DNA of 64,000 nt from Pseudomonadota bacterium (GTDB taxonomy: Bacteria > Pseudomonadota > Alphaproteobacteria > Dongiales > Dongiaceae). The stretch lies in the NCBI GenBank assembly GCA_021792365.1, contig JAJYUT010000007.1, forward strand, positions 124,001 through 188,000, given 5' to 3'. The translations under genes were made by a program, and so were the position numbers. Positions 1 through 64,000 of this stretch are shown here, in pieces (the stretch's first letter is position 1; the number at the start of each line of letters is the position of its first letter). The notes under the pieces were generated by a model. That model was not told where the DNA came from. It saw only the letters and a list, made by a program, of their open reading frames with translations, and did not search any database.

Positions 1-1
1 G

Positions 2-697
2 GGCCTCGATGCCGCGACCGACATCTCCAGCGGGGATCCGGAGCAGATCGCGCGCGGCGAGGCACGGCTGATGGACGCCTTGCGCGTGGCGCGCGACATT
101 GGCGCGACCCATGTCTGCGGCATTCTCTACTCGGCCTTCCAGAAGTATTTCCTGCCGCCGACGGAGAAGGGGATCGCCGGCTCGATCGACGCGATCCGGC
201 GCTTGTGCGCCGAAGCGGCGAAGAGCGACATCACCATCGGCGTGGAGGTGGTGAACCGTTACGAGAGCAACGTGCTCAACACGGCGGCCCAGGCGGTGGA
301 TTTCTGCAAGCGGGTGGGTGCGCCGAACGTCAAGGTGCATCTCGACACCTATCACATGCATATCGAGGAGGCCGACATCGAGGCGGCGATTGTCGAAACC
401 GGCCCGCTGCTCGGCTATTTCCATATCGGGGAGTCCAATCGCGGCTATCTTGGTGCCGGCTCGCTCGATTTCGACCGGGTGTTCCGCGGCCTCGCCAAGG
501 CGGAGTATCGCGGGCCCATCACTTTCGAATCCTTCTCCTCCGCCGTGGTCAACCAGCCGCTGTCCGGTATCCTGGCGATCTGGCGCAACCTGTGGACCGA
601 CGGCCGCGACCTGGCCGCCCACGCCAAGGACTTCATCGAAGCCCATCTCAAGGCCGCACAGGAAGCGCACGCTCGCAGCAGGGCCGGATTGCAATAG
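2..697 (+). CDS. Sugar phosphate isomerase/epimerase, D-tagatose/D-psicose 3-epimerase type (5' end cut off)
   Basis: The reading frame is open from base 2, so the start lies outside the window; 231 residues are visible. The protein is a TIM-barrel epimerase that should interconvert ketohexoses at C3 in the cytoplasm. The metal-site pattern of D-tagatose/D-psicose 3-epimerases is visible in order: Glu in GVEVVNRYE, Asp in HLDTYHM, His in YFHIGESNRG and Glu in TFESF. The GESNRG stretch is typical of this subgroup. No sugar operon is visible on the downstream side, because the next gene is a permease of a different class 70 bp on. The exact substrate cannot be told from sequence. Confidence 0.85.
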   Translation, partial: GLDAATDISSGDPEQIARGEARLMDALRVARDIGATHVCGILYSAFQKYFLPPTEKGIAGSIDAIRRLCAEAAKSDITIGVEVVNRYESNVLNTAAQAVDFCKRVGAPNVKVHLDTYHMHIEEADIEAAIVETGPLLGYFHIGESNRGYLGAGSLDFDRVFRGLAKAEYRGPITFESFSSAVVNQPLSGILAIWRNLWTDGRDLAAHAKDFIEAHLKAAQEAHARSRAGLQ

Positions 698-767
698 GCG
701 GGATTCTGTGCGAGGCCTTGGAGGGCAATAGGGGGCTCGCAGGCGGCCGGGTAGGGTCGCCGATTCG

Positions 768-1994
768 ATGACGCTCTTCATCACGATTCTTTTCGCCCTG
801 ACTTATGTCGGGATGGCGATCGGGCGCGTCCCGGGCTCGCGGGTCGATCGCACCGGCATCGCCATGATCGCTGCCGTCGTGCTGGTCGTCGCCGGCACCC
901 TCCCGGGCGATGGGATTGCGGACGCCATCCACTTCCCGACCCTGCTGCTGCTCGCCGGCCTCATGATCCTGTCGGCGCGGGTCGGGGCGGCCGGCTTCTA
1001 TGACGCCGCGGCGGCATGGATCGCTCGCCAGGCGGGGCGCCCGTTGCGCTTGCTGGCCCTGACCGTCGCGATCGGCGGGGTGCTGTCTGCCTTGCTGGTC
1101 AACGACATTGTCGTCTTCGCCATGACTCCGCTGCTTTGCGCAGGGCTCGCCGCGCGCAGGCTGGATGCGCGGCCGTTCCTGTTCGGGCTGGCCGCCGCCA
1201 GCAATGCCGGCTCCGCCGCCACGCTGATCGGCAATCCGCAGAACATCATGATCGGGCAGGTCGGCGATCTCGGATTCTGGTCGTATTTCGCGGCGGCCGT
1301 CGTGCCGGCGCTCCTTGCCCTCGTGGTCTCGTTCGGCTGCGTTGCCTGGGCCTGGCGCGGGAGCCTGCGGGCAGAGGCCGCCGCGGTGGCCGTCGCCGCG
1401 CCGTCCTTCGACCGGCAGCAGACCGGGATCTGCGGCATCGCCCTCGTCGTGTTGCTCGCCCTTTTCACGACTCCGCTGCCGCGGGAGATTTCCGCGCTGC
1501 TGATCGCGGCCTGCCTGATCGTAAGCCGCAGATACGCGACCCGGCAACTGCTGGACGAGATCGACCTGCCGCTGCTGATCCTCTTCGCCTCTCTGTTCGT
1601 GGTGAACGAGGCCTTCGCCCGCACCGGCCTGGCGGAGCAGGCGATGCACGCGCTCGAAGGTCACGGTCTGCTGCCCGATCGCGTCTCGCTGCTGGCGCCC
1701 CTGGCGCTGGTGCTCAGCAATACGATCGGCAACGTCCCGGCGGTGGTCATGATCCTGAAGGTCTGGCACGCCATTCCCGAAGGCACCATGGTCGGGTTGG
1801 CGATCCTTTCGACCCTCGCGGGCAATCTGCTGCTGGTCGGCAGCCTCGCGAACCTGATCGTCGCCGAACGGGCAGCAGGGCAGGGTGTTCATCTCTCCTT
1901 CCGCGATCACGCCAGAGCGGGCGCGCCCCTGACGGTGATCTCCATGCTGCTAGCGGGCGTCTGGCTGTGGGGCACCGGTCTCATGAGCTGGTAG
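768..1994 (+). CDS. SLC13/ArsB-NhaD superfamily permease
   Basis: This 408-residue polytopic inner membrane protein is made almost entirely of hydrophobic segments. It carries the conserved ion-transporter signature around NAGSAATLIGNPQN (about residues 140-153) and a second related half near SNTIGNVPAVV, matching the inverted-repeat layout of the ArsB/NhaD/DASS superfamily. It probably moves an anion or dicarboxylate with Na+ or H+, but the substrate cannot be inferred. No arsenic-resistance regulator or reductase is next to it, so arsenite export is not supported. The ATG at 768 has only a weak purine-rich stretch before it. Confidence 0.8.
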   Translation: MTLFITILFALTYVGMAIGRVPGSRVDRTGIAMIAAVVLVVAGTLPGDGIADAIHFPTLLLLAGLMILSARVGAAGFYDAAAAWIARQAGRPLRLLALTVAIGGVLSALLVNDIVVFAMTPLLCAGLAARRLDARPFLFGLAAASNAGSAATLIGNPQNIMIGQVGDLGFWSYFAAAVVPALLALVVSFGCVAWAWRGSLRAEAAAVAVAAPSFDRQQTGICGIALVVLLALFTTPLPREISALLIAACLIVSRRYATRQLLDEIDLPLLILFASLFVVNEAFARTGLAEQAMHALEGHGLLPDRVSLLAPLALVLSNTIGNVPAVVMILKVWHAIPEGTMVGLAILSTLAGNLLLVGSLANLIVAERAAGQGVHLSFRDHARAGAPLTVISMLLAGVWLWGTGLMSW

Positions 1995-2206
1995 GGTCTC
2001 GCGTGGAGGCGTGATAGGCGATTGCGCCGCTCGCGCGCTGACAGATCGTCCGCCATCGCGGACGCCGCACCGGCAAGGTCGGCTTTTCGAGAAGCTCTGG
2101 GAGGAGCTTTGCGCCCGTTCGGGATCGGGCGGATCAATTCCGCTTGGCGGTTGTTGGAGACTCATGCCGCGTGATGCCTTGGCAACCGCGCATGAGGAGG
2201 CTCCAG

Positions 2207-2719
2207 ATGCCGAGGAAGCAGACGGTCGAGAAGGCCCGCAAGGCGAAACGCGCCGGCGAGGCTCCGACCACCCAGGCGGGGGAGTTCGTCCGCGAGGAGA
2301 TCGAGGACATCCGCCGCGGCAAGCATGGCGCGCGCTCACCCCGGCAGGTGATCGCGATCGGGCTCTCGAAGGCCCGGCGGGCCGGCGTCGACCTGCCGCC
2401 GCCCCCGAAGGGCCGCGCCAAGAAGGCGACGCGGCGCAGCGCCAAATACGCCTATGAGGCCGGCCAGCACAAGCGGAAGACCCGCAAGCAGCCGCGCGTT
2501 TCTCGCGCGGTCACGGAGGTGCTGAAGCAAGAGCCGCGAAGCTCGGCCTCGCGTGCGGCGCTGTCGCGGCAGACCAAACGGGCCGCCGCCCGGCGGCCGC
2601 CGAGCGAGCGCTCCGCCGCGGCGCGAAAGGCGGCTGGAACCAAGGGCGTCGCCGGGCGGAAGGAAGCGGCCCGCAAGGCGGCCCGGACGCGCGCCCGCAA
2701 CCGACGCAAGGCGGCCTGA
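2207..2719 (+). CDS. DUF6496-type basic, lysine/arginine/alanine-rich protein
   Basis: The ATG at 2207 follows GAGGAGG with six bases between, so it is preferred over the upstream in-frame starts at 2144 and 2192. The 170-residue product starts with a short conserved module (a G-K-H segment, then a segment ending AIGLSKARRAG, about residues 30-60) of the DUF6496 type. The remainder is a low-complexity Lys/Arg/Ala tail resembling histone H1-like or DNA-binding tails. It is followed after 17 bp by a DUF892 gene, a common pairing in stress loci. The function is unknown; nucleic-acid binding is inferred only from charge. Confidence 0.75.
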   Translation: MPRKQTVEKARKAKRAGEAPTTQAGEFVREEIEDIRRGKHGARSPRQVIAIGLSKARRAGVDLPPPPKGRAKKATRRSAKYAYEAGQHKRKTRKQPRVSRAVTEVLKQEPRSSASRAALSRQTKRAAARRPPSERSAAARKAAGTKGVAGRKEAARKAARTRARNRRKAA

Positions 2720-2736
2720 AGCGAGGAGGAATGACC

Positions 2737-3231
2737 ATGGAAATCAGCACGTTCAAGGATCTGTATCTGGCGGAACTGCAGGAATTGGCGAGCGCGGAGC
2801 GGGAGTTCATCGCCAGCGTGGGGCGTATCGCACCGATGGCCTCGCACCAGCGGCTGAAGAACGCGCTGATCCGGCATTGCGAAGAGGCCGATGTCCAGAT
2901 GCAGACCGTCGAATCCATCCTGCGCCGGCACAACGCCGACCCCGCCGCGCACACCGATCAGGCCATGCAGGCGCTGGTGCGGGAAGGCGACAAGATGCTG
3001 TCCATCCTGCAGGGCGGTGAGGTGCGGGATGCGGGCCTGGTCGCATCGATCCAGAAGCTGCTGCACTACCGTATCGCAGCCTATGGCACGGCGGCGGCTT
3101 TGGCTGGCCAGCTCGATTACCGCGACGACCAGGATATGCTGCATCAGAGCCTCGAGCGCGAGAAGAAGGTGGACAAGCTGCTGACCCAGCTTGCCAAGAC
3201 CGAGGTGAACCGCGACGCCTTGGCCGCCTGA
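2737..3231 (+). CDS. DUF892 / YciE-YciF ferritin-like protein
   Basis: The product is 164 residues and mostly helical, and it matches the YciE/YciF (DUF892) ferritin-like family, whose members are four-helix bundles linked to osmotic and oxidative stress. The opening FKDLYLAELQEL, the central HCEEAD and the late HYRIAAYGTAAALA are characteristic blocks with Glu/His residues that could bind metal. The ATG at 2737 lies seven bases after AGGAGG; the ATG at 2731 overlaps that site and is less likely. It sits between a DUF6496 gene and a PEBP gene, all on the same strand with short gaps, which suggests a stress operon. Confidence 0.88.
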   Translation: MEISTFKDLYLAELQELASAEREFIASVGRIAPMASHQRLKNALIRHCEEADVQMQTVESILRRHNADPAAHTDQAMQALVREGDKMLSILQGGEVRDAGLVASIQKLLHYRIAAYGTAAALAGQLDYRDDQDMLHQSLEREKKVDKLLTQLAKTEVNRDALAA

Positions 3232-3241
3232 GGAGGTCCGC

Positions 3242-3706
3242 ATGGCGTTCGAATTGAGAAGCCCGGCCTTCGCGGACCGGCAGCGGATCCCGGAGAAGTA
3301 TACCGCCGATGGCGAGGATGTCTCGCCGCCGCTGGAGTGGTCCGACGCGCCGGAGGGAACCCGCAGCTTCGCGCTGATCGTCGAGGATCCAGACGCGCCG
3401 GCGGGGACCTTCCGTCACTGGGGCGTCTATAACATCATGGCCAACCGCGACCGCTTGCCGGAGGCAGTCGGCCATGGGGCCAAGACGGAGGACCTCGGCA
3501 TGGGCGTCAACGATTTCGGGGAGCCTGGCTATCGTGGACCCGCGCCGCCCAAGGGCCACGGCACCCATCACTACCAGTTCACGCTGCTTGCGCTGGATGT
3601 CCAGGGATTGACTCAGCCGCCGAAGATGGCCGTCGGCGATCTCTGGAAGGCGACGGTGGGGCATGTCCTCGACCAGACGGAGCTGGTCGGAACCTATTCG
3701 CGCTGA
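3242..3706 (+). CDS. YbhB/YbcL-type phosphatidylethanolamine-binding (PEBP) protein
   Basis: The product is 154 residues and has the PEBP fold signature: SPPLEWSDAPEGTRSFALI near residue 30, a D-P-D-A-P loop, HWGVYNI and the later GPAPPKGHGTHHY ligand-pocket motif. Bacterial members are small soluble proteins of unclear role that often travel with stress genes. GAGGAGG six bases before the ATG is an excellent ribosome binding site. A hairpin (TGAGGCG/CGCCTCA, 3704-3725) overlaps the stop codon and may end this three-gene unit, although it has no T tract. Confidence 0.92.
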   Translation: MAFELRSPAFADRQRIPEKYTADGEDVSPPLEWSDAPEGTRSFALIVEDPDAPAGTFRHWGVYNIMANRDRLPEAVGHGAKTEDLGMGVNDFGEPGYRGPAPPKGHGTHHYQFTLLALDVQGLTQPPKMAVGDLWKATVGHVLDQTELVGTYSR

Positions 3707-3725
3707 GGCGCGCCACGACGCCTCA
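3704..3725 (+). terminator. Hairpin overlapping the end of the PEBP gene
   Basis: The arms TGAGGCG (3704-3710) and CGCCTCA (3719-3725) are perfectly complementary around an eight-base loop. No T run follows, so this may be a weak or Rho-assisted terminator, or an mRNA-stabilising structure, between the DUF6496-DUF892-PEBP unit and hsp20. Confidence 0.4.
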
Positions 3726-3804
3726 AGGTCCCAAGGCGGCTGCCACGCGGTGTTGAATTGCCGGCGCCGCACCACAAGTCTGGAAGGATCGATCGAGCAC
3801 CTTC

Positions 3805-4224
3805 ATGACGAATGATCCCGCACGCGACTGGATGTGGTCGCAGGCCTGCGAATTGCTTGCGCGTGCCGAGCGCATGAATCGCGAGTTCTTCAGGCCCATG
3901 GGTCTGCTGGCCCGTGCGCCGGTCTGGGAGCCTCCGATCGACATCCTGGAGACGGAGGACGCGGTGCTGGTGCTGGTGGCGCTTCCTGGGGTGAACGTCG
4001 ATCAGGCGGAAGCGGTGATCGACGAGGGGCACCTGGTGATCGGCGGAATCAGGGTGCTTCCGCCGGAACTGCGCACCGCCACCATTCACCGGCTCGAACT
4101 GCCGCAGGGCCGGTTCTACCGGCGGGTCGCCCTGCCGCCCGGCCGCTACAGCGATGTCGGACGGGCTTCGGTTGCCGGCTGCCTCCTCATCACTCTGCAG
4201 AAGGCGAGAGGGTCCCTTGGCTGA
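3805..4224 (+). CDS. Hsp20/alpha-crystallin small heat shock protein
   Basis: The product is 139 residues. After a short N-terminal arm it has a small alpha-crystallin-type domain (about residues 42-135). PPIDILETEDAVLVLVALPG opens the domain, a RFYRRVALPPG stretch corresponds to the usual F-x-R-x-x-x-LP block, and the final SVAGCLLITLQKA takes the place of the usual NGVLTV. It is a probable ATP-independent holdase in the cytoplasm. The stop codon overlaps the proposed TTG start of lon by eight bases, so the two genes are very likely translated together. The ribosome binding site before 3805 is weak. Confidence 0.85.
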   Translation: MTNDPARDWMWSQACELLARAERMNREFFRPMGLLARAPVWEPPIDILETEDAVLVLVALPGVNVDQAEAVIDEGHLVIGGIRVLPPELRTATIHRLELPQGRFYRRVALPPGRYSDVGRASVAGCLLITLQKARGSLG

Positions 4225-6652
4225 AACGCAGATGCTGTCACCGCCCGATGATGCGCCCGCGCGCTCGGCGCAGAGCTATGCACCGCTTCCGCCGGATGCG
4301 ATCGCCATCGTCCCCGTGCGGAACATCGTGCTGTTTCCGGGGCTGGTGATCCCCATCACGATCGGCCGCAGGAAGTCGGCGATGGCGGCGCAGCACGCGC
4401 TGCGCGAGCAGCAGCAGATCGGCATCCTGCTGCAGCGCGATGCCGAGCAGGCGGAGCCGGTTCCGCTCGACATGCACCGCATGGGCACCATCGCCAATGT
4501 CGTCCGCTTCGTCACTGCGCCCGACGGGTCGCATCATCTGGTCTGCCAGGGAGAGCAGCGGTTCCAGGTACTGGAGTTTCTCAACGGCTGGCCGTTCCTG
4601 GTGGCGCGCGTCTTGCGCTTGCCGGAGGCGGAATCGCGCAGCCCCGAGATCGAAGCCCGCTTCGTGAACCTGAAGACGCAGGCCGTCGACGCGATTCAGT
4701 TGCTGCCGCAGGCGCCCGCTGAGCTGGTCGACGCCGTCCAGTCGATCGAATCGCCGCCTGCTTTGGCCGATTTCGCCATCGCCTATATGGACGTCAAACC
4801 CGCCGAGAAGCAGGAGGTGCTCGAGACTCTCGACGTCGCCGCCCGCATGGAGAAGGTGTCCAGCCTGCTCGCCCATCGCATCGAGGTGCTGCGCCTGTCG
4901 CAGGAGATCGGCCGGCAGACCAGGGCCGCGCTCGACGAGCGCCAGCGCGAGGTCCTGCTGCGCGAGCAGATGGCCGCCATCCAGCGCCAGCTTGGAGAAG
5001 GCGAGGAGGAGGGCAAGGCGGCCGAGATCGCGGAACTGGACCAGGCGATCGCCAAGGCAGGCATGCCGAAGGAGGTCGAGGACCAGGCGCGCAAGGAGAT
5101 GCGCAGGCTGCAGCGCATGCCGGACTCCGCCGCCGAATACGGCATGGTGCGGACCTATCTCGAATGGCTGATCGAGCTGCCCTGGAGCCTGCCGGAGGAG
5201 GCGCCCATAGAGATCGCCGAGGCCCGCCGCATCCTCGACGAGGATCATTTCGGGCTGGAGAAGATCAAGCAGCGGATCGTCGAGTTCCTCGCCGTGCGCA
5301 AGCTGGCGCCGCAGGGCAGGGCGCCCATCCTGTGCTTCGTCGGCCCGCCCGGCGTCGGCAAGACCTCGCTCGGCCAGTCGATCGCGCGCGCGATGAACCG
5401 CAAGTTCGTGCGCGTGAGTCTCGGCGGCGTACATGACGAGGCGGAGATCCGCGGACATCGGCGAACCTATATCGGCGCCCTGCCCGGCAACATCATCCAG
5501 GCGATCCGCAAGGCGGGAGCGCGCAACTGCGTGATGATGCTGGACGAGATCGACAAGCTCGGCGCCGGGATCCAGGGTGATCCGCGGGCGGCGCTTCTCG
5601 AAGTGCTCGATCCCGAGCAGAACAACACCTTCCGCGACAACTATCTCGGCGTGCCGTTCGACCTCAGCCGCGTGGTATTCCTCACCACCGCCAACATGCT
5701 GGAGACCATTCCCGGCCCGCTCCGGGACCGCATGGAGATCATCAGCCTCGCCGGCTACACCGCCGAGGAGAAGCTGCAGATCGCGCGGCGCTACCTGCTG
5801 CGCCGGCAGATGGACGCGAACGGGCTCAAGGAAGGCCAGGCGGAGATCGCCGATGATGCGATCCGCGAGATCATCCAGCACTACACGCGCGAAGCGGGCG
5901 TGCGGAACCTGGAGCGCGAAATCGGGCGGGTCCTGCGCCATGCCGCCGTCCGCATCGCGGAGGGACAGGGCGGCCCGATCCGCATCGGCAGCGAGGATTT
6001 GGCCGCCATCCTGGGTGCACCGCGCTTCGAGAGCGAAGTCGCCATGCGCACCAGCACTCCCGGGGTCGCCACCGGCCTTGCCTGGACGCCTTTCGGCGGC
6101 GAAATCCTGTTCATCGAGGCGACGCGCCTGCCGGGCACCGGGCGGCTCATCCTGACCGGGCAATTGGGCGACGTCATGAAGGAGAGCGCCCAGGCCGCGC
6201 TCAGCATCGTGAAGAACCGCGCGGCTGAGCTCGGCATCGCGCCGGAGCGCTTCAGTAATGTCGATATCCACGTCCATGTGCCGGCCGGCGCGACGCCGAA
6301 GGACGGCCCGAGCGCCGGCGTCGCGATGTTCCTGGCCTTGGCATCTCTGTTCGCCGACCGTACCGTGCGCAGCGATACGGCGATGACTGGCGAGATCAGC
6401 CTGCGCGGCCTGGTGCTGCCGGTCGGCGGCATCAAGGAGAAGGTGGTCGCCGCCCATCGCGCCGGCATCAGGCGCGTGATGCTGCCCGCCCGCAACCGCA
6501 AGGATTTCGAGGACATCCCCGAAGAGGCCCGCAAGGAGATCGAGTTCCTCTGGCTCGAGCGGGTGGAGGAGGCCGTGTCAGCCGCGCTGGACGCCAGCCA
6601 GCAGGACGAGGCAAGTGCCGCGCCGCCTGCGGAGCGCGCGCTCGGCGCGTAG
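4217..6652 (+). CDS. lon: ATP-dependent Lon protease
   Basis: The product is 811 residues: an N-terminal substrate-binding domain (from VPVRNIVLFPG), a coiled middle part, an AAA+ module with Walker A GPPGVGKTS near residue 376 and a Walker B ending MMLDEIDKLG, and the C-terminal protease with PKDGPSAG (catalytic Ser about 699) and GGIKEK (catalytic Lys about 742). It degrades misfolded and regulatory proteins in the cytoplasm. The TTG at 4217 is chosen because GAGAGGG lies just upstream; the ATG at 4232 is the alternative. Coupling to hsp20 suggests a stress-dedicated Lon, possibly a second copy in this genome. That last point is inference. Confidence 0.93.
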   Translation: MAETQMLSPPDDAPARSAQSYAPLPPDAIAIVPVRNIVLFPGLVIPITIGRRKSAMAAQHALREQQQIGILLQRDAEQAEPVPLDMHRMGTIANVVRFVTAPDGSHHLVCQGEQRFQVLEFLNGWPFLVARVLRLPEAESRSPEIEARFVNLKTQAVDAIQLLPQAPAELVDAVQSIESPPALADFAIAYMDVKPAEKQEVLETLDVAARMEKVSSLLAHRIEVLRLSQEIGRQTRAALDERQREVLLREQMAAIQRQLGEGEEEGKAAEIAELDQAIAKAGMPKEVEDQARKEMRRLQRMPDSAAEYGMVRTYLEWLIELPWSLPEEAPIEIAEARRILDEDHFGLEKIKQRIVEFLAVRKLAPQGRAPILCFVGPPGVGKTSLGQSIARAMNRKFVRVSLGGVHDEAEIRGHRRTYIGALPGNIIQAIRKAGARNCVMMLDEIDKLGAGIQGDPRAALLEVLDPEQNNTFRDNYLGVPFDLSRVVFLTTANMLETIPGPLRDRMEIISLAGYTAEEKLQIARRYLLRRQMDANGLKEGQAEIADDAIREIIQHYTREAGVRNLEREIGRVLRHAAVRIAEGQGGPIRIGSEDLAAILGAPRFESEVAMRTSTPGVATGLAWTPFGGEILFIEATRLPGTGRLILTGQLGDVMKESAQAALSIVKNRAAELGIAPERFSNVDIHVHVPAGATPKDGPSAGVAMFLALASLFADRTVRSDTAMTGEISLRGLVLPVGGIKEKVVAAHRAGIRRVMLPARNRKDFEDIPEEARKEIEFLWLERVEEAVSAALDASQQDEASAAPPAERALGA

Positions 6653-6673
6653 GCGTTGCTTGGAAGCGCGATT

Positions 6674-7510
6674 TCAGCCGCGCAAGCCTGCTTCGATCTG
6701 GTGCAGTTTTCTCAGCAGCACGTGGTGCAGGTGATCGACCTTTTCGTGCAGGTGTGAGACCTCGAGCTCGGCCTTCAGGTTGACTTCGTAGTCGACGTCG
6801 GCGCGGATGCGGTCCTTGACCGATTGCCGGTTCTGGCTGAGCAGCACGATGACGGACAGGAAGATCGCCTCGAGCGAGACGCACATCGTCAGCAGGCCGA
6901 ACGGGAACGGATCGAAGGCGGGCAGGCCGGGTATCGTATTCAATCCGATCCAGAGCGTGAACCAGACGCCATGGAGCGCGAGGAACGCAAGGCTGCCGCT
7001 GAAGGCGGCGATGGCGTCGGTGATGCGCTCCAGCGTCGTCAGCTTGGTTTCCGTCTCCTCGTTGGCGTTGCGCGTGGCCATCTGCCGCAGGCGGGTGGTG
7101 GTGGCGCGCATGCGGCCGCCCATCACCGCCATCATGTCGAGTGCCGCTTCCGGGCGGCGGCGGATGAAATCGACCAGGGTGGCACGATCGAGAGCGAGCA
7201 GCTCGGCGTCTTCGAGAACCGTGGCGTGGGCGGTGCGCGCGCCGTGGTCCAGCAGCGAGAGCTCGCCAAACAGGTCGCCGCGGGTGACGGTGGTGAGCAC
7301 GAGCTTCTGGCCAAGCTTGTCCGTGGTGGCCAGCTCCACCCGGCCGGAGCAGACGACATACATCCGGTCACCGGGCTCGCCCTCCTCGAAGATGACGTGT
7401 CCGGGGGGATAGCTGGCCTGCTCCATCATCTGGCCCAAAGCGGCGCGCTCGTCGGAATCCAGCAGATGGAACAAGGGCACTTCGGCGAGCAGGGAAACCA
7501 AGGGCGACAT
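6674..7510 (-). CDS. Cyclic-nucleotide-binding domain plus DUF1003 membrane protein
   Basis: The product is 278 residues. Residues about 10-125 form a CRP-type cyclic-nucleotide-binding domain (PPGHVIFEEGEPGDRMYVV, then GDLFGELSLLD with ARTAHA in the phosphate-binding cassette position). Next comes a DUF1003 part with two membrane segments (about 170-190 and 200-225) and a charged C-terminal coiled coil. There is no helix-turn-helix, so it is not a CRP-type regulator; it probably senses a ligand at the membrane. The ATG at 7510 has AGGA upstream and is preferred to the GTG at 7540. The gene faces lon with 21 bp between. Confidence 0.85.
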   Translation of the reverse strand: MSPLVSLLAEVPLFHLLDSDERAALGQMMEQASYPPGHVIFEEGEPGDRMYVVCSGRVELATTDKLGQKLVLTTVTRGDLFGELSLLDHGARTAHATVLEDAELLALDRATLVDFIRRRPEAALDMMAVMGGRMRATTTRLRQMATRNANEETETKLTTLERITDAIAAFSGSLAFLALHGVWFTLWIGLNTIPGLPAFDPFPFGLLTMCVSLEAIFLSVIVLLSQNRQSVKDRIRADVDYEVNLKAELEVSHLHEKVDHLHHVLLRKLHQIEAGLRG

Positions 7511-7688
7511 GCGGATCGATCCTGTTAATTGAGCCGGCACCCCAGATGATTCCGGCAGCCGGACCTATACTTGCGTTGTTCCGTCCATGCTGCAACCCAG
7601 AAGGGAAGGGCGGCGGTCGCGGCGCGCGCTGGACACGTCCGATCCAATGCCAGGGAGATCTTGGAGAGGCAAGTGTGCCGCGCGGCGG

Positions 7689-8702
7689 CTACTGCGCACC
7701 TTGCGGCTGGCTTGACTCATCGGGAACGTCGTGGGGCTCGCTGCGCACTTCCGCGCGCGTAAGATGTATCACGATGTGGCCGAGCGCGATCGCGCCGTCG
7801 TAGCGCACTGGCACCGGCGGCAGATCCTTCCGGATCGGCGCGACCCATATGGTCGGCGGCGCCGATGAATCGGCATTTCCCTGGCGACCCGACCGCCAAC
7901 TCTTTCGAAAGCCCGAGATGCGCTTGACGCTGAAAGTGCAGCGCACCGCCGGTCCCTGATAGATGGAATAGTCGCTGGGCGGCAGTATCGCCTCGCCGCC
8001 ATGCTCCATGATCAGGTCGTAGCGGCGCTGGCCGTCGAACAGCGGCACGGTCTGGTCGCAGCGGCCGCTCTGCTCCAGCGCCCGGCTGGCAGCGAGGGCG
8101 AAGCTCAGCGGATCGACCGTGCCCTCCGGCAGTGTTTGCGGCAACTCGCCTTCGATGTCGGGATCGGGTTCCGGCGGCGGATTCTGCTGAAGCTCATAGC
8201 GGCCTTCCGCGGCGAAACCGAGATGCACAACCCGCCGATTGTGCTGCCAGTCGGATTCCGCCACGTAGTTGCGCGGCTCGATCCGGCCGTCATCATCGAC
8301 GCCCTCGGCGGCGAGCTTGATATCCCACTTGTACAGCCACCCGACCATGCCCTGCGTCCCGCCTTCGGCGGTCACCCGGTAGCGGTCCGGCTGCAAGATC
8401 ATGCCTACATCGAGCGTGAAGATGTGGAGACCGCCGAGATAGACATCATAGGTCAGATCGGCGATCCGGGCCGGCGCAGCCTCGGCCGCGCGCGCCGGCA
8501 TGGACGAGAGGCCCGCGGCGCTCACCATCGCGATGACGACACAAGCAAGGCCGAGACGCGCGACCGGGCAAGGCACGCGTCCGATCCCGCTGGTGCGTGG
8601 AAAAACGGGTGCCGCCACACCCAGCCAGCGTCGGCCTGACCGTACGTCCGCGGCATGGGTGCGTCTGAAAGCTTGAACCACAGATATGATCCTCACGCGC
8701 AT
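7689..8702 (-). CDS. DUF3108 secreted protein, copy 1
   Basis: The product is 337 residues from the ATG at 8702; a GTG at 8576 would place the signal peptide (hydrophobic core then PARAAEA) right at the start and is a fair alternative. The mature part is a DUF3108 domain: it opens with LTYDVYLGGLHI and contains the blocks GTVDPLSFALA, SGRCDQTVPLFDGQRRYDL and an R-C-T-F segment. It is probably periplasmic with a beta-barrel-like fold, function unknown. A clear paralogue lies at 21361-22173. An AT-rich stretch just upstream (about 8708-8735) may hold the promoter. Confidence 0.8.
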   Translation of the reverse strand: MRVRIISVVQAFRRTHAADVRSGRRWLGVAAPVFPRTSGIGRVPCPVARLGLACVVIAMVSAAGLSSMPARAAEAAPARIADLTYDVYLGGLHIFTLDVGMILQPDRYRVTAEGGTQGMVGWLYKWDIKLAAEGVDDDGRIEPRNYVAESDWQHNRRVVHLGFAAEGRYELQQNPPPEPDPDIEGELPQTLPEGTVDPLSFALAASRALEQSGRCDQTVPLFDGQRRYDLIMEHGGEAILPPSDYSIYQGPAVRCTFSVKRISGFRKSWRSGRQGNADSSAPPTIWVAPIRKDLPPVPVRYDGAIALGHIVIHLTRAEVRSEPHDVPDESSQPQGAQ

Positions 8703-8883
8703 TTCCACGTTCTGTGAGATATTAACAGAATGATGGGAAAACGAACTCATGGCGTGGCCTGGATCATCTGGTCCGAGAGCCGCTCCCTTGCCGCCCGATG
8801 AGGTTGCCCATACCAGGCGCCGTTCGCGGCATGCCGCGCTCACCACGGCCACACCCCAAATTCGCGGAATACCTCTTGCTGCC

Positions 8884-8902
8884 TGTAAAGCATCACTTTA
8901 CA
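8884..8902. promoter_or_regulatory. Perfect palindrome upstream of the XRE-cupin regulator (probable operator)
   Basis: TGTAAAG (8884-8890) and CTTTACA (8896-8902) form a perfect inverted repeat with a five-base spacer, 30 bp before the regulator's ATG. The size and position suit autorepression by the XRE-cupin protein or control of the cluster behind it. No second copy was seen before the transporter genes. Confidence 0.55.
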
Positions 8903-8931
8903 AAGCGTGCAGTATGGGAGGCGGCCGCGGC

Positions 8932-9597
8932 ATGCGGAAGAAAGAGCTCGCCAAGCGGGCACACACCATAGCAGTGGTCCAGGCCGGATTGCGCGGCGCG
9001 GAGAGCGGGCTCGGCGTGCGCCTGAAGCACCTGCGCGTCAGCCGGCGGCTGTCCCTTCGCCAGTTGGGAGACATGACGGGGACGAGCGCGAGCTTCATCA
9101 GCCAGCTTGAGCGCGGCCTCACCGGCGCAAGCACGGCGTCGCTCAACCAGATCGCCTCAGCCTTGCGCGTCAGCGTGGCGATGCTCTTCGAGGAAGGTAC
9201 GCCCGATAGCGGAGAGGTCCTGCGCCGGAGCGAGCGCGCCAGCCTGCCGCCCGCCGACGGCTGCCGAAAAATGCTGCTTTCCCGCCGCCCGCTGACTCAC
9301 ATGGAGGTCTATGTCGGTGAATTCGAGATCGGCGGCTCGACGGGACCGGGACTCTACACGCATGGCAACGCGCACGAAATGCTGGTGGTGCTGCGCGGCG
9401 TCGTCGAGGTCGCGCTGGGCGATGCGCGCCACGTCCTGGAGGAGGGCGACTGCGTCGAATACCTTACCTCAACTCCGCATCGCACTGAGAATATCGGCAA
9501 TGGCCGGGCTGAAGTGATGTGGATCATCGCGCCGCCGACATCGGCGGGAGCCGAGCTCAATCGGTACACCACCTGGAAACCGCTCGCCGCCAGGTAG
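8932..9597 (+). CDS. XRE-family regulator with C-terminal cupin (PuuR-like)
   Basis: The product is 221 residues. A lambda-repressor-like helix-turn-helix occupies about residues 28-85 (LKHLRVSRRLSLRQLGDMTG, then SFISQLERG). A cupin ligand domain follows (about 145-210), with HGNAHEMLVVLRGVVEVALG and the second motif GDCVEYLTSTPHR. PuuR and relatives use this layout to repress polyamine catabolism genes until putrescine binds. The gene stands immediately before a polyamine-type ABC transporter, oxidase and glutamyl ligase, which supports that role. GGGAGG nine bases upstream supports the ATG at 8932. Confidence 0.88.
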   Translation: MRKKELAKRAHTIAVVQAGLRGAESGLGVRLKHLRVSRRLSLRQLGDMTGTSASFISQLERGLTGASTASLNQIASALRVSVAMLFEEGTPDSGEVLRRSERASLPPADGCRKMLLSRRPLTHMEVYVGEFEIGGSTGPGLYTHGNAHEMLVVLRGVVEVALGDARHVLEEGDCVEYLTSTPHRTENIGNGRAEVMWIIAPPTSAGAELNRYTTWKPLAAR

Positions 9598-9633
9598 GTT
9601 CAGCTCCAAGCGGGCATCATGGGAGAACGATTT

Positions 9634-10710
9634 ATGTTCAGATCAAAGATTGCGGGATTGAGTGCCGTGGCGGCGCTCGGACTCATGAGTACGGCTGCGC
9701 TGGCGCAGGACAAGCCTGTCGCGGGCGAAGTCAAGGAAGGAGCTCTGAAAGGCAAGACGCTGACCTTCGTCTCCTACGGCGGCATCTTCCAGGACGGCCA
9801 AGTGGCGGCGCTGAAGGAGTTTGTCGAGAAATCCGGCGTGACACTGCTCAACGATGGCCCGACAGAGGTGGCGAAGCTGCAGGCGCAGGTCGAGTCGGGC
9901 AACGTGACATGGGACGTGGTCGACACCGGCGACATGCCGCCCTACGTCTATTGCGGCACGCTGTTCCAGAAGCTCGATTTCACGAAGCTCGACATCTCGC
10001 ACATCCCCGAGGGGCAGGTGGGTCCGTGCTCCGTGCCCGCCATGAACTACGGCGTGGTGCTGATGTACAATACCGAGAAGTACAAGGACAACCCGCCACA
10101 GAGCTGGCTCGATTTCTTCGACACGGAGAAGTTCCCGGGGGTCCGCGCGGTGGACGGCTCCGGTGATCCCACCGGCGGCTTCCTGGAGCAGGCCTTCCGC
10201 GCTTCCGGCGGTGACCCGAAGGCGATGACCGTCGCCGACATCGAGACCGCCATGAACAAGGTGCGCGAGCTCGGTCCGGACACCATCTTCTGGAAGACGG
10301 GTGCCGAGTCCCAGCAGCTTGCCGAATCCGGCGAAGCGGACATGCTGATGATGTGGAGCGGCCGCGCGATGGCCGCGGTGAAGAACGGCGCCAAATACGC
10401 GCCGGCCTGGCAGGACTGGCTCGTCGTCATGGATCAGATGACGATCCCGGTCGGCGTCAAGGACACCGATGCCGCCTATGCGCTGCTGAACTACTACCTC
10501 GGCAAGAAGGCGCAGGAGATCCTGGCCGAACAGACCTCCTACACGCCGATCCACAATGAGGCGCAGCCAAAGGTCGAGCCGTCGGTGGCGGCCTTCCTCA
10601 CCAACACGCCGGAGCGCCAGAAGCAGGGATATCAGCAGAACATCCAGTTCTGGGTGGACAACTTCGACGTCGCCCTGGAGCAGTGGAACGCCGTGATGGC
10701 CGGCAACTGA
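9634..10710 (+). CDS. Polyamine-type ABC transporter substrate-binding protein, cluster 1
   Basis: The product is 358 residues. A Sec signal peptide (hydrophobic core, then AALAQ near residue 25) is followed by a PotD/extracellular solute-binding fold: LTFVSYGGIFQDGQVAALK, a W-D-V-V-D-T-G-D segment and late W-x-D-N-F-D. It should capture putrescine, spermidine or a related amine in the periplasm and deliver it to the permeases encoded directly after it. GGGAGA eight bases before the ATG at 9634 fixes the start. The gene is first in the transporter operon and 18 bp from the first permease gene. Confidence 0.9.
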   Translation: MFRSKIAGLSAVAALGLMSTAALAQDKPVAGEVKEGALKGKTLTFVSYGGIFQDGQVAALKEFVEKSGVTLLNDGPTEVAKLQAQVESGNVTWDVVDTGDMPPYVYCGTLFQKLDFTKLDISHIPEGQVGPCSVPAMNYGVVLMYNTEKYKDNPPQSWLDFFDTEKFPGVRAVDGSGDPTGGFLEQAFRASGGDPKAMTVADIETAMNKVRELGPDTIFWKTGAESQQLAESGEADMLMMWSGRAMAAVKNGAKYAPAWQDWLVVMDQMTIPVGVKDTDAAYALLNYYLGKKAQEILAEQTSYTPIHNEAQPKVEPSVAAFLTNTPERQKQGYQQNIQFWVDNFDVALEQWNAVMAGN

Positions 10711-10728
10711 TCGGGCGAGAGGGAAGCC

Positions 10729-11598
10729 GTGAGCGCGATCGTCGAACCCGCCAAGCCGGGCACCGCAGGGCGGTCCCGGGCCTGGAAGGCGTTCGCGCTT
10801 GCGCTTCCCGCCCTGATCCTCCTCGTCGCGGTGGTCGGTTATCCGCTGTTGATGATCGTGCTGCGCAGCCTCTCCGAGCCGCACTGGGGCGTGCAGAATT
10901 ACTCCTGGTTCTTCAGCACGCCGGTTAACCTGGTCGTGCTGAAGCGCACATTCGCGATATCGGCGTGGGTCACCGTGGTGTGCGTCGCCTGCGCCTACCC
11001 TTACGCCTATCTCATGACCGCGGTCGGGCCGAAGGTCCGGCTGGTGATGGTTCTCTGCGTGCTGATCCCGTTCTGGGTCAGCGGGGTCGTGCGCACGCTG
11101 TCCTGGGTCATCCTGCTCCAGGATTCGGGCGTCATCAATTCCGTGCTGAAATGGGCGGGCATCGGCACCGTGCGCCTGATCCGCACCCAGACCGGCGTGG
11201 TGATCGGCATGGCGCAGGTGCTGCTGCCGTTCATGATCCTGCCGCTCTACTCGGTGATGAAGGGGATCGACCTCAGGCTCATGCGCGCCGCGCAAAGCCT
11301 CGGCGCCCGGCCGATCCGCGCCTTTTTCACCGTGTACCTGCCGCTATCGCTCCCGGGGGTTTATGCCGGCGCGATCATCGTCTTCATCCTCGCCCTCGGC
11401 TTCTACATCACGCCCGCGCTGCTCGGTGGTCCGCGCTCGACCATGCTGTCGACGCTGGTGCAGAACCAGGTGCTGAGCCTTCTGCAGTGGGGTCGCGGCG
11501 GCGCCATGGGCGTTGTCCTGCTGCTCGCCACCTTCCTTCTGCTCGCCCTCGCGGCGCCCGCCATGCGGCAGAAGCACAAGGAAGGGGCGCGGCACTGA
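10729..11598 (+). CDS. ABC transporter permease, PotB type, cluster 1
   Basis: The product is 289 residues with about six membrane helices. It carries the EAA-type loop that contacts the ATPase (RAAQSLGARPIRAFFTVYLPLS, of which ARPIRAFFTVYLPLS is the core) and belongs to the spermidine/putrescine permease family. The start is a GTG behind GAGAGGGA. Its stop overlaps the next start in TGATG, so the permease genes are translationally coupled. Confidence 0.9.
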   Translation: MSAIVEPAKPGTAGRSRAWKAFALALPALILLVAVVGYPLLMIVLRSLSEPHWGVQNYSWFFSTPVNLVVLKRTFAISAWVTVVCVACAYPYAYLMTAVGPKVRLVMVLCVLIPFWVSGVVRTLSWVILLQDSGVINSVLKWAGIGTVRLIRTQTGVVIGMAQVLLPFMILPLYSVMKGIDLRLMRAAQSLGARPIRAFFTVYLPLSLPGVYAGAIIVFILALGFYITPALLGGPRSTMLSTLVQNQVLSLLQWGRGGAMGVVLLLATFLLLALAAPAMRQKHKEGARH

Positions 11599-12395
11599 TG
11601 GAGATGAAGCCGCTTACCCGCGCTGTCCTTGGGCTCATCTGTCTGCTCGTCGGGATCTGGCTGGTCGCGCCTACGATCGTTGTCGCGCCGATGTCGTTCA
11701 ATGGCGTGAAGTCCCTGGCCTTCCCCCCGCGGGGTTTTTCCTGGCAATGGTACGAGAACTTCGTCACCAGTCCCGACTGGTCGAGCAGCTTCTTCAACTC
11801 GCTCAAGATCGCCTGCCTGGTCGCAATTCTGGCGACCGTGCTCGGAACGCTCGCGGCCTTCGGTCTCGACCGGATGCGTGCGCGGCCCGCCAACCTGATC
11901 CGCATGCTGCTGCTGACGCCAATGGTCGTGCCGGGCGTGGTCCTTGCCATCGGCATCTACGCCGTCTACCTGGATGCCCGGTTGGTCGGCACGCTGACGG
12001 GGTTTGTGCTGGCTCATACGATCCTGGCGCTCCCTTTCGTGCTGATCGCCGTTTCCGCCAATCTTGAAGTGTTCGATAAGAGGCTGGAAACCGCCGCGGC
12101 CAGCCTCGGCGCCGGCGCGTTGACCACCTTCCGGACGGTCACGCTGCCATTGATCGCGCCCGGCATGCTGTCCGGCCTGTTGTTTGCCTTCGCCACCTCC
12201 TTCGACGAGATCATCGTCTCGCTGTTCATCACCAATCCATATCTGAGGACCCTGCCTGTGCAGATCTTCGCCTCGATCACGCGCGATGCCGATCCGACTG
12301 TTGCGGCAGTCGGCACAATTCTCCTGTGCGTCACCACGGTGTTGATCGGCGGCGGCATGCTCCTGCTCGGCCGCGAGCGCAGAGGGCGTTCATGA
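11598..12395 (+). CDS. ABC transporter permease, PotC type, cluster 1
   Basis: The product is 265 residues. The start ATG shares a base with the TGA of the first permease gene. It has about six membrane helices, and the EAA loop AAASLGAGALTTFRTVTLPL is typical of PotC partners. It forms the heterodimeric channel with the preceding permease. The stop overlaps the ATG of the ATPase gene in ATGA. Confidence 0.9.
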   Translation: MEMKPLTRAVLGLICLLVGIWLVAPTIVVAPMSFNGVKSLAFPPRGFSWQWYENFVTSPDWSSSFFNSLKIACLVAILATVLGTLAAFGLDRMRARPANLIRMLLLTPMVVPGVVLAIGIYAVYLDARLVGTLTGFVLAHTILALPFVLIAVSANLEVFDKRLETAAASLGAGALTTFRTVTLPLIAPGMLSGLLFAFATSFDEIIVSLFITNPYLRTLPVQIFASITRDADPTVAAVGTILLCVTTVLIGGGMLLLGRERRGRS

Positions 12396-13504
12396 CGACC
12401 AAGGCATCGAACAGGGGAGCGGCGATCGAGATCCGCTCGATCACCAAGACCTATGGCGACTTCCGCGCGCTGGACGACGTCTCGCTGCACGTCGAGCCCG
12501 GCGAGTTCATGACCCTGCTGGGCCCGAGCGGCTCGGGCAAGACGACGACCCTCAACGTGGTAGCGGGCTTCACGGATCTCACCAGTGGCACGCTGTTGGT
12601 GGGCGGCAAGAATGTCGTCGGTGTGCCGGCGCACAAGCGCAACATCGGCGTCGTCTTCCAGCACTATGCGCTGTTCCCCCATATGACCGTCGGCCGCAAT
12701 GTCGCCTATCCGCTGACCTTGCGTGGTGTCGGGAAGGCGGAGCGCGAGGCTCGCGTTCTGCGCGCCCTGGACATGGTGAAGATGCGCGACTTCGCGCACC
12801 GCTACCCCAGCGAGCTGTCAGGCGGCCAGCAGCAGCGCGTGGCGCTCGCCCGCGCGATCGTCTTCGATCCGCCGGTGCTGCTGATGGACGAGCCGCTGGG
12901 CGCGCTCGACAAGAAGCTCCGCGAATGGCTCCAGCTCGAGATCAAGCGCATTCATCGCGAGCTTGGAACGACGTTCATCTACGTGACCCACGACCAGGAG
13001 GAGGCGCTGGTCCTCTCCGATCGCATCGCGGTCTTCAACCGCGGGCGGATCGAGCAGGTCGGTACTGGCCGCGAGCTCTATGACGAGCCCTCCACTCTCT
13101 TCGTCGGACGATTCATCGGCGATTCCACGGTGCTGCGCGGCGGAGCGCGGAGCGACGGCACTGGTACCGCGCTCAAGATCGCGGACGAGACGGTCACGAC
13201 GCCACGGCGGCTGTCCGGCGATGTCACGCCGGTCATGCTGCTGCGGCCGGAAAAACTCTCGATCCGGCGTCCCGGCCAGCCCGCCGCGGGGCAGAATCGG
13301 CTGTCCGGCCGCATCGCCGAAGCGATCTATCTCGGCTCCGGCTCGAAATACGAGGTGGCGCTGGGCGACGGCTCGCTTGCGATCGTGCGCTCGTCGCTCA
13401 CCGATGAGAGCTTCAAGATCGGCGAGCAGGTCGATCTCTGGTTCGACGGCGCCGATGCCAAGCTGCTCGCCGATGACGCTTCGGCCGAGACCACCCTGAC
13501 CTGA
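12392..13504 (+). CDS. ABC transporter ATPase, PotA type, cluster 1
   Basis: The product is 370 residues. Walker A GPSGSGKTT lies near residue 48, followed by Q-loop FQHYALFPHMTVGRNV, signature LSGGQQQR, Walker B LLMDEPLGALD and the switch His in YVTHDQEEAL. A C-terminal TOBE-type domain (about 270-365) is usual for spermidine/putrescine and similar importers. It overlaps the preceding permease gene by four bases and is followed 21 bp later by the oxidase gene, so the ATP-driven import and the breakdown genes are on one transcript. Confidence 0.93.
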   Translation: MTTKASNRGAAIEIRSITKTYGDFRALDDVSLHVEPGEFMTLLGPSGSGKTTTLNVVAGFTDLTSGTLLVGGKNVVGVPAHKRNIGVVFQHYALFPHMTVGRNVAYPLTLRGVGKAEREARVLRALDMVKMRDFAHRYPSELSGGQQQRVALARAIVFDPPVLLMDEPLGALDKKLREWLQLEIKRIHRELGTTFIYVTHDQEEALVLSDRIAVFNRGRIEQVGTGRELYDEPSTLFVGRFIGDSTVLRGGARSDGTGTALKIADETVTTPRRLSGDVTPVMLLRPEKLSIRRPGQPAAGQNRLSGRIAEAIYLGSGSKYEVALGDGSLAIVRSSLTDESFKIGEQVDLWFDGADAKLLADDASAETTLT

Positions 13505-13525
13505 TACTTCCTCGCGAGCACATCC

Positions 13526-14911
13526 ATGCAAGTCAAGCGTAACGGCGACATCTCTTTCTGGTATGCCGATATCGGCGGAATTCCGGCGCCCCGTGCACCT
13601 CTCTCCGGTGACATCGACGCCGACGTCGCGATCGTGGGTGGCGGCTACACCGGGCTGTGGACCGCCTACTATCTCAAGAAGGCTAGGCCCACGCTCCGCA
13701 TCGCGATCGTCGAGCGTGAATTCGCCGGCTTCGGCGCCTCGGGCCGCAACGGCGGCTGGCTGTCCGGTGCATTCAGCTGGTCCCGCGAGAAATACCTGAA
13801 GAGCTCGAGCCGTGAGGGCGTTGCCGCCATGCAGCACGCGATGGCCGGCACGGTCGGGGAGGTCACGCGCGTCGCGCATACGGAAGGGATCGACGCCGAT
13901 ATCCTTCAGGTCGACAATCTGACGGTCGCGACCAATGCGGCGCAACTCGCGCGAGCGCGCCAGGAATGCGAGACGATCCGCACCTGGGATATCGACAAGG
14001 ACCGTGTCGCGTTCGTGGATGCCAAGCAGGTGCAGGCCCGCATCAACATTCCCCAGGCAATGGGCGGTTTTGTGATCCATGGCCAGGCGCGCGTGCAGCC
14101 GGCGAAGCTGGTGCGCGGCTTGGCTGCGGCGGTCGAGCGGCTCGGCGTCTCGATCTACGAGCGGACCACGGTCACGCAGATTGAGAAGGGCCGCCTGACG
14201 ACCGACCGCGGCACGGTTCGCGCCGAGACGATCGTGCGCGCGACCGAAGGCTTCACGGCAGGGATTCCGGGCGAGGAGCGGACCTGGCTGGCGCTCAACA
14301 GCGCGCAGATCGTGACGGAGCCGGTGCCCGCAGCGCTCTGGAAGGAGATCGGGTGGGAGGGGCACGAACTGCTTGGCAACACCGCGCATGCCTATTGCTA
14401 TGCCCAGCGCACGCGGGAAGGGCGTATCACGATGGGCGGCCGCGGCGTGCCGTATCGCTACGGTTCGCGCACCGACGTGAACGGCCAGACCCAGCAGGCG
14501 ACCATCGACCAGCTTCACGCCATCCTGACCACGCTTCTGCCCCAGACGGCGGGCCTGCGCATCGATCATGCGTGGTGCGGCGTGCTCGGCGTCCCGCGCG
14601 ACTGGTGCACGACCGTCGGCCTCGATCCCAAGACCCGGATCGGCTGGGCCGGCGGCTATGTCGGCCTCGGCGTCTCCAGCTCCAATCTCGCCGGAAGAAC
14701 GCTGGCTGATCTGGTTCTCGGGCACGATACGGATCTGGTGCGCCTGCCGTGGGTCAACCGCTCCGTCCGGCGCTGGGAGCCGGAGCCCTTCCGCTGGCTG
14801 GGCGTGCATTCGATGTACCAGCTCTATCACATGGCCGACCGGCGGGAAAACGCCGGGCTCGGCCGCACCTCGAAGCTCGCGGCACTGGCCGACGCCATCA
14901 CCGGCCACTGA
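13526..14911 (+). CDS. FAD-dependent oxidoreductase, DAO family (PuuB-like)
   Basis: The product is 461 residues. A Rossmann FAD motif VAIVGGGYTGLWTAYYL lies near residue 34, followed by GASGRNGGW, a typical DAO-family block near residue 72. The C-terminal segment with GWAGGYVGLGVSSSNLAG closes the FAD site. PuuB-type members oxidise gamma-glutamylputrescine; others oxidise glycine or sarcosine. The presence of a glutamine-synthetase-type ligase, a PuuR-like regulator and a polyamine importer in the same run makes the PuuB-like role most likely. A second, related oxidase gene lies at 57894-59243. Confidence 0.87.
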   Translation: MQVKRNGDISFWYADIGGIPAPRAPLSGDIDADVAIVGGGYTGLWTAYYLKKARPTLRIAIVEREFAGFGASGRNGGWLSGAFSWSREKYLKSSSREGVAAMQHAMAGTVGEVTRVAHTEGIDADILQVDNLTVATNAAQLARARQECETIRTWDIDKDRVAFVDAKQVQARINIPQAMGGFVIHGQARVQPAKLVRGLAAAVERLGVSIYERTTVTQIEKGRLTTDRGTVRAETIVRATEGFTAGIPGEERTWLALNSAQIVTEPVPAALWKEIGWEGHELLGNTAHAYCYAQRTREGRITMGGRGVPYRYGSRTDVNGQTQQATIDQLHAILTTLLPQTAGLRIDHAWCGVLGVPRDWCTTVGLDPKTRIGWAGGYVGLGVSSSNLAGRTLADLVLGHDTDLVRLPWVNRSVRRWEPEPFRWLGVHSMYQLYHMADRRENAGLGRTSKLAALADAITGH

Positions 14912-14942
14912 CGCAGGCCATTGGAAAACAGGGGAACCGATC

Positions 14943-15299
14943 TTGATCGACCTTGCCACCTATCACGATCTCGCCGCGGCCGAAATCGGGCCGTTCTCGC
15001 CGAAGCCGACGTCGATCGAGGGCGATCAGGTCGAGGCGGCGCGCACGCTTTTCAAGTCGGAGGACGGCTCCGTCGAGATCGGCCTCTGGGAATGCACGCC
15101 GGGTCGCTTCACGGCCGACCGCACCCGCTCATCGGAGACCTGCCACATCATCTCGGGCCTGGTGGAGATGCGCCGGGCGGATGGCGAGACGCGGAAGCTT
15201 GGCCCGGGTGACCTGCTGGTGCTGCCCCGGGGCTGGAAGGGCGAATGGCGGATCATCGAACGCACCCGCAAGCTCTACATGATGCACAGCGCCCGATAG
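14943..15299 (+). CDS. Cupin-domain protein (DUF861 type)
   Basis: The product is 118 residues, starting at a TTG six bases behind AGGGGAA; no ATG lies near. It is a single small cupin barrel: FKSEDGSVEIGLWECTPG leads into a second block with SSETCHIISGLVEM and GPGDLLVLPRGWKGEWRI. Proteins of this (DUF861) type often accompany PuuB-like oxidases in polyamine and amino-acid clusters, where they may bind or isomerise an intermediate. The exact role is unknown. It lies between the oxidase and ligase genes. Confidence 0.85.
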   Translation: MIDLATYHDLAAAEIGPFSPKPTSIEGDQVEAARTLFKSEDGSVEIGLWECTPGRFTADRTRSSETCHIISGLVEMRRADGETRKLGPGDLLVLPRGWKGEWRIIERTRKLYMMHSAR

Positions 15300-15421
15300 A
15301 CCTGTCCCTGCGATCCCGCGGTGCGAAACCCGAGCCTCTCATGCAATTTGTCGCGGGGTGATGTATCCTGGCATGGGCGGAAGGCGGAGCAATCGCCACG
15401 CATCTTCGACAGGGGGCGGCA

Positions 15422-16768
15422 GTGATTGAGCAGAGCAAGGTGGCCTCGGCGATCGCGAAGGAGCTTGATCGCCTTGATGCCGACATCGTGCATGTCGGCC
15501 TGTTCGATTTCGCCGCCATGTTCCGGGAGCGCCGCCTGCGCCGCGCGGAGCTGCTCGCCGGCGCCGACACCGCGGTCTTTGCCAACGTGCTGCCGAAATG
15601 GGATATCGCGGAATCGATCCTGGCGCCCGGACCCTATCGCAGCGAGACGGTCGCCTACGATCCCGCGTCGATCCGCCCATATCCGTTCGAACCGCGCGCC
15701 GCCGCCATGGTGGCGGACTATACCGGCCCCCAGTCGGAGATCATGCCGCGGCGCGTGCTGGCGCGGCAGGTGGAGCGGGCGAGCGCGGCCGGGTTCGACG
15801 TGCTCGCGGCGTTCGAGTTCGAGTTCATCGTGCTGGACGAGACGGCTGAGTCCCTGCGCGCCAAGGGCTTCGCCAACCTGAGTCACTTCGCGGCGGACAA
15901 TCGCTGCTGGTCGGGCCAGACCGCCGCGACCCATGCCGGCTTCGTCGCCGATCTGGAGTCGCTGCTGCGCGCGGCGGACATCGACCTCTACGCGCTCGGC
16001 GTGGAGCTTGGCCCTGGCTGTTTGGAAGCGACTTTGCGCCACAAGCCGGCGATGCGGGCCGCCGACGATGCGGCCTTCTTCCGCATGTTCACCAAGGCGT
16101 TCTGCCGCCAGCGCAACCTCACTGCATCCTTCATGCCGCTGCTCGGGGCGGGTTTTCCCGGCATCGGCGGGCATGTCTGCCTGTCCCTGCGGGACCGGCG
16201 CTCCGGCCGCAACCTGTTCGCCGATCCCGCGCACGAGCATGGACTGAGCAGGGTGGCGCAATCCTTCCTGGCCGGGATCATCGACGTGGTGCCGGAAGCG
16301 TTCCCGATGTGCGGCCACACAGTGAATGCCTATCGCCGCCTGGCGCCCGGCAGTTGGGCGCCCAAGACGGTGAGCTGGTCACCCTACAACTACGCCGCCG
16401 CAGTGCGCATCGCGGCGGAAACCGAGGAGATGACGCGACTGGAGCTCAGGCTGCCGGGCAGCGACGTCAACGTGTACCTTGCCCTGGCCCTGATGCTGGG
16501 CGCCGGACTGGACGGGCTGGAGCGCGATCTTCCCCTGAAGGATGAGCCCATCCGCGGCGGCGGCCCGAACGAGATTCCCGCCAACGCGCCGCGCCTGCCG
16601 GCCGACCTGCTTGAGGCGACACGGCGCTTCCGCGCGAGCGAGACCGCGAAGCGCCTGTTCGGCGCGGCCTTTGTCGATCACTTCGCCATGCTCTGCGAGG
16701 CGGAGGATGCGGCGCTGCGGCGCGCCGTCAGCGCGGCCGAGGTGCAGCGCTATCTCGAATCGGGCTGA
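15422..16768 (+). CDS. Glutamine synthetase family protein, gamma-glutamylpolyamine ligase (PuuA-like)
   Basis: The product is 448 residues, starting at a GTG. It has the glutamine synthetase catalytic fold: FEFEFIVLDE gives metal-binding acids near residue 138, GIGGHVCLSL corresponds to the nucleotide/His block, and a late R-L-E-L-R-L-P-G-S-D segment closes the site. It should use ATP to join glutamate to an amine such as putrescine, the first step of the glutamylated putrescine route, in the cytoplasm. The link to PuuA rather than to ordinary GlnA comes from divergence and from the surrounding transporter, oxidase and regulator genes. Confidence 0.82.
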   Translation: MIEQSKVASAIAKELDRLDADIVHVGLFDFAAMFRERRLRRAELLAGADTAVFANVLPKWDIAESILAPGPYRSETVAYDPASIRPYPFEPRAAAMVADYTGPQSEIMPRRVLARQVERASAAGFDVLAAFEFEFIVLDETAESLRAKGFANLSHFAADNRCWSGQTAATHAGFVADLESLLRAADIDLYALGVELGPGCLEATLRHKPAMRAADDAAFFRMFTKAFCRQRNLTASFMPLLGAGFPGIGGHVCLSLRDRRSGRNLFADPAHEHGLSRVAQSFLAGIIDVVPEAFPMCGHTVNAYRRLAPGSWAPKTVSWSPYNYAAAVRIAAETEEMTRLELRLPGSDVNVYLALALMLGAGLDGLERDLPLKDEPIRGGGPNEIPANAPRLPADLLEATRRFRASETAKRLFGAAFVDHFAMLCEAEDAALRRAVSAAEVQRYLESG

Positions 16769-16943
16769 CCGCCGGCGGGCCGGGCGGAGCCCCCTCTATA
16801 TGACCGCCTGCGGGCCCAGTGCCTGATGAAGGGCCGCTGTCTCCGCGCTCCGTCACTGGAGCTGGTTCAGCGGTTCAAATTCTTCCTGGCTCCATGTTGA
16901 TGGTACAAGGGTCCGGCGATTCGTCGGAGAGAGAAGACGACTT

Positions 16944-18002
16944 ATGAAACGGGCTCGATTGCGCGATCTTGGGCTATCGATCGGCAGCCTGCCGACAGGA
17001 CCGCTGAATGCCATAACAGATGTCGGCGGCGTTCTCGTCGGGCACGAGACCGTCATCCTCGATCAGCCGCGGGTCGTGCGATCCGGCGTGACGGTTATCG
17101 TGCCTGAGAACGGAAATGTTTGGCGGAAACACCTCTTTGCCGGCACGCACGTGCTGAACGGCAATGGCGAGATGACCGGTGGAGCTTTCTTGGAGGAGTT
17201 TGGCCTCCTGGCCGGGCCGATTGCGATCACGAGTACACACTCGGTCGGCGCCGTCTACGAGGGCGTCGTCCGCTGCAAGCACGACCTTGATCTCGGGTTC
17301 GATCTTTATCAACCGGTTGTGGCGGAGACCGACGACGGCTGGCTCAGCGATAGCGCGGCCTTTGCCATCCGCCCGGACCATGTGCATGCCGCACTGAAGG
17401 CCGCGCAATCCGGTGCGGTCCGCGAGGGCAATGTCGGCGGCGGCACGGGCATGAATGCCCATGAGTTCAAAGCCGGGATCGGCACTGCATCGCGCTGTGT
17501 GGAGGTGGCGGGAGAGCGCTGGACCGTCGGTGTCTTGGTGCAGGCGAATTATGGCCGCCGCGACCAGTTGCGGCTGGACGGCCGGTCGATCGGATCGCGG
17601 ATTCCGACGCACATGGTGCCGAGTCCTTGGCCATATCCAAAGGATGAAGGATCGATCATCGTCATCGTCGCGACCGATGCTCCGCTGCTGCCTCTTCAGT
17701 GCAGGCGTCTCGCGCAACGTGCCGGCCTTGGAGTGGGTCGCGTCGGCGGCACCGGTGCGCCGGGCAGTGGCGATCTGTTCCTGGCGTTCTCAACCGGCAA
17801 CACGCATTTCATGAAGGCTGTCGACCAGCCGAACGTTGCCAGGTTTCTGCCCGATTTGGCGCTGAGCCCTATTTTCGACGCGGTCATCGAGGCAACCGAG
17901 GAAGGCATCTGGAATGCCCTTTGCGCTGCCGAGGACATGATTGGACAAGGAGGAAGAAGGTCAGCCGCCATTCCGCTCGATCTTCTCAGGCAACTCGCCT
18001 AG
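16944..18002 (+). CDS. P1 family peptidase (DmpA-like aminopeptidase)
   Basis: The product is 352 residues. It belongs to the self-cleaving DmpA/BapA aminopeptidase family of Ntn-hydrolase-like fold. Family marks are NAITDVGGVLVGH near residue 23, GGGTGMNAHEFKAG near 167 and the cleavage and nucleophile segment TGAPGSGD with Ser about 275. Precursors of this family split before that Ser into two subunits and release N-terminal amino acids from peptides or beta-peptides. The gene appears monocistronic, with about 175 bp before it and 280 bp after it. Confidence 0.92.
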   Translation: MKRARLRDLGLSIGSLPTGPLNAITDVGGVLVGHETVILDQPRVVRSGVTVIVPENGNVWRKHLFAGTHVLNGNGEMTGGAFLEEFGLLAGPIAITSTHSVGAVYEGVVRCKHDLDLGFDLYQPVVAETDDGWLSDSAAFAIRPDHVHAALKAAQSGAVREGNVGGGTGMNAHEFKAGIGTASRCVEVAGERWTVGVLVQANYGRRDQLRLDGRSIGSRIPTHMVPSPWPYPKDEGSIIVIVATDAPLLPLQCRRLAQRAGLGVGRVGGTGAPGSGDLFLAFSTGNTHFMKAVDQPNVARFLPDLALSPIFDAVIEATEEGIWNALCAAEDMIGQGGRRSAAIPLDLLRQLA

Positions 18003-18285
18003 GAGCGTCGGGCTGCGGCAGACAATGCTGCTGCGCCTGAACGTCCCGATCTCCGGCGGAGCTTCGCGCTGCCGCTGACGCGGCAAACCGTATCACTCTA
18101 CGACTAGGATTTGGTCCGGTTCCGCGGGGGCGCCGCCAGCCTCCACTTTTCTGCCCACCGGGCGGATCGGCGCCGGAGCGAGCGCCGCGCGGGCGAGCCT
18201 TCGTTGCCCTCGTTCCAAGGGCAAAGGTCATGATCTGCGTGGAACCTATTCGCCCAGCCGGTGTTCTCGCCCTGTGGAGGGGCCC
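18003..18285. other. Intergenic stretch, no gene seen
   Basis: These 283 bases hold no convincing coding frame. Just before the sulfotransferase gene, GGAAC at 18241 is followed 16 bases later by TGTT, which resembles an EcfG-type stress promoter but lies only about 20 bases from the ATG, so it is not claimed. Confidence 0.5.
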
Positions 18286-19170
18286 ATGCTGCGCACACTG
18301 GCCAACCTTGGCAACGAGCATCTGTTAAGACCGTTCGACCTCAAGCTCGTGCGGCGGTCGCGGATTCCCTCGTCCCTGGACGAATTGGATCCCAAGGCCG
18401 ACACGCGGCGCATCGTCTTCTTCCATCCGCCGAAATGCGGCGGCACGTCGGTATACCACTGGCTGGCGGGGACGCTCGGCGCGGCGGTGCGGGTGGATCC
18501 CATTCCATCGGTCATGGCGGCGAAGAATCTGGGCATTACCGGGATCGAGCTGCGAGAGGCGCTCCTTGCCTACTGCGTGCAGCGCGAGGGCACGCTGTTC
18601 ATCAGCGGCCATTACGTGTACACGCAGCGGGTCTTCCACGGCCGCGAGGGCGAGTTCGACCTGATCACGATTCTGCGGAACCCGCTGGATCGCATGGTGT
18701 CCAACTACTTCTACAACCGTTTCCGCGAGCCGCGCGAGCTCGGCGCCATCGACATCGACATGCCGGAATGGCTTTCCACCTACCAGGCCAAGAGATCCGC
18801 GACGGTATTCGCCAGGATGTTCGTGGGAGATATGGCGGTCGCCGCCGAAATGGACCGGTCCGGCGAGTGGCATGACATGCGCTCCGTTGTGGCTAGCGCG
18901 ATCGAGAACCTCGAGCGCTTCACGATCGTGGGCACGCTCGAACATCTGAAGGATTTCGAAACCGTCATCGCTCGGCGCTACGGCATCAGGAACACCATCG
19001 GTCATCTGAAAAAGAGCCCGCGCCCCGGCTACCCGAAGTTCGCCGACCAGCCGGCTGAGATCCAGGACCGCATCCGGGAACTGTGCGAGGCTGATCTGGC
19101 GATCTACGAGCGGTTCGTGCCAGCGCGGCAAGCCGCGCCCGCGTCAGAGCCGCTGCGCATGGCGGGATGA
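18286..19170 (+). CDS. Sulfotransferase family protein
   Basis: The product is 294 residues. The PAPS-binding 5' motif FHPPKCGGTSVYHWL lies near residue 47 and the 3'-phosphate motif RNPLDRMVSNYFYN near 133, so it belongs to the sulfotransferase family 2-like group. It probably transfers sulfate from PAPS to a carbohydrate or other acceptor. No glycan cluster surrounds it, so the acceptor is unknown. GGAGG five bases before the ATG at 18286 supports this start over the GTG at 18274. Confidence 0.85.
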   Translation: MLRTLANLGNEHLLRPFDLKLVRRSRIPSSLDELDPKADTRRIVFFHPPKCGGTSVYHWLAGTLGAAVRVDPIPSVMAAKNLGITGIELREALLAYCVQREGTLFISGHYVYTQRVFHGREGEFDLITILRNPLDRMVSNYFYNRFREPRELGAIDIDMPEWLSTYQAKRSATVFARMFVGDMAVAAEMDRSGEWHDMRSVVASAIENLERFTIVGTLEHLKDFETVIARRYGIRNTIGHLKKSPRPGYPKFADQPAEIQDRIRELCEADLAIYERFVPARQAAPASEPLRMAG

Positions 19171-19279
19171 GCGCGATCGGCGCAGTGGCCTGTGCCAAAA
19201 CAAGCGACCTTTCTCCGCAACGTGCTTGCGGCATGCAATGTTCTCCTATGATCACAAAATCGATTATGGGAGTTCATCA

Positions 19280-19480
19280 ATGGATAAGTCTCAAATCCGC
19301 GAACACATGAAGGTCGTTGGTTCAGATGGGCATTCTGTCGGGAGCGTGGACCGGGTCGAAGGCGAAAGGATCAAGCTCTCCAAGAGCGATTCCGCTGACG
19401 GCCAGCACCACTTCATTGACATGGCCGACGTTGCTGACATTGAAGGCGATGAAGTTCGCTTGAGGAAAGACCGCGCTTAA
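19280..19480 (+). CDS. DUF2171 domain protein
   Basis: The product is 66 residues, with GGGAG seven bases before the ATG. The pattern IREHMKVVGSDGHSVGSVD, then HHFIDMADV and a final acidic-basic stretch, is the DUF2171 module (PRC-barrel-like), a small protein common in alphaproteobacteria and often stress related. The gene is AT-richer than its neighbours and is followed by a strong intrinsic terminator. The function is unknown. Confidence 0.85.
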   Translation: MDKSQIREHMKVVGSDGHSVGSVDRVEGERIKLSKSDSADGQHHFIDMADVADIEGDEVRLRKDRA

Positions 19481-19511
19481 TCTGCGACACCTAGTCCTCC
19501 CGACAACGGAC

Positions 19512-19540
19512 CCCGCTAGTCGAGCTGGCGGGTTTTTTTT
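19512..19540 (+). terminator. Intrinsic terminator after the DUF2171 gene
   Basis: An eight-pair stem CCCGCTAG (19512-19519) with CTGGCGGG (19525-19532), including one G-T wobble, encloses the loop TCGAG and is followed directly by eight T residues. It is the clearest intrinsic terminator in the window. Confidence 0.92.
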
Positions 19541-19902
19541 GGCGATCCCTCGCACATTGGCAGGTCGGAAACACAACGAAAGCCACCGTCTGAGTGCTGC
19601 AAGGCCAAGAGCTTTTTGAATGCCTCAAGCTACACGGCAAGTAGTGAGATCAGCGGTCGCGTTCACTTGCGAATCTCCTCTATCGATGGTCCTTCCACGA
19701 TTGCAGCTGCGAAGAGACGGCAGATGTCCGATAAGCGTCCTTGAAGCTCCTGACGAGCTTCTAGTGCGTCACTCGCGCAGGTTTACGGACATAAGTTCAA
19801 ATGGGTCTGTCAATCGTCCGCTAGGTGCGACTGGTTCACATGAACCATCGCACCCTACGCAGAAACTCCCGGCCATAGCGATTGCCGCGAAGTTGCGCAG
19901 AC
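19541..19902. other. Intergenic stretch before the tRNA-derived repeat
   Basis: About 360 bases with mixed composition. A 102-codon frame at 19620-19928 runs into the tRNA-derived repeat and has no recognisable domain or good ribosome binding site, so it is not called. The only structure seen is the long hairpin at 19824-19854. Confidence 0.5.
19824..19854. repeat. Long inverted repeat (14-pair hairpin) beside the tRNA-derived repeat
   Basis: GGTGCGACTGGTTCA (19824-19838) pairs with TGAACCATCGCACC (19841-19854) with a single bulged base and only CA between the arms. No T tract follows. It lies about 50 bp from the degenerate tRNA-Val copy and could be a recombination-associated structure; its role is unknown. 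Confidence 0.55.
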
Positions 19903-19954
19903 TTGAATGGTGGGTGCGACAGGGGTGAACCTGTGAGCCCTACCGTGTGAAGGT
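19903..19954 (-). repeat. Degenerate copy of the tRNA-Val 3' half (attL-like)
   Basis: Aligned to 21039-21091, about 50 of 53 positions are identical, with one single-base gap. The match runs from five bases beyond the tRNA CCA end through the T arm and variable region into the anticodon stem and then stops abruptly. The copy lacks the 5' half of the tRNA and has a changed T loop, so it cannot be a working tRNA. Confidence 0.85.
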
Positions 19955-20027
19955 GTGGCACACACAACTCGCGCTTCTTGCAGTGCAACTATAGATAGTC
20001 GGTTTTTCGAGTCACATCTAGACGTTG

Positions 20028-20053
20028 GAGGACGGCGCTGTCGCGCCGTCCTC
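20028..20053. repeat. Perfect 11-pair inverted repeat inside the element
   Basis: GAGGACGGCGC (20028-20038) and GCGCCGTCCTC (20043-20053) pair perfectly around TGTC. It is GC-rich in an AT-richer surrounding. It lies downstream of the minus-strand gene at 20193-20810 and might end its transcript, but there is no T tract. Confidence 0.6.
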
Positions 20054-20078
20054 TACGTCTGCGCCGATCAGTGCGATG

Positions 20079-20103
20079 TTTTTGCCTTCAGAACTGGCAA
20101 AAA
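20079..20103. repeat. Eight-pair inverted repeat inside the element
   Basis: TTTTTGCC (20079-20086) and GGCAAAAA (20096-20103) are perfect inverted arms around a nine-base spacer, 25 bp from the GC-rich hairpin. The role is unknown; a protein-binding site or replication or recombination structure is possible. Confidence 0.5.
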
Positions 20104-20192
20104 TTGACACATGGTTGCGATTTTTTTGGCACTTGCGTTGCACAACTATTGTATCCGCTTAACAACTCGAGTCGCAGGGCGACTGCGCTGTT

Positions 20193-20810
20193 TTAGTTGC
20201 CACCCTTCAATCCCTCAGCTTCTGCATCGGCAATCTCGGTGAGGTAAAGATCAGCCTGGAGATCCGGATAGGATGAGATCTGTCTCAAGAACTGGATCCA
20301 TGGGCGATCTGGTCCGGCGTAGTCACCTGGTTGAACGGTGCACCGGCGAGCAAAGCCGGCTGCAATCTCTCCGATGATTCGGACCTGAGCAACTGCGCCT
20401 CCCTTAGCGTCCTCGATCCTTTTCTGATCGCCACCAAAGCCCTCGATCTGCCAATAGGCCACAGCACGCTTCACATCGCCAAGATGCGATGAGATTGCTA
20501 GCCCGCCGAGGGAACATTCCTTGGATAACTTGTCACCAGGGCCACTCCTGATTTCCACTATTCGCCGGAACAGGGGGCGCACGTAGTCGACATTCAGCTT
20601 GCTCCAGGTTGGTATTGCCGCTCTTGCCCCATCCACATCTCCTGCCCCCGCCTTAGTGATCGCCGCGGCAATGGCTTCATCGAGGCGTGCCATTAGCTCA
20701 TCGGACGTTGGCGGCCGGAACGCGCCGAAGCGCGCGGCAATTGCGAGAACGATGATGACCGCCACGGCTGAGGCCAGTATCCAGGGCGCCGTTAAGCGAT
20801 TGAGTTTCAC
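20193..20810 (-). CDS. Hypothetical membrane-anchored protein within the tRNA-Val element
   Basis: The product is 205 residues from a GTG at 20810, seven bases behind GAGGA; a TTG at 20846 would add 12 residues. One membrane helix (about residues 8-28) is followed by a mostly helical soluble part with four Cys residues or fewer and a C-terminal acidic tail. No family was recognised. Composition is AT-richer than the flanking chromosome. It is the only gene in the interval bounded by the two tRNA-Val 3' copies, so it is likely cargo. The topology suggests an N-in single-pass protein with the main domain outside the cytoplasm. Confidence 0.65.
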   Translation of the reverse strand: MKLNRLTAPWILASAVAVIIVLAIAARFGAFRPPTSDELMARLDEAIAAAITKAGAGDVDGARAAIPTWSKLNVDYVRPLFRRIVEIRSGPGDKLSKECSLGGLAISSHLGDVKRAVAYWQIEGFGGDQKRIEDAKGGAVAQVRIIGEIAAGFARRCTVQPGDYAGPDRPWIQFLRQISSYPDLQADLYLTEIADAEAEGLKGGN

Positions 20811-21360
20811 CAAGACGTCCTCAGGGGAGCACTGCGCGCAGCTCAAGAGACTATGCCAGCCGAATTACTCGAACGTTATCGTGGACAAGGCGGCCTGTGA
20901 GCAGGCGGGCTATCCAAAGATGTTACGTGAAAACAGGACAGAACCGCGCGGATTGGCACAAAATTGACTCAGTTGGCGAAGCCAGCTCGTCCAGCGTCAA
21001 TAAGAACGCTGCGTAAGTCTCAGAAAAGACTCGGCGATTTGAATGGTGGGTGCGACAGGGATTGAACCTGTGACCCCTACCGTGTGAAGGTAGTGCTCTC
21101 CCGCTGAGCTACGCACCCGGCCATGAGGCAAAGCCCGCTTCGGGCTTGCGGTCCGGTTCAGGACAGGCGCGTTGTTTACTGGCCGGCTTCCGCGCTGTCA
21201 ACCGGCGCCAAGCAGCGCGCAACCCTGCCGCCCGGCACGCCGCTGCCCGCGCCTTATTCTTGCCGTCATCGGATCGTGAACTGCTCCGGCTTGACAGGCG
21301 GGGCCGCTGGGTCGTCCTCTGGCAGGCGCGAAGAAACCGCGTAGATCAGGAGCTTAGGTC
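20811..21360. other. Non-coding stretch holding only tRNA-Val
   Basis: Apart from the tRNA at 21044-21118, no gene is supported. The frames at 20599-20967 and 21123-21364 are shadows or uncharacteristic, with no ribosome binding site and no domain. The base composition changes from AT-richer to the GC-rich chromosomal norm across the tRNA gene. Confidence 0.5.
21044..21118 (-). tRNA. tRNA-Val (anticodon CAC)
   Basis: On the minus strand the full cloverleaf can be folded: acceptor GGGTGCG/CGCACCC, D stem GCTC/GAGC, anticodon stem CTACC/GGTAG with loop TTCACAC giving anticodon CAC, T stem ACAGG/CCTGT with loop TTCAATC, discriminator A and an encoded CCA. It reads the valine codon GTG. Its 3' half is duplicated about 1.1 kb downstream at 19903-19954. 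Confidence 0.97.
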
Positions 21361-22173
21361 ATGAGAGGCAGCCTCCGGGCGCGTCTGGCCGGTCTGGCAA
21401 TCGCTGCGTCGCTCGCCGGGTGGTTCATCGGACCGGCGCCCGCCGCCGCCAACCAGGCGCGGCTCGATTATGTCGGCTATATCGCCGGGGCGCCGGTCCT
21501 CGATCTCAGCGCCAGCATCACCGTGCCGGAAGGCGCGAAGCCCCGCGACGGCGCCTATGCGGTCAGCGCCGAGATCGCGACCATCGGCAACCTCGCGGTG
21601 CTCTATCCCTATAGCCAATCGGTGCAGGCGACCGGCGCCCTGGCGGCAGGCGCGGCGCGGCCCGCGCGCTACCAATCCACCATCCGCGTCTGGAATCGCC
21701 AGGAAGCCGTCACGCTGACTTATGCGCCAAATGGCACCGTCGCGATCAACGCCGTGCCGCTCACGCGCCAAGCCCAGATGGCGCAGCAGCAGGGCTACGC
21801 CCACGGCACCATGGATCCGGCGAGCCTGGTGGTGGCGGTCGCGGCCTCCTTCGCGCATGCCGGCCGCTGCCAGGGCCAACACCCGGTGTTCGACGGCGCG
21901 CGCCGATATGACCTGGCGTTCCAGCAGGGCGGCTACGCCGATCTCGACCCCCTACAGAACTCCTACTACGCCGGCTCGGCGACCGAATGCACCGCGACCC
22001 CTGAATTGGTCGCCGGCTTCCAGCAGAGCGCGCTCAACGCCAGTCTCTATCCGCAATCGGCCAGGCTGTGGATGGCGCCGGCGATCGTTGGCTTCCCACC
22101 GGTGCCGGTGCGCATTTTCGCCCAGAGCGCGTTCGGCGAGGTAACGCTTGAGCTCGTCAACGTCGCGCGCTGA
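21361..22173 (+). CDS. DUF3108 secreted protein, copy 2
   Basis: The product is 270 residues. A signal peptide (about residues 1-30, ending PAAANQ) is followed by the DUF3108 fold. The blocks GTMDPASLVVAV, HAGRCQGQHPVFDGARRYDL and a Tyr-rich stretch with A-T-E-C line up with the same blocks in the copy at 7689-8702, including both Cys residues. It is probably periplasmic, function unknown. It stands alone between tRNA-Val and the convergent gph gene, with which it shares almost no spacer. Confidence 0.85.
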   Translation: MRGSLRARLAGLAIAASLAGWFIGPAPAAANQARLDYVGYIAGAPVLDLSASITVPEGAKPRDGAYAVSAEIATIGNLAVLYPYSQSVQATGALAAGAARPARYQSTIRVWNRQEAVTLTYAPNGTVAINAVPLTRQAQMAQQQGYAHGTMDPASLVVAVAASFAHAGRCQGQHPVFDGARRYDLAFQQGGYADLDPLQNSYYAGSATECTATPELVAGFQQSALNASLYPQSARLWMAPAIVGFPPVPVRIFAQSAFGEVTLELVNVAR

Positions 22174-22174
22174 C

Positions 22175-22831
22175 TTACAGCCGTGCCAGGATCTCCGGCA
22201 GCGCTGCGAAACTTGCCGCCGTCACCTGCGCCTGCGGCGCGGTCATGCCGTAGCCGGAAGGGATGATGATGGCGGGAATGCCCACCGCTTCCGCGCAGGC
22301 CAGATCCACCGCGCTGTCGCCGATCAGGACCGCCCGGTCCGGCGTGCCGCCGAGCGCCCGGATGACCGTCAGCAGGGGCTCGGGCTGCGGCTTGCGCTGG
22401 GGCAGGGAATCGCCGCCGATCACCGCCTCGATCAGCGAATCGAGCCCGAAGGCGGCGAGCACCGCCCGCGTCGGCCCGATCGGCTTGTTGGTGCAGACCC
22501 CGAGCCGGCAGCCGGCCTTGCGCAGCGCCGTCAGGGTCTCCGTCACCTCCGGATAGAGCCTGGCCAGCTTCACCGCGTTCTCGCCGTAATGGACGCTGAA
22601 GCGCGCCATCAGGTCGGCCGCCTTGTGCGCCGCGCCGACATGCAGCAGGGCGCGCTCGAGCAATACCGGCGCGCCGTCCCCGATCATGCGGCGAATCACC
22701 GGCACCTCGACCCCAGGCAGGCTCAACTCGGCGAACAGCGCGTTGACGGCGGCGGCGATGTCCGGAGCACTGTCCACCAGCGTGCCGTCCAGATCGAACA
22801 CGAGAATATCGCGGCGCAGCCTCTGCGTCAT
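22175..22831 (-). CDS. gph: HAD-family phosphatase, phosphoglycolate phosphatase type
   Basis: The product is 218 residues starting at 22831. HAD motif I is FDLDGTLVDSAPDI near residue 11, motif II lies in CTNKP, and motifs III and IV appear in RKPQPEPLL and IGDSAVDLACA. The helical cap between motifs I and II suits the Gph/PGP subfamily, which removes phosphate from 2-phosphoglycolate. It may act on related sugar phosphates. Many alphaproteobacteria keep a HAD gene divergent from glmU, as here, with about 160 bp between. Confidence 0.85.
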   Translation of the reverse strand: MTQRLRRDILVFDLDGTLVDSAPDIAAAVNALFAELSLPGVEVPVIRRMIGDGAPVLLERALLHVGAAHKAADLMARFSVHYGENAVKLARLYPEVTETLTALRKAGCRLGVCTNKPIGPTRAVLAAFGLDSLIEAVIGGDSLPQRKPQPEPLLTVIRALGGTPDRAVLIGDSAVDLACAEAVGIPAIIIPSGYGMTAPQAQVTAASFAALPEILARL

Positions 22832-22993
22832 AATTCGGCCGTTTTCAAGGTGTTGATTCCACGCGGCTTTCGCCGCTCCAGGATCGCTTGGAGTTCCCAT
22901 ACGGATATGGCATTTTCCGCATCGACCGTGCAACGCGCATGACGCTGCGGCGTCCGCCCGTTCCGCCCACCAGTCCGAGAAGTCCGCAACCCC

Positions 22994-24334
22994 ATGCCCG
23001 ACACCAGAGCCGCCGCCATCGTCCTTGCTGCCGGCAAGGGCACGCGCATGAAGTCCAGCCACCCCAAGGTCATGCACCGGATCGCGGGGCGGACGCTGAT
23101 CGGCCATGTGCTGGACAATCTCGCGCCGCTCGATCTGGCGCGCGTCGTCGCGGTCGTCGCGCCCGGCATGGACGACGTGACGCAGGAGGTCGCGCCTCAC
23201 GGCGTCGCGTTCCAAACGGAGCAGCGCGGCACCGGCCACGCGGTCGGCTGCGCGCGTTCGGCGCTGGCGGACTTCACCGGCGACATTCTCGTCGTCTATG
23301 GCGACACGCCGTTCGTCTCCACCGCGACGTTGCGGCGCATGTTCGAGCGCCGGCATGCCTCCGATGATCCGGCGATCGTCGTGCTCGGCATGCGACCGGT
23401 CGACCCCAGCGGTTATGGCCGGCTGGTGCTGGGCGCGGACGGCATGCTTGACCGCATCGTCGAGCACAAGGATGCCACCGACGCGGAGCGCGCGATCGGC
23501 CTCGCCAATTCCGGCGTCATGGTGATCGACGGTTCGGTCGTGTGGAGCCTGATCGATCGCCTCGACAACAAGAACGCCAAGGGCGAGTTCTACCTGACCG
23601 ACATCGTGGCCCTCGCGCGCCGGGATGGCCGCCGCTGCGCCGTGGTCGAGGCGCCCGCCGAGGAGCTGCTCGGCGTCAACAGCCGGTCGGAGCTGGCCGC
23701 GGCCGAAGCCCTGTTCCAGACCCGCCGCCGCATGGCCGTTATGGAGAACGGTGCCACGCTGATCGATCCCGCCAGCGTGTTCTTCGCCGCGGACACCAGG
23801 GTCGGCCGGGACGTGGTGATCGGCCCCAACGTGCAGTTCGGCCCGGGCGTCGAGATCGCGGACAACGTGGAAATCCGCGCCTTCTGCCACATCGAGGGCG
23901 CGCGCATCGAAAGCGGCGCGATCGTCGGACCCTTCGCGCGCATCCGTCCGCGCACCACGATCGGCGCCGGCGCGCATGTCGGCAATTTCATCGAGCTGAA
24001 GGCGACCGAGTTCGGCGCCGGCGCCAAGGCCAATCACGTGAGCTATCTGGGCGACAGCACGATCGGCGCGAAGGCGAACATCGGCGCCGGCACGATCGTG
24101 TGCAACTATGACGGTGTGAACAAGAGCCGGACCACGATCGGTGCCGGCTCCTTCATCGGGTCCGACAGCGTGATTGTCTCGCCGGTTACGGTCGGCGACG
24201 GGGCCTATGTGGCGGCCGGCTCGGTTATCACGCGAGACGTCCCGCCGGACGCGCTGGCGGTCGCGCGCGGGCAGCAGGTCGACAAGCCGGGCTGGGCGAG
24301 CAGGTTCCGCGCCCGGAGCAAGAAGAAAGACTAG
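22994..24334 (+). CDS. glmU: Bifunctional UDP-N-acetylglucosamine pyrophosphorylase / glucosamine-1-phosphate N-acetyltransferase
   Basis: The product is 446 residues. The N-terminal nucleotidyltransferase has the signature LAAGKGTRMKSSHPKVMH at residue 12. The C-terminal half is a left-handed beta-helix of hexapeptide repeats ending in NYDGVNKSRTTIGAGSFIGS. It acetylates glucosamine-1-phosphate and then forms UDP-GlcNAc, the precursor of peptidoglycan and lipopolysaccharide. Only three bases separate it from glmS, so the two consecutive pathway steps are made from one transcript. Confidence 0.97.
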   Translation: MPDTRAAAIVLAAGKGTRMKSSHPKVMHRIAGRTLIGHVLDNLAPLDLARVVAVVAPGMDDVTQEVAPHGVAFQTEQRGTGHAVGCARSALADFTGDILVVYGDTPFVSTATLRRMFERRHASDDPAIVVLGMRPVDPSGYGRLVLGADGMLDRIVEHKDATDAERAIGLANSGVMVIDGSVVWSLIDRLDNKNAKGEFYLTDIVALARRDGRRCAVVEAPAEELLGVNSRSELAAAEALFQTRRRMAVMENGATLIDPASVFFAADTRVGRDVVIGPNVQFGPGVEIADNVEIRAFCHIEGARIESGAIVGPFARIRPRTTIGAGAHVGNFIELKATEFGAGAKANHVSYLGDSTIGAKANIGAGTIVCNYDGVNKSRTTIGAGSFIGSDSVIVSPVTVGDGAYVAAGSVITRDVPPDALAVARGQQVDKPGWASRFRARSKKKD

Positions 24335-24337
24335 GGC

Positions 24338-26158
<1,821 letters not shown>

Positions 26159-26240
26159 GCGGAAGCGGCTGGAACGCGCCGCCGACTTGTCGTACCATCC
26201 AGCCTCGGGGCATTCCAACAGGGCATCCTGAGAGCACGAT

Positions 26241-27497
26241 ATGGAGATCGAATATCGGGCAGCCGATGGGGTGCGCGCGCTGGTCGATGGTCTCGGCCGC
26301 ACCGAGGATATCCGATTCTCCCCGGGCAACCGCCGCCTCGCCATGGTGGGGTTCAATGCGGGCAGGGTCGTTGTCCTGGATGTCGAGATCGCGAGGACCA
26401 GCCAAAGCATTGATGTGGCGGTGACGGCCGGCGTCGAGATTGCGTCGCCTAGCCTCAGATATCCCCATGGCGCGGACTTCATCGATGACGAGACGCTTGC
26501 GGTCGCCAACCGGCTGGGCGATCTCGTCATCTTCAAGTTGCCGTCCGCCGGGACCGGCGCCTGCGAATTGTCGCCGATCCAGGTGATCGCGCCGCCGGGC
26601 GGTTCGCGCTCGCACGCGCCCGGCTCGGTGACGGCGCTCCGGCGAGCGGATGCCCGGTGCGAGCTGCTGGTCTGCGACAACGAGGGCCATAGCGTGACCC
26701 GGCATCTGATCGACCAGGCGGCGGATTGCCGGGTCGTCAGCAGTGACGTCCTTCTCAGGAAATGGGTCAATCTGCCGGACGGCATCTGCGTCAGCAGGGA
26801 CCGCAGGTGGATCGCCATCAGCAATCACAACACCCACGGCATCCTGCTCTACGACTGGTCTTCGCCGCTCGGTGCGCAAGCGGCTGCCGCCGGCATCCTG
26901 CGCGGCGTCCGCTATCCCCACGGCATCCGCTTCAGCACGGACGGCCGCTACATCTTCGTCGCCGACGCCGGTGCGCCGCTGGTGCACATCTATGCGCATG
27001 GGGGCGAGGGCTGGCGCGGCGCGTGGAGCCCTGCCGCGTCGATCAGGATCAAGGATGAGCAACTCTTCCTGCGTAGCCGCGGGAACCCGCAGGAGGGCGG
27101 CCCGAAAGGCATCGATATCGACAGCGGCATGAACGTCCTCGTGGCGACGTCGGAGCATCAGCCGCTGCTCTTCCTCGATGTGCGTGCGATGCTGGCCGAG
27201 GTTCGGTTGCCATCGCCGGCGCTGGACGCGGAATACGAGGCCGTGATCCTGGAGCACGCCGAGTCCACGCGGAACCGCGTCGTGCGCGCCGAAGCCAGGG
27301 CGGCGGCGGCGGATAAGCGCGCGGCCGCGGCGGAGGCGATGGCTGCCTGCCAGGAGCGACGGGCCGAGAAATTCAAGGCGAAAGCTGCGCGCGCCAAGGC
27401 CAAGGCGAGGGCCGCCAGGATGCAAGCGGCTTTGGATAGCCTTGTCGTGGGCCGGCCTTTTGCCCGGCTGTATGCCGCGTTCAAGCGGCCGACCTAG
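26241..27497 (+). CDS. Beta-propeller (NHL/SMP-30-like) protein with charged helical C-terminus
   Basis: The product is 418 residues with no signal peptide. Residues about 15-320 show repeated blade-like blocks with a hydrophobic-Asp pattern, such as RYPHGADFIDDETLAVANR, LPDGICVSRDRRWIAISNH and YPHGIRFSTDGRYIFVADA, which suggest a six- or seven-bladed propeller. Residues about 335-400 are Ala/Arg/Lys/Glu-rich and likely a coiled coil, then a short basic end. No catalytic function can be named. It stands 82 bp after glmS on the same strand; a link to amino-sugar or envelope biology is only possible. Confidence 0.7.
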   Translation: MEIEYRAADGVRALVDGLGRTEDIRFSPGNRRLAMVGFNAGRVVVLDVEIARTSQSIDVAVTAGVEIASPSLRYPHGADFIDDETLAVANRLGDLVIFKLPSAGTGACELSPIQVIAPPGGSRSHAPGSVTALRRADARCELLVCDNEGHSVTRHLIDQAADCRVVSSDVLLRKWVNLPDGICVSRDRRWIAISNHNTHGILLYDWSSPLGAQAAAAGILRGVRYPHGIRFSTDGRYIFVADAGAPLVHIYAHGGEGWRGAWSPAASIRIKDEQLFLRSRGNPQEGGPKGIDIDSGMNVLVATSEHQPLLFLDVRAMLAEVRLPSPALDAEYEAVILEHAESTRNRVVRAEARAAAADKRAAAAEAMAACQERRAEKFKAKAARAKAKARAARMQAALDSLVVGRPFARLYAAFKRPT

Positions 27498-27547
27498 AGA
27501 CGGATTTCGACCAGGAATGACATTCCGGGCGGGAATTTTCGGCCCGC

Positions 27548-27564
27548 AAGGAGGTGATTCCTCC
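27548..27564 (+). other. Intergenic hairpin containing an extended Shine-Dalgarno-like sequence
   Basis: AAGGAGGTGAT (27548-27558) is complementary to the 3' end of 16S rRNA over eleven bases, and its GGAGG (27550-27554) can pair with CCTCC (27560-27564). No gene of normal size starts behind it; the next ATG (27575) opens only a three-codon frame. It may be chance, a leader structure, or part of a small unrecognised element before the PAS-like gene. Confidence 0.35.
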
Positions 27565-27635
27565 GCCTGAATTAATGCGGAGTTAACCGTTCCGCCACGA
27601 CAATTCCTGATCCTCTGTGACGGTTTGGGGTTCGC

Positions 27636-28520
27636 ATGACGCAGGTTTGGGACGTTTCCGTCCTGGTCGACGGTGTCGGACGCATTCTGGAGGTGCGGGG
27701 CCAGGCCAACCTGCATCTCGGGCAGGATGGCAAAGGGCTGATCGGCGAGTCCGTGGCCAGTTTCGTTGCCGGTTCCGACGTCGAGCACTTCCAGAGTTTC
27801 TTCAAGACTCTGCGTCCGGTCATCGCCGCGCCTCGCTGCCTGGTCCATATGAACACGCCTGCCTTCGGCATCCGCTCCTACGTCATGCAGGCGGAACCGG
27901 GGAACCAGCTTGAGACCTACTGGCTGATGTTCGCGGCCGCCGGGCCCGGCATCTCCGCGACCGCCATCAAGGACGCCCAGGTGCCGGCGGCCTTCGCCGA
28001 CGATGCGCGCATGCTGCGCCTGATCGAGATGGCCGCGGCGGAATCCGATGCCACCCTGGACCTGACCGTGATCGCGATCGCGGCGCTGCGCGACCGGCGC
28101 AAGCGCAGCCAGCTGCAGGGCAAGAACATCGACCTGCTGGAAACCGAGCTCGAGCAGGCGATCCTCGACCTGTCGAAGGAAGGCACGGCATCCAAGACCG
28201 GCGCCGGCGAGTTCAGCGTGCTGCACAAGCAGGAGCAGTCGGTCGAGGAGATCGAATCCAACATCCGCGAGGTCGCCGGCCGCTACGGCCTCGGGAAGGA
28301 CGCCCTCGGGTTCCAGGCCACCACGGTGAAGATCGAGGCGGGCAGCACGCCATCCGCCATCCGCGAGAAGATCGCCTTCGCCTATGGTTCCGTACGCGAC
28401 GATTTCGACGATTTCGACCGGAGCGCGACGCCCATCGACATGATGAAGGTGCTTGCGTTCTGCGTGGTCGCCCTCGCCATCGGCGGCATCGTCGGCGGGC
28501 TCCTGGCCTATATGCCGTGA
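27636..28520 (+). CDS. PAS-like protein with C-terminal membrane anchor
   Basis: The product is 294 residues. Residues about 5-105 look like a PAS fold (a VDGVGRILEVRGQ strand pair, G-L-I-G-E-S-V helix, then W-L-M-F-A-A strand). A predicted helical region follows (about 125-190, with AALRDRRKRSQLQGKNIDLLE partly charged), then a linker. The end (about 268-290) is one membrane helix rich in Gly and Ala, so the protein is tail-anchored with its sensor part in the cytoplasm. No output domain such as kinase or GGDEF is visible. The function is unknown. Confidence 0.7.
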   Translation: MTQVWDVSVLVDGVGRILEVRGQANLHLGQDGKGLIGESVASFVAGSDVEHFQSFFKTLRPVIAAPRCLVHMNTPAFGIRSYVMQAEPGNQLETYWLMFAAAGPGISATAIKDAQVPAAFADDARMLRLIEMAAAESDATLDLTVIAIAALRDRRKRSQLQGKNIDLLETELEQAILDLSKEGTASKTGAGEFSVLHKQEQSVEEIESNIREVAGRYGLGKDALGFQATTVKIEAGSTPSAIREKIAFAYGSVRDDFDDFDRSATPIDMMKVLAFCVVALAIGGIVGGLLAYMP

Positions 28521-28550
28521 GGCGCGGGACTTACCCGCAAGGCGCGCCCG

Positions 28551-29117
28551 CTAGGCGCCGACGCACGGGCTGAGCGAGCCGACGGGCAGCGCCGCGTCGT
28601 TGCCCGTCGCCGTCTTCAGGCTGAAGGAGGCGAGGTAGGCGAAGCCGGCATCGGCGATCGCGACGAACTGGATCTGGCCGCCCGGCCGGCGATACAGCAC
28701 GAAGCAGTTCGGCGCGCTGTTGTGATAGTTGGGATAGGCGTAGCAGACTTGGCCTTGTTCCAGCCACCACTTGCCGGGATAGGTGCAGCCCTTCTCCCAA
28801 TAGGCCGTCCTGCCGTCGGGCAGGTGATACTCGATCCAGTTCTCGCCGTCGACATAGCGGCCATAGATGGTGAGGTCGTCGAGGATCTTCCTGATCTCGC
28901 CCGGATCCATCACCGCCACCGCATCCGGCGCGATCTCGGCCGGCGCGTCGGTGCCCAGGCCGTCCCGGGGGCCGTCGGTCGCTGGGCCTTCAATCTCTGG
29001 GCCTTCAATCGCGGGTCCTTCCGTCGTCTCCGCCAGCGACAGGGACGGCGCCATCCCGAGCGCCCCCAGCCAGAGCGCAAGGGCCAGCCTGAAATGTCTA
29101 TGCGGCGCGGTCTTCAT
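28551..29117 (-). CDS. Secreted protein of unknown function, tandem copy A
   Basis: The product is 188 residues. A signal peptide (about 1-29) is followed by a low-complexity stretch of EGP/DGP repeats (about 33-55), which copy B lacks. The conserved part has LPDGRTAYWEKGC, W-W-L-E-Q-G, QVCYAYPNYHNSAPNCFVLY and a final Cys. The same spacing of Cys and Trp residues occurs in the neighbour at 29198-29692, so the two are a tandem duplication. It is likely periplasmic with disulfides. Function unknown. Confidence 0.75.
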   Translation of the reverse strand: MKTAPHRHFRLALALWLGALGMAPSLSLAETTEGPAIEGPEIEGPATDGPRDGLGTDAPAEIAPDAVAVMDPGEIRKILDDLTIYGRYVDGENWIEYHLPDGRTAYWEKGCTYPGKWWLEQGQVCYAYPNYHNSAPNCFVLYRRPGGQIQFVAIADAGFAYLASFSLKTATGNDAALPVGSLSPCVGA

Positions 29118-29197
29118 GAATGCCTGGTACTCTCGATGTCGATCTTCCGAGCAATTCTATCGGCGGATTGTGGCGATGTCAGGACCAAAGGGCCTTC

Positions 29198-29692
29198 TCA
29201 CACCGCCGGATCGGCGCATCCCGGTGCTCCGTCCAGCGGCAGGCGGTCGGGGTTGCCAGGCGCCAGCTCGACCACCTGGCTCATCAGCCACTGGTCTCCG
29301 GTCGCGGGATCCAGCCAAACGAAATGCGTGCCCCGTCCCGATTGGTACACCATGAAACATTGCGGCCGCCCGTCATCCCAGGTCGGATAGGCGTAGCAGA
29401 CCGCGCTTCCGCTCACCCGCCAGGTGCCAGGATGCAGGCAGCCGTGGAACTCCCACACGGTCCTGCCATCCGCCGCGCTGAACTCGCGCCATTCCGTCCC
29501 ATCGGGGAGATAGATGGCGCGGACCGTGCGGTCCGCAAGCAAGGCCGTGAGCGCCGCCGGGTCGATGATCGGCTTGGCATCCGCCGGTAATTGCCTCCAG
29601 GGGTCCTGGATATTGCGCGCCTCGGCCGGCGCGCCCTGGATCGCGAGGCAGAGCAGCGCCGCAATCAGCCATGTTCCACGTCCGGTCCGCAT
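29198..29692 (-). CDS. Secreted protein of unknown function, tandem copy B
   Basis: The product is 164 residues with a signal peptide ending near residue 25 (APAEA). The core AADGRTVWEFHGCLHPGTW, SAVCYAYPTWDDGRPQCFMVY and a late G-C match copy A at 28551-29117 in order and spacing. On the minus strand this gene comes first, with about 80 bp before copy A, so both may share a transcript. No function can be assigned from sequence. Confidence 0.75.
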   Translation of the reverse strand: MRTGRGTWLIAALLCLAIQGAPAEARNIQDPWRQLPADAKPIIDPAALTALLADRTVRAIYLPDGTEWREFSAADGRTVWEFHGCLHPGTWRVSGSAVCYAYPTWDDGRPQCFMVYQSGRGTHFVWLDPATGDQWLMSQVVELAPGNPDRLPLDGAPGCADPAV

Positions 29693-29819
29693 CGAGCACT
29701 TGCTCCTCTGTCTGGTCTTGAATCTGTCGCGTCATGCCGGCGGGAGCAACCCCTTGACCGCTTTCACAGATCCGAATAAAGCCCGGTTAAATTCTAGTGT
29801 GACCGAATAGATTGCGGCT

Positions 29820-30290
29820 ATGGACGATCTGGACAGGATAATCATCGACCGCCTGCAGGCCGACGGTACCCTGACCTATGCAGAGATCGGCGCCGCCGCC
29901 GGTCTCTCGGCCTCGGCCGTCAACGATCGGCTGAAGCGGCTGCGGGCGGAGGGCGTCATCCGCCGCATGACCGCGGACATCGAACCGGCAGCGTTGGGTC
30001 TGTCGCTGCTCGCCTTTGTCCTGGTCGCAGTCAAAGAGCCGCAGGGCGAGGGGCGGTTCCGCGAGGCCATGAAAGCGGCGCCGGAGGTGCTGGAGTGCCA
30101 CCATCTGACCGGTGACTTCTCCTACCTGCTGAAGCTGCGCCTGCGCGACACTGCGCAGCTTGAAGAGTTCCTGATGGATCGGCTAAAGCCGCTGGCGGGG
30201 GTCGACCGAACACACACCCTTATTGCTCTCTCCACGGTGAAGGAGACTCACATCTTGCCAGCCTCTCTGCCCGGCGCTGTGCATGCTTGA
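29820..30290 (+). CDS. Lrp/AsnC family transcriptional regulator
   Basis: The product is 156 residues. An N-terminal winged helix-turn-helix (LDRIIIDRLQADGTLTYAEI, then SASAVNDRLKRLRAEGVI) is followed by the RAM ligand domain with CHHLTGDFSYLLKLRL. Lrp-type proteins bind amino acids and often control exporters. The last eight bases overlap the start of a LysE-type exporter gene, so it probably regulates, and is made with, that exporter. An Lrp-family self-control site before 29820 is likely but was not resolved. Confidence 0.92.
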   Translation: MDDLDRIIIDRLQADGTLTYAEIGAAAGLSASAVNDRLKRLRAEGVIRRMTADIEPAALGLSLLAFVLVAVKEPQGEGRFREAMKAAPEVLECHHLTGDFSYLLKLRLRDTAQLEEFLMDRLKPLAGVDRTHTLIALSTVKETHILPASLPGAVHA

Positions 30291-30957
30291 CCTCCTGCTG
30301 ACGCAGACGTGGGTGCTGGCCCAGGGTGGAGCCATCGGATTCCTGGTCGCCGCGGCGATCGGGCCGATCGCCATGCTGTGCATCCGCACCACACTGGAAC
30401 GCGGCCGGATCGCGGGCATTGCGGCCGGCATGGGCGTGGCCGTCGCGGACACGATATACGCGGCGATCGGCGCCTACGGCATCAGCTTCGTCGGCGCGGC
30501 GCTCTCGTCGGGTGAATCCTGGCTCAAGCTGGTGGGCGGGATCGTTCTCATCGGCTTCGGCGTCTATCTGGCGCGCAAGCAGCCGGTCAATTCCGTGGAC
30601 GAGCAGGAGGTGCCGAAGAGCATCGCTGCCGATTTCGTCATGACATTGGCGCTGACCCTCACCAATCCGATGACGATCCTGTCCTTCGCCGGGCTGTTCG
30701 CCGGCGTCTCGGGCCTGCGCGGGTTTCCGCTGTCCGAGATTCCGGCGCTGCTGCTGGGCGTGTTTGCGGGCTCGGCGGTCTGGTGGCTGGCGCTGGCATT
30801 CATCATCGGCCTGATCCGGCACCGCATCAGCCCCACGACCATGCTGTGGATCAACCGCGCATCGGCGGCGGCCATCATCGGCTTCGGGCTCTATGTGCTG
30901 GTGGAGCCCTTGCAGGCCTTTGCCCAGCCGCTGGTTGCGCAGCTAATGGCCCAATGA
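30283..30957 (+). CDS. LysE family amino-acid exporter
   Basis: The product is 224 residues with six hydrophobic segments. The opening GFLVAAAIGPIAMLCIRTTL and the later LTNPMTILSFAGLFAG are the conserved blocks of LysE/RhtB transporters, which export amino acids across the inner membrane. The start overlaps the stop of the Lrp-type regulator gene by eight bases. The substrate cannot be read from sequence. Confidence 0.9.
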   Translation: MLDLLLTQTWVLAQGGAIGFLVAAAIGPIAMLCIRTTLERGRIAGIAAGMGVAVADTIYAAIGAYGISFVGAALSSGESWLKLVGGIVLIGFGVYLARKQPVNSVDEQEVPKSIAADFVMTLALTLTNPMTILSFAGLFAGVSGLRGFPLSEIPALLLGVFAGSAVWWLALAFIIGLIRHRISPTTMLWINRASAAAIIGFGLYVLVEPLQAFAQPLVAQLMAQ

Positions 30958-30966
30958 TAGGGTCCC

Positions 30967-30990
30967 GCCCGCCTTGCCGGGCCGCTTTTT
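30967..30990 (+). terminator. Probable weak terminator after the LysE gene
   Basis: GCCCG (30967-30971) and CGGGC (30978-30982) form a five-pair stem with a six-base loop, and five T residues follow at 30986-30990. It would separate the Lrp-LysE pair from the gatCAB operon. Confidence 0.5.
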
Positions 30991-31027
30991 GCCCAAGCCA
31001 GGTCAACCCCGAAAAAGCTGGAATTCC

Positions 31028-31315
31028 ATGTCGTTAGACAGCAAGACCGTCGCTCACATCGCCATGCTGGCACGCATCAAGGTGCCGGAGGCGGAGCTGC
31101 CCGCCCTCGCCAAGGAACTCTCCGGAATCATGACCTGGATCGAGCAATTGAACGAGGTCGACACGACGGGCGTCGAGCCGATGGCCGGGGTCCTGCACCG
31201 CAACCTGCCGCAGCGCGAAGACAAGGTCACCGACGGCGGCTATGCCGACAGGATCCTGTTGAACGCGCCCGACGCGGCGCATGGCTTCTTCACCGTGCCG
31301 AAGGTGGTCGAATGA
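31028..31315 (+). CDS. gatC: Asp-tRNA(Asn)/Glu-tRNA(Gln) amidotransferase subunit C
   Basis: The product is 95 residues. The family pattern [19 protein letters not shown] at the start and the later [13 protein letters not shown] and a final [10 protein letters not shown] are typical of GatC, which stabilises GatA. The ATG at 31028 is preferred to the upstream ATG at 30974 because it fits the family length. It overlaps gatA by four bases. Confidence 0.95.
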
Positions 31316-32802
31316 GCAGCGCGTTGCCCCCGTCTGAGCTCACGGGCCTGACCATCGCCGGCGCGCTCGACGGCCTCGCCAAGAGGGAGTTCAGCGCGGT
31401 CGAGCTTGCCCAGGCCCACCTGAAGGCGATGGAGAAGCACCGCGATCTCAACGCCTATGTCGTCGAGACGCCGGACAAGGCGCTCGCGATGGCCAAGGCC
31501 TCCGATGAGCGTCGCGCAAAGGGCGAGGCTCTGGGCGCGCTCGAGGGCGTTCCGCTCGCGATCAAGGACTTGTTCTGCACCGACGGCGTGCAGACGACCG
31601 CCGGGTCGCACATCCTGGAAGGGTTCAAGCCGCCCTACGAATCGACCGTCACCGCCAACCTGTGGCAGGCGGGCGCGGTCATGCTGGGCAAGGTGAACAT
31701 GGACGAGTTCGCCATGGGCTCCAGCAATCTCACCTCTCATTTCGGCGGCGTCACCAACCCTTGGCGTCGCAAAGGCGACAACAAGCGCCTGGTGCCCGGC
31801 GGCTCCTCCGGCGGCTCGGCATCTGCGGTGGCGGCGCGCATGGCGCTCGCGGCGACCGGCACGGATACCGGCGGCTCGATCCGCCAGCCGGCGGCCTTCA
31901 CCGGCATCGTCGGCATCAAGCCGACCTATGGCCGCTGCTCGCGCTGGGGCATCGTCGCTTTCGCCTCCTCGCTCGACCAGGCCGGGCCGATGGCGCGCAG
32001 CGTGAAGGATTGCGCGATCATGCTCGGCGCGATGGCCGGCCACGATCCCAAGGATTCCACGTCGGTCGATCTGCCGGTGCCGGACTACACCAGGGCGCTG
32101 ACGGGCGACGTGCGCGGCCTGCGGGTCGGCATCCCGAAGGAGTACCGCCTCGACGGCATGTCGGCGGAGATCGAGAAGCTGTGGGCGCAGGGCGCCGAAT
32201 GGCTGAAGAAGGCGGGCGCTGAGATCAAGGAGATCTCCCTGCCGCACACCAAATACGCGCTGCCGACCTACTACATCATCGCACCGGCGGAGGCGTCCTC
32301 CAACCTGGCGCGCTATGACGGCGTGCGCTTCGGGCTTCGCGTGCCGGGCGAGAGCCTGGACGACATGTACGAGAAGACGCGCGCCGAAGGCTTCGGCAAG
32401 GAAGTGCGCCGGCGCATCATGATCGGCACCTATGTGCTCTCGGCCGGCTACTACGACGCCTACTACCTGAAGGCGCAGAAGCTGCGCGCGCTGATCGCGC
32501 GCGATTTCGAGACTGCGTTCAGGGATGTGGACGTGATCCTGACGCCCTCGACGCCGTCGGCCGCTTTCGCCGAGGGCGAGAATACCGACGACCCGGTGCA
32601 GATGTATCTGAACGACGTCTTCACCGTGACGGTGAACCTGGCGGGGCTGCCCGGCATCTCCGTGCCGGCTGGCCTCAATGCCGAGGGCCTGCCGCTCGGT
32701 CTGCAGTTGATCGGCCGCGCCTTCGACGAGGAGACGTTGTTCCGCGTCGGCGGCGTCCTGGAAAGCAGCGCCAGTTTCACCGCCAAGCCGGCAGGATACT
32801 GA
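31312..32802 (+). CDS. gatA: Asp-tRNA(Asn)/Glu-tRNA(Gln) amidotransferase subunit A
   Basis: The product is 496 residues. The amidase-signature Ser-cisSer-Lys triad is visible: Lys in LAIKDLF near residue 84, and the Ser pair in [15 protein letters not shown] near 160-170. It releases ammonia from glutamine for GatB, which amidates mischarged Glu-tRNA(Gln) or Asp-tRNA(Asn). Many alphaproteobacteria lack GlnRS and depend on this route. The start overlaps gatC; gatB follows two bases after the stop. Confidence 0.97.
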
Positions 32803-32804
32803 TC

Positions 32805-34268
32805 ATGAGCGAAGAGAAGAACCTGATCGAGGGCCGAACCGGCAAGTGGGAGATCATCCTGGGGCTGGAGGTGCACGCCCAGGTGATCTCCGAGGCCAAG
32901 CTGTTCTCCGGCGCCTCCACCACGTTCGGCGCCGATCCCAACTCCCAGGTCAGCCTGGTGGATGCCGCGTTCCCCGGCATGCTGCCGGTCATCAACAAGC
33001 GTTGCGTGGAGCAGGCGGTGCGGACCGGCCTCGGCCTGAAGGCGGAGATCAACCTCAAGTCGGTGTTCGACCGGAAGAACTATTTCTACGCCGATTTGCC
33101 CGCGGGCTATCAGATCTCGCAGTATACGCAGCCGATCGTCGGCAAGGGCACGATCACCCTCGACATGCCGGACGGCTCGAAACGCCATGTCGGCATCACG
33201 CGCCTGCACCTGGAGCAGGACGCGGGCAAGAGCCTGCACGACCAGCACCCGACCAAGAGCTACATCGATCTCAACCGCTCAGGCATTGCGCTGATGGAGA
33301 TCGTGTCGGAGCCGGACATGCGCTCGGCGGAGGAGGCCGCGGCGTATCTCAAGAAGCTGCGCTCCATCCTGCGTTACCTCGGCACCTGCGACGGCAACAT
33401 GGAGGAAGGCTCCATGCGCTGCGACGTCAACGTGTCGGTGCGCAAGCTGGGTGACCCGCTCGGCACGCGCTGCGAGATCAAGAACGTGAACTCGATCCGC
33501 TACGTGCAGCAGGCGATCGAATACGAGGCGCGCCGCCAGGTCGAGATCATCGAGGATGGCGGGACGATCAGGCAGGAGACGCGCCTCTACGATCCGGGCA
33601 AGGGCGAGACCCGCTCCATGCGCTCCAAGGAGCATGCGCACGACTACCGCTATTTCCCGGACCCCGACCTGCTGCCGCTGGTGCTCGACCCCAATTGGGT
33701 GAGCGAGATCAAGGCAACCCTGCCGGAATTGCCCGACGAGAAGCGCGCGCGGTTCGTCAGCCAGTACGGCCTCAGCGACTATGACGCCGGCGTCCTGGTG
33801 GGCGAGAAGGAGACCGCCGAATACTACGAGGCCGTCGCGAAAGGCCGCGATGCAAAGCTCGCCGCCAATTGGGTGTCGAGCGAGCTGTTCGGCCAGCTCA
33901 ACAAGGCCGGCAAGTGGATCACCGATTCGCCGGTTTCCGCCGAGGCGCTGGGCGGCCTCATCGACCTCATCGCCGACAACACGATCTCCGGCCGCATCGC
34001 CAAGGACGTGTTCGCCGCGATGTTCGAGACCGGCAAGCCCGCGAAGCAGATCGTCGAGGAGAAGGGCCTGCGCCAGGTGACCGACACCGGCGCGATCGAT
34101 GCCGCGATCGACGACATCATGGCCAAGAACGCCGACAAGGTCGCCGAATACCGCGGCGGCAAGGACAAGCTGCTCGGCTTCTTCGTCGGCCAGGTGATGA
34201 AAGCCACCGGCGGCAAGGCCAATCCCGCTTTGCTCAACGAGCGGCTGAAGGCGAAACTGGCGGGGTAG
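32805..34268 (+). CDS. gatB: Asp-tRNA(Asn)/Glu-tRNA(Gln) amidotransferase subunit B
   Basis: The product is 487 residues. The N-terminal catalytic cradle contains LGLEVHAQV near residue 16, [20 protein letters not shown] near 90 and [13 protein letters not shown] near 200. The C-terminal helical YqeY-like tail starts near residue 335. It phosphorylates and amidates the glutamyl or aspartyl group on tRNA using ammonia from GatA. Order C-A-B in one operon with overlaps is complete here. Confidence 0.97.
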
Positions 34269-34355
34269 TTATCGCCCGTGCGCGCGATGGTTTGGAGACA
34301 ATAGCCTAGGTCACCGGAGTATCTCGAGGGTCTCGTTCGAGCTTCAGTCCGCGCA

Positions 34356-34652
34356 CTATCCGCAGCGAGCCAAGACCCGCTCGCATGCCTCAGCATCGTC
34401 TGGCTCGAATGCGGTCACGCGCCCCATGTTATTGATCGACACGTATGCCCAACAATCGTAGAGATGAAACCGGACCGTCGTTCCGTAGGATCTGCTGAGA
34501 TCTCCGCCTCTACATTCCTCGACCTTATCGAGGCTCGGAAGCGGGCCAGACCACTCTGTGCGAGGCCCGCTCTCTGTCTGCTGGCAAGCGGCAATAATCA
34601 ATGGCAACGAGAGAGCGACGCACGAGAGTAGAAGTCGTAACTGTTGCTTCAC
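34356..34652 (-). CDS. Small putative lipoprotein
   Basis: The product is 98 residues from a GTG at 34652. A lipoprotein signal with a hydrophobic core ends in the lipobox LIIAAC (Cys about 23). The mature part is small, with several Cys and aromatic residues and no known domain. Composition is AT-richer than the gat genes. A longer frame to 34745 adds an unlikely N-terminus. The gene is convergent with gatB. Confidence 0.6.
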   Translation of the reverse strand: MKQQLRLLLSCVALSLPLIIAACQQTESGPRTEWSGPLPSLDKVEECRGGDLSRSYGTTVRFHLYDCWAYVSINNMGRVTAFEPDDAEACERVLARCG

Positions 34653-34770
34653 TGCTTCGTTCCCGATCAGACCGAGCCACTGGATGACGCTGGCGTTCAG
34701 GTCGCGTAGAGTCAAGGTTGTCGACGTGGAGTATCGTCCGAGCATGACAGTTCGGACGCGCGGCTGCCAT

Positions 34771-35654
34771 TCAGCTCTTGAGAAACGGTACTAGCGCCGC
34801 CAGTGTCTCTGCCGCCCTCTCCTCCGCCACGAAGTGGCCACTCTCGATGACTCCGCCGCGCACGTCCGTCGCCCAACGTCGCCAGATATCAACCGCCTGG
34901 TCCTCGCCGGTCGAGAGATACTGATCGCCGGACAGCACCAGCACCGGGCACGCGATCTTCCTGCCCGCCACGCGGTCGGTGCGGTCGAGCGCGTCGTCGA
35001 TGGTGTAGCCCGCGCGATAATCGGCGCAGCTTGCGGCGATGTTCTCCGGCTTGCGGAAGCAGCGGCGGTATTCCGCGAGCGCTCGCGGATCGAGTGCGCC
35101 GTAATCGCCGGCCCATAGCCGCATGAGGTAGTCCTGGAAGAAATCGGGGTCATGGCCGATCAGCCGCTCGGGCAGGCCGCCATCGCGCGCCAGAAATCCC
35201 CAGTGGAACGTGTTCGCCGCGAAGCTCCGGTCGGCGGTGTCCCAGTAATCCGCGGTCGGCACGATGTCGAGAATGCCGAGCTTGGCCACCGCCTCCGGGT
35301 GATCCAGCGCCAGGCGATAGGCGATGCGCGCGCCGCGGTCATGCCCCACGATCGCGAAGCGCCGATACCCCAGCGCCGCCATCAGCGCCAGCATCTCTTC
35401 GCCCATGACGCGCTTGGAATAATTGCCCGAATCGGCGCTCGGCGGCGGTGCGTCGCTGTCGCCATAGCCCTTCAGGTCCGGGCAGATCACGGTGAAATGC
35501 TGCGCCAAATCGGGTGCGATCCGGTGCCAGGCCACATGGGTCTGGGGATAGCCGTGCAGCAGCAGGACGGGATCGCCCTGCCGCCAAAGCGGAGGTTGAA
35601 GGCGAGCCCGCCGGCCGTGACCCGCCGCTGCTCGAAACCGGGAAAAAAGCTCAT
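34771..35654 (-). pseudogene. Fluoroacetate/haloacetate-dehalogenase-like alpha/beta hydrolase, frameshifted
   Basis: The first 25 or so codons from the ATG at 35654 read MSFFPGFEQRRV and on to LRFGG. The continuation (GDPVLLLHGYPQTH and all the rest) is in another frame. Adding one base near 35580 would restore a 294-residue protein, the usual family length. The catalytic pattern is intact after the break: Asp nucleophile and Arg pair in GHDRGAR, HW in the halide-pocket position of FHWGF, and His in ESGHFV. Either the gene is broken or this is a sequencing error. It is divergent from putA with about 105 bp between. Confidence 0.75.
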
Positions 35655-35760
35655 GGCGCCTGTTCCTGCTTCCAACCGCCCGGAATCCGACTATGCTCCC
35701 GCCGAAAAAGCCAGACGTAAATCCAGCGCCATTATGGCCGTCCTTGCGCAAGGTCCTGTC

Positions 35761-38700
35761 ATGATCTTCACCGAGCCGCTCCCGCAACCCGATCCGTTGC
35801 GCGCCCGCCTGCGCGCCAATTACCGCGCCGACGAGGCCGGAATCGTGCAGAGCTTGCTGGCACAGGTGGAACTCCCCGCGGACCTGCAGGACCGCATGGC
35901 CGCGCGCGCCCGGCGGCTGGTCAAGAAGGTGCGGGAAAACCGCGTGGGGCAGGGGGGCATCGACGCCTTCATGCACGCCTATGAGCTCTCCAGCAAGGAG
36001 GGCGTGGTGCTGATGTGCCTCGCCGAGGCGCTGCTGCGCATCCCCGATCCCGAGACCGCCAACATGCTGATCCGCGACAAGCTGCGCGAAGCCGACTTCA
36101 GCGCGCACCTGGGCGAAAGCGATTCCATCTTCGTCAACGCCTCCACCTGGGCGCTGATGCTGACCGGCCGCATCATGCAGATGGAGCCGAGCGGGAGCGA
36201 CCTCAAGGGCGTGCTGAAGCGCCTCGTCACCCGCTCCGGCGAGCCGGTGATCCGCCAGGCCGTGACCCAGGCGATGAAGATCCTCGGTCGCCAGTTCGTC
36301 ATGGGACGCAACATCGACGAGGCGCTCGATCGCGCCGAAGCGATGGAGCGCAAGGGCTATCGCTACTCCTACGACATGCTCGGCGAAGCCGCGCGCACCG
36401 CGCGCGATGCCGAGCGCTATTTCGACGCCTATATGAACGCCATCGCCTCCATCGGCCGCGCCGGCGCAGGCAAGGACCCGGTCCACAGTCCCGGCATCTC
36501 GGTGAAGCTCTCGGCTCTGCATCCGCGCTACGAGATCGCGCAGCGCCGTCGCGCGCTGGACGAGATGGCGCCGCGCCTGGTCGAGCTGGCGAAGGCGGCG
36601 AAGGCGGTCGATATCGGCTTCACCATCGACGCGGAGGAGGCGGACCGGCTCGACCTCTCGCTCGACGTGATCGAGGCGATCTCGGGCCATCCCGCGCTCG
36701 CCGGCTGGGACGGGCTGGGCCTCGCCATCCAGGCCTATCAGAAGCGCTGCCTGCCGCTGATCGATTGGCTCGCCGATCTCGCGCGCAAGCATCGCCGGCG
36801 CCTGATGGTGCGCCTGGTCAAGGGCGCCTATTGGGACACCGAGATCAAGGTGAGCCAGGAGCGCGGCCTGTCCGGCTACCCGGTGTTCACGCGCAAGGCG
36901 CTGACCGACGTGTCCTATCTCGCCTGCGCGCGGCGCCTGCTTGCCGATCAGAGCGCCTTCTATCCGCAATTCGCCACGCACAACGCGCACAGCCTGGCCG
37001 CAATCATCGAGATGGCGGGCGGCGAGGCGGCCGCGCGCGAGCGGCTGGAGTTCCAGCGCCTGCACGGCATGGGCGAGGCGCTCTACAACGAGGTGACGCC
37101 GGCGGAGGCGATGGGCATTCCCTGCCGCGTCTACGCGCCGGTCGGCAGTCACGAGGATCTGCTCGCCTATCTGGTGCGGCGCCTGCTGGAAAACGGTGCG
37201 AACACCTCTTTCGTCAATCGCATCGTCGACGAGAAGGCGCCGCTGGACGAGATCGTGGCCGATCCGATCGCGCGCGTGAGGTCACTGCCGCAGATTCCCC
37301 ATCCGCGCATTCCCCTGCCGCGCGATCTCTACGGCGTGGAACGCAAGAACGCGGCCGGAGTCGATCTCTCCGATCCCGACGTGCTGACGCCGCTCGCCGC
37401 CGCCCTTGATGCCGCGGCAGCGCGGCAATTCTCGGCGGCGCCGATCATCGGAGGCCGCGACATCCCGGGCCAGTCGCAGCCGGTGGTCAATCCCGCCGAT
37501 ACACGGCACGTCGTTGGGCAGGTCACCAACGCGACACCCGCGCAGGTCGCCGATGCCGTCGGGCGTGCGCAGCGGGCCTTCGAGACGTGGTCGGCGACGC
37601 CGGCCGAGCACCGCGCGGCGCGCCTCGAGCGCGCCGCCGATTTGCTGGAAGCGGCGCAGTCCGACGTGCTCGCGCTCTGCATCCGGGAGGCCGGCAAGAC
37701 TCTTCCCGATGCTGTGGCGGAGCTGCGCGAGGCGGTCGATTTCTGCCGCTATTACGCTTTGCGTGCCCGTGCCGATTTCGCCAAGCCGTTGCCGCTCCCC
37801 GGCCCGACGGGCGAGCGCAACCAGATCCAGCTTCACGGCCGCGGGGTCTTCGCCTGCATCTCGCCCTGGAACTTCCCGCTCGCCATCTTCACGGGCCAGG
37901 TAGCGGCGGCGCTCGCGGCCGGCAATTCGGTGGTCGCCAAGCCGGCGGAGCAGACGCCGATGATCGCCGCGCTCGCCGTGCGCATCCTGCACAAGGCCGG
38001 CATCCCGGCCGACGTGCTGCACCTGCTGCCGGGCGACGGACCCGGCGTCGGCGCGCCGCTGGTCAACGATCCGCGCATCGCCGGCGTCGCCTTCACTGGC
38101 TCGACCGACACCGCGCGTGCCATCAACCGCGCGCTGGCGGCCAAGGACGGCGCCATCGGTCCGCTGATCGCCGAGACCGGCGGGCAGAACGTGATGATCG
38201 TCGATTCATCCGCCCTGCCGGAGCAGGTGGTGCGCGACGTGCTCATCTCCTCCTTCCAGAGCGCGGGCCAGCGTTGCAGCGCCCTGCGCGTCATGTTCGT
38301 GCAGGAGGACATCGCGGACAAGCTGACCGAGATGCTGGCCGGCGCCATGGCCGAGCTGAAGGTCGGCGATCCCGCGCTGCTGGCGACCGACGTCGGCCCG
38401 GTCATCGACCTCGAGGCCAGGACCATGCTCGCCGAGCATGCCGCGCGCATGAAGCGCGAGGCGAAGCTGATCTACGAGGTGCCGCTTGGGCCTGAGCACG
38501 CGCACGGCCATTTCTTCGCGCCGGTCGCCTTCCGCATCGACGGCCTGCCGCGCCTCACGCGCGAGGTGTTCGGCCCCGTGCTGCACGTCGTCCACTACAG
38601 CGCCGACCGCCTCGACGAGGTGCTGAATGCCGTGAACGCCACCGGCTATGGCCTGACGCTCGGCGTCCACAGCCGGATCGACGGCAAGGTGCGCCACATC

Positions 38701-38925
38701 ACCGAGCGCCTGCGCGTCGGCAACGCCTACGTCAACCGCAACATGATCGGCGCCGTCGTCGGCGTGCAGCCCTTCGGCGGCGAGGGCCTCTCCGGCACCG
38801 GCCCCAAGGCCGGCGGCCCGCGCTATCTCCACCGCTTCGCCACCGAACGCACCCTCACCATCGACACCACCGCCGCCGGCGGCAATGCCAGCCTGCTCAG
38901 CTTGAACGAGGAGGGGGCGGCGTAG
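35761..38925 (+). CDS. putA: Bifunctional proline dehydrogenase / L-glutamate gamma-semialdehyde dehydrogenase
   Basis: The product is 1054 residues. The N-terminal proline dehydrogenase barrel contains the block RLVKGAYWDTEIK. The aldehyde dehydrogenase half holds the Glu of AETGGQNVMIVD and the Cys of SAGQRCSALRV. Together they oxidise proline to glutamate at the membrane using FAD and NAD. It lacks the ribbon-helix-helix DNA-binding N-terminus of the E. coli protein, so it should not repress its own gene. The ATG at 35761 has AAGG upstream; the ATG at 35734 has no ribosome binding site. Confidence 0.95.
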   Translation: MIFTEPLPQPDPLRARLRANYRADEAGIVQSLLAQVELPADLQDRMAARARRLVKKVRENRVGQGGIDAFMHAYELSSKEGVVLMCLAEALLRIPDPETANMLIRDKLREADFSAHLGESDSIFVNASTWALMLTGRIMQMEPSGSDLKGVLKRLVTRSGEPVIRQAVTQAMKILGRQFVMGRNIDEALDRAEAMERKGYRYSYDMLGEAARTARDAERYFDAYMNAIASIGRAGAGKDPVHSPGISVKLSALHPRYEIAQRRRALDEMAPRLVELAKAAKAVDIGFTIDAEEADRLDLSLDVIEAISGHPALAGWDGLGLAIQAYQKRCLPLIDWLADLARKHRRRLMVRLVKGAYWDTEIKVSQERGLSGYPVFTRKALTDVSYLACARRLLADQSAFYPQFATHNAHSLAAIIEMAGGEAAARERLEFQRLHGMGEALYNEVTPAEAMGIPCRVYAPVGSHEDLLAYLVRRLLENGANTSFVNRIVDEKAPLDEIVADPIARVRSLPQIPHPRIPLPRDLYGVERKNAAGVDLSDPDVLTPLAAALDAAAARQFSAAPIIGGRDIPGQSQPVVNPADTRHVVGQVTNATPAQVADAVGRAQRAFETWSATPAEHRAARLERAADLLEAAQSDVLALCIREAGKTLPDAVAELREAVDFCRYYALRARADFAKPLPLPGPTGERNQIQLHGRGVFACISPWNFPLAIFTGQVAAALAAGNSVVAKPAEQTPMIAALAVRILHKAGIPADVLHLLPGDGPGVGAPLVNDPRIAGVAFTGSTDTARAINRALAAKDGAIGPLIAETGGQNVMIVDSSALPEQVVRDVLISSFQSAGQRCSALRVMFVQEDIADKLTEMLAGAMAELKVGDPALLATDVGPVIDLEARTMLAEHAARMKREAKLIYEVPLGPEHAHGHFFAPVAFRIDGLPRLTREVFGPVLHVVHYSADRLDEVLNAVNATGYGLTLGVHSRIDGKVRHITERLRVGNAYVNRNMIGAVVGVQPFGGEGLSGTGPKAGGPRYLHRFATERTLTIDTTAAGGNASLLSLNEEGAA

Positions 38926-38938
38926 CCGACACTTTTTT
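38918..38938 (+). terminator. Possible weak terminator after putA
   Basis: CGGC (38918-38921) and GCCG (38925-38928) make a four-pair stem overlapping the stop codon, followed by six T residues at 38933-38938. The stem is short, so efficiency is doubtful. Confidence 0.35.
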
Positions 38939-39017
38939 ATCCGTCATCCGGCCGAGCACAGCGAGAGCCGGGGACCTATGCGGCATCGAAGCGCCAACGG
39001 TTCGCAAGTCAAACCGG

Positions 39018-39063
39018 TTGACAAACGCCTGCGTGAATCCAAGTATATCCCATAGGGATATAC
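39018..39063 (+). promoter_or_regulatory. vapBC promoter region with 21-bp perfect palindromic operator
   Basis: TTGACA (39018-39023) is a full -35 match. The palindrome GTATATCCC (39043-39051), spacer ATA, GGGATATAC (39055-39063) covers the expected -10 region and ends 11 bases before the antitoxin ATG. VapB-VapC complexes bind such inverted repeats to repress their own operon. Confidence 0.75.
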
Positions 39064-39074
39064 GAGGCATAGTC

Positions 39075-39299
39075 ATGGCGAAATCGACGGTTTTTACCAC
39101 GAACAAGAGCCAGGCGGTTCGTCTGCCTAAGCCGGTCGCCCTGCCTGACAATGTGAAGCAGGTGGAAATAACAAAGATCGGGCGAAGCCGGCTCATCAGC
39201 CCGGTGGGACACTCCTGGGATGCCTTCTTTGACGCGGGCGGGACAGGCGACTTCCCCGATCGCGAGCAGCCGAAGCCACAGAAGCGCGAGCGGCTTTGA
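39075..39299 (+). CDS. vapB: VapB-type antitoxin (AbrB/MazE-like)
   Basis: The product is 74 residues. The N-terminal swapped-hairpin DNA-binding part has FTTNKSQAVRLPKPVALPDN, typical of VapB, followed by VEITKIGRSRLISPVG and an acidic, proline-rich tail that should bind the toxin. A 21-bp palindrome precedes it, and the stop overlaps the toxin start in TGATG. It neutralises the PIN nuclease encoded next. Confidence 0.92.
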   Translation: MAKSTVFTTNKSQAVRLPKPVALPDNVKQVEITKIGRSRLISPVGHSWDAFFDAGGTGDFPDREQPKPQKRERL

Positions 39300-39697
39300 T
39301 GCTGCGCTACATGCTGGATACGAATGTCTGCATCCACGTCATCAAGGTCCGTCCGGAGAGCTTGCGGCAGAGGTTCAATCGCTTCGCCGAGCAGATTTGC
39401 ATTTCCTCCATCACACTGGCGGAGCTGTATTACGGAGCCGAGAAGTCCAAGAGGCAGGCGGCTAACTTCGCCGCCATCGAACAGATGTGCGGACAGCTGA
39501 CGGTGTTGTCCTTCGCCGAACGGCCCGCACATCATTTCGCGATGATCAAGTGCGAGCTGGAGCGCGAGGGGAAGCCGATCGGGCCGTATGACCTGCTGAT
39601 TGCCGGGCACGCCCGCAGCGAGGGCTTGACCCTTGTCACCAATAACGAGCGAGAGTTCGCGCGGGTTGAGGGTCTGCGGATCGAGAACTGGATGTAG
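39299..39697 (+). CDS. vapC: VapC-type PIN-domain ribonuclease toxin
   Basis: The product is 132 residues. PIN acid positions are visible: Asp in MLDTNVCI, Glu in ITLAELYYGAEKS and Asp in PIGPYDLLIAGHA, with LVTNNEREF at the fourth-site region. VapC toxins cut tRNA or rRNA when not bound by VapB. The start codon shares a base with the antitoxin stop. The gene looks intact. Confidence 0.93.
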   Translation: MLRYMLDTNVCIHVIKVRPESLRQRFNRFAEQICISSITLAELYYGAEKSKRQAANFAAIEQMCGQLTVLSFAERPAHHFAMIKCELEREGKPIGPYDLLIAGHARSEGLTLVTNNEREFARVEGLRIENWM

Positions 39698-39700
39698 CGC

Positions 39701-40792
39701 TCAGCTCGTCCTGGCCGACAGCCTTGTCACGTGCCCCATCTTGCGCCCCGGCCGCACCTCCGCCTTGCCGTAGAGATGCAGCTTCGCGCCCGGCTCCGCC
39801 AGGATGTGCCGCCAGTCGCGCACGTCGTCGCCGATCAGGTTCTTCATCACCGCGTCGGAGTGCCGCTCGGGCGAGCCAAGCGGCAGGCCGCAGACCGCGC
39901 GCACGAACTGCTCGAACTGGCTGGTGACGCAGGCGTCGATGGTCCAGTGGCCGGAATTGTGCGGGCGCGGCGCCAGCTCGTTCACCAGCACGTCGCCGTC
40001 GCGCGTCACGAACATCTCGACCGCCAGCAGGCCGACCAGCTTCAGCTCCTGCGCGATGCGGCGGGCGATCGCCTCGGCCTTCATGGCCACCTCCGGCGCG
40101 ATGCGCGCCGGCGCGATCGTGGTGTCGAGGATGTGGTTGCGGTGCTGGTTCTCCACCGGGACGAACAGCGCCATCGCCCCGTCGTGCCCACGCGCGATCA
40201 CCACCGAGATCTCGCGCTGGAAATCCACGAACGCCTCGAGGATGGCGAGGTCGCCGCCCATCTGCCGCCAAACCGGGTCGAGGTCGGTCTCCGGGTCGAT
40301 CCGCACCTGGCCCTTGCCGTCATAGCCGAAGCTGGCGGATTTGAGCACGCAGGGCCGGCCCAGCGCCTGCACCGCCTGGGGCAGCGCCTCTTTGTGCGCC
40401 ACTTCGAGATAGCGCGTCACCGGCACGTTGATGGAGGAGAGGAAATTCTTCTCCCGCAGCCTTTGTTGTGTCACGTGCAGCACGCGCGGGTCCGGCCGCG
40501 TCGGCTTCCAGGCCGACAGCTTCTCGCCGGCGGAGGCGGGCACGTTCTCGAACTCGAAGGTCACGACATCCACCGCCTGCGCGAAGCGCTCGAGCGCGGC
40601 GAGATCGTCATACGGCGCCACGGTGGTTGCGGCGGCCACGACGCTCGCCGGCGCGTCCTTGTCGGGGCAATAGATGTGGCAGCGATAGCCGAGGCGTGCC
40701 GCCGCCATGGCGGTCATCCGCCCAAGCTGCCCGCCGCCCAGGATGCCGATGGTGCCGCCCGGCGCGATGGTCTGTCCGCTGTCCGCGCTCAT
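39701..40792 (-). CDS. purK: N5-carboxyaminoimidazole ribonucleotide synthase
   Basis: The product is 363 residues. IGILGGGQLGRMTAMAA starts the N-terminal nucleotide-binding part, QRLREKNFLSSINVP opens the ATP-grasp domain, and the late NELAPRPHNSGHWTIDAC is the conserved PurK metal and substrate block. It uses ATP and bicarbonate to make N5-CAIR in purine synthesis. purE lies just upstream on the same strand with a gap of 50 bp. The stop is only three bases from the convergent vapC stop. Confidence 0.96.
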   Translation of the reverse strand: MSADSGQTIAPGGTIGILGGGQLGRMTAMAAARLGYRCHIYCPDKDAPASVVAAATTVAPYDDLAALERFAQAVDVVTFEFENVPASAGEKLSAWKPTRPDPRVLHVTQQRLREKNFLSSINVPVTRYLEVAHKEALPQAVQALGRPCVLKSASFGYDGKGQVRIDPETDLDPVWRQMGGDLAILEAFVDFQREISVVIARGHDGAMALFVPVENQHRNHILDTTIAPARIAPEVAMKAEAIARRIAQELKLVGLLAVEMFVTRDGDVLVNELAPRPHNSGHWTIDACVTSQFEQFVRAVCGLPLGSPERHSDAVMKNLIGDDVRDWRHILAEPGAKLHLYGKAEVRPGRKMGHVTRLSARTS

Positions 40793-40842
40793 TCCCTGTC
40801 CGTCCGATGATCCGTATCGCAGTGCTCGATGGCCGCGACCTA

Positions 40843-41346
40843 TTATTGGTCCCGGGTCGGGGCTTCCGCCACTGCCTCGGTCTGCTTGTGACGATAAATA
40901 TCCAGCCGCTTGCCCAGCGCCGGGTCATTGAGGGCGATGATCGCGGCCGCCAGCAGCCCGGCATTGGTCGCCCCCGCTTTGCCGATCGCGAGCGTGCCGA
41001 CCGGGACCCCCGCCGGCATCTGGACGATGGAATAGAGGCTGTCCTGTCCCTTCAGCGCCTGGCTTTCGACCGGCACGCCGAGGACTGGCAGGGGCGTGAC
41101 GGCCGCCGCCATGCCGGGCAGGTGCGCGGCCCCGCCCGCGCCGGCGACGATGACCTTCAGCCCGCGGTCGCGCGCGCTCTCGGCATATTGCATCAGGCGT
41201 TTCGGCGTGCGGTGGGCCGATACGATCCGCACCTCGTGGGGCACTTCCAGGTGTTCAAGCACCTCAACGGCATGGCGCATCGTCTGCCAGTCCGATTGGC
41301 TGCCCATGATCACGCCGACCAAAGGCTTGTTCGCGCGCTTGGCCAT
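40843..41346 (-). CDS. purE: N5-carboxyaminoimidazole ribonucleotide mutase
   Basis: The product is 167 residues. [13 protein letters not shown] near the start, SAHRTPKRL near residue 45 and [14 protein letters not shown] near 70 are the class I PurE signature. It moves the carboxyl group from N5-CAIR to CAIR. It is first in a purE-purK unit on the minus strand. Confidence 0.97.
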
Positions 41347-41412
41347 CCACTCCCCGCCCCGAAAGAGGCGGCATTATAGGGACCGTCCGCCTGGTTGCAA
41401 TGAACAATGGGG

Positions 41413-41511
41413 GAACAGGTGACCCGCCTGTTCGTCGATTTAGTACGGTTTTAACCAAGCGACCCTAGCATCGCCTCAGGCATTCGCGTCCATATCCGGG
41501 CAGCGGATATG
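41413..41511. repeat. Two seven-pair inverted repeats between purE and the GGDEF gene
   Basis: GAACAGG (41413-41419) pairs with CCTGTTC (41427-41433), and CATATCC (41491-41497) pairs with GGATATG (41505-41511), each around seven bases. They lie in the divergent spacer 30 to 130 bp before the GGDEF gene and may be operator or leader structures. No T tract follows either. Confidence 0.4.
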
Positions 41512-41540
41512 CCCCTTCAGGAGTTCGGGAACCTGCGCTG

Positions 41541-42299
41541 ATGAGGATCCGCGACAATCTCCCCCTCGGATCGACCGCTCGCGTCGTCGCCGCCAAGCCG
41601 GTCACACATGTCTCCAACGCCGAGGCCGCCGCTCCGGCGGCCGCGACCGGCACCAGCCCCCAGGCGGACCGGGCCACCTTCCTCGGCCTCAACGAAACCG
41701 AGCTGTCGCCCAATGTCCGCGCCGCCCTGATGGCGCTGCTGGACGAGGTGAGCCGCCTGCGGCAGGAGCTCGACCTGACGCGCAGGCGCATCTCGCATCT
41801 CGAGCGCATGGCCGACGAGGATTCCATGCTGCCGATCGCCAACCGCCGCGCCTTCGTGCGCGAGTTGACGCGGCTGATCTCCTATAGCGAGCGCTACGGC
41901 ACCGCCGGCAGCGTCCTCTATTTCGACCTCAACGGCATGAAGGAGATCAACGACCGTTACGGCCATCCGGCCGGCGACGAGGCGTTGCGCCATTTCGCGC
42001 GGCTCCTGATCGGAAATGTGCGCGATTCGGACGTGGTCGGCCGCCTCGGCGGCGACGAGTTCGGGGTGATCCTCGCCCAGGCCGACGAGACGCAGGCCAG
42101 GGACAAGGCCGCTTCCCTGGTCGCCCTGGTCGAAAACCAGCCGGTGATGTGGCAAGGGGACGTGCTGCCACTGTCCTGCGCCGTGGGCATCCACCAGTTC
42201 TCGCCCCGGCAGAACGCCGATGACGCGTTGAGCAAGGCCGACGCCGACATGTATGATGAGAAGCGCCGCTACTACGCGGAATTGAACAAGCAGCGATAG
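41541..42299 (+). CDS. GGDEF diguanylate cyclase
   Basis: The product is 252 residues. A short unstructured Ala-rich start and a coiled stretch (about 60-90) lead to one GGDEF domain with SMLPIANRRAF near residue 95, YFDLNGMKEINDRYGH near 127 and an intact GGDEF active site (170-174). RDSD five residues before it is a possible inhibitory c-di-GMP site. It should make c-di-GMP from two GTP in the cytoplasm. No sensor domain or membrane helix is present, so control may come through the coiled part. Confidence 0.92.
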   Translation: MRIRDNLPLGSTARVVAAKPVTHVSNAEAAAPAAATGTSPQADRATFLGLNETELSPNVRAALMALLDEVSRLRQELDLTRRRISHLERMADEDSMLPIANRRAFVRELTRLISYSERYGTAGSVLYFDLNGMKEINDRYGHPAGDEALRHFARLLIGNVRDSDVVGRLGGDEFGVILAQADETQARDKAASLVALVENQPVMWQGDVLPLSCAVGIHQFSPRQNADDALSKADADMYDEKRRYYAELNKQR

Positions 42300-42361
42300 A
42301 GCCGTCTCGCCGCTCACGTCGAATCGGGCTGTCGCTGGCGTCCGCTTTGGATTGTGCCTGG

Positions 42362-42832
42362 ATGTATATTGCCTCGCCACGTCATTTGCCGACGATCAAG
42401 CAACTGCATGAATACTGGACCCGCTGCTGCGGAGCGCGCGCCGTGCCGCGGCGTGCGGACATCGATCCAGCGGAGATCCCGCATCTGCTGCCCAAGATCT
42501 ACCTGGTCGATATCGAGCGCGATCCCTTCCGCGTGCGCTACCGCGTGGTGGGCACCGAGGCGGTGCAGTGGCAGGGGCGCGACTTCACCGGCTATTACCT
42601 AGACGAGCTGCGCTTCAACAAGCCGGACGAGATCCTGGCGCTCTACCGGGGCGCGGCGGAGGAGAAGGTGCCGACCTTCCGTTCCACCACCTGGCCCATG
42701 CCCAGCGGCATCACCCGCGCGGTAGAGACCGGCGTCTTCCCGCTCTCGGAGGATGGCGAGCACGTGACGCAATGCATCGCGATCGAGGATTTCGAAGAGT
42801 TCCGCGACCCCACCTACTTGCCGTGGGAGTAG
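42362..42832 (+). CDS. PAS_5-type PAS domain protein
   Basis: The product is 156 residues. The whole length matches the single-domain PAS_5 type found mainly in alphaproteobacteria: LHEYWTRCCGARAVPRRADIDPAE, of which ARAVPRRADIDPAEI is the core, then LLPKIYLVDIERDPFRVRYR and GRDFTGYYLDEL. The role is unknown; a small-ligand or redox sensor is possible. It follows the GGDEF gene on the same strand by about 60 bp. The ATG at 42362 is used; a TTG at 42347 is possible. Confidence 0.8.
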   Translation: MYIASPRHLPTIKQLHEYWTRCCGARAVPRRADIDPAEIPHLLPKIYLVDIERDPFRVRYRVVGTEAVQWQGRDFTGYYLDELRFNKPDEILALYRGAAEEKVPTFRSTTWPMPSGITRAVETGVFPLSEDGEHVTQCIAIEDFEEFRDPTYLPWE

Positions 42833-42877
42833 CCTAGAAACCCTTCCCCCCTTGCGGGAGAAGGGCCGCCCAGCCGC

Positions 42878-43087
42878 CTACGCAATAATATCCGGCAGCA
42901 ATTGGCTTTCGAGCTTGGTGATCTGGTCCTTGAGGGCCAGCTTGCGCTTCTTGAGGCGCTGGATCTGGAGCTGGTTGAAAGGCGACGTCTCCGTCAGCCG
43001 CTGGATGTGGTCGTCGAGGTCGCGGTGCTCGATGCGCAGTTCCTCCAGCTTCACCCGCAGCTCGTTGGTCCCGATGATGATGGTCAC
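42878..43087 (-). CDS. DUF465 (YdcH-like) short coiled-coil protein
   Basis: The product is 69 residues from a GTG at 43087, with GGGAG upstream. The pattern LEELRIEHRDLDDHIQRL followed by LQIQRLKKRKLALKDQI is the DUF465 antiparallel helical hairpin. These small proteins are abundant in alphaproteobacteria and have no assigned function. The longer frame upstream is not supported. Confidence 0.85.
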   Translation of the reverse strand: MTIIIGTNELRVKLEELRIEHRDLDDHIQRLTETSPFNQLQIQRLKKRKLALKDQITKLESQLLPDIIA

Positions 43088-43254
43088 CGATTGCTCCCTT
43101 GAGGGCGCGCATTTTAGCGCAGGTGGGGGCCTCCCGTCACGAAATTGAAGGGGCGGTGCGGCGATCTTGCACCGCCACGTTTCACCCTCTAAACAGGGGC
43201 GTTCCCTCATTTTCCGGCGGTTTGCTGGGCCGGACAGGATCATCGGCGGCAACA

Positions 43255-44604
43255 ATGCCAGGCAATTTCGATCTTGTTATCGCGGGCGGGCAGGTGGCGA
43301 CGCCCAATGGCCTCGAATCCTGCGATATCGGCGTCAAAGGCGGGCGAATCGCCGCGCTGGGCGCCCTCAGCGCAGCGGTCTCGGCGGCGCGCTTCGATGC
43401 CGCCGGCCTTACCATCCTGCCCGGTGTGATCGACACCCAGGTCCATTTCCGCGAGCCGGGCCTGGAGCACAAGGAAGATCTGGCGGCCGGTTCCGCCGGC
43501 GCCGCCATGGGCGGCGTCACCGCCTTTTTCGAGATGCCGAACACCAGCCCCAACACCATCGACGAAGCGGCGCTCAGCGACAAGCTGCGCCGTGCCGCCG
43601 GCCGTGCCTGGGTGGACCATGCCTTTTTCATCGGCGCCACCGACGAGAATGCGGGCGCGCTCGACCGGCTGGAGCTGCTCCCCGGCTGCGCCGGCGTGAA
43701 GGTCTTCATGGGCTCCTCGACCGGTTCGCTGCTGGTCGCGGACGACGACTCGCTCGAGGCGGTGCTGCGCCACGGCCGCCGGCGCGTCGCGATCCATGCG
43801 GAGGATGAGCCGCGCCTGCGCGAGCGCCTGGCCCTGGTGCGCGACGGCGCCGACCCCTCCATGCACCCGGTCTGGCGCGACGAGGAGGTGGCGATCCGCG
43901 CCACCACGCGCCTACTGCGCCTCGCGCGCAGGGCGGGCCGCCGCGTCCACGTGCTGCATGTCAGCACCGCGGAGGAGATGGATCTGCTCGCCGCCAACAA
44001 GGACCTTGCCTCCGTGGAGGTGCTGGTCAATCACCTGACCTTGGCCGCTCCGGATTGCTATCAGCGCCTCGGCACCTTCGCGCAGATGAACCCGCCCATC
44101 CGCGATGCCCGCCATCGCGACGGCCTGTGGCGGGCTGTCCGCCTCGGCATCGTCGATGTGATCGGCACAGATCACGCGCCCCACACGCGCGAGGAAAAGG
44201 CCCGGCCCTATCCGCAGAGCCCCTCCGGCATGCCCGGCGTGCAGACCCTGGTCCCCGTCATGCTGGATCACGTGAATGCCGGGCGCCTCACTTTGCAGCG
44301 TTTCATCGACTTGACCAGCGCGGGTCCTGCGCGCATCTACAATATAGCGGGCAAGGGGCGCATTGCCCTTGGCTACGATGCGGACTTCTCGGTGGTGGAC
44401 CTGAAGGCGAAGCGCACCATCACCAACGCGATGATGAAGACCAAGTCGGGTTGGACGCCGTTCGACGGCATGGACGTTACCGGCTGGCCCAAGGCGACGA
44501 TCGTGCGCGGCCGCATCGTGATGCGCGAGGATGAGCTCATCGGATCGCCGGTCGGCCAACCCGTGCGCTTCCAGGACACATTGCCAATGGAGGAACCGGC
44601 ATGA
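43255..44604 (+). CDS. pyrC: Dihydroorotase (class I, cyclic amidohydrolase)
   Basis: The product is 449 residues. The metal motif DTQVHFREPGLEHKED lies near residue 60, GATDENAG near 125, GVKVFMGSSTGSLL with the carbamylated Lys near 145, and the late GTDHAPHTREEK near 305. It makes dihydroorotate for pyrimidines or opens a related cyclic imide, so an allantoinase or hydantoinase role is not excluded. The gene overlaps the next, a thiolase, by four bases, which is an unusual partner for pyrimidine synthesis. Confidence 0.88.
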   Translation: MPGNFDLVIAGGQVATPNGLESCDIGVKGGRIAALGALSAAVSAARFDAAGLTILPGVIDTQVHFREPGLEHKEDLAAGSAGAAMGGVTAFFEMPNTSPNTIDEAALSDKLRRAAGRAWVDHAFFIGATDENAGALDRLELLPGCAGVKVFMGSSTGSLLVADDDSLEAVLRHGRRRVAIHAEDEPRLRERLALVRDGADPSMHPVWRDEEVAIRATTRLLRLARRAGRRVHVLHVSTAEEMDLLAANKDLASVEVLVNHLTLAAPDCYQRLGTFAQMNPPIRDARHRDGLWRAVRLGIVDVIGTDHAPHTREEKARPYPQSPSGMPGVQTLVPVMLDHVNAGRLTLQRFIDLTSAGPARIYNIAGKGRIALGYDADFSVVDLKAKRTITNAMMKTKSGWTPFDGMDVTGWPKATIVRGRIVMREDELIGSPVGQPVRFQDTLPMEEPA

Positions 44605-45770
44605 CTGGCACCTCGATCATCGGCTGGTCGCACCTGCCCTTCGGCAAGCATGCCGAGCGCGACATCGAGAGCATGATGGTGGAAGCAGGCGCCGGCGCGC
44701 TGAAGCATGCCGGCGTCGAACCCAAGGATGTCGACGCGATCTTTGTCGGCCATTTCAACGCCGGCTTCTCGGTCCAGGACTTTCCCTCCTCGCTCAGCTT
44801 CGGCATCGACCCCGCCTTGCGGTTCAAGCCGGCAACGCGCGTGGAGAATGCCTGCGCCACCGGATCGGCCGCCGTCCATCAGGGCATCAAGGAGATTGCG
44901 GCGAAGCAGGCGCGTATCGTGCTGGTGATCGGTGTCGAGCATATGACCGCCAATGACGGCGCCGCCATCGGCCGCAACCTCCTGAAGGCGAGCTACGTGA
45001 AGGAAGAGGCGGATACGCCAGGCGGCTTCGCCGGCGTGTTCGGTCGGATCGCGGAGCTCTATTTCCAGCGCTACGGCGACCAGTCGGATGCGCTCGCGCG
45101 CATCGCCGCCAAGAACCACCGCAACGGCGTCGATAACCCCTACGCCCAGATGCGCAAGGACCTCGGCTACGATTTCTGCCGCAACACCTCCGACAAGAAT
45201 CCGATGGTGGCGGGCCCGCTGAAGCGTACCGATTGCTCGCTGGTGTCGGACGGCGCCGCGGCTTTGGTGCTCGCCGACCTCGACACCGCGCTCGCATCCG
45301 ACCGCGCCGTGCTGATCCGCAGCGCCGCGCAGGTCAACGATTTCCTGCCCATGCGCGCCCGCGACATTGTCCAGTTCGAGGGCTGCCAACAGGCCTGGTC
45401 GCGCGCGCTGTCACGCGCAAAGTTGACGCTCGATGACCTGAGCTTTGTCGAGACTCACGATTGCTTCACCATCGCCGAGCTCATCGAATACGAGGCGATG
45501 GGCCTCACTAAGCCGGGCGAGGGCGCCCGCGCCATCGATGAAGGCTGGACCGAGAAGGACGGCAAGCTCCCCGTCAATCGCTCCGGCGGCCTGAAGGCAA
45601 AGGGCCACCCGATCGGCGCCACCGGGGTCTCCATGCACGTCCTCACAGCCATGCAGCTCAAGGGCGAAGCCGGCGCCATGCAACTCAGGAACCCGAGGCT
45701 CGGCGGCATCTTCAACATGGGCGGCGCCGCGGTCGCGAACTACGTGAGCATCCTCGAGCCCCTGCGGTAG
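44601..45770 (+). CDS. Thiolase / acetyl-CoA acetyltransferase family protein
   Basis: The product is 389 residues. The acyl-accepting Cys is in ENACATGSAAVHQG (Cys about 85). The C-terminal His/Cys-like blocks are THDCFTIAELIEYE and GGLKAKGHPIGATGVSMH. This pattern suits the SCP-x-like thiolase subgroup rather than the classic biosynthetic one. It would act in fatty acid or ketone metabolism. The start overlaps the dihydroorotase stop in ATGA. Confidence 0.87.
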   Translation: MTGTSIIGWSHLPFGKHAERDIESMMVEAGAGALKHAGVEPKDVDAIFVGHFNAGFSVQDFPSSLSFGIDPALRFKPATRVENACATGSAAVHQGIKEIAAKQARIVLVIGVEHMTANDGAAIGRNLLKASYVKEEADTPGGFAGVFGRIAELYFQRYGDQSDALARIAAKNHRNGVDNPYAQMRKDLGYDFCRNTSDKNPMVAGPLKRTDCSLVSDGAAALVLADLDTALASDRAVLIRSAAQVNDFLPMRARDIVQFEGCQQAWSRALSRAKLTLDDLSFVETHDCFTIAELIEYEAMGLTKPGEGARAIDEGWTEKDGKLPVNRSGGLKAKGHPIGATGVSMHVLTAMQLKGEAGAMQLRNPRLGGIFNMGGAAVANYVSILEPLR

Positions 45771-45784
45771 GCAAGAACTGCCTA
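45768..45784 (+). terminator. Short hairpin overlapping the thiolase stop codon
   Basis: TAGGCA (45768-45773) and TGCCTA (45779-45784) pair perfectly around AGAAC; only AAGTTT follows. It may end the dihydroorotase-thiolase transcript before the foreign-looking gene at 45862. Confidence 0.45.
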
Positions 45785-45861
45785 AAGTTTGACGAGAACA
45801 ATTGCACGCGCAATGATTGACTCCTGACCATCCTTTTCGCAGATGTCGCTCGGGGGCCATC

Positions 45862-46905
45862 TTGAGACTGGATACTTTCCGAACTTTCCATAAGGCGCTG
45901 CAACGGATCAAACTTCTCTATGAAGTGACAATTCACTCTTACAACTTGATGTTTGATACCGGGCGTGAACGGCTAAGGTTGCCAGAAGGCCGGGATGAAG
46001 TAGTTAACATCACACTGGAAAAAGGCATTGTAAAGAGGCCGTTGAAGGTCCTCGCGTTCCACTCAAGGGATGTCTATCCGCAGTTATTGCGCTCCACTTT
46101 GCTTGTGCGCCTTGTTGCCGTCTATGAGGCGTTTCTGGTCGATACCATCGAAGAGATATCATGGCGATCAGACGAACCATTCGCATCTGATAGTCGGATA
46201 GATATTACCCAACGGCAGCTCCTAGCACTCGACCGTGAGAGATCCGTAAAAAGGTTCATAGTAGATCGCACGACTAGAAGCCTCACTAGCGGTGGGCTTG
46301 AGGAGATTCGCAAGTTCTATAAAAAATCATTGGGGTTCGACATTATTGCACCTAGCCAATCCATTGCGACTGTTACTGAGATCCATGATCGCCGACACTT
46401 GTATGTGCACCGCGGCGGTTACGCAGATGACCAATATCTCCATCGCTATCCCGCAATGGGCGCAAAACTAGAGGAGATCGTCGCCGTAGACGAGGGCTAT
46501 TTGCTTAAGGCGATGCACGAGTTGCATGTATCTGCACTGAGCATCAAGAGCGCCGTTGAGCAAAGATATCCGCAAATTCCAGCTTGGAAGTACAAATATG
46601 GCTCGCTGAAGATCTCAGAAGAATTAGAGCAGCTCGTATGTGTCACCGTTAGATGCGCCAACGCATCCATTGTTGAGAAGCTAACCAATCTAGATGCAGC
46701 CATTCTCGAAGGACTTGTGCTTAAAGACATTGTAAGGTGGGTTGCGACCGACGGAAGATGCGTCCGATGGATTGTCGGCGGATCAGCGGCTGCTACCACG
46801 TTGCTGTTTCGGAATCTTCATAAGCTCGAGCAATCTGGAAAGATTTCACAGATGGAGACGTTTAAGATCAAACGCGGCGATCCTAAGCGGCAATCTTTTT
46901 TGTGA
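45862..46905 (+). CDS. HEPN-like protein of unknown function (candidate RNase, atypical composition)
   Basis: The product is 347 residues from a TTG at 45862 five bases behind GGGGG; a TTG at 45817 would add 15. It is mostly helical. A RLVAVYEAFLVDTIEEIS block (about residues 83-100) and, later, DRRHLYVHRGG resemble the MAE_28990/RiboL-PSP type HEPN families. The second block holds an R-x4-H motif (Arg about 178, His about 183), the catalytic pattern of HEPN ribonucleases in toxin and defence systems. Codon use is much more AT-rich than in the neighbours, which suggests transfer. No antitoxin or partner is visible next to it. Function is inferred. Confidence 0.65.
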   Translation: MRLDTFRTFHKALQRIKLLYEVTIHSYNLMFDTGRERLRLPEGRDEVVNITLEKGIVKRPLKVLAFHSRDVYPQLLRSTLLVRLVAVYEAFLVDTIEEISWRSDEPFASDSRIDITQRQLLALDRERSVKRFIVDRTTRSLTSGGLEEIRKFYKKSLGFDIIAPSQSIATVTEIHDRRHLYVHRGGYADDQYLHRYPAMGAKLEEIVAVDEGYLLKAMHELHVSALSIKSAVEQRYPQIPAWKYKYGSLKISEELEQLVCVTVRCANASIVEKLTNLDAAILEGLVLKDIVRWVATDGRCVRWIVGGSAAATTLLFRNLHKLEQSGKISQMETFKIKRGDPKRQSFL

Positions 46906-46932
46906 ATATGGCGTTGCGCCTGTACGGGAGCC

Positions 46933-47922
46933 ATGATGTTCAAAGCCCTTCTGCTGACTGAGAAGGACGGCAAGGTCACGCCGCAGATCACACAGCTGGA
47001 CGAGGAGCGGCTGCCGGACGGCGATGTCACGGTGCGCGTGCAATACTCGACGATGAACTACAAGGACGGGCTTATCCTCAACGGGCTCGGCCGTCTCGTG
47101 CGCAATTATCCGCACGTGCCGGGCGTGGATTTCGCGGGCGTGGTCGAGGCCTCGCAGCATCCACGCTTCAAGGTCAACGACACCGTCATCCTCACCGGCT
47201 GGCGGGTGGGCGAGATGCAGTGGGGCGGCTATGCCGAGTGCGCGCGGGTGAAGGGCGACTGGCTGGTCAAGCTGCCGCCCGATCTCACCGCGCGCAACGC
47301 GATGGCGATCGGGACGGCGGGCTTCAGCGCGATGCTGTGCGTGATGGCGCTGGAGCAGCACGGCGTCACGCCGGCCTCGGGGGACGTGCTGGTGACCGGT
47401 GCGGCCGGCGGCGTCGGGAGCGTGGCGGTGGCGATCCTGGCGAAGCTCGGCTATCGCGTCGTCGCGTCGACCGGCCGCGCGGAGACGCACGAGTATCTCA
47501 ACTCCCTCGGCGCGGCGGAGATCATCGACCGCGCGAGCATCGAAAAGCCTTCCGGCAAGCTGCTGGAAAGCGAGCGCTGGGCCGGCTGCATCGATTCCGT
47601 GGGCGGCGCGACGCTGGCGGCCGTCCTGCCGCAGATGAAGTACCGATCGAGCGTCGCGGCCTGCGGCCTCGCCGGCGGCACCAAGCTGGAGACGACGGTC
47701 ATCCCCTTCATCATCCGTGGTGTGAAGCTGCTGGGCGTCGATTCCGTGATGAGCCCGCCGGAGGAGCGCAAGGAGGCGTGGAGCCGCCTCGCGCGCGACC
47801 TGCCGCTGGACAAGCTGGAAGCGATGATCGTGCCGGCGAAGCTCGAGGACTTGCCCGCGCTTTCCAAACAGATCCTCGACGGCAAGGTGCGCGGCCGCGT
47901 CGTCGTCGAGATCGGCGCGTAG
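46933..47922 (+). CDS. Acryloyl-CoA reductase / quinone oxidoreductase (AcuI/YhdH type)
   Basis: The product is 329 residues, a zinc-free medium-chain dehydrogenase. MNYKDGLILNG near residue 40, VPGVDFAGVVE and the NADPH motif TGAAGGVGSVAVA near 156 match the YhdH/AcuI group, which reduces acryloyl-CoA and similar enones. It would use NADPH in the cytoplasm. The AT-rich HEPN gene ends 27 bp before it, so the chromosome resumes its normal composition here. Confidence 0.88.
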   Translation: MMFKALLLTEKDGKVTPQITQLDEERLPDGDVTVRVQYSTMNYKDGLILNGLGRLVRNYPHVPGVDFAGVVEASQHPRFKVNDTVILTGWRVGEMQWGGYAECARVKGDWLVKLPPDLTARNAMAIGTAGFSAMLCVMALEQHGVTPASGDVLVTGAAGGVGSVAVAILAKLGYRVVASTGRAETHEYLNSLGAAEIIDRASIEKPSGKLLESERWAGCIDSVGGATLAAVLPQMKYRSSVAACGLAGGTKLETTVIPFIIRGVKLLGVDSVMSPPEERKEAWSRLARDLPLDKLEAMIVPAKLEDLPALSKQILDGKVRGRVVVEIGA

Positions 47923-47936
47923 CTCCGGTTGCGGCC

Positions 47937-48896
47937 TCAACGGCGCCGGCGCTTCGGCTCTTGCGGTCGTGCGGGTGCGCCGCGAACCGTCTTCGCGACC
48001 TGGCCGTTCCAGGCGGCCATCTCGCGCAGCAGCCAATCTTCGAACACCAGGGCTTCCGGACGCTGCCGCTCATGGCCGGTTGGCGAGACCAGGTAGTGGG
48101 ATTGCGGCTGGGGAAGCTCGATCCCCGGCATAATCGTCACTCTACCCTGCGCGACATGCGGCAGCGCGAAGCTGCGCAGGACGAGCGCACATCCCATGCC
48201 GGCGGCCGCCAGCTCGATCGCCATCAGCGAGGTGTCGACGGTCAATTGCCCGCCTTGTCCCGCTATGGCCGCAGGCATCGCGACTTTCCGCAACCGGTAC
48301 AACCGCAGCCAGTCATCCTCGAACCCCATGATGTGGATCAACCTGTCCGCATTCAGCGCGCTGATGTCGCCCAGATTCTGCTTGGGATGCGTGATGAGGA
48401 CCGAAGGTTCGTTCGCGAGCAGGGCCGCCTCGAAACCGTCCCATTTTCCATGCCCGAACCGGATGTCCACGTCGATCTTGTCCTTGGGCAAGGCGTCAGC
48501 CCAGATCGCCGAGACGATGCGCAGCCGTATTGCAGGATGCTGTCTGGCGAACGCGTCGAGGCGCGGTCCGAGCCACAGCACCGCGAAGGAGATGGGAACG
48601 CGCACGTTCAACGTGACCGCGCCGCGGGCGCCGAACAGCCCCACGGTGCAGACCGACAGCTCGTCGAACGCGTTCCGGACGGGGCCGAGATACGCCTTGC
48701 CCATGTCCGTCAGGCGCAACCCGCGCGGCAGCCGCTCGAACAGCGGATAGCCCAGGAACGATTCCAGCGAACGGACCTGATGGCTGATCGCCGCCGCGGT
48801 CAGCGCAAGCTCCTTGGCCGCCGCGGCGAAGCTCGCGTGGCGCGCTGCCGCTTCGAATGCGCGCAGCCAGTTGACTGGCGGCAGGGCGTGACTCAT
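47937..48896 (-). CDS. LysR family transcriptional regulator (GcvA-like)
   Basis: The product is 319 residues. The N-terminal winged helix (AARHASFAAAAKELALTAAA, then ISHQVRSLESFLGYPLFERL) is of the GcvA type, followed by a LysR effector domain. It is divergent from a hydroxyisobutyrate-dehydrogenase-type gene, with an inverted repeat between them, and so likely controls it. The inducer is unknown. Confidence 0.92.
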   Translation of the reverse strand: MSHALPPVNWLRAFEAAARHASFAAAAKELALTAAAISHQVRSLESFLGYPLFERLPRGLRLTDMGKAYLGPVRNAFDELSVCTVGLFGARGAVTLNVRVPISFAVLWLGPRLDAFARQHPAIRLRIVSAIWADALPKDKIDVDIRFGHGKWDGFEAALLANEPSVLITHPKQNLGDISALNADRLIHIMGFEDDWLRLYRLRKVAMPAAIAGQGGQLTVDTSLMAIELAAAGMGCALVLRSFALPHVAQGRVTIMPGIELPQPQSHYLVSPTGHERQRPEALVFEDWLLREMAAWNGQVAKTVRGAPARPQEPKRRRR

Positions 48897-48929
48897 GGCA
48901 TCCCCAGGCTTGGCGCGCGACTCCGCGCG

Positions 48930-48975
48930 ACAAATAAAACATACCCTATGACCGTTATTCCATTGTTTGATTTGT
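48930..48975. promoter_or_regulatory. Inverted repeat in the divergent LysR/dehydrogenase spacer
   Basis: ACAAATAAAACA (48930-48941) and TGTTTGATTTGT (48964-48975) match as inverted arms at 11 of 12 positions across 22 bases. The AT-rich spacer between the divergent genes is where a LysR regulator would bind. The site starts 34 bp before the LysR gene. Confidence 0.55.
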
Positions 48976-49030
48976 AGAAACCCGGCCGGTCATGCTCGCG
49001 GCTTCAATGTGGAGCGGGGGAGAGGACGAC

Positions 49031-49939
49031 ATGCGCTACGGCTTCATCGGCCTCGGCGAACTGGGTGGCCATCTCGCGGCCAACCTGGTCCAGGCCGGAT
49101 ACGAGGTGGCGGTGCATGACCGCGACCCGAACCGTGCGGCGCGTCATTGTGCGCTCGGCGCGCGCTGGGCGGACAGCCCGGCCGCTGCCGCCCGGGGCGC
49201 GAATGCGGTGATCACCTGCCTGCCGTCACCGTCGGCATCGCGGGCGGCCCTCTCGGGGGAGGATGGCGCCCTCTCGACCCTGGCCCACGGCGGCACCTGG
49301 ATCGAGATGAGCACGATGGGCCGGGAGGAGATCCTGACCATCGCCGCGCTCGCGGCGGAGCACGGCATCGAGACCCTGGAAGCGCCGGTCACCGGCGGCG
49401 TGCACCGCGCGGCCAACGGCGACATCACCGTCCTGGTCGGCGGCGCCATGCCGGCCTATGAGCGGCATCACCCCGCGCTCCAGGCGATGGGCGGCCAGAT
49501 CTTCTACATGGGCCCGCTCGGCAATGCCGCGCTCATCAAGGTCATCACCAACATGCTCGCCTTCATCCATCTGGTCGCGGCGGGCGAGGCACTGATGCTG
49601 GCCAAGCGCGGCGGCCTCGATTTGGCGCAGGCGTTCCACGCCATCAAGGCCAGTTCCGGCAACAGCTTCGTGCATGAGACGGAAAGCCAACTCATCCTCA
49701 GCGGCAGCTACAATGTCGGCTTCACCATGGATCTGGCGCTGAAGGACCTGGCTTTCGCCATGACCTTCGGCCGGAAACTCGGCGTGCCGCTCGACCTGGC
49801 GTCGAAGACATTGCTGGCCTTCGTCCGCGCGCGGGAGGCCTATGGCGGCAGCGCCTGGTCCACGATGGTGGTGAAGCTGCTGGAGGACGAGCTGGGGACG
49901 GAGCTGCGCGCGCCGGGCTTCCCCGAAACGCTGGCGTGA
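49031..49939 (+). CDS. NAD(P)-dependent beta-hydroxyacid dehydrogenase (3-hydroxyisobutyrate dehydrogenase family)
   Basis: The product is 302 residues. The nucleotide motif GFIGLGELGGHLAANL opens the protein, APVTGGVHRAANGDIT is the substrate-binding block near residue 118, and the catalytic Lys is in ALIKVITNML near residue 168. A helical C-terminal domain follows. It oxidises or reduces a small beta-hydroxyacid such as 3-hydroxyisobutyrate or tartronate semialdehyde. A divergent LysR gene probably controls it. The ATG at 49031 has a GAGAGG ribosome site. Confidence 0.9.
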   Translation: MRYGFIGLGELGGHLAANLVQAGYEVAVHDRDPNRAARHCALGARWADSPAAAARGANAVITCLPSPSASRAALSGEDGALSTLAHGGTWIEMSTMGREEILTIAALAAEHGIETLEAPVTGGVHRAANGDITVLVGGAMPAYERHHPALQAMGGQIFYMGPLGNAALIKVITNMLAFIHLVAAGEALMLAKRGGLDLAQAFHAIKASSGNSFVHETESQLILSGSYNVGFTMDLALKDLAFAMTFGRKLGVPLDLASKTLLAFVRAREAYGGSAWSTMVVKLLEDELGTELRAPGFPETLA

Positions 49940-49945
49940 GCCGCG

Positions 49946-50638
49946 CTATCCCAGCTCCGCCGATCCGGTGATGCGATACATGCGCTTCACCTCGCGCGCC
50001 GCGAGGCGCTGCTCCTGCTCCGGGCTGAGCCGCTGCACGAAGATGCCGTCATGGGTGCGGCGCAGGAACTGGCGCACCAAGCCGCGGCCGTCCGTCATCT
50101 CGACCGCGACGAAGCAGTTCGGGGTGATCGGGCGGTTGGGATTGACGAACAGCAGCTCGCCCGCGAAATAGCGCGGCTGCATGCTCTCGCCCTCGGCATA
50201 GAGCGCGAAGGCGTTGGCAACGCCGCGCAGGTTGGCCGGCCGCTCGACGAATTCCTTGGCATCGCCCTCGATGAACCAGAAACCTTCCGCGCCTTCGCGA
50301 AAGGCGCTGTGGACCGGCAGGTCGCGCTGCCCCGAGGCGGCGGCGTTCAGCGACACCGGGCGCATGACGGCGCTCCCGGTGCGGGCCGGGCCGCTGCCCT
50401 GGCCGCTGTCCAGTCCGGCAAGCTGCAGGACCGCGCCCGCCTGCACGCCCTGGCGCACGAACATGTCCTCCAGCGCACGGGCCAGCTCGAAGGGCAGGTA
50501 TTTGCGCTTGTAGCGGTCCTCGTAGTGCTGGTAGCGGGTCAGGCTCCAGCCCAGGGCGTCCGACACCGCCCGCATGGTCAGGCCGGCCTGCTCCCGCAGT
50601 TCCTTCAGCCGCCGCGCAACCTCCGAGACTTCCGACAT
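49946..50638 (-). CDS. XRE/S24-type repressor-like protein
   Basis: The product is 230 residues. An N-terminal helix-turn-helix (LKELREQAGLTMRAVSDALG) is followed by a linker and a LexA/CI-like S24 peptidase fold (about residues 130-215). The Ser of YAEGESMQP is present, but the region that should hold the general-base Lys reads GLVRQFLRR with Arg in its place, so self-cleavage may be lost or altered. No phage genes lie near. It may be a chromosomal stress or DNA-damage-type regulator. Confidence 0.8.
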   Translation of the reverse strand: MSEVSEVARRLKELREQAGLTMRAVSDALGWSLTRYQHYEDRYKRKYLPFELARALEDMFVRQGVQAGAVLQLAGLDSGQGSGPARTGSAVMRPVSLNAAASGQRDLPVHSAFREGAEGFWFIEGDAKEFVERPANLRGVANAFALYAEGESMQPRYFAGELLFVNPNRPITPNCFVAVEMTDGRGLVRQFLRRTHDGIFVQRLSPEQEQRLAAREVKRMYRITGSAELG

Positions 50639-50859
50639 TCCACCTGCCCCAACGCAAACCGCAAAGACCGTAACGCAGTTTACGTTATTCTGGTCCCATG
50701 TTCAACCCGTTCCAGGCCTTGTGTTGGGGACACGGGTGGCGGTTCGTTGCAGGCAAGCGACGCATGGCGTGACAAAGCGATCAGGCTACGGCGGCGCGAT
50801 TGGCGCGCGCGGCCAAGGGCACTACTCTGCCTACGAACCGGGCGGCAGGAGACATGGCC

Positions 50860-51669
50860 ATGCGAGCACGCGCCGTCGCTTTTGCCCTTGCGGCCGCCCT
50901 CTGGGCGGCGGCGTTCCCGCCCGCACAGTCGTTCGCGCAGGCGGCCGACACGCCGGTCGATCTCGAACTCATCCTCGCGGTCGACGTGTCGCGCTCCATG
51001 GATATCGACGAGCAGCAGCTGCAGCGGGACGGCTACATCGCGGCGCTGACCCATCCCGAGGTTCTCTCGGCCATCGCCCAGGGGCGCCATGGCCGGATCG
51101 CGCTCCAGTATGTCGAGTGGGCCGGGCCGGACTCGCAATACACGGTGGTCGACTGGCGCGTGATCGACGGCCCGGGCTCGGCCGGCGCCTTCGCCGCCAC
51201 GCTTGCGCAGGCGCCGATCCAGCGGCTTCAGGGCACGTCCATTTCGCACGGCCTTGCTTTCGTCGCACCGCAATTCGACGGCAACGGCTACAAGGCCGCG
51301 CGCCGCGTGATCGACGTGTCGGGCGACGGACCCAACAACATGGGCATGCCGATCGAGGCGGCACGCGAGGCGATCATCGATTCCGGAATCACCATCAACG
51401 GCCTGCCGATCATGATCAAGCGGCCGATGGGCCTGTTCTCGATCCCCGATCTCGACGTCTATTACGAGGATTGCGTCATCGGCGGGTTCGGCGCCTTCCT
51501 GGTCGTGGTGCATTCCGCCGACCAGTTCGCCGAGGCGATCCGCCGCAAGCTGGTGCTGGAGATCGCCGGCCGTGCGCCGCAGGTGGTGCGCGCCGCCGCG
51601 ACGGCGAGCGGCAAGCGCATCGACTGCCTCATCGGCGAGAAGCTGCGCGAGCGGTGGATGCGCGATTAG
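50860..51669 (+). CDS. DUF1194 secreted von Willebrand factor A-like protein
   Basis: The product is 269 residues. A signal peptide (core AVAFALAAALWAAAF) is followed by a vWFA-type domain with a MIDAS-like DVSRSMD near residue 48 and a later SGDGPNNMG block, the marks of DUF1194. It is probably a periplasmic metal-dependent adhesion-type module, role unknown. The ATG at 50860 lies eight bases after AGGAG; the ATG at 50854 is too close to that site. Confidence 0.85.
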   Translation: MRARAVAFALAAALWAAAFPPAQSFAQAADTPVDLELILAVDVSRSMDIDEQQLQRDGYIAALTHPEVLSAIAQGRHGRIALQYVEWAGPDSQYTVVDWRVIDGPGSAGAFAATLAQAPIQRLQGTSISHGLAFVAPQFDGNGYKAARRVIDVSGDGPNNMGMPIEAAREAIIDSGITINGLPIMIKRPMGLFSIPDLDVYYEDCVIGGFGAFLVVVHSADQFAEAIRRKLVLEIAGRAPQVVRAAATASGKRIDCLIGEKLRERWMRD

Positions 51670-51765
51670 CCCGCGCAAAGCAGCGTCCAGCGGCGCAGGG
51701 CGTTGTGTTCCGTCCGCCCGGAAGGGAATATGCGGGCCCGGAACGACTCCGGTTGCCTGGAACCG

Positions 51766-52689
51766 ATGACCCTTCGCCGCCTGCTGCCATCCGCCAACGC
51801 CATCTTCGTGTTCGAGACCGCCGCGCGCTATCTCAGCTTCACGCGCGCGGCGGCGGAGCTGAACGTCACGCAGTCGGCGGTGAGCCGCATGATCGCGCGG
51901 CTGGAGGCGCATCTCGAGGTCATCTTGTTCCTGCGCAATGCAGGCGGCATCGAGCTGACGGAAGACGGACGGCAGCTCTATCACGCCGTCACCGGCGGCT
52001 TCCAAAGCATCGAGATGGCGATCGAAGGCATCCGCGCCCGCCGCGGCGACAGCGGCGTGGTCTCGATGTCGCTTTCCTCCGCCTTCGTCATGCACTGGTT
52101 CATGCGCCGCTTCGACCGCTTCCAGGCGCGCTTCCCGTCCATCGACCTGCGCTTCCAGCTTGTGCGCGGCGAGCCGATCGGGCCGGTCGAGGATGTCGAT
52201 CTCGCGATCCGCTACAACTGGCCGGAAAGCATCGATCACCTGCGATGGCTGCTGATGGAGGAGCGGGTGCTGCCGGTCTGCAGCGCCTCGTATCGCGCGG
52301 CGAACGGTTCGCTCGATTCCTGCGGCGACCTCGCCGGCCATACGCTCGTGCATCTGTCGGGGGCGACGCGCATCCCCTGGCAGCGCTACCTGGCGGAGTT
52401 CCATTATCCGCCGCCGGCGGGCAGCCGCAGCCTCACCTTTTCCGACTATTCGCTGGTCATCCAGGCGGCGATCAGCGGCCGGGGCGTCGCGCTCGGCTGG
52501 TGGCACGTCGTCGCCACCGAACTGATGCAGCAGGACCTGGTGCCGGCCTCGGCCAATGTCCTGTCCACCGGTAATGCCTATTACTTGGTAGCAAGCAACC
52601 GCCGCCCGGTCCGCCAAGCCGCCATTCTGGTACGGGATTGGATTCTCCAGGAAATGCAGGAATTGCGCGCGCAGGTTCCGCTCGGCTGA
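51766..52689 (+). CDS. LysR family transcriptional regulator (GcvA-like)
   Basis: The product is 307 residues. The winged helix includes ARYLSFTRAAAELNVTQSAV and SRMIARLEAHLEV, then an effector domain with LRFQLVRGEPIGPVEDVDLA, of which FQLVRGEPIG is in the usual position. It precedes an acyl-CoA dehydrogenase gene and the second polyamine-type transport cluster on the same strand, so it is a candidate regulator of that cluster. An in-frame ATG at 51730 is possible. Confidence 0.88.
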   Translation: MTLRRLLPSANAIFVFETAARYLSFTRAAAELNVTQSAVSRMIARLEAHLEVILFLRNAGGIELTEDGRQLYHAVTGGFQSIEMAIEGIRARRGDSGVVSMSLSSAFVMHWFMRRFDRFQARFPSIDLRFQLVRGEPIGPVEDVDLAIRYNWPESIDHLRWLLMEERVLPVCSASYRAANGSLDSCGDLAGHTLVHLSGATRIPWQRYLAEFHYPPPAGSRSLTFSDYSLVIQAAISGRGVALGWWHVVATELMQQDLVPASANVLSTGNAYYLVASNRRPVRQAAILVRDWILQEMQELRAQVPLG

Positions 52690-52815
52690 TGCTGCGCCGC
52701 GGCAGGATGCTCATGACCTGAGGTCATGCCCCCCTGAATATTGCGCCCTCTGCTTTGCAGGTCCGGCGGATTAAGCTGCGCCCGGCAGGGCAGGCTGAAA
52801 GACAGGGGAGCAATC

Positions 52816-53985
52816 TTGGATCTCGCGCTGAGCCAACGAGAGAGGGAACTGAGCGCACTCGGCCGCCGGTTCTGCGACGAGGTGCTGGTGCCGCTCGAAA
52901 TCGTCGTCGACGAGCACGGCGAACTGCCCATGGAGCGGCGGGCCGCTCTCCGCCAGGCGGTGCGCGACTGGGGCCTCGCCGGCATCAATCACAGCAAGGA
53001 GCATGGCGGGCTCGGCCTCACCATGCTCGAGCAGACGGTGATCGAGGAGCAGCTTGGCCGCGTCACCAACGGCCTGTGGAGCTGCGTGTGGCGCCCGCCG
53101 GTCAGCCTGAAATACGGCACGCCGGCGCAGATCGACGCGTATCTGCGGCCCTCGATCCAGGGCGAGCGGCGCGGCTGCTTCGCCATCACCGAGGCCGAAG
53201 CCGGTTCCGATCCGCGGCGGGTGAAGACCAGGGCCGTGCGGCGCAACGGCGAATGGCTGCTCAGCGGAGAGAAGTGGTTCGTCACCTCCTACAACGCGTC
53301 CGACTTCATCATCGTCCACGCGCATGTGGACGACGATCCGGACAAGCCGACGCTGTTCCTGGTGGACAAGCCGGCGCGCAACATGGTCCATCTGCGCTCG
53401 CCGAAGTTCATGCACAATTTCGCCTTCGACCACGCCGAACTGCGCTTCGAGGAGACGCCGGTCCCCGAGGACCGGATGCTGGGAAAGGTCGGCGGGGGCT
53501 TCGATCTTACCAAGAGCTGGTTCGTCGAGGCGCGCCTTCAGATCGCCTCGCACGCGCTGGGCGCGGCCATCCGTGCCGCGGAGACGGCGAACGACTACGC
53601 CACGCACCGGCATCAGTTCAATCGCGCCATCCGCGAGTTCCAGGGCGTCGAGTTCATGCTCGCGGACATGGCGGTCGAGATCTTCGCCGCCAAGACCATG
53701 CTCTACCGCGTCGCCTGGGAGATCGACCAGGGCGCGGACCCGAAGCGCGTGCATGCCCATGCCAGCGCGCTGAAGCTCTATTGCTCCGAGATGGCGGGCC
53801 GCGTCATCGACAAGGCGTTGCAGGTGCTGGGCGGCCGCGGCTATATGCGCGAGAACCCGGTGGAGCGGCTCTATCGCGACATCCGCGTCGACCGCATCTG
53901 GGAGGGTACCTCGGAGATCCAGCGCGTTGTGATCGGCGGCCAGATCCGCAAGCGCGGCCTCGGCATCTACAGCGATTGGCATTGA
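52816..53985 (+). CDS. Acyl-CoA dehydrogenase family protein
   Basis: The product is 389 residues, starting at a TTG behind GGGGAG. The family blocks are ITEAEAGSDPRRVKT near residue 120, an aromatic FAD-binding stretch ending GEKWFVTSY near 155, ALQVLGGRGYMRENPVERLYRD and the final WEGTSEIQRVVIGG, whose Glu is the base in many members. It oxidises an acyl-CoA with FAD. Being first in a polyamine-type ABC transporter run is unusual and hints that the imported compound is later broken down as a CoA ester. That link is inference. Confidence 0.9.
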   Translation: MDLALSQRERELSALGRRFCDEVLVPLEIVVDEHGELPMERRAALRQAVRDWGLAGINHSKEHGGLGLTMLEQTVIEEQLGRVTNGLWSCVWRPPVSLKYGTPAQIDAYLRPSIQGERRGCFAITEAEAGSDPRRVKTRAVRRNGEWLLSGEKWFVTSYNASDFIIVHAHVDDDPDKPTLFLVDKPARNMVHLRSPKFMHNFAFDHAELRFEETPVPEDRMLGKVGGGFDLTKSWFVEARLQIASHALGAAIRAAETANDYATHRHQFNRAIREFQGVEFMLADMAVEIFAAKTMLYRVAWEIDQGADPKRVHAHASALKLYCSEMAGRVIDKALQVLGGRGYMRENPVERLYRDIRVDRIWEGTSEIQRVVIGGQIRKRGLGIYSDWH

Positions 53986-54033
53986 GCGGAGGCTTGGCTG
54001 CATGAGGGCCGTGCGAGCGGAAACCACATCGTG

Positions 54034-54867
54034 ATGTCGCGGCATCGGCTGGAAACCGTCTGCCTGCTGGCGCCGGCGCTCGCCTTCCTGCTGCTGCTGT
54101 TCGTGGTGCCGCTGGCGCGGTTGTTCTCGCTTGCCTTCACCGACGAGGGCGGCGCCTTCGCCACCTTCGCGATCCTCGCCGAGAGCGAGGTCTACCGCCG
54201 GGTGATGGTGAACACCCTGATCGTGGCGGTGGCCGTCACCCTGATCACGGTGGTGCTGGCCTGGCCGGTCGCCTATGCGCTGAGCCGCCTCAAGGGCTTC
54301 TGGTTCGCGCTCGCGCTTTACGGCGTGCTGTTTCCCTTCTGGATCTCCGTTTTGGTGCGCACCTTCTCCTGGATGATCCTGCTGGAGCGCAACGGTCCGA
54401 TCAATCGGCTGCTCCAGGGGATCGGCGTCACCGACCAGCCGCTCGCGTTGTTGTTCAACGACACCGGCGTGATGATCGGCATGGTGCACGTTCTGCTGCC
54501 CTATGCGATCATGCCGCTCTATGCGGCGATGGTGCGCATCGATCGGCGCCTGCTGCTGGCGAGCGACGGGCTGGGCGCGGGGCTGTTCGACACCTTCCGC
54601 CGCGTCTATTTTCCGCTCGCCCTGCCCGGATTGCTGGGCGGCGCGACCTTCGTGTTCCTGCTGTCGCTCGGCTTCTTCATCACCCCGGCGCTGCTCGGCG
54701 GGGCCAATGCCATCACGCTCTCCATGCTGATCGCGAGTTTCGTGACGGATCGCCTGGCCTGGTCGCTGGCGGCGGCGGGCTCGCTGGTCCTGCTGGTCGT
54801 CGTGCTGGTGTTGCTCGGCCTGGCGGCGCGGCTGCTGCCCCTGGACAAGGGGATGCTCGCCAGATGA
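54034..54867 (+). CDS. ABC transporter permease, PotB type, cluster 2
   Basis: The product is 277 residues with about six membrane helices. The EAA loop region ASDGLGAGLFDTFRRVYFPL marks the spermidine/putrescine-type permease family. The ATG at 54034 directly follows an in-frame GTG at 54031, which is equally possible. It overlaps the next permease gene by four bases. It follows the acyl-CoA dehydrogenase gene by about 50 bp. Confidence 0.9.
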   Translation: MSRHRLETVCLLAPALAFLLLLFVVPLARLFSLAFTDEGGAFATFAILAESEVYRRVMVNTLIVAVAVTLITVVLAWPVAYALSRLKGFWFALALYGVLFPFWISVLVRTFSWMILLERNGPINRLLQGIGVTDQPLALLFNDTGVMIGMVHVLLPYAIMPLYAAMVRIDRRLLLASDGLGAGLFDTFRRVYFPLALPGLLGGATFVFLLSLGFFITPALLGGANAITLSMLIASFVTDRLAWSLAAAGSLVLLVVVLVLLGLAARLLPLDKGMLAR

Positions 54868-55682
54868 CCAGGCAACCGCTCTGGCTGCGCATCCTCGCCC
54901 ATGCCGGCGCCGGCCTGGTGCTGGCCTTCCTGGTGCTGCCGATCGCCGCGGTCCTGCCGGCCTCGGTCAACAAGGCGAGTTTCATCATCCTGCCGCCCAC
55001 GGCCTATTCCATGCGCTGGTACGGCGAGTTCTTCCTGGACGGCGAATGGCGCAGCGCCCTGCTGACCAGCCTGCAGGTGGCGGTGGTCGCGACCATCGTC
55101 GCGGTCGTGCTCGGCACCATATCGGCGATCGGGCTCAGCCGCGTCCGCGGCCGCTGGCACGGCGTCCTGACGGGATTGTTCCTGGCGCCGATGATCGTGC
55201 CGGTCATCGTCACGGCGGTCGCGATCTACCGCAGCGCGCTCGATGTGGGGCTCGCGGGCACGGTGCTGGGTCTGGGCCTCAGCCACGCCATCCTCGCCTT
55301 GCCCTTCGTCGTCATCAACGTCGGCATCGCCCTGAGGGCCGTGGACCCCAACTGGCTGCGCGCCGCCGCCGGGCTCGGCGCCGGGCCGTGGACCATCTTC
55401 CGCACCGTCACCTTGCTCAACATCACGCCGGGCCTGGTCGGCGGCGCGGTGTTCTCGTTCATCACCTCGTTCGACGAAGTGGTGATCGCGGTTTTCATGG
55501 CGGGCTATGCCGGCAAGACGCTCCCGGTGAAGATCTGGGAGGCGATCCGCATCGAATACACGCCGGTGGTCGCGGTCGCGGCGACGCTGATGATCCTGCT
55601 CGCGATGCTGCTCTTCGCCGGGGCGCAGGGCCTGAGCCGTGGGCAAACCATGCTCAAGAAAACGGAGAAGCCGCAGACATGA
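54864..55682 (+). CDS. ABC transporter permease, PotC type, cluster 2
   Basis: The product is 272 residues, about six membrane helices. The EAA loop with RAAAGLGAGPWTIFRTVTLL is conserved. The start overlaps the PotB-type gene and the stop overlaps the ATPase gene in ATGA. It completes the channel pair. Confidence 0.9.
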   Translation: MTRQPLWLRILAHAGAGLVLAFLVLPIAAVLPASVNKASFIILPPTAYSMRWYGEFFLDGEWRSALLTSLQVAVVATIVAVVLGTISAIGLSRVRGRWHGVLTGLFLAPMIVPVIVTAVAIYRSALDVGLAGTVLGLGLSHAILALPFVVINVGIALRAVDPNWLRAAAGLGAGPWTIFRTVTLLNITPGLVGGAVFSFITSFDEVVIAVFMAGYAGKTLPVKIWEAIRIEYTPVVAVAATLMILLAMLLFAGAQGLSRGQTMLKKTEKPQT

Positions 55683-56758
55683 ATCTCGCCGCCGCATCGC
55701 GATCGGGCCTGTCGCTGCGTTTCGAGGGCGCGGCCAAGAATTACGGCGACGTGGCGGCGCTGAAGCCCACCGACCTCACCGTCTCGGCCAGCGAGTTCCT
55801 GACCCTGCTCGGGCCGTCGGGCTCCGGCAAGACGACGTTGCTCAACCTCGCGGCCGGCTACCTGGAGCCCAGCGCCGGGCGCATCTTCATCGGCGAGCGC
55901 GAGGTGACGCACGTTCCCGCGCGCCGCCGGAACATCGGCATGGTGTTTCAGAACTATGCACTGTTTCCGCATATGAGCGTCGGCGAAAACGTCGCCTATG
56001 GACTCAAGGTGCGGCGCGTCGAACGGGCGGAGGTCGCGCGCCGGGTCGAGGCGGCCTTGCGCCTGGTGCAGCTCGACGGCTTCGGCCACCGCGCCATCCA
56101 GCAGCTTTCCGGCGGGCAGCAGCAGCGCGTGGCGCTGGCCCGGGCGTTGGTGATCGAGCCGGACGTGCTGCTGATGGATGAGCCGCTGGGCGCGCTCGAC
56201 AAGCAATTGCGCCGCTCGGTGCAGCTCGAATTGCGCCGACTGCATGAGGAGCACCAGCGCACCACCATCTATGTCACGCACGACCAGGAAGAGGCGCTGG
56301 TGCTCTCCGACCGCATCGCGGTCATGCGCGACGGGCGCATCGAGCAGCTGGGCACGGCCAGCGATCTGTACGACCGCCCGGTCAACGCCTTCGTCGCCGG
56401 CTTCATCGGCGAATCCAACCTGCTGCCGGCGCGCGTTACCGCAATCGAAGGGGATCGCGCGCAAGCCGACGTGGACGCGTTGTGCCACAGCGTGACCGCC
56501 GCCGCGGCGCCGGGCTTGCAGGCGGGGAAGGAGGCGGCGCTGCTGATCCGTCCCGAGCATGTCCTGCTCGGCGCCGCGCCAGGGATCGCGGCGGAAATCG
56601 TCGAGCTGGTCTATCTCGGCGAATTGACCGCGCTCAATCTGCGCCTGCCCGGCGGGGCAACGCTATGGGCGCGCCAGATCACCGGCCACGACCTGCGCCG
56701 CGGGACGCAGGTGAGCATCGGCTGGAGACACGACAATGCCCGCATCGTACCAGCCTAA
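55679..56758 (+). CDS. ABC transporter ATPase, PotA type, cluster 2
   Basis: The product is 359 residues. Walker A GPSGSGKTT lies near residue 45, then Q-loop FQNYALFPHMSVGENV, signature LSGGQQQR, Walker B LLMDEPLGALD and switch His in YVTHDQEEAL, with a C-terminal TOBE-type domain. It is closely similar to the cluster 1 ATPase in all motifs. It energises the cluster 2 permeases and overlaps the second of them by four bases. Confidence 0.93.
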   Translation: MNLAAASRSGLSLRFEGAAKNYGDVAALKPTDLTVSASEFLTLLGPSGSGKTTLLNLAAGYLEPSAGRIFIGEREVTHVPARRRNIGMVFQNYALFPHMSVGENVAYGLKVRRVERAEVARRVEAALRLVQLDGFGHRAIQQLSGGQQQRVALARALVIEPDVLLMDEPLGALDKQLRRSVQLELRRLHEEHQRTTIYVTHDQEEALVLSDRIAVMRDGRIEQLGTASDLYDRPVNAFVAGFIGESNLLPARVTAIEGDRAQADVDALCHSVTAAAAPGLQAGKEAALLIRPEHVLLGAAPGIAAEIVELVYLGELTALNLRLPGGATLWARQITGHDLRRGTQVSIGWRHDNARIVPA

Positions 56759-56784
56759 TGGACAGAAAAGGGAGCGACAGAGCC

Positions 56785-57837
56785 ATGCGTAGACGAACCT
56801 TCCTCGCCACCGCCGCGGCGGCCGGCGCGATGACCGGCCTCGGCGCCTTCAGGAACGCCGCGCGCGCGGACCGGCCTTTCACCTTCACGTCCTGGGGCGG
56901 CGCTCTCTCGGACGCGGAGAAGGCGGCCTTCACCGATCCCTTCGCGGCGCTGAAGGGGATCGAGATCATCAACGCCTCGCCGACGGAGACCGCCAAGATC
57001 AAGGCGATGGTGGAATCCGGCAATGTCGAGTGGGACCTCGTGGATGTCGGCGGCCGCACCGTCTGGCAGGGCGGCGAGGATGGCTTCCTGGAGCAACTCG
57101 ACATGTCCAAGATCCCCAATGCCGCGGCACTGGAAAAGGGCTGGGTCTCGCCCTACGGCATCGCCACTTCGACGGGCGCGAGCATCATGGCCTGGTCGAG
57201 CACGGCCTTTCCCGATGGCGGCCCGCAGAGCTGGGCCGAGTTCTGGGACGTGAAGCGCTTCCCGGGACCGCGGGGCCTCTACAAATACTTCTACTACAAC
57301 TACGAGGCCGCGCTGCTCGCCGCCGGCGTGAAGCGGGATGAGGTGTTCCCTTACACCACCGAGAAGGCCGACATGGCGCTGGCCAAGGTCAAGGAACTGA
57401 AGCCGCATGTCAGCGTGTGGTGGGGCGCCGGCGCACAGCCGCCGCAACTGCTCTCCACGGGAGAGCTGGCGTTGTCCTCCGCGTGGAGCGGCCGCATGTT
57501 GGCGGCCGAGGCCGAGGGCGCGCCGGTCGGCCACACCTACAAGGACGGCATCGCCTGGGCCAATTGGTGGGTGATCCCGAAGGGCTCGCCCAAGGTCGAC
57601 CTGGCGCATGAACTGCTTAACTTCGCGCTGTCCGAGGAGCGGCAGGCCGAACTGCTGACGCTCAAGACCTACGGGCCGGTCCTCGGCGCCGCCACCGCTG
57701 GCGCGGACGAGGAGACCAAGAAGGTCCTCGTCATGACGCCGGAGAACATCGAAAACATGCTGATCCTCAACGAGGAGGAGGCGAACAAGTATTCGCGCGC
57801 CTACGAGGAACAGTGGAACCAGCTCATGCTGGGCTGA
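56785..57837 (+). CDS. Polyamine-type ABC transporter substrate-binding protein, cluster 2 (Tat-exported)
   Basis: The product is 350 residues. The start MRRRTFLATAAAAG is a twin-arginine signal, unlike the plain Sec signal of the cluster 1 protein. FTSWGGALSDAEKAAF, NVEWDLVDVGGR and a late W-N-Q-L-M follow the PotD-like fold. It should bind a polyamine or related amine in the periplasm. An ATG at 56758 overlaps the ATPase stop but would bury the Tat motif. A strong hairpin follows the gene. Confidence 0.88.
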   Translation: MRRRTFLATAAAAGAMTGLGAFRNAARADRPFTFTSWGGALSDAEKAAFTDPFAALKGIEIINASPTETAKIKAMVESGNVEWDLVDVGGRTVWQGGEDGFLEQLDMSKIPNAAALEKGWVSPYGIATSTGASIMAWSSTAFPDGGPQSWAEFWDVKRFPGPRGLYKYFYYNYEAALLAAGVKRDEVFPYTTEKADMALAKVKELKPHVSVWWGAGAQPPQLLSTGELALSSAWSGRMLAAEAEGAPVGHTYKDGIAWANWWVIPKGSPKVDLAHELLNFALSEERQAELLTLKTYGPVLGAATAGADEETKKVLVMTPENIENMLILNEEEANKYSRAYEEQWNQLMLG

Positions 57838-57849
57838 TCGCATCAAGCC

Positions 57850-57885
57850 GCGCCGCGTCCCGGAAGACGATCCGGGATGCGGCGC
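57850..57885 (+). other. Strong 15-pair hairpin between the binding-protein and oxidase genes
   Basis: GCGCCGCGTCCCGGA (57850-57864) pairs with TCCGGGATGCGGCGC (57871-57885) with one G-T wobble and a six-base loop. It ends eight bases before the oxidase ATG. Such hairpins after binding-protein genes commonly stabilise that mRNA and reduce downstream expression. No T tract is present. Confidence 0.75.
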
Positions 57886-57893
57886 TTCTCTCG

Positions 57894-59243
57894 ATGGACA
57901 AGCCGACAATGCACAGGACGACGCGGCTGCCCGAAAGCTTGTGGGCGGCCACCGCAATCGCTGCGCCGGATTATGCGCGGGCCGAAGGCGACCGGTCCTG
58001 CGAGATCGCCATCATCGGCGGCGGCTATACCGGCCTGAGCGCGGCACTGCATCTGGCGCAAGCCGGCCGGGACGTCGTCGTGATCGAGGCGGCTCAGCCC
58101 GGCTGGGGCGCCTCCGGGCGCAATGGCGGACAGATCATCGCTGGTTTGAGGACCAACCCGGAGGATCTCATCGCCACCTTCGGCGACGATCTCGGGATGC
58201 GGATGATCCGGCGCATGGGCGCCGCCGCCGACGTGACCTTCGACCTCATCGCGCGCTATGGCATCGAATGCCAGGCGCGGCGCAGCGGCTGGATCTATGC
58301 GGCGCATGGCGTGACACCGCTGCGCGACGTGGTGGAGCAGCGCCGCCGCCAATGGGCCGCGCTGGGCGTGGCGATGGAAGCCCTCGACCGCGAGCAACTG
58401 GCCGCCCGCGCCGGCAGCGATCCGGAGGCCTATGTCGGCGGGCTGCGCGATCCGCGCGGCGGCGTGCTGCAGCCGCTGAGCTATGCGCGCGGCCTGGCGC
58501 GCGCCGCCATGCAGGAGGGCGCCGTCATCCTCGCCGGGGCGCCGGCGATGTCCTTGCGCCGCGAAGGTGAGGGCTGGGCCATAGCCGTCGCCGGGCACAC
58601 GATCCGCGCTGCGCAGGTGATCCTCGCTTCGAATGCCTACACGAGCGTTTTTGCGGATCGGCTCTATCGGGGCCTGCACCGGACCGTCATTCCGGTGACC
58701 AGCTTCCAGATGGCGACACCGCCTCTGACGGGCGAGGCCGCCGCGCGCATCCTGCCGGGCGGGGAGGGCGTGACGGATTCGCGAAGGCTGCTGACATATT
58801 TCCGGCGTGACCACACCGGGCGCTTGGTCATGGGCGGGCGCTCGCCGGTCGAGGATTGGCCGAGCAAGGCGGATGCCGGCCTGTTGCAGGCGGCGGTCGC
58901 GCGCACGTTTCCCGCGCTGGGGCGCCCGTCGATCGACTACGTGTGGGCCGGCAAGGTGGCGATCACCAAGGACAAGATGCCCCACATCCACATGCCCGAA
59001 GCCGGCCTGATCTATTTCATCGGCTGCAACGGCCGCGGTGTCGCGCTATGCGCGGTCATGGGCGCGCTGTTGGCGGAGCTTGCCTTGGGCAAGGCGCCGG
59101 CTGATCTCGACTACCCGGTCAGCGCCCCGGACCAGTTCGCCTTGCACGGGCTGCGCCGGCTCGGCGTCTTCGCGCTGAGCCGGTACTACCGCCTGCTCGA
59201 TCGCATGGAGGCGCAGACGGCCACAGCGCCGCGCGGCGGGTGA
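57894..59243 (+). CDS. FAD-dependent oxidoreductase, DAO family (PuuB-like), cluster 2
   Basis: The product is 449 residues. IAIIGGGYTGLSAALHLAQ near residue 37 is the FAD motif, WGASGRNGGQIIAG follows near 73, and GCNGRGVALCAVMGALLA closes the flavin site near 384. It is of the same family as the oxidase at 13526-14911 and sits after the cluster 2 transporter, so it likely oxidises the imported amine or its glutamyl form. The ATG at 57894 is used; an ATG at 57909 is possible. Its stop codon lies inside a long hairpin. Confidence 0.87.
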   Translation: MDKPTMHRTTRLPESLWAATAIAAPDYARAEGDRSCEIAIIGGGYTGLSAALHLAQAGRDVVVIEAAQPGWGASGRNGGQIIAGLRTNPEDLIATFGDDLGMRMIRRMGAAADVTFDLIARYGIECQARRSGWIYAAHGVTPLRDVVEQRRRQWAALGVAMEALDREQLAARAGSDPEAYVGGLRDPRGGVLQPLSYARGLARAAMQEGAVILAGAPAMSLRREGEGWAIAVAGHTIRAAQVILASNAYTSVFADRLYRGLHRTVIPVTSFQMATPPLTGEAAARILPGGEGVTDSRRLLTYFRRDHTGRLVMGGRSPVEDWPSKADAGLLQAAVARTFPALGRPSIDYVWAGKVAITKDKMPHIHMPEAGLIYFIGCNGRGVALCAVMGALLAELALGKAPADLDYPVSAPDQFALHGLRRLGVFALSRYYRLLDRMEAQTATAPRGG

Positions 59244-59256
59244 TCGACCCGCCGCG
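59232..59256. terminator. Ten-pair hairpin between convergent genes
   Basis: CGCGGCGGGT (59232-59241) and ACCCGCCGCG (59247-59256) pair perfectly around GATCG. It contains the oxidase stop codon and lies nine bases from the stop of the opposing DJ-1/PfpI gene, so it could act in both directions. It has no T tract. Confidence 0.6.
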
Positions 59257-59264
59257 GCCCGCCG

Positions 59265-60008
59265 CTATTTCCGCGCGACCAATTGCTGCGCCATGGCCTT
59301 GATCAACCGCGGCAGATCATAGGGGAAGCGCGCCGTGATCAGGTTGCCGTCGATGACGCAGGGCTCGTCGGCGACGATCGCGCCGGCATTCTCGAGGTCG
59401 ATCTGGATGTTCCAGACGGCGGTGGCGCGCTTGCCCTTGAGCATCCGGGCGCTCACCATCACCCACTGGCCGTGGCAGATGGCGCAGGTCGGCTTGCCTG
59501 CTTCATGCATGCCGCGCACGAAGGCCTGCGCGTGCTTGTCCATGCGCAGAGCGTCGGGATTCCAGCAGCCCCCCGGCACAAGGACGGCGTCGTAATCAGC
59601 GACCTTCGCCTCGTCCGTGTAGCGGTCGATCTTCAGCCAGCCCGCATTCTCCATGAGCCGGATGGCGAGCACATGGGTGGCGCATTGCGGCGGGAAGCGC
59701 AGGCCAAGCGTGGGATGGAACTCGCCGATGCGCGGCGAAACGACATGGACCGTGGCGCCATGCTCGGTGAGCCAGCGCTGGGCGCCAAGGATCTCCACCT
59801 CCTCCACGCCGTTGGTGCAGCAGATGGCGATCCGCTTGCCTTTCAGCAGGCTGGGGTCGGAGGGCGGATCGAACAGGAAGCTGTTGAGCTCGCGATTGAG
59901 CTCGCCATCCGCCGTGACCAGGAGTTCCGTCGAAATGGTCGGAACCGGCGGCGAAGACATCAGCTGCTGCATCCGGTTGAAGGCGGCGGCCTGCGAAGAC
60001 GTGCTCAT
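59265..60008 (-). CDS. DJ-1/PfpI family protein
   Basis: The product is 247 residues. The DJ-1 nucleophile elbow is AICHGQW (Cys about 180), preceded by YDAVLVPGGCWNPDAL and followed by the strand pattern of class I glutamine amidotransferase-like proteins. The N-terminal 60 residues are extra compared with the shortest members. Relatives act as proteases, glyoxalases or deglycases. GGGGAG eight bases upstream supports the ATG at 60008. Confidence 0.87.
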   Translation of the reverse strand: MSTSSQAAAFNRMQQLMSSPPVPTISTELLVTADGELNRELNSFLFDPPSDPSLLKGKRIAICCTNGVEEVEILGAQRWLTEHGATVHVVSPRIGEFHPTLGLRFPPQCATHVLAIRLMENAGWLKIDRYTDEAKVADYDAVLVPGGCWNPDALRMDKHAQAFVRGMHEAGKPTCAICHGQWVMVSARMLKGKRATAVWNIQIDLENAGAIVADEPCVIDGNLITARFPYDLPRLIKAMAQQLVARK

Positions 60009-60163
60009 TCGTGTTGCTCCCCGAAGACGTTGGTTGACGCGAAGCATGTGCGTTCGGAGCTGATCGAAGCACTCGACGGCATCCTTTTCAATGGAAAGGT
60101 GAGACCGCGCGGGCCGCGGAGCATACCAATGCGTCTGGACCAGGCGGCGATCCGCGGGGCATG

Positions 60164-60580
60164 TCACCGGGCCTGGTCGATCATCTCCTGCATCTCCTGG
60201 CACTCCGGCGCGGCTTCATTGCCGCCGGCGCATTTCTGCCGGTACATCGCCTCGCCCACGGCGGGGCATTGCTGGATGGCGGCGCGCGCCAATTCGGCGG
60301 GATGGCCCTGGAAGGGGTTGCCGCCGAGACGGATCGGGCTCCTGGTCCTGATCGCCTCCTCGATGCTGCGGCGCGCGTCGGTGGTGAGGAAGGACACCAT
60401 CACCGGGGCGATGCAGGCGCAGGCCTTCTCCAGCGCGGCGGACTCCATCTGATACGAATTCTCCGAAACGCAGCGGACGTAAAAGGAATCGGTCACGGCA
60501 TCGGCAGCCGAAGCGGGCAACGCGCCTGCGATACTTGCGCCGAGCGCGGCCAGGATCGTCTTGTGCAAAGTAATCGGCAT
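60164..60580 (-). CDS. Small secreted Cys-rich protein of unknown function
   Basis: The product is 138 residues. A signal peptide (core ILAALGASIAGALP, cut near ASAAD) is followed by about 110 residues with six or so Cys in pairs (FYVRCVSE, ACACIAPV, QQCPAV, KCAGG, ECQEM). It is likely periplasmic and held by disulfides. No family was recognised. The ATG at 60580 gives a complete signal peptide. Confidence 0.75.
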   Translation of the reverse strand: MPITLHKTILAALGASIAGALPASAADAVTDSFYVRCVSENSYQMESAALEKACACIAPVMVSFLTTDARRSIEEAIRTRSPIRLGGNPFQGHPAELARAAIQQCPAVGEAMYRQKCAGGNEAAPECQEMQEMIDQAR

Positions 60581-60729
60581 GAGCGCGGGCACCATAGCAG
60601 GCGGGCCGAGCCCCGCACAGCGGTTGAGAGGGCGGTTAAAGGGCGCTTGAGGAGGCGGCGGAAGCGGTTCGAAGATGGCGACAATGTGGCGTGCGCGGCC
60701 CCATTCACGCCATCTTCCGCGGCGACACA

Positions 60730-60755
60730 GGAACCCCTCGCGCGGCGCGAGGGTT
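60730..60755 (+). promoter_or_regulatory. Candidate EcfG-type promoter of the dodecin gene, with a palindromic spacer
   Basis: GGAAC (60730-60734) and GGTT (60752-60755) are separated by 17 bases, close to the alphaproteobacterial general-stress consensus GGAAC-N16/17-CGTT. CCCTCGCGC (60735-60743) and GCGCGAGGG (60745-60753) form a perfect palindrome that fills the spacer. The site ends 57 bases before the dodecin ATG. Confidence 0.5.
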
Positions 60756-60812
60756 AAAGGCCAGGGAAATGCCTCGGGGGAGTTCCGAATACATCACGGC
60801 CGGAGAATTGCC

Positions 60813-61034
60813 ATGAGCAGCAACAACGTCTATGCGATCAGCGAAATCGTGGGCACGTCCGACAAGAGCATCGAGGACGCCATCGACCAAGCCATCGGCG
60901 TGGCGAGCCAGACCCTCCGCAACCTGGATTGGTTCCAGGTCTCGGAGCTGCGCGGCCACATCGAGAACGGCCGCGTCGCGCATTATCAAGTCGCGCTGAA
61001 GCTGGGCTTCCGCTATGAGGCGAAATCGGAGTAA
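60813..61034 (+). CDS. Dodecin (flavin-storage protein)
   Basis: The product is 73 residues. VYAISEIVGTSDKSIEDAID, the Trp of RNLDWFQV, and a late HYQVALKLGFRYE are the dodecin signature. It forms a hollow 12-mer that stores flavins in the cytoplasm. GGAGA six bases before the ATG at 60813 supports the start; the longer frame from 60675 is not needed. An EcfG-like promoter lies upstream. Confidence 0.95.
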   Translation: MSSNNVYAISEIVGTSDKSIEDAIDQAIGVASQTLRNLDWFQVSELRGHIENGRVAHYQVALKLGFRYEAKSE

Positions 61035-61077
61035 CGACTACATTGAGAATGCCCAGCCACAAACAGACTGGATTTCC

Positions 61078-62121
61078 ATGACGGCAGGCTCCGCGGGACG
61101 ATCATCCGGATCATGCTTGGCGGCCGCTGCCGTTGCGGCCGTGCTCGGCGCATCCGGCGCGTGGGCCGGGGACAACGGCCGCGTCGGCTTCATCGAGGAG
61201 AACGATTCCGTCCTGTTCGGCAGCGACGAGTACTACACCCAGGGCTTGCAGGTCTTCTATGTCGGCCCCGATGTGACACAGGGCAGCGCCTGGAGCGAGC
61301 CGTTCAACGTGCTGGCGGATCTCGGGCCATTCGACGCGACCGGCGCGCACACGGTCTCGCGGCGCTACGAGGTGCTGCTGGGCCAGAGCATGTTCACGCC
61401 CGAGGATACGGCGCGTGAGGATCCGGACCCGAGTGATCGGCCCTATGCCGGATGGCTCTATGGCGGCGTCGGCCTCCTGCAGGATACCGACCGGCGCCGC
61501 CTCGATCACCTGGAACTGCTGGTCGGCGTGATCGGCCCCGCCGCATCCGGCAAGAAGGTTCAGAACGACTATCACCAGTTCCTCGGGGTGGAGAAATCGC
61601 GTGGCTGGGACGAGCAATTGGACAACGAGCCCGGCCTGATGCTGTCCTATGAGCGCAAGTGGCGGTTCCTGCAGCCGGTCGGCGGCGGCCTCGCCGTCGA
61701 CGCCATCCCGGGCGTCGGGATCACGGTGGGCAATGTGATGGACTACCTGCATGCCGGAGGCATGCTCCGCTTCGGCAGGAATCTGGAGGCGGATTACGGC
61801 CCTTCGCGCATCCGCCCGGCCCTGTCCGGCACGAACTATTTCAATTTCGACAAGGACCGCATGGAGAGGTTCGGGTTCTACTTCTTCATCGGCGCACAGG
61901 GCCGTGCCATCGCGCGTAACTTGTTCCTGGACGGCAACACATTCGAAGACAGCCGCAGTGTGAACAGCGAAGCCCTGGTCGCCGATCTCTCCGGCGGCCT
62001 GTCGCTGTTCTGGGGGGACCAGGTGAAGCTCGACACCGCCGTCACCTATCGCACCGAGGAATTCGAGAACCAGGATGATCCGACCACGTTGTGGGGGCTG
62101 AACCTTACGGTCGGATTCTAG
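61078..62121 (+). CDS. Lipid A deacylase LpxR family outer membrane protein
   Basis: The product is 347 residues. A signal peptide (cut near GAWAGD) is followed by an LpxR/DUF2219 barrel: FIEENDSVLFGSDEYYTQGL with the conserved Asn/Asp pair, DRPYAGWLYGGVGL and a late aromatic C-terminal strand ending GF. Members remove the 3'-acyloxyacyl chain of lipid A in a Ca-dependent way. A catalytic His near the DYHQFLG block is visible. It stands alone, 44 bp after dodecin. Confidence 0.88.
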   Translation: MTAGSAGRSSGSCLAAAAVAAVLGASGAWAGDNGRVGFIEENDSVLFGSDEYYTQGLQVFYVGPDVTQGSAWSEPFNVLADLGPFDATGAHTVSRRYEVLLGQSMFTPEDTAREDPDPSDRPYAGWLYGGVGLLQDTDRRRLDHLELLVGVIGPAASGKKVQNDYHQFLGVEKSRGWDEQLDNEPGLMLSYERKWRFLQPVGGGLAVDAIPGVGITVGNVMDYLHAGGMLRFGRNLEADYGPSRIRPALSGTNYFNFDKDRMERFGFYFFIGAQGRAIARNLFLDGNTFEDSRSVNSEALVADLSGGLSLFWGDQVKLDTAVTYRTEEFENQDDPTTLWGLNLTVGF

Positions 62122-62130
62122 AGGCTGGCC

Positions 62131-62235
62131 TCAACAGAAGCTGTTGGGAGGGCGCATGCCCCCGCCTGGTGGCGGCCGCCGACGTAGCGTGAGCATACGC
62201 AGCATGCGGCGTGTCATCGTCGCTAGACGTTTCAT
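62131..62235 (-). CDS. Possible very small basic protein
   Basis: This is a 34-codon frame on the minus strand with a strong ribosome site (GGAGGGGG, four bases) before the ATG at 62235. It is highly basic with Arg clusters, Met-rich at the start. Nothing else supports it; it might be chance. It could share a transcript with 62295-62471. Confidence 0.3.
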   Translation of the reverse strand: MKRLATMTRRMLRMLTLRRRPPPGGGMRPPNSFC

Positions 62236-62256
62236 AACACCCCCTCCGACCCTGCC

Positions 62257-62279
62257 GGCCCGGGAGCGTCCTCCGGGCC
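62257..62279. repeat. GC-rich hairpin between the tiny ORFs
   Basis: GGCCCGGGAG (62257-62266) pairs with CTCCGGGCC (62271-62279) with one bulged base and a four-base loop. No T tract follows on either strand. Confidence 0.5.
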
Positions 62280-62294
62280 TCGCGAGCGGCTGAC

Positions 62295-62471
62295 CTAACG
62301 GTCGCGGCGCTGGAGCGGATCCTGCCGCGCCTGACGACGGGCTGCGTCGCTCTCCCCCAGATCAGGCTCGCTCACGCCCCGGCGTTGGTCCGGGTGGCGG
62401 GACGCGGTTTCGCGGTCTCGTCCGGCGTGTTCGACGCGCTGATACGGGGTCGGCGTTGCTTGCTCCGCCAT
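62295..62471 (-). CDS. Small hydrophilic protein of unknown function
   Basis: The product is 58 residues. AGGAG lies six bases before the ATG at 62471, which makes translation likely; an adjacent ATG at 62474 is too close to that site. It is rich in Arg, Asp, Gln and Glu with no hydrophobic segment, and probably disordered. It is on the same strand as nepR, about 80 bp downstream of it. No family was recognised. Confidence 0.5.
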   Translation of the reverse strand: MAEQATPTPYQRVEHAGRDRETASRHPDQRRGVSEPDLGESDAARRQARQDPLQRRDR

Positions 62472-62548
62472 CATGAACTCCTGCTTGTGAATGGATGCAA
62501 AGACGTAAACAAGCCGGCGCGCTGCCTTGTTCCGTCCACGCCAGGAGC

Positions 62549-62734
62549 CTATGTCAGGTTTTCTGCGGTGCGAGCGGCGCGCAGGATCCGGAGCAGGTGA
62601 GGGGGCACCGGCTCATCCAGCATCTGCAAATACAATTGCCTGATCTCGGCCTCGAAACCGGAGACGATCCGTTGCGGCCGCACCGCTGCGCGGGCCGGTC
62701 CCGCGGCGAGCCAAGCCTGTAAGTCAAACTCCAT
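62549..62734 (-). CDS. nepR: NepR-like anti-sigma factor
   Basis: The product is 61 residues from the ATG at 62734, six bases behind GGAGG. The core FEAEIRQLYLQMLDEPVPPHLL matches the NepR helix-loop-helix, in which the EP(V)P turn is the key mark, so it should hold an EcfG-type sigma factor inactive until phosphorylated PhyR displaces it. The EcfG-like gene at 63345 is about 600 bp away on the other strand. PhyR is not in the window. The assignment is by motif only. Confidence 0.72.
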   Translation of the reverse strand: MEFDLQAWLAAGPARAAVRPQRIVSGFEAEIRQLYLQMLDEPVPPHLLRILRAARTAENLT

Positions 62735-62873
62735 TAGGCACCTCCGCCTGCGCCGGCGGCTCTCGGTGCCGTGCGTCATGGAATGGGGACCAGGCGCGCT
62801 GCCCATCGCTTGCAGGCTTTTCGAATATCAAAAAGCAAATCTGGCTCCCGGCGCGCGCATCGCTCCGGGGGCA

Positions 62874-63023
62874 CTAGCCCTGGCTCCACAGGACAAGCAT
62901 CCCGAACAACCCGGCGATGGCGAGAACCAGGCCCGCGATCAGGACAGCGCGGACGTGGCCGCTCGTGTCGCCCTGGCGGCTTTCCTTGGTCGTGATCGTG
63001 ACGTGCTCGTCTTCCCGTTTCAT
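62874..63023 (-). CDS. Small single-pass membrane protein
   Basis: The product is 49 residues, too short for the usual length cut-off. AGGAGG nine bases before the ATG at 63023 is an excellent ribosome site. A charged N-terminus with S-R-Q-G-D-T-S-G-H is followed by one membrane helix (about residues 24-46) ending LVLWSQG. Similar R-Q-G-x-x-G-H plus helix proteins are widespread in alphaproteobacteria without known function. It lies between nepR and the EcfG-like sigma gene. Confidence 0.7.
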   Translation of the reverse strand: MKREDEHVTITTKESRQGDTSGHVRAVLIAGLVLAIAGLFGMLVLWSQG

Positions 63024-63088
63024 GCGGCGGACGCCTCCTGCACGGAGACGCTCGCCGGCGTCGCGGCCTCACGAATGCTGATCGGCAT
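63020..63088 (-). CDS. Possible 22-residue leader peptide
   Basis: The frame from the ATG at 63088 ends in a TGA overlapping the ATG of the membrane-protein gene (ATGA), and AGGAGAG precedes it by five bases. It could couple translation to the next gene. It is unconfirmed. Confidence 0.3.
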   Translation of the reverse strand: MPISIREAATPASVSVQEASAA

Positions 63089-63193
63089 GAGGACTCTCCT
63101 GTGGGCTGTCGGTGCCGGAATTTTCCGGGGGCGGAGTGCGCCGGGCCGTGAGCCCGAAATGGCGCAGGTCATCCAGCTGATGACACGTCCGGA

Positions 63194-63218
63194 AACAGGC
63201 CGTACCAGCATTTGTTCC
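63194..63218 (-). promoter_or_regulatory. Candidate EcfG-type promoter for the small membrane protein
   Basis: Reading the minus strand, GGAAC (63218-63214) is followed after 16 bases by TGTT (63197-63194), one base off the CGTT consensus. It lies about 105 bases before the 63088 start and 170 before the membrane-protein start. Confidence 0.35.
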
Positions 63219-63344
63219 TTCCGCCGGCCGGCGAAAAGGTGAGTTCCCAGCGGAACTATAGAGCCTTGCGTGACTTGGTTTTCGAGCGTGCGACGGCGGC
63301 GCGGAATTTCCGCCACGGTGATTGCCTTTGGGAGTATGGTCGGG

Positions 63345-63956
63345 ATGCTGAATGAGGAGTCAAGCGAACTCATCGAGCAGGAAATCCCGCGGCTGCGACG
63401 CTACGCGATGTTCCTTGCCAGGGATCCGGAGAAGGCGGACGACCTGGTGCAGGAATGCCTGGTCCGCGCGATCGACAACATCGATAAGTTTCAGCCGGGC
63501 ACCAACATTCGCTCCTGGCTGATGACCATCCTTCACAACATCTTCGTCAACGAGACGAAGAAGCGCCGGCCGCTGCTGACGCAGGATGGCGTGATTGAGC
63601 GCTCCACGCCGATCGAAGGCGGGCAGGAGGCGCGCCACCAGATGCGCGACGTGCAGCGCGCGTTCGAGGCGCTGAGCTGGCAGCATCGTCAGATCATCTG
63701 GTTCATCTGTGTCGAGCAGATGGACTACAACGAGGTCGCGCGGCAGCTTGAGGTGCCCGTCGGCACGGTGCGGTCGCGCCTGTGCCGCGCGCGCGAGCAT
63801 CTGAAGCAGCTCATGGAACTGGAAAGCAGGGGCAAGAACGACGAAAGGGACGAAACGGAAGGCGAGGCGCTCGCGGCGCTGAAGCGGGCCGTGAAGCCCC
63901 GCGCCCGCGGCGGGCGCGCCGCGAGCGACGCGCCGAGGCGAACGGGAACGCGCTGA
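63345..63956 (+). CDS. ECF sigma factor, EcfG-like (general stress response)
   Basis: The product is 203 residues. Region 2 is near residues 10-75 (LVQECLVRAIDNIDKFQPGT, then SWLMTILHNIFVNE) and region 4 near 110-160 (ALSWQHRQIIWFI, then YNEVARQLEVPVGTVRSRLC). The missing large region 3 and the adjacent nepR-like gene support the EcfG group, which drives the alphaproteobacterial general stress response. The C-terminal 35 residues are basic and disordered. The ATG at 63345 lies ten bases after GGGAG; the ATG at 63336 is too close to that site. Confidence 0.85.
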   Translation: MLNEESSELIEQEIPRLRRYAMFLARDPEKADDLVQECLVRAIDNIDKFQPGTNIRSWLMTILHNIFVNETKKRRPLLTQDGVIERSTPIEGGQEARHQMRDVQRAFEALSWQHRQIIWFICVEQMDYNEVARQLEVPVGTVRSRLCRAREHLKQLMELESRGKNDERDETEGEALAALKRAVKPRARGGRAASDAPRRTGTR

Positions 63957-64000
63957 CCACCGCTGGCGGATGAGCCGGCGACGGATCATTGGCGGACCAT

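Follow-up and report, generated by a model that had tools for sequence, protein, structure and literature searches.

A tRNA-Val(CAC)-bounded 1.1-kb interval in a Dongiaceae bacterium, a probable remnant of an integrative element with a counterpart in Dongia deserti

In a 64,000-nucleotide stretch of contig JAJYUT010000007.1 (hereafter, the window), a 1.1-kb interval lies between an intact tRNA-Val(CAC) gene and a second copy of the 3′ part of that gene. The locus is probably a deletion derivative, resembling a cis-mobilizable element (CIME), of an integrative element or prophage inserted at tRNA-Val(CAC). It looks like a small and mostly ordinary integration scar, the twist being that a different gene occurs between similar ends in the sister species Dongia deserti.

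Results

Duplication of the 3′ Part of tRNA-Val(CAC)

The single tRNA that ARAGORN predicts in the window is tRNA-Val(CAC). The following features delimit the interval:

21044..21118, minus strand: intact tRNA-Val(CAC), the integration target (ARAGORN)
21044-21091, minus strand: attachment core adjoining the right end, i.e., the 3′ part of tRNA-Val(CAC)
19903..19955, minus strand: second copy of the 3′ part of tRNA-Val(CAC), the far-end attachment core (from the sequence and the repeat finder)

The far copy reaches up to the anticodon arm and has the same orientation as the tRNA, from which it differs by two substitutions and one absent base; the 53-base match with about 50 identities described in an earlier note on this DNA is thereby borne out. 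The repeat finder returned the match in two blocks of the same orientation, 19900-19924 against 21036-21060 (96%) and 19926-19954 against 21063-21091 (97%), at a spacing of 1136-1137 bp. Two 17-nt pieces of the core each occur exactly twice in the window, allowing up to three mismatches; in dinucleotide shuffles, the mean number of matches was 0.27 and 0.05, with two matches in 2 and 0 of 100 shuffles, respectively. The duplication of the core exceeds chance.

The interval between the cores (19956-21043) measures 1,088 bp, in agreement with the roughly 1.1 kb next to an intact tRNA given in the earlier note, which had also called it AT-richer. Its GC content is indeed 55.5%, against 66.0% for the window, but the low GC starts near 19200 and is therefore not confined to the interval. 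One gene-like frame occupies the larger part of the interval:

20193..20846, minus strand: sole gene-like frame of the interval, an orphan of 217 amino acids with a hydrophobic N-terminal stretch

Translation more likely starts at a GTG at 20810, which would yield a protein of 205 amino acids. This foreign-looking gene has a third-position GC of 0.61; for the adjacent DUF3108 gene, the value is 0.84. The 217-amino acid frame scored weakly and below threshold in Pfam, NCBIfam and PHROGs, with no PHROG match under 0.05, and gave nothing in PADLOC; across 61 genomes, it found only itself, and it had no match in plasmids or phages and no confirmed match in viral contigs. The fold predicted from the single sequence is poor (mean pLDDT 50.1, pTM 0.33). 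Separately, the DUF2171 gene at 19232-19474 has an 80.7% identical stretch in genome G003, about 13.4 kb downstream of tRNA-Val(CAC) and in the same relative orientation.

Related Ends and Unrelated Interiors in Dongia deserti

The locus was compared in 16 other genomes of the family, using stretches of about 8-13 kb in ten of them and 2-3 kb in six, from which a distant second copy could escape. A second copy of the core adjoining the tRNA was found in only one of the 16, that of D. deserti, so the situation which the earlier note had linked to an old duplication, the same interval at the same place in all relatives, does not obtain. An exact-pattern scan of a species-level genome collection likewise returned one record, Dongia deserti SYSU D60009, and this stretch carries the same right-arm frame as the window (see below). 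The D. deserti core copy is identical to the core in 49 of 49 bases.

The two loci share their ends, which in the window comprise:

19956..20165, no strand assigned: left arm (left end of the element), related to D. deserti L021 5686-5810
20020..20060, no strand assigned: palindromic repeat within the left arm; the left arm of D. deserti lacks it
20095..20111, plus strand: motif TGGCA-AAAATTGACACA in the left arm, a possible arm-type site
20912..21043, plus strand: right arm (right end of the element), adjoining the intact tRNA, related to D. deserti L021 6546-6656
20954..20971, plus strand: motif TGGCACAAAATTGACTCA in the right arm, in direct orientation to the left-arm motif

The right arms are identical in 89 of 109 aligned bases, with 26 gap columns, and reach a local score of 42 (at most 15 in 500 shuffles); the left arms score 29 (at most 14 in shuffles). 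The interiors score 12 and 11, against a shuffle mean of 12, and the outer flanks 8, against 9 for shuffles. Since the ends score above the shuffles and the interiors like them, the elements of the two species, located at the same tRNA, have related ends and enclose single genes that are unrelated. The inner gene of D. deserti specifies an LprI-like protein of 157 amino acids (PF07007, 8.6e-8) on the strand opposite to that of the window's inner gene, and the intervals are similar in size (1,088 bp in the window, 971 bp in D. deserti). Outside the element, at L021 4335-5229, D. deserti has two abutting fragments with close copies elsewhere, one (94%) in contig C7 of the D. deserti genome G002 and the other (88%) in contig C17 of the genome from which the window comes, and its outer flank is, therefore, rearranged.

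The palindromic repeat of the window's left arm (repeat arms at 20028-20038 and 20043-20053) looks dispersed, because short matches to it occur in several family genomes. The element TGGCAcAAAATTGACaCA, which occurs in both window arms in direct orientation (20095-20111 and 20954-20971), may be an arm-type binding site. In 17 family genomes, an 18-nt version of the motif, with up to two mismatches, had one match each in the genome of origin, in D. deserti and in G012, and the reversed-motif control had none. The G012 version reads TGGCACAATATTGGCACA; the stretch that carries it includes no tRNA and, by eye, no integrase among the listed frames. Used as a DNA query against 385 genomes of the class, the right arm gave two weak matches beyond its own locus, both set aside by eye, one being a dispersed repeat and the other lying in a gene-like region.

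The Right Arm Resembles the 3′ End of an Integrase Gene

A new observation made here is that the right arm has the appearance of a gene's 3′ end, based on the way in which its sequence has diverged between the two species. The frame concerned is:

20952..21065, plus strand: frame IGTKLTQLAKPARPASIRTLRKSQKRLGDLNGGCDRD with its stop inside the tRNA, the probable 3′ end of a lost integrase gene

Common to both species is IGTKLTxLAKPARxAS...; the window frame has its stop at 21065, and the D. deserti frame is IGTKLTSLAKPARSASKKGLDDSDGGCDRD, the stop of which likewise lies inside the tRNA. Over 48 ungapped bases, there are 11 differences between the two, distributed 4/1/6 over codon positions 1/2/3. 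Among the changed codons, five of seven are synonymous in this frame, as against one of seven and none of eight in the other two frames, a result matched by 3 of 20,000 random placements.

A frame constrained at the protein level and terminating within the target tRNA would be the expected residue of an integrase gene abutting its attachment site, which is why we read the right-arm frame as probably the 3′ end of such a gene. Its position, together with two viral integrases that have IGTKLT in their tails, suggests a lost integrase gene. The two viral-contig genes (L138 and L139; 417-418 amino acids) carry IGTKLT in the C-terminal tail behind the catalytic region, a match of only six residues in two closely related genes; L138, the one that was scanned, matches PF00589 (1.7e-23) as well as integrase PHROGs. 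In L138 and L139, GATTGGCACAAAAYTGAC lies within the 3′ part of the integrase gene, while in L136, L137 and L140 it is located less than 400 bases from the contig start, where a different frame is open. In all five viral contigs found (L136-L140), GATTGGCACAAAAYTGAC is followed by ACA. The gene-end reading and the binding-site reading of the right motif copy are mutually compatible.

Searches for a full-length integrase with the right-arm tail returned none in phages, only five matches at E 6-8 in plasmids, and none with the pattern used on viral sequences. The pattern RIGTKLTQ occurs in five viral contigs; two of the five read it in frame, and neither resembles an integrase. In the 385 genomes of the class, the tail peptide had a match at E up to 1 in 119, and below 0.01 only at its own locus; the five next-best matches were translated, and none resembles an integrase tail. 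Upstream, the window continues with YPKMLREN in a frame other than that of RIGTKLT, and the window's stump is therefore broken there.

The earlier note had stated that the interval has no integrase. This stands as regards a complete gene, since all 14 integrase-family matches in the genome of origin lie on other contigs, but it needs qualification in that the tRNA-proximal end probably preserves the 3′ end of one. One of the genome's integrase genes, of 424 amino acids (contig C3; L078 3706-5067), ends just before a half tRNA-Val that by eye matches the GAC type; contig C21 carries the intact tRNA-Val(GAC). We do not propose the contig C3 integrase as a helper, its flanks being unlike the element arms by eye.

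tRNA-Val as an Integration Target in Other Genomes and Phages

The 47-nt core had matches with up to three mismatches in 50 of the 385 genomes of the class. Setting aside pairs that consist of two different tRNA-Val genes, same-strand copies on one contig occur in just one of these 50 (G383), 17.5 kb apart; both are full tRNA-Val(CAC) genes, with an integrase in between. Three genomes (G095, G222 and G253) have identical core copies on two contigs each, and in G233 about 80 bp separate the end of an integrase frame from an intact tRNA-Val(CAC). The same half of the tRNA is present over 46-48 bp (87-93% identity) in the phages phiAP1, ctQWt234 and Labrenzia V1, with an integrase gene near the core in the last two.

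Origin of the Locus and Alternative Explanations

Integration targeted at the tRNA, which the earlier note had proposed, is the best reading of the core copy, the low-GC interval, the related ends in D. deserti and the use of the same target elsewhere. An integrative element, either a prophage or a genomic island, would have recombined into the 3′ half of tRNA-Val(CAC), most likely by means of a tyrosine integrase as the site-specific recombinase. The entering element presumably came with a copy of the tRNA 3′ part, by which the tRNA would have stayed intact at the 20912-21043 end, while the old tRNA end (19903-19955) was displaced by 1.1 kb. The integrase gene would have adjoined the tRNA, pointed toward it and overlapped it by the last few codons. 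Later, nearly the whole integrase gene and most of the element would have been lost, leaving a scar of two attachment cores, two ends and one gene, the excision of which would now require an integrase from elsewhere. Loss of the interior best explains the shortness of the interval, because the tRNA-proximal end looks like the surviving end of a gene.

The evidence on age conflicts, and the two Dongia scars may represent either one ancestral insertion or two insertions of related elements. The similarity of the right arm (82% of aligned bases identical) is close to that of the intergenic DNA across the tRNA (80%, with many gap columns in the latter), which suits one old insertion. At the four-fold sites of three neighbouring genes, however, the window and D. 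deserti are only 65% identical (460/703), and the chance of an unchanged D. deserti core would be 0.006 if each lineage had changed by 10% and 1e-4 if by 17%; these values suit a more recent insertion, ongoing recombination or homogenisation with the tRNA. A scar of shared descent by itself leaves unexplained the different inner genes in intervals of similar size, as well as the unchanged D. deserti core.

Those very features would follow if the locus were a living, non-autonomous element of minimal size, with ends (core plus TGGCAcAAAATTGACaCA) recognised by an integrase that a phage or island supplies in trans, and with an exchangeable one-gene cargo brought into tRNA-Val(CAC). In favour of such an element are the related ends, which in the two species flank unrelated genes, one each, on opposite strands; the similar interval sizes; the motif in both arms in direct orientation; and the unchanged D. 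deserti core. It is nevertheless unlikely: its members number only two, D. deserti being the single record from the genome-collection scan and the viral scan being empty (both with exact patterns, which diverged members could escape); no helper integrase was found whose arms match; the right arm resembles a broken gene end instead of a purpose-built one; and the arm similarity is what one old insertion would give. The wider proposition that Dongia harbours a family of cassettes of about 1 kb, with fixed ends, an integrase acting in trans, one exchangeable gene, docking at tRNA-Val(CAC) and no recombinase of their own, is more doubtful still. A partial duplication of the tRNA in which no recombinase took part would account for a nearby copy in the same orientation, but it predicts neither the related ends with different contents in D. 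deserti, nor the low GC, nor phage attachment cores with the same limits, and it is highly improbable. The preferred reading, a deletion derivative of an inserted element, accounts for the odd shortness of this tRNA-bounded interval by treating it as what is left of an integrative element, and the case illustrates that a lost integrase may be recognised, when family searches fail, by coding-type conservation of a frame ending inside the target tRNA. Should the exchange of cargo prove true, the locus would indicate to what extent an element that targets a tRNA can shrink without losing its mobility.

Comparison with Known Elements

According to PMC5704250, a CIME is an element which has lost the genes for integration and transfer and kept attL and attR. 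The window locus has two same-orientation cores at the 3′ part of a tRNA, the predicted attL and attR, which bound DNA without a complete integrase or visible transfer gene: integration genes are represented by only a probable 3′ stump (none of the 14 matches being on the contig), and the one gene-like frame matches no family above threshold. As to descent from an ICE or IME, by which CIMEs are also defined, the probable integrase-gene stump is seen, and full-length relatives of its tail were not found. Given these structural features, the locus would be a new, very small case of an already known type of remnant element. It is unlike a CIME in its size of about 1.1 kb with a single gene, in the probable integrase-gene stump left behind, and in not being in tandem with a functional element in the window. 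It lacks the integrase of its own that marks an IME or autonomous genomic island, and, at 1.1 kb with one frame, the structural and lysis genes of an intact prophage.

Among the Dehalococcoides ssrA islands, 15 lack the integration module, according to PMC3146451. The integrase-less islands described there are likewise bounded by an RNA-gene end and a direct repeat and vary in cargo; they differ in being arrayed in tandem with relatives that carry an integrase and use a serine recombinase (PMC3146451), none of which was found here. Acetobacter phage phiAP1, ctQWt234 and Labrenzia phage V1 resemble the locus in the tRNA part that serves as attachment core, and differ in the sequence of that core, in arms that are dissimilar by eye and in being whole phage genomes. 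In the one literature library searched, neither Dongia genomic islands nor integrase-less tRNA-Val islands with attL and attR led to a report of this case.

Other Half tRNA-Val Copies

On another contig, G001 has a decayed solo half tRNA-Val(CAC) (L094 5923-5969), which adjoins, by eye, an aldehyde-dehydrogenase-like frame. By eye, this half tRNA lacks arms like those of the element, and it was left out of the members. The half tRNAs of G003, G011 and G012, which come nearer to tRNA-Val(GAC), were likewise left out. In G011 (L096 5499-9714), an interval of 4 kb separates a half from a whole tRNA-Val(GAC), and the sequence adjoining the whole tRNA resembles, by eye, the 3′ part of an integrase gene. 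In G012, the interval from half to whole tRNA-Val(GAC) spans 24 kb (L097 4154 to L098 12343), and an integrase-like frame adjoins the half copy.
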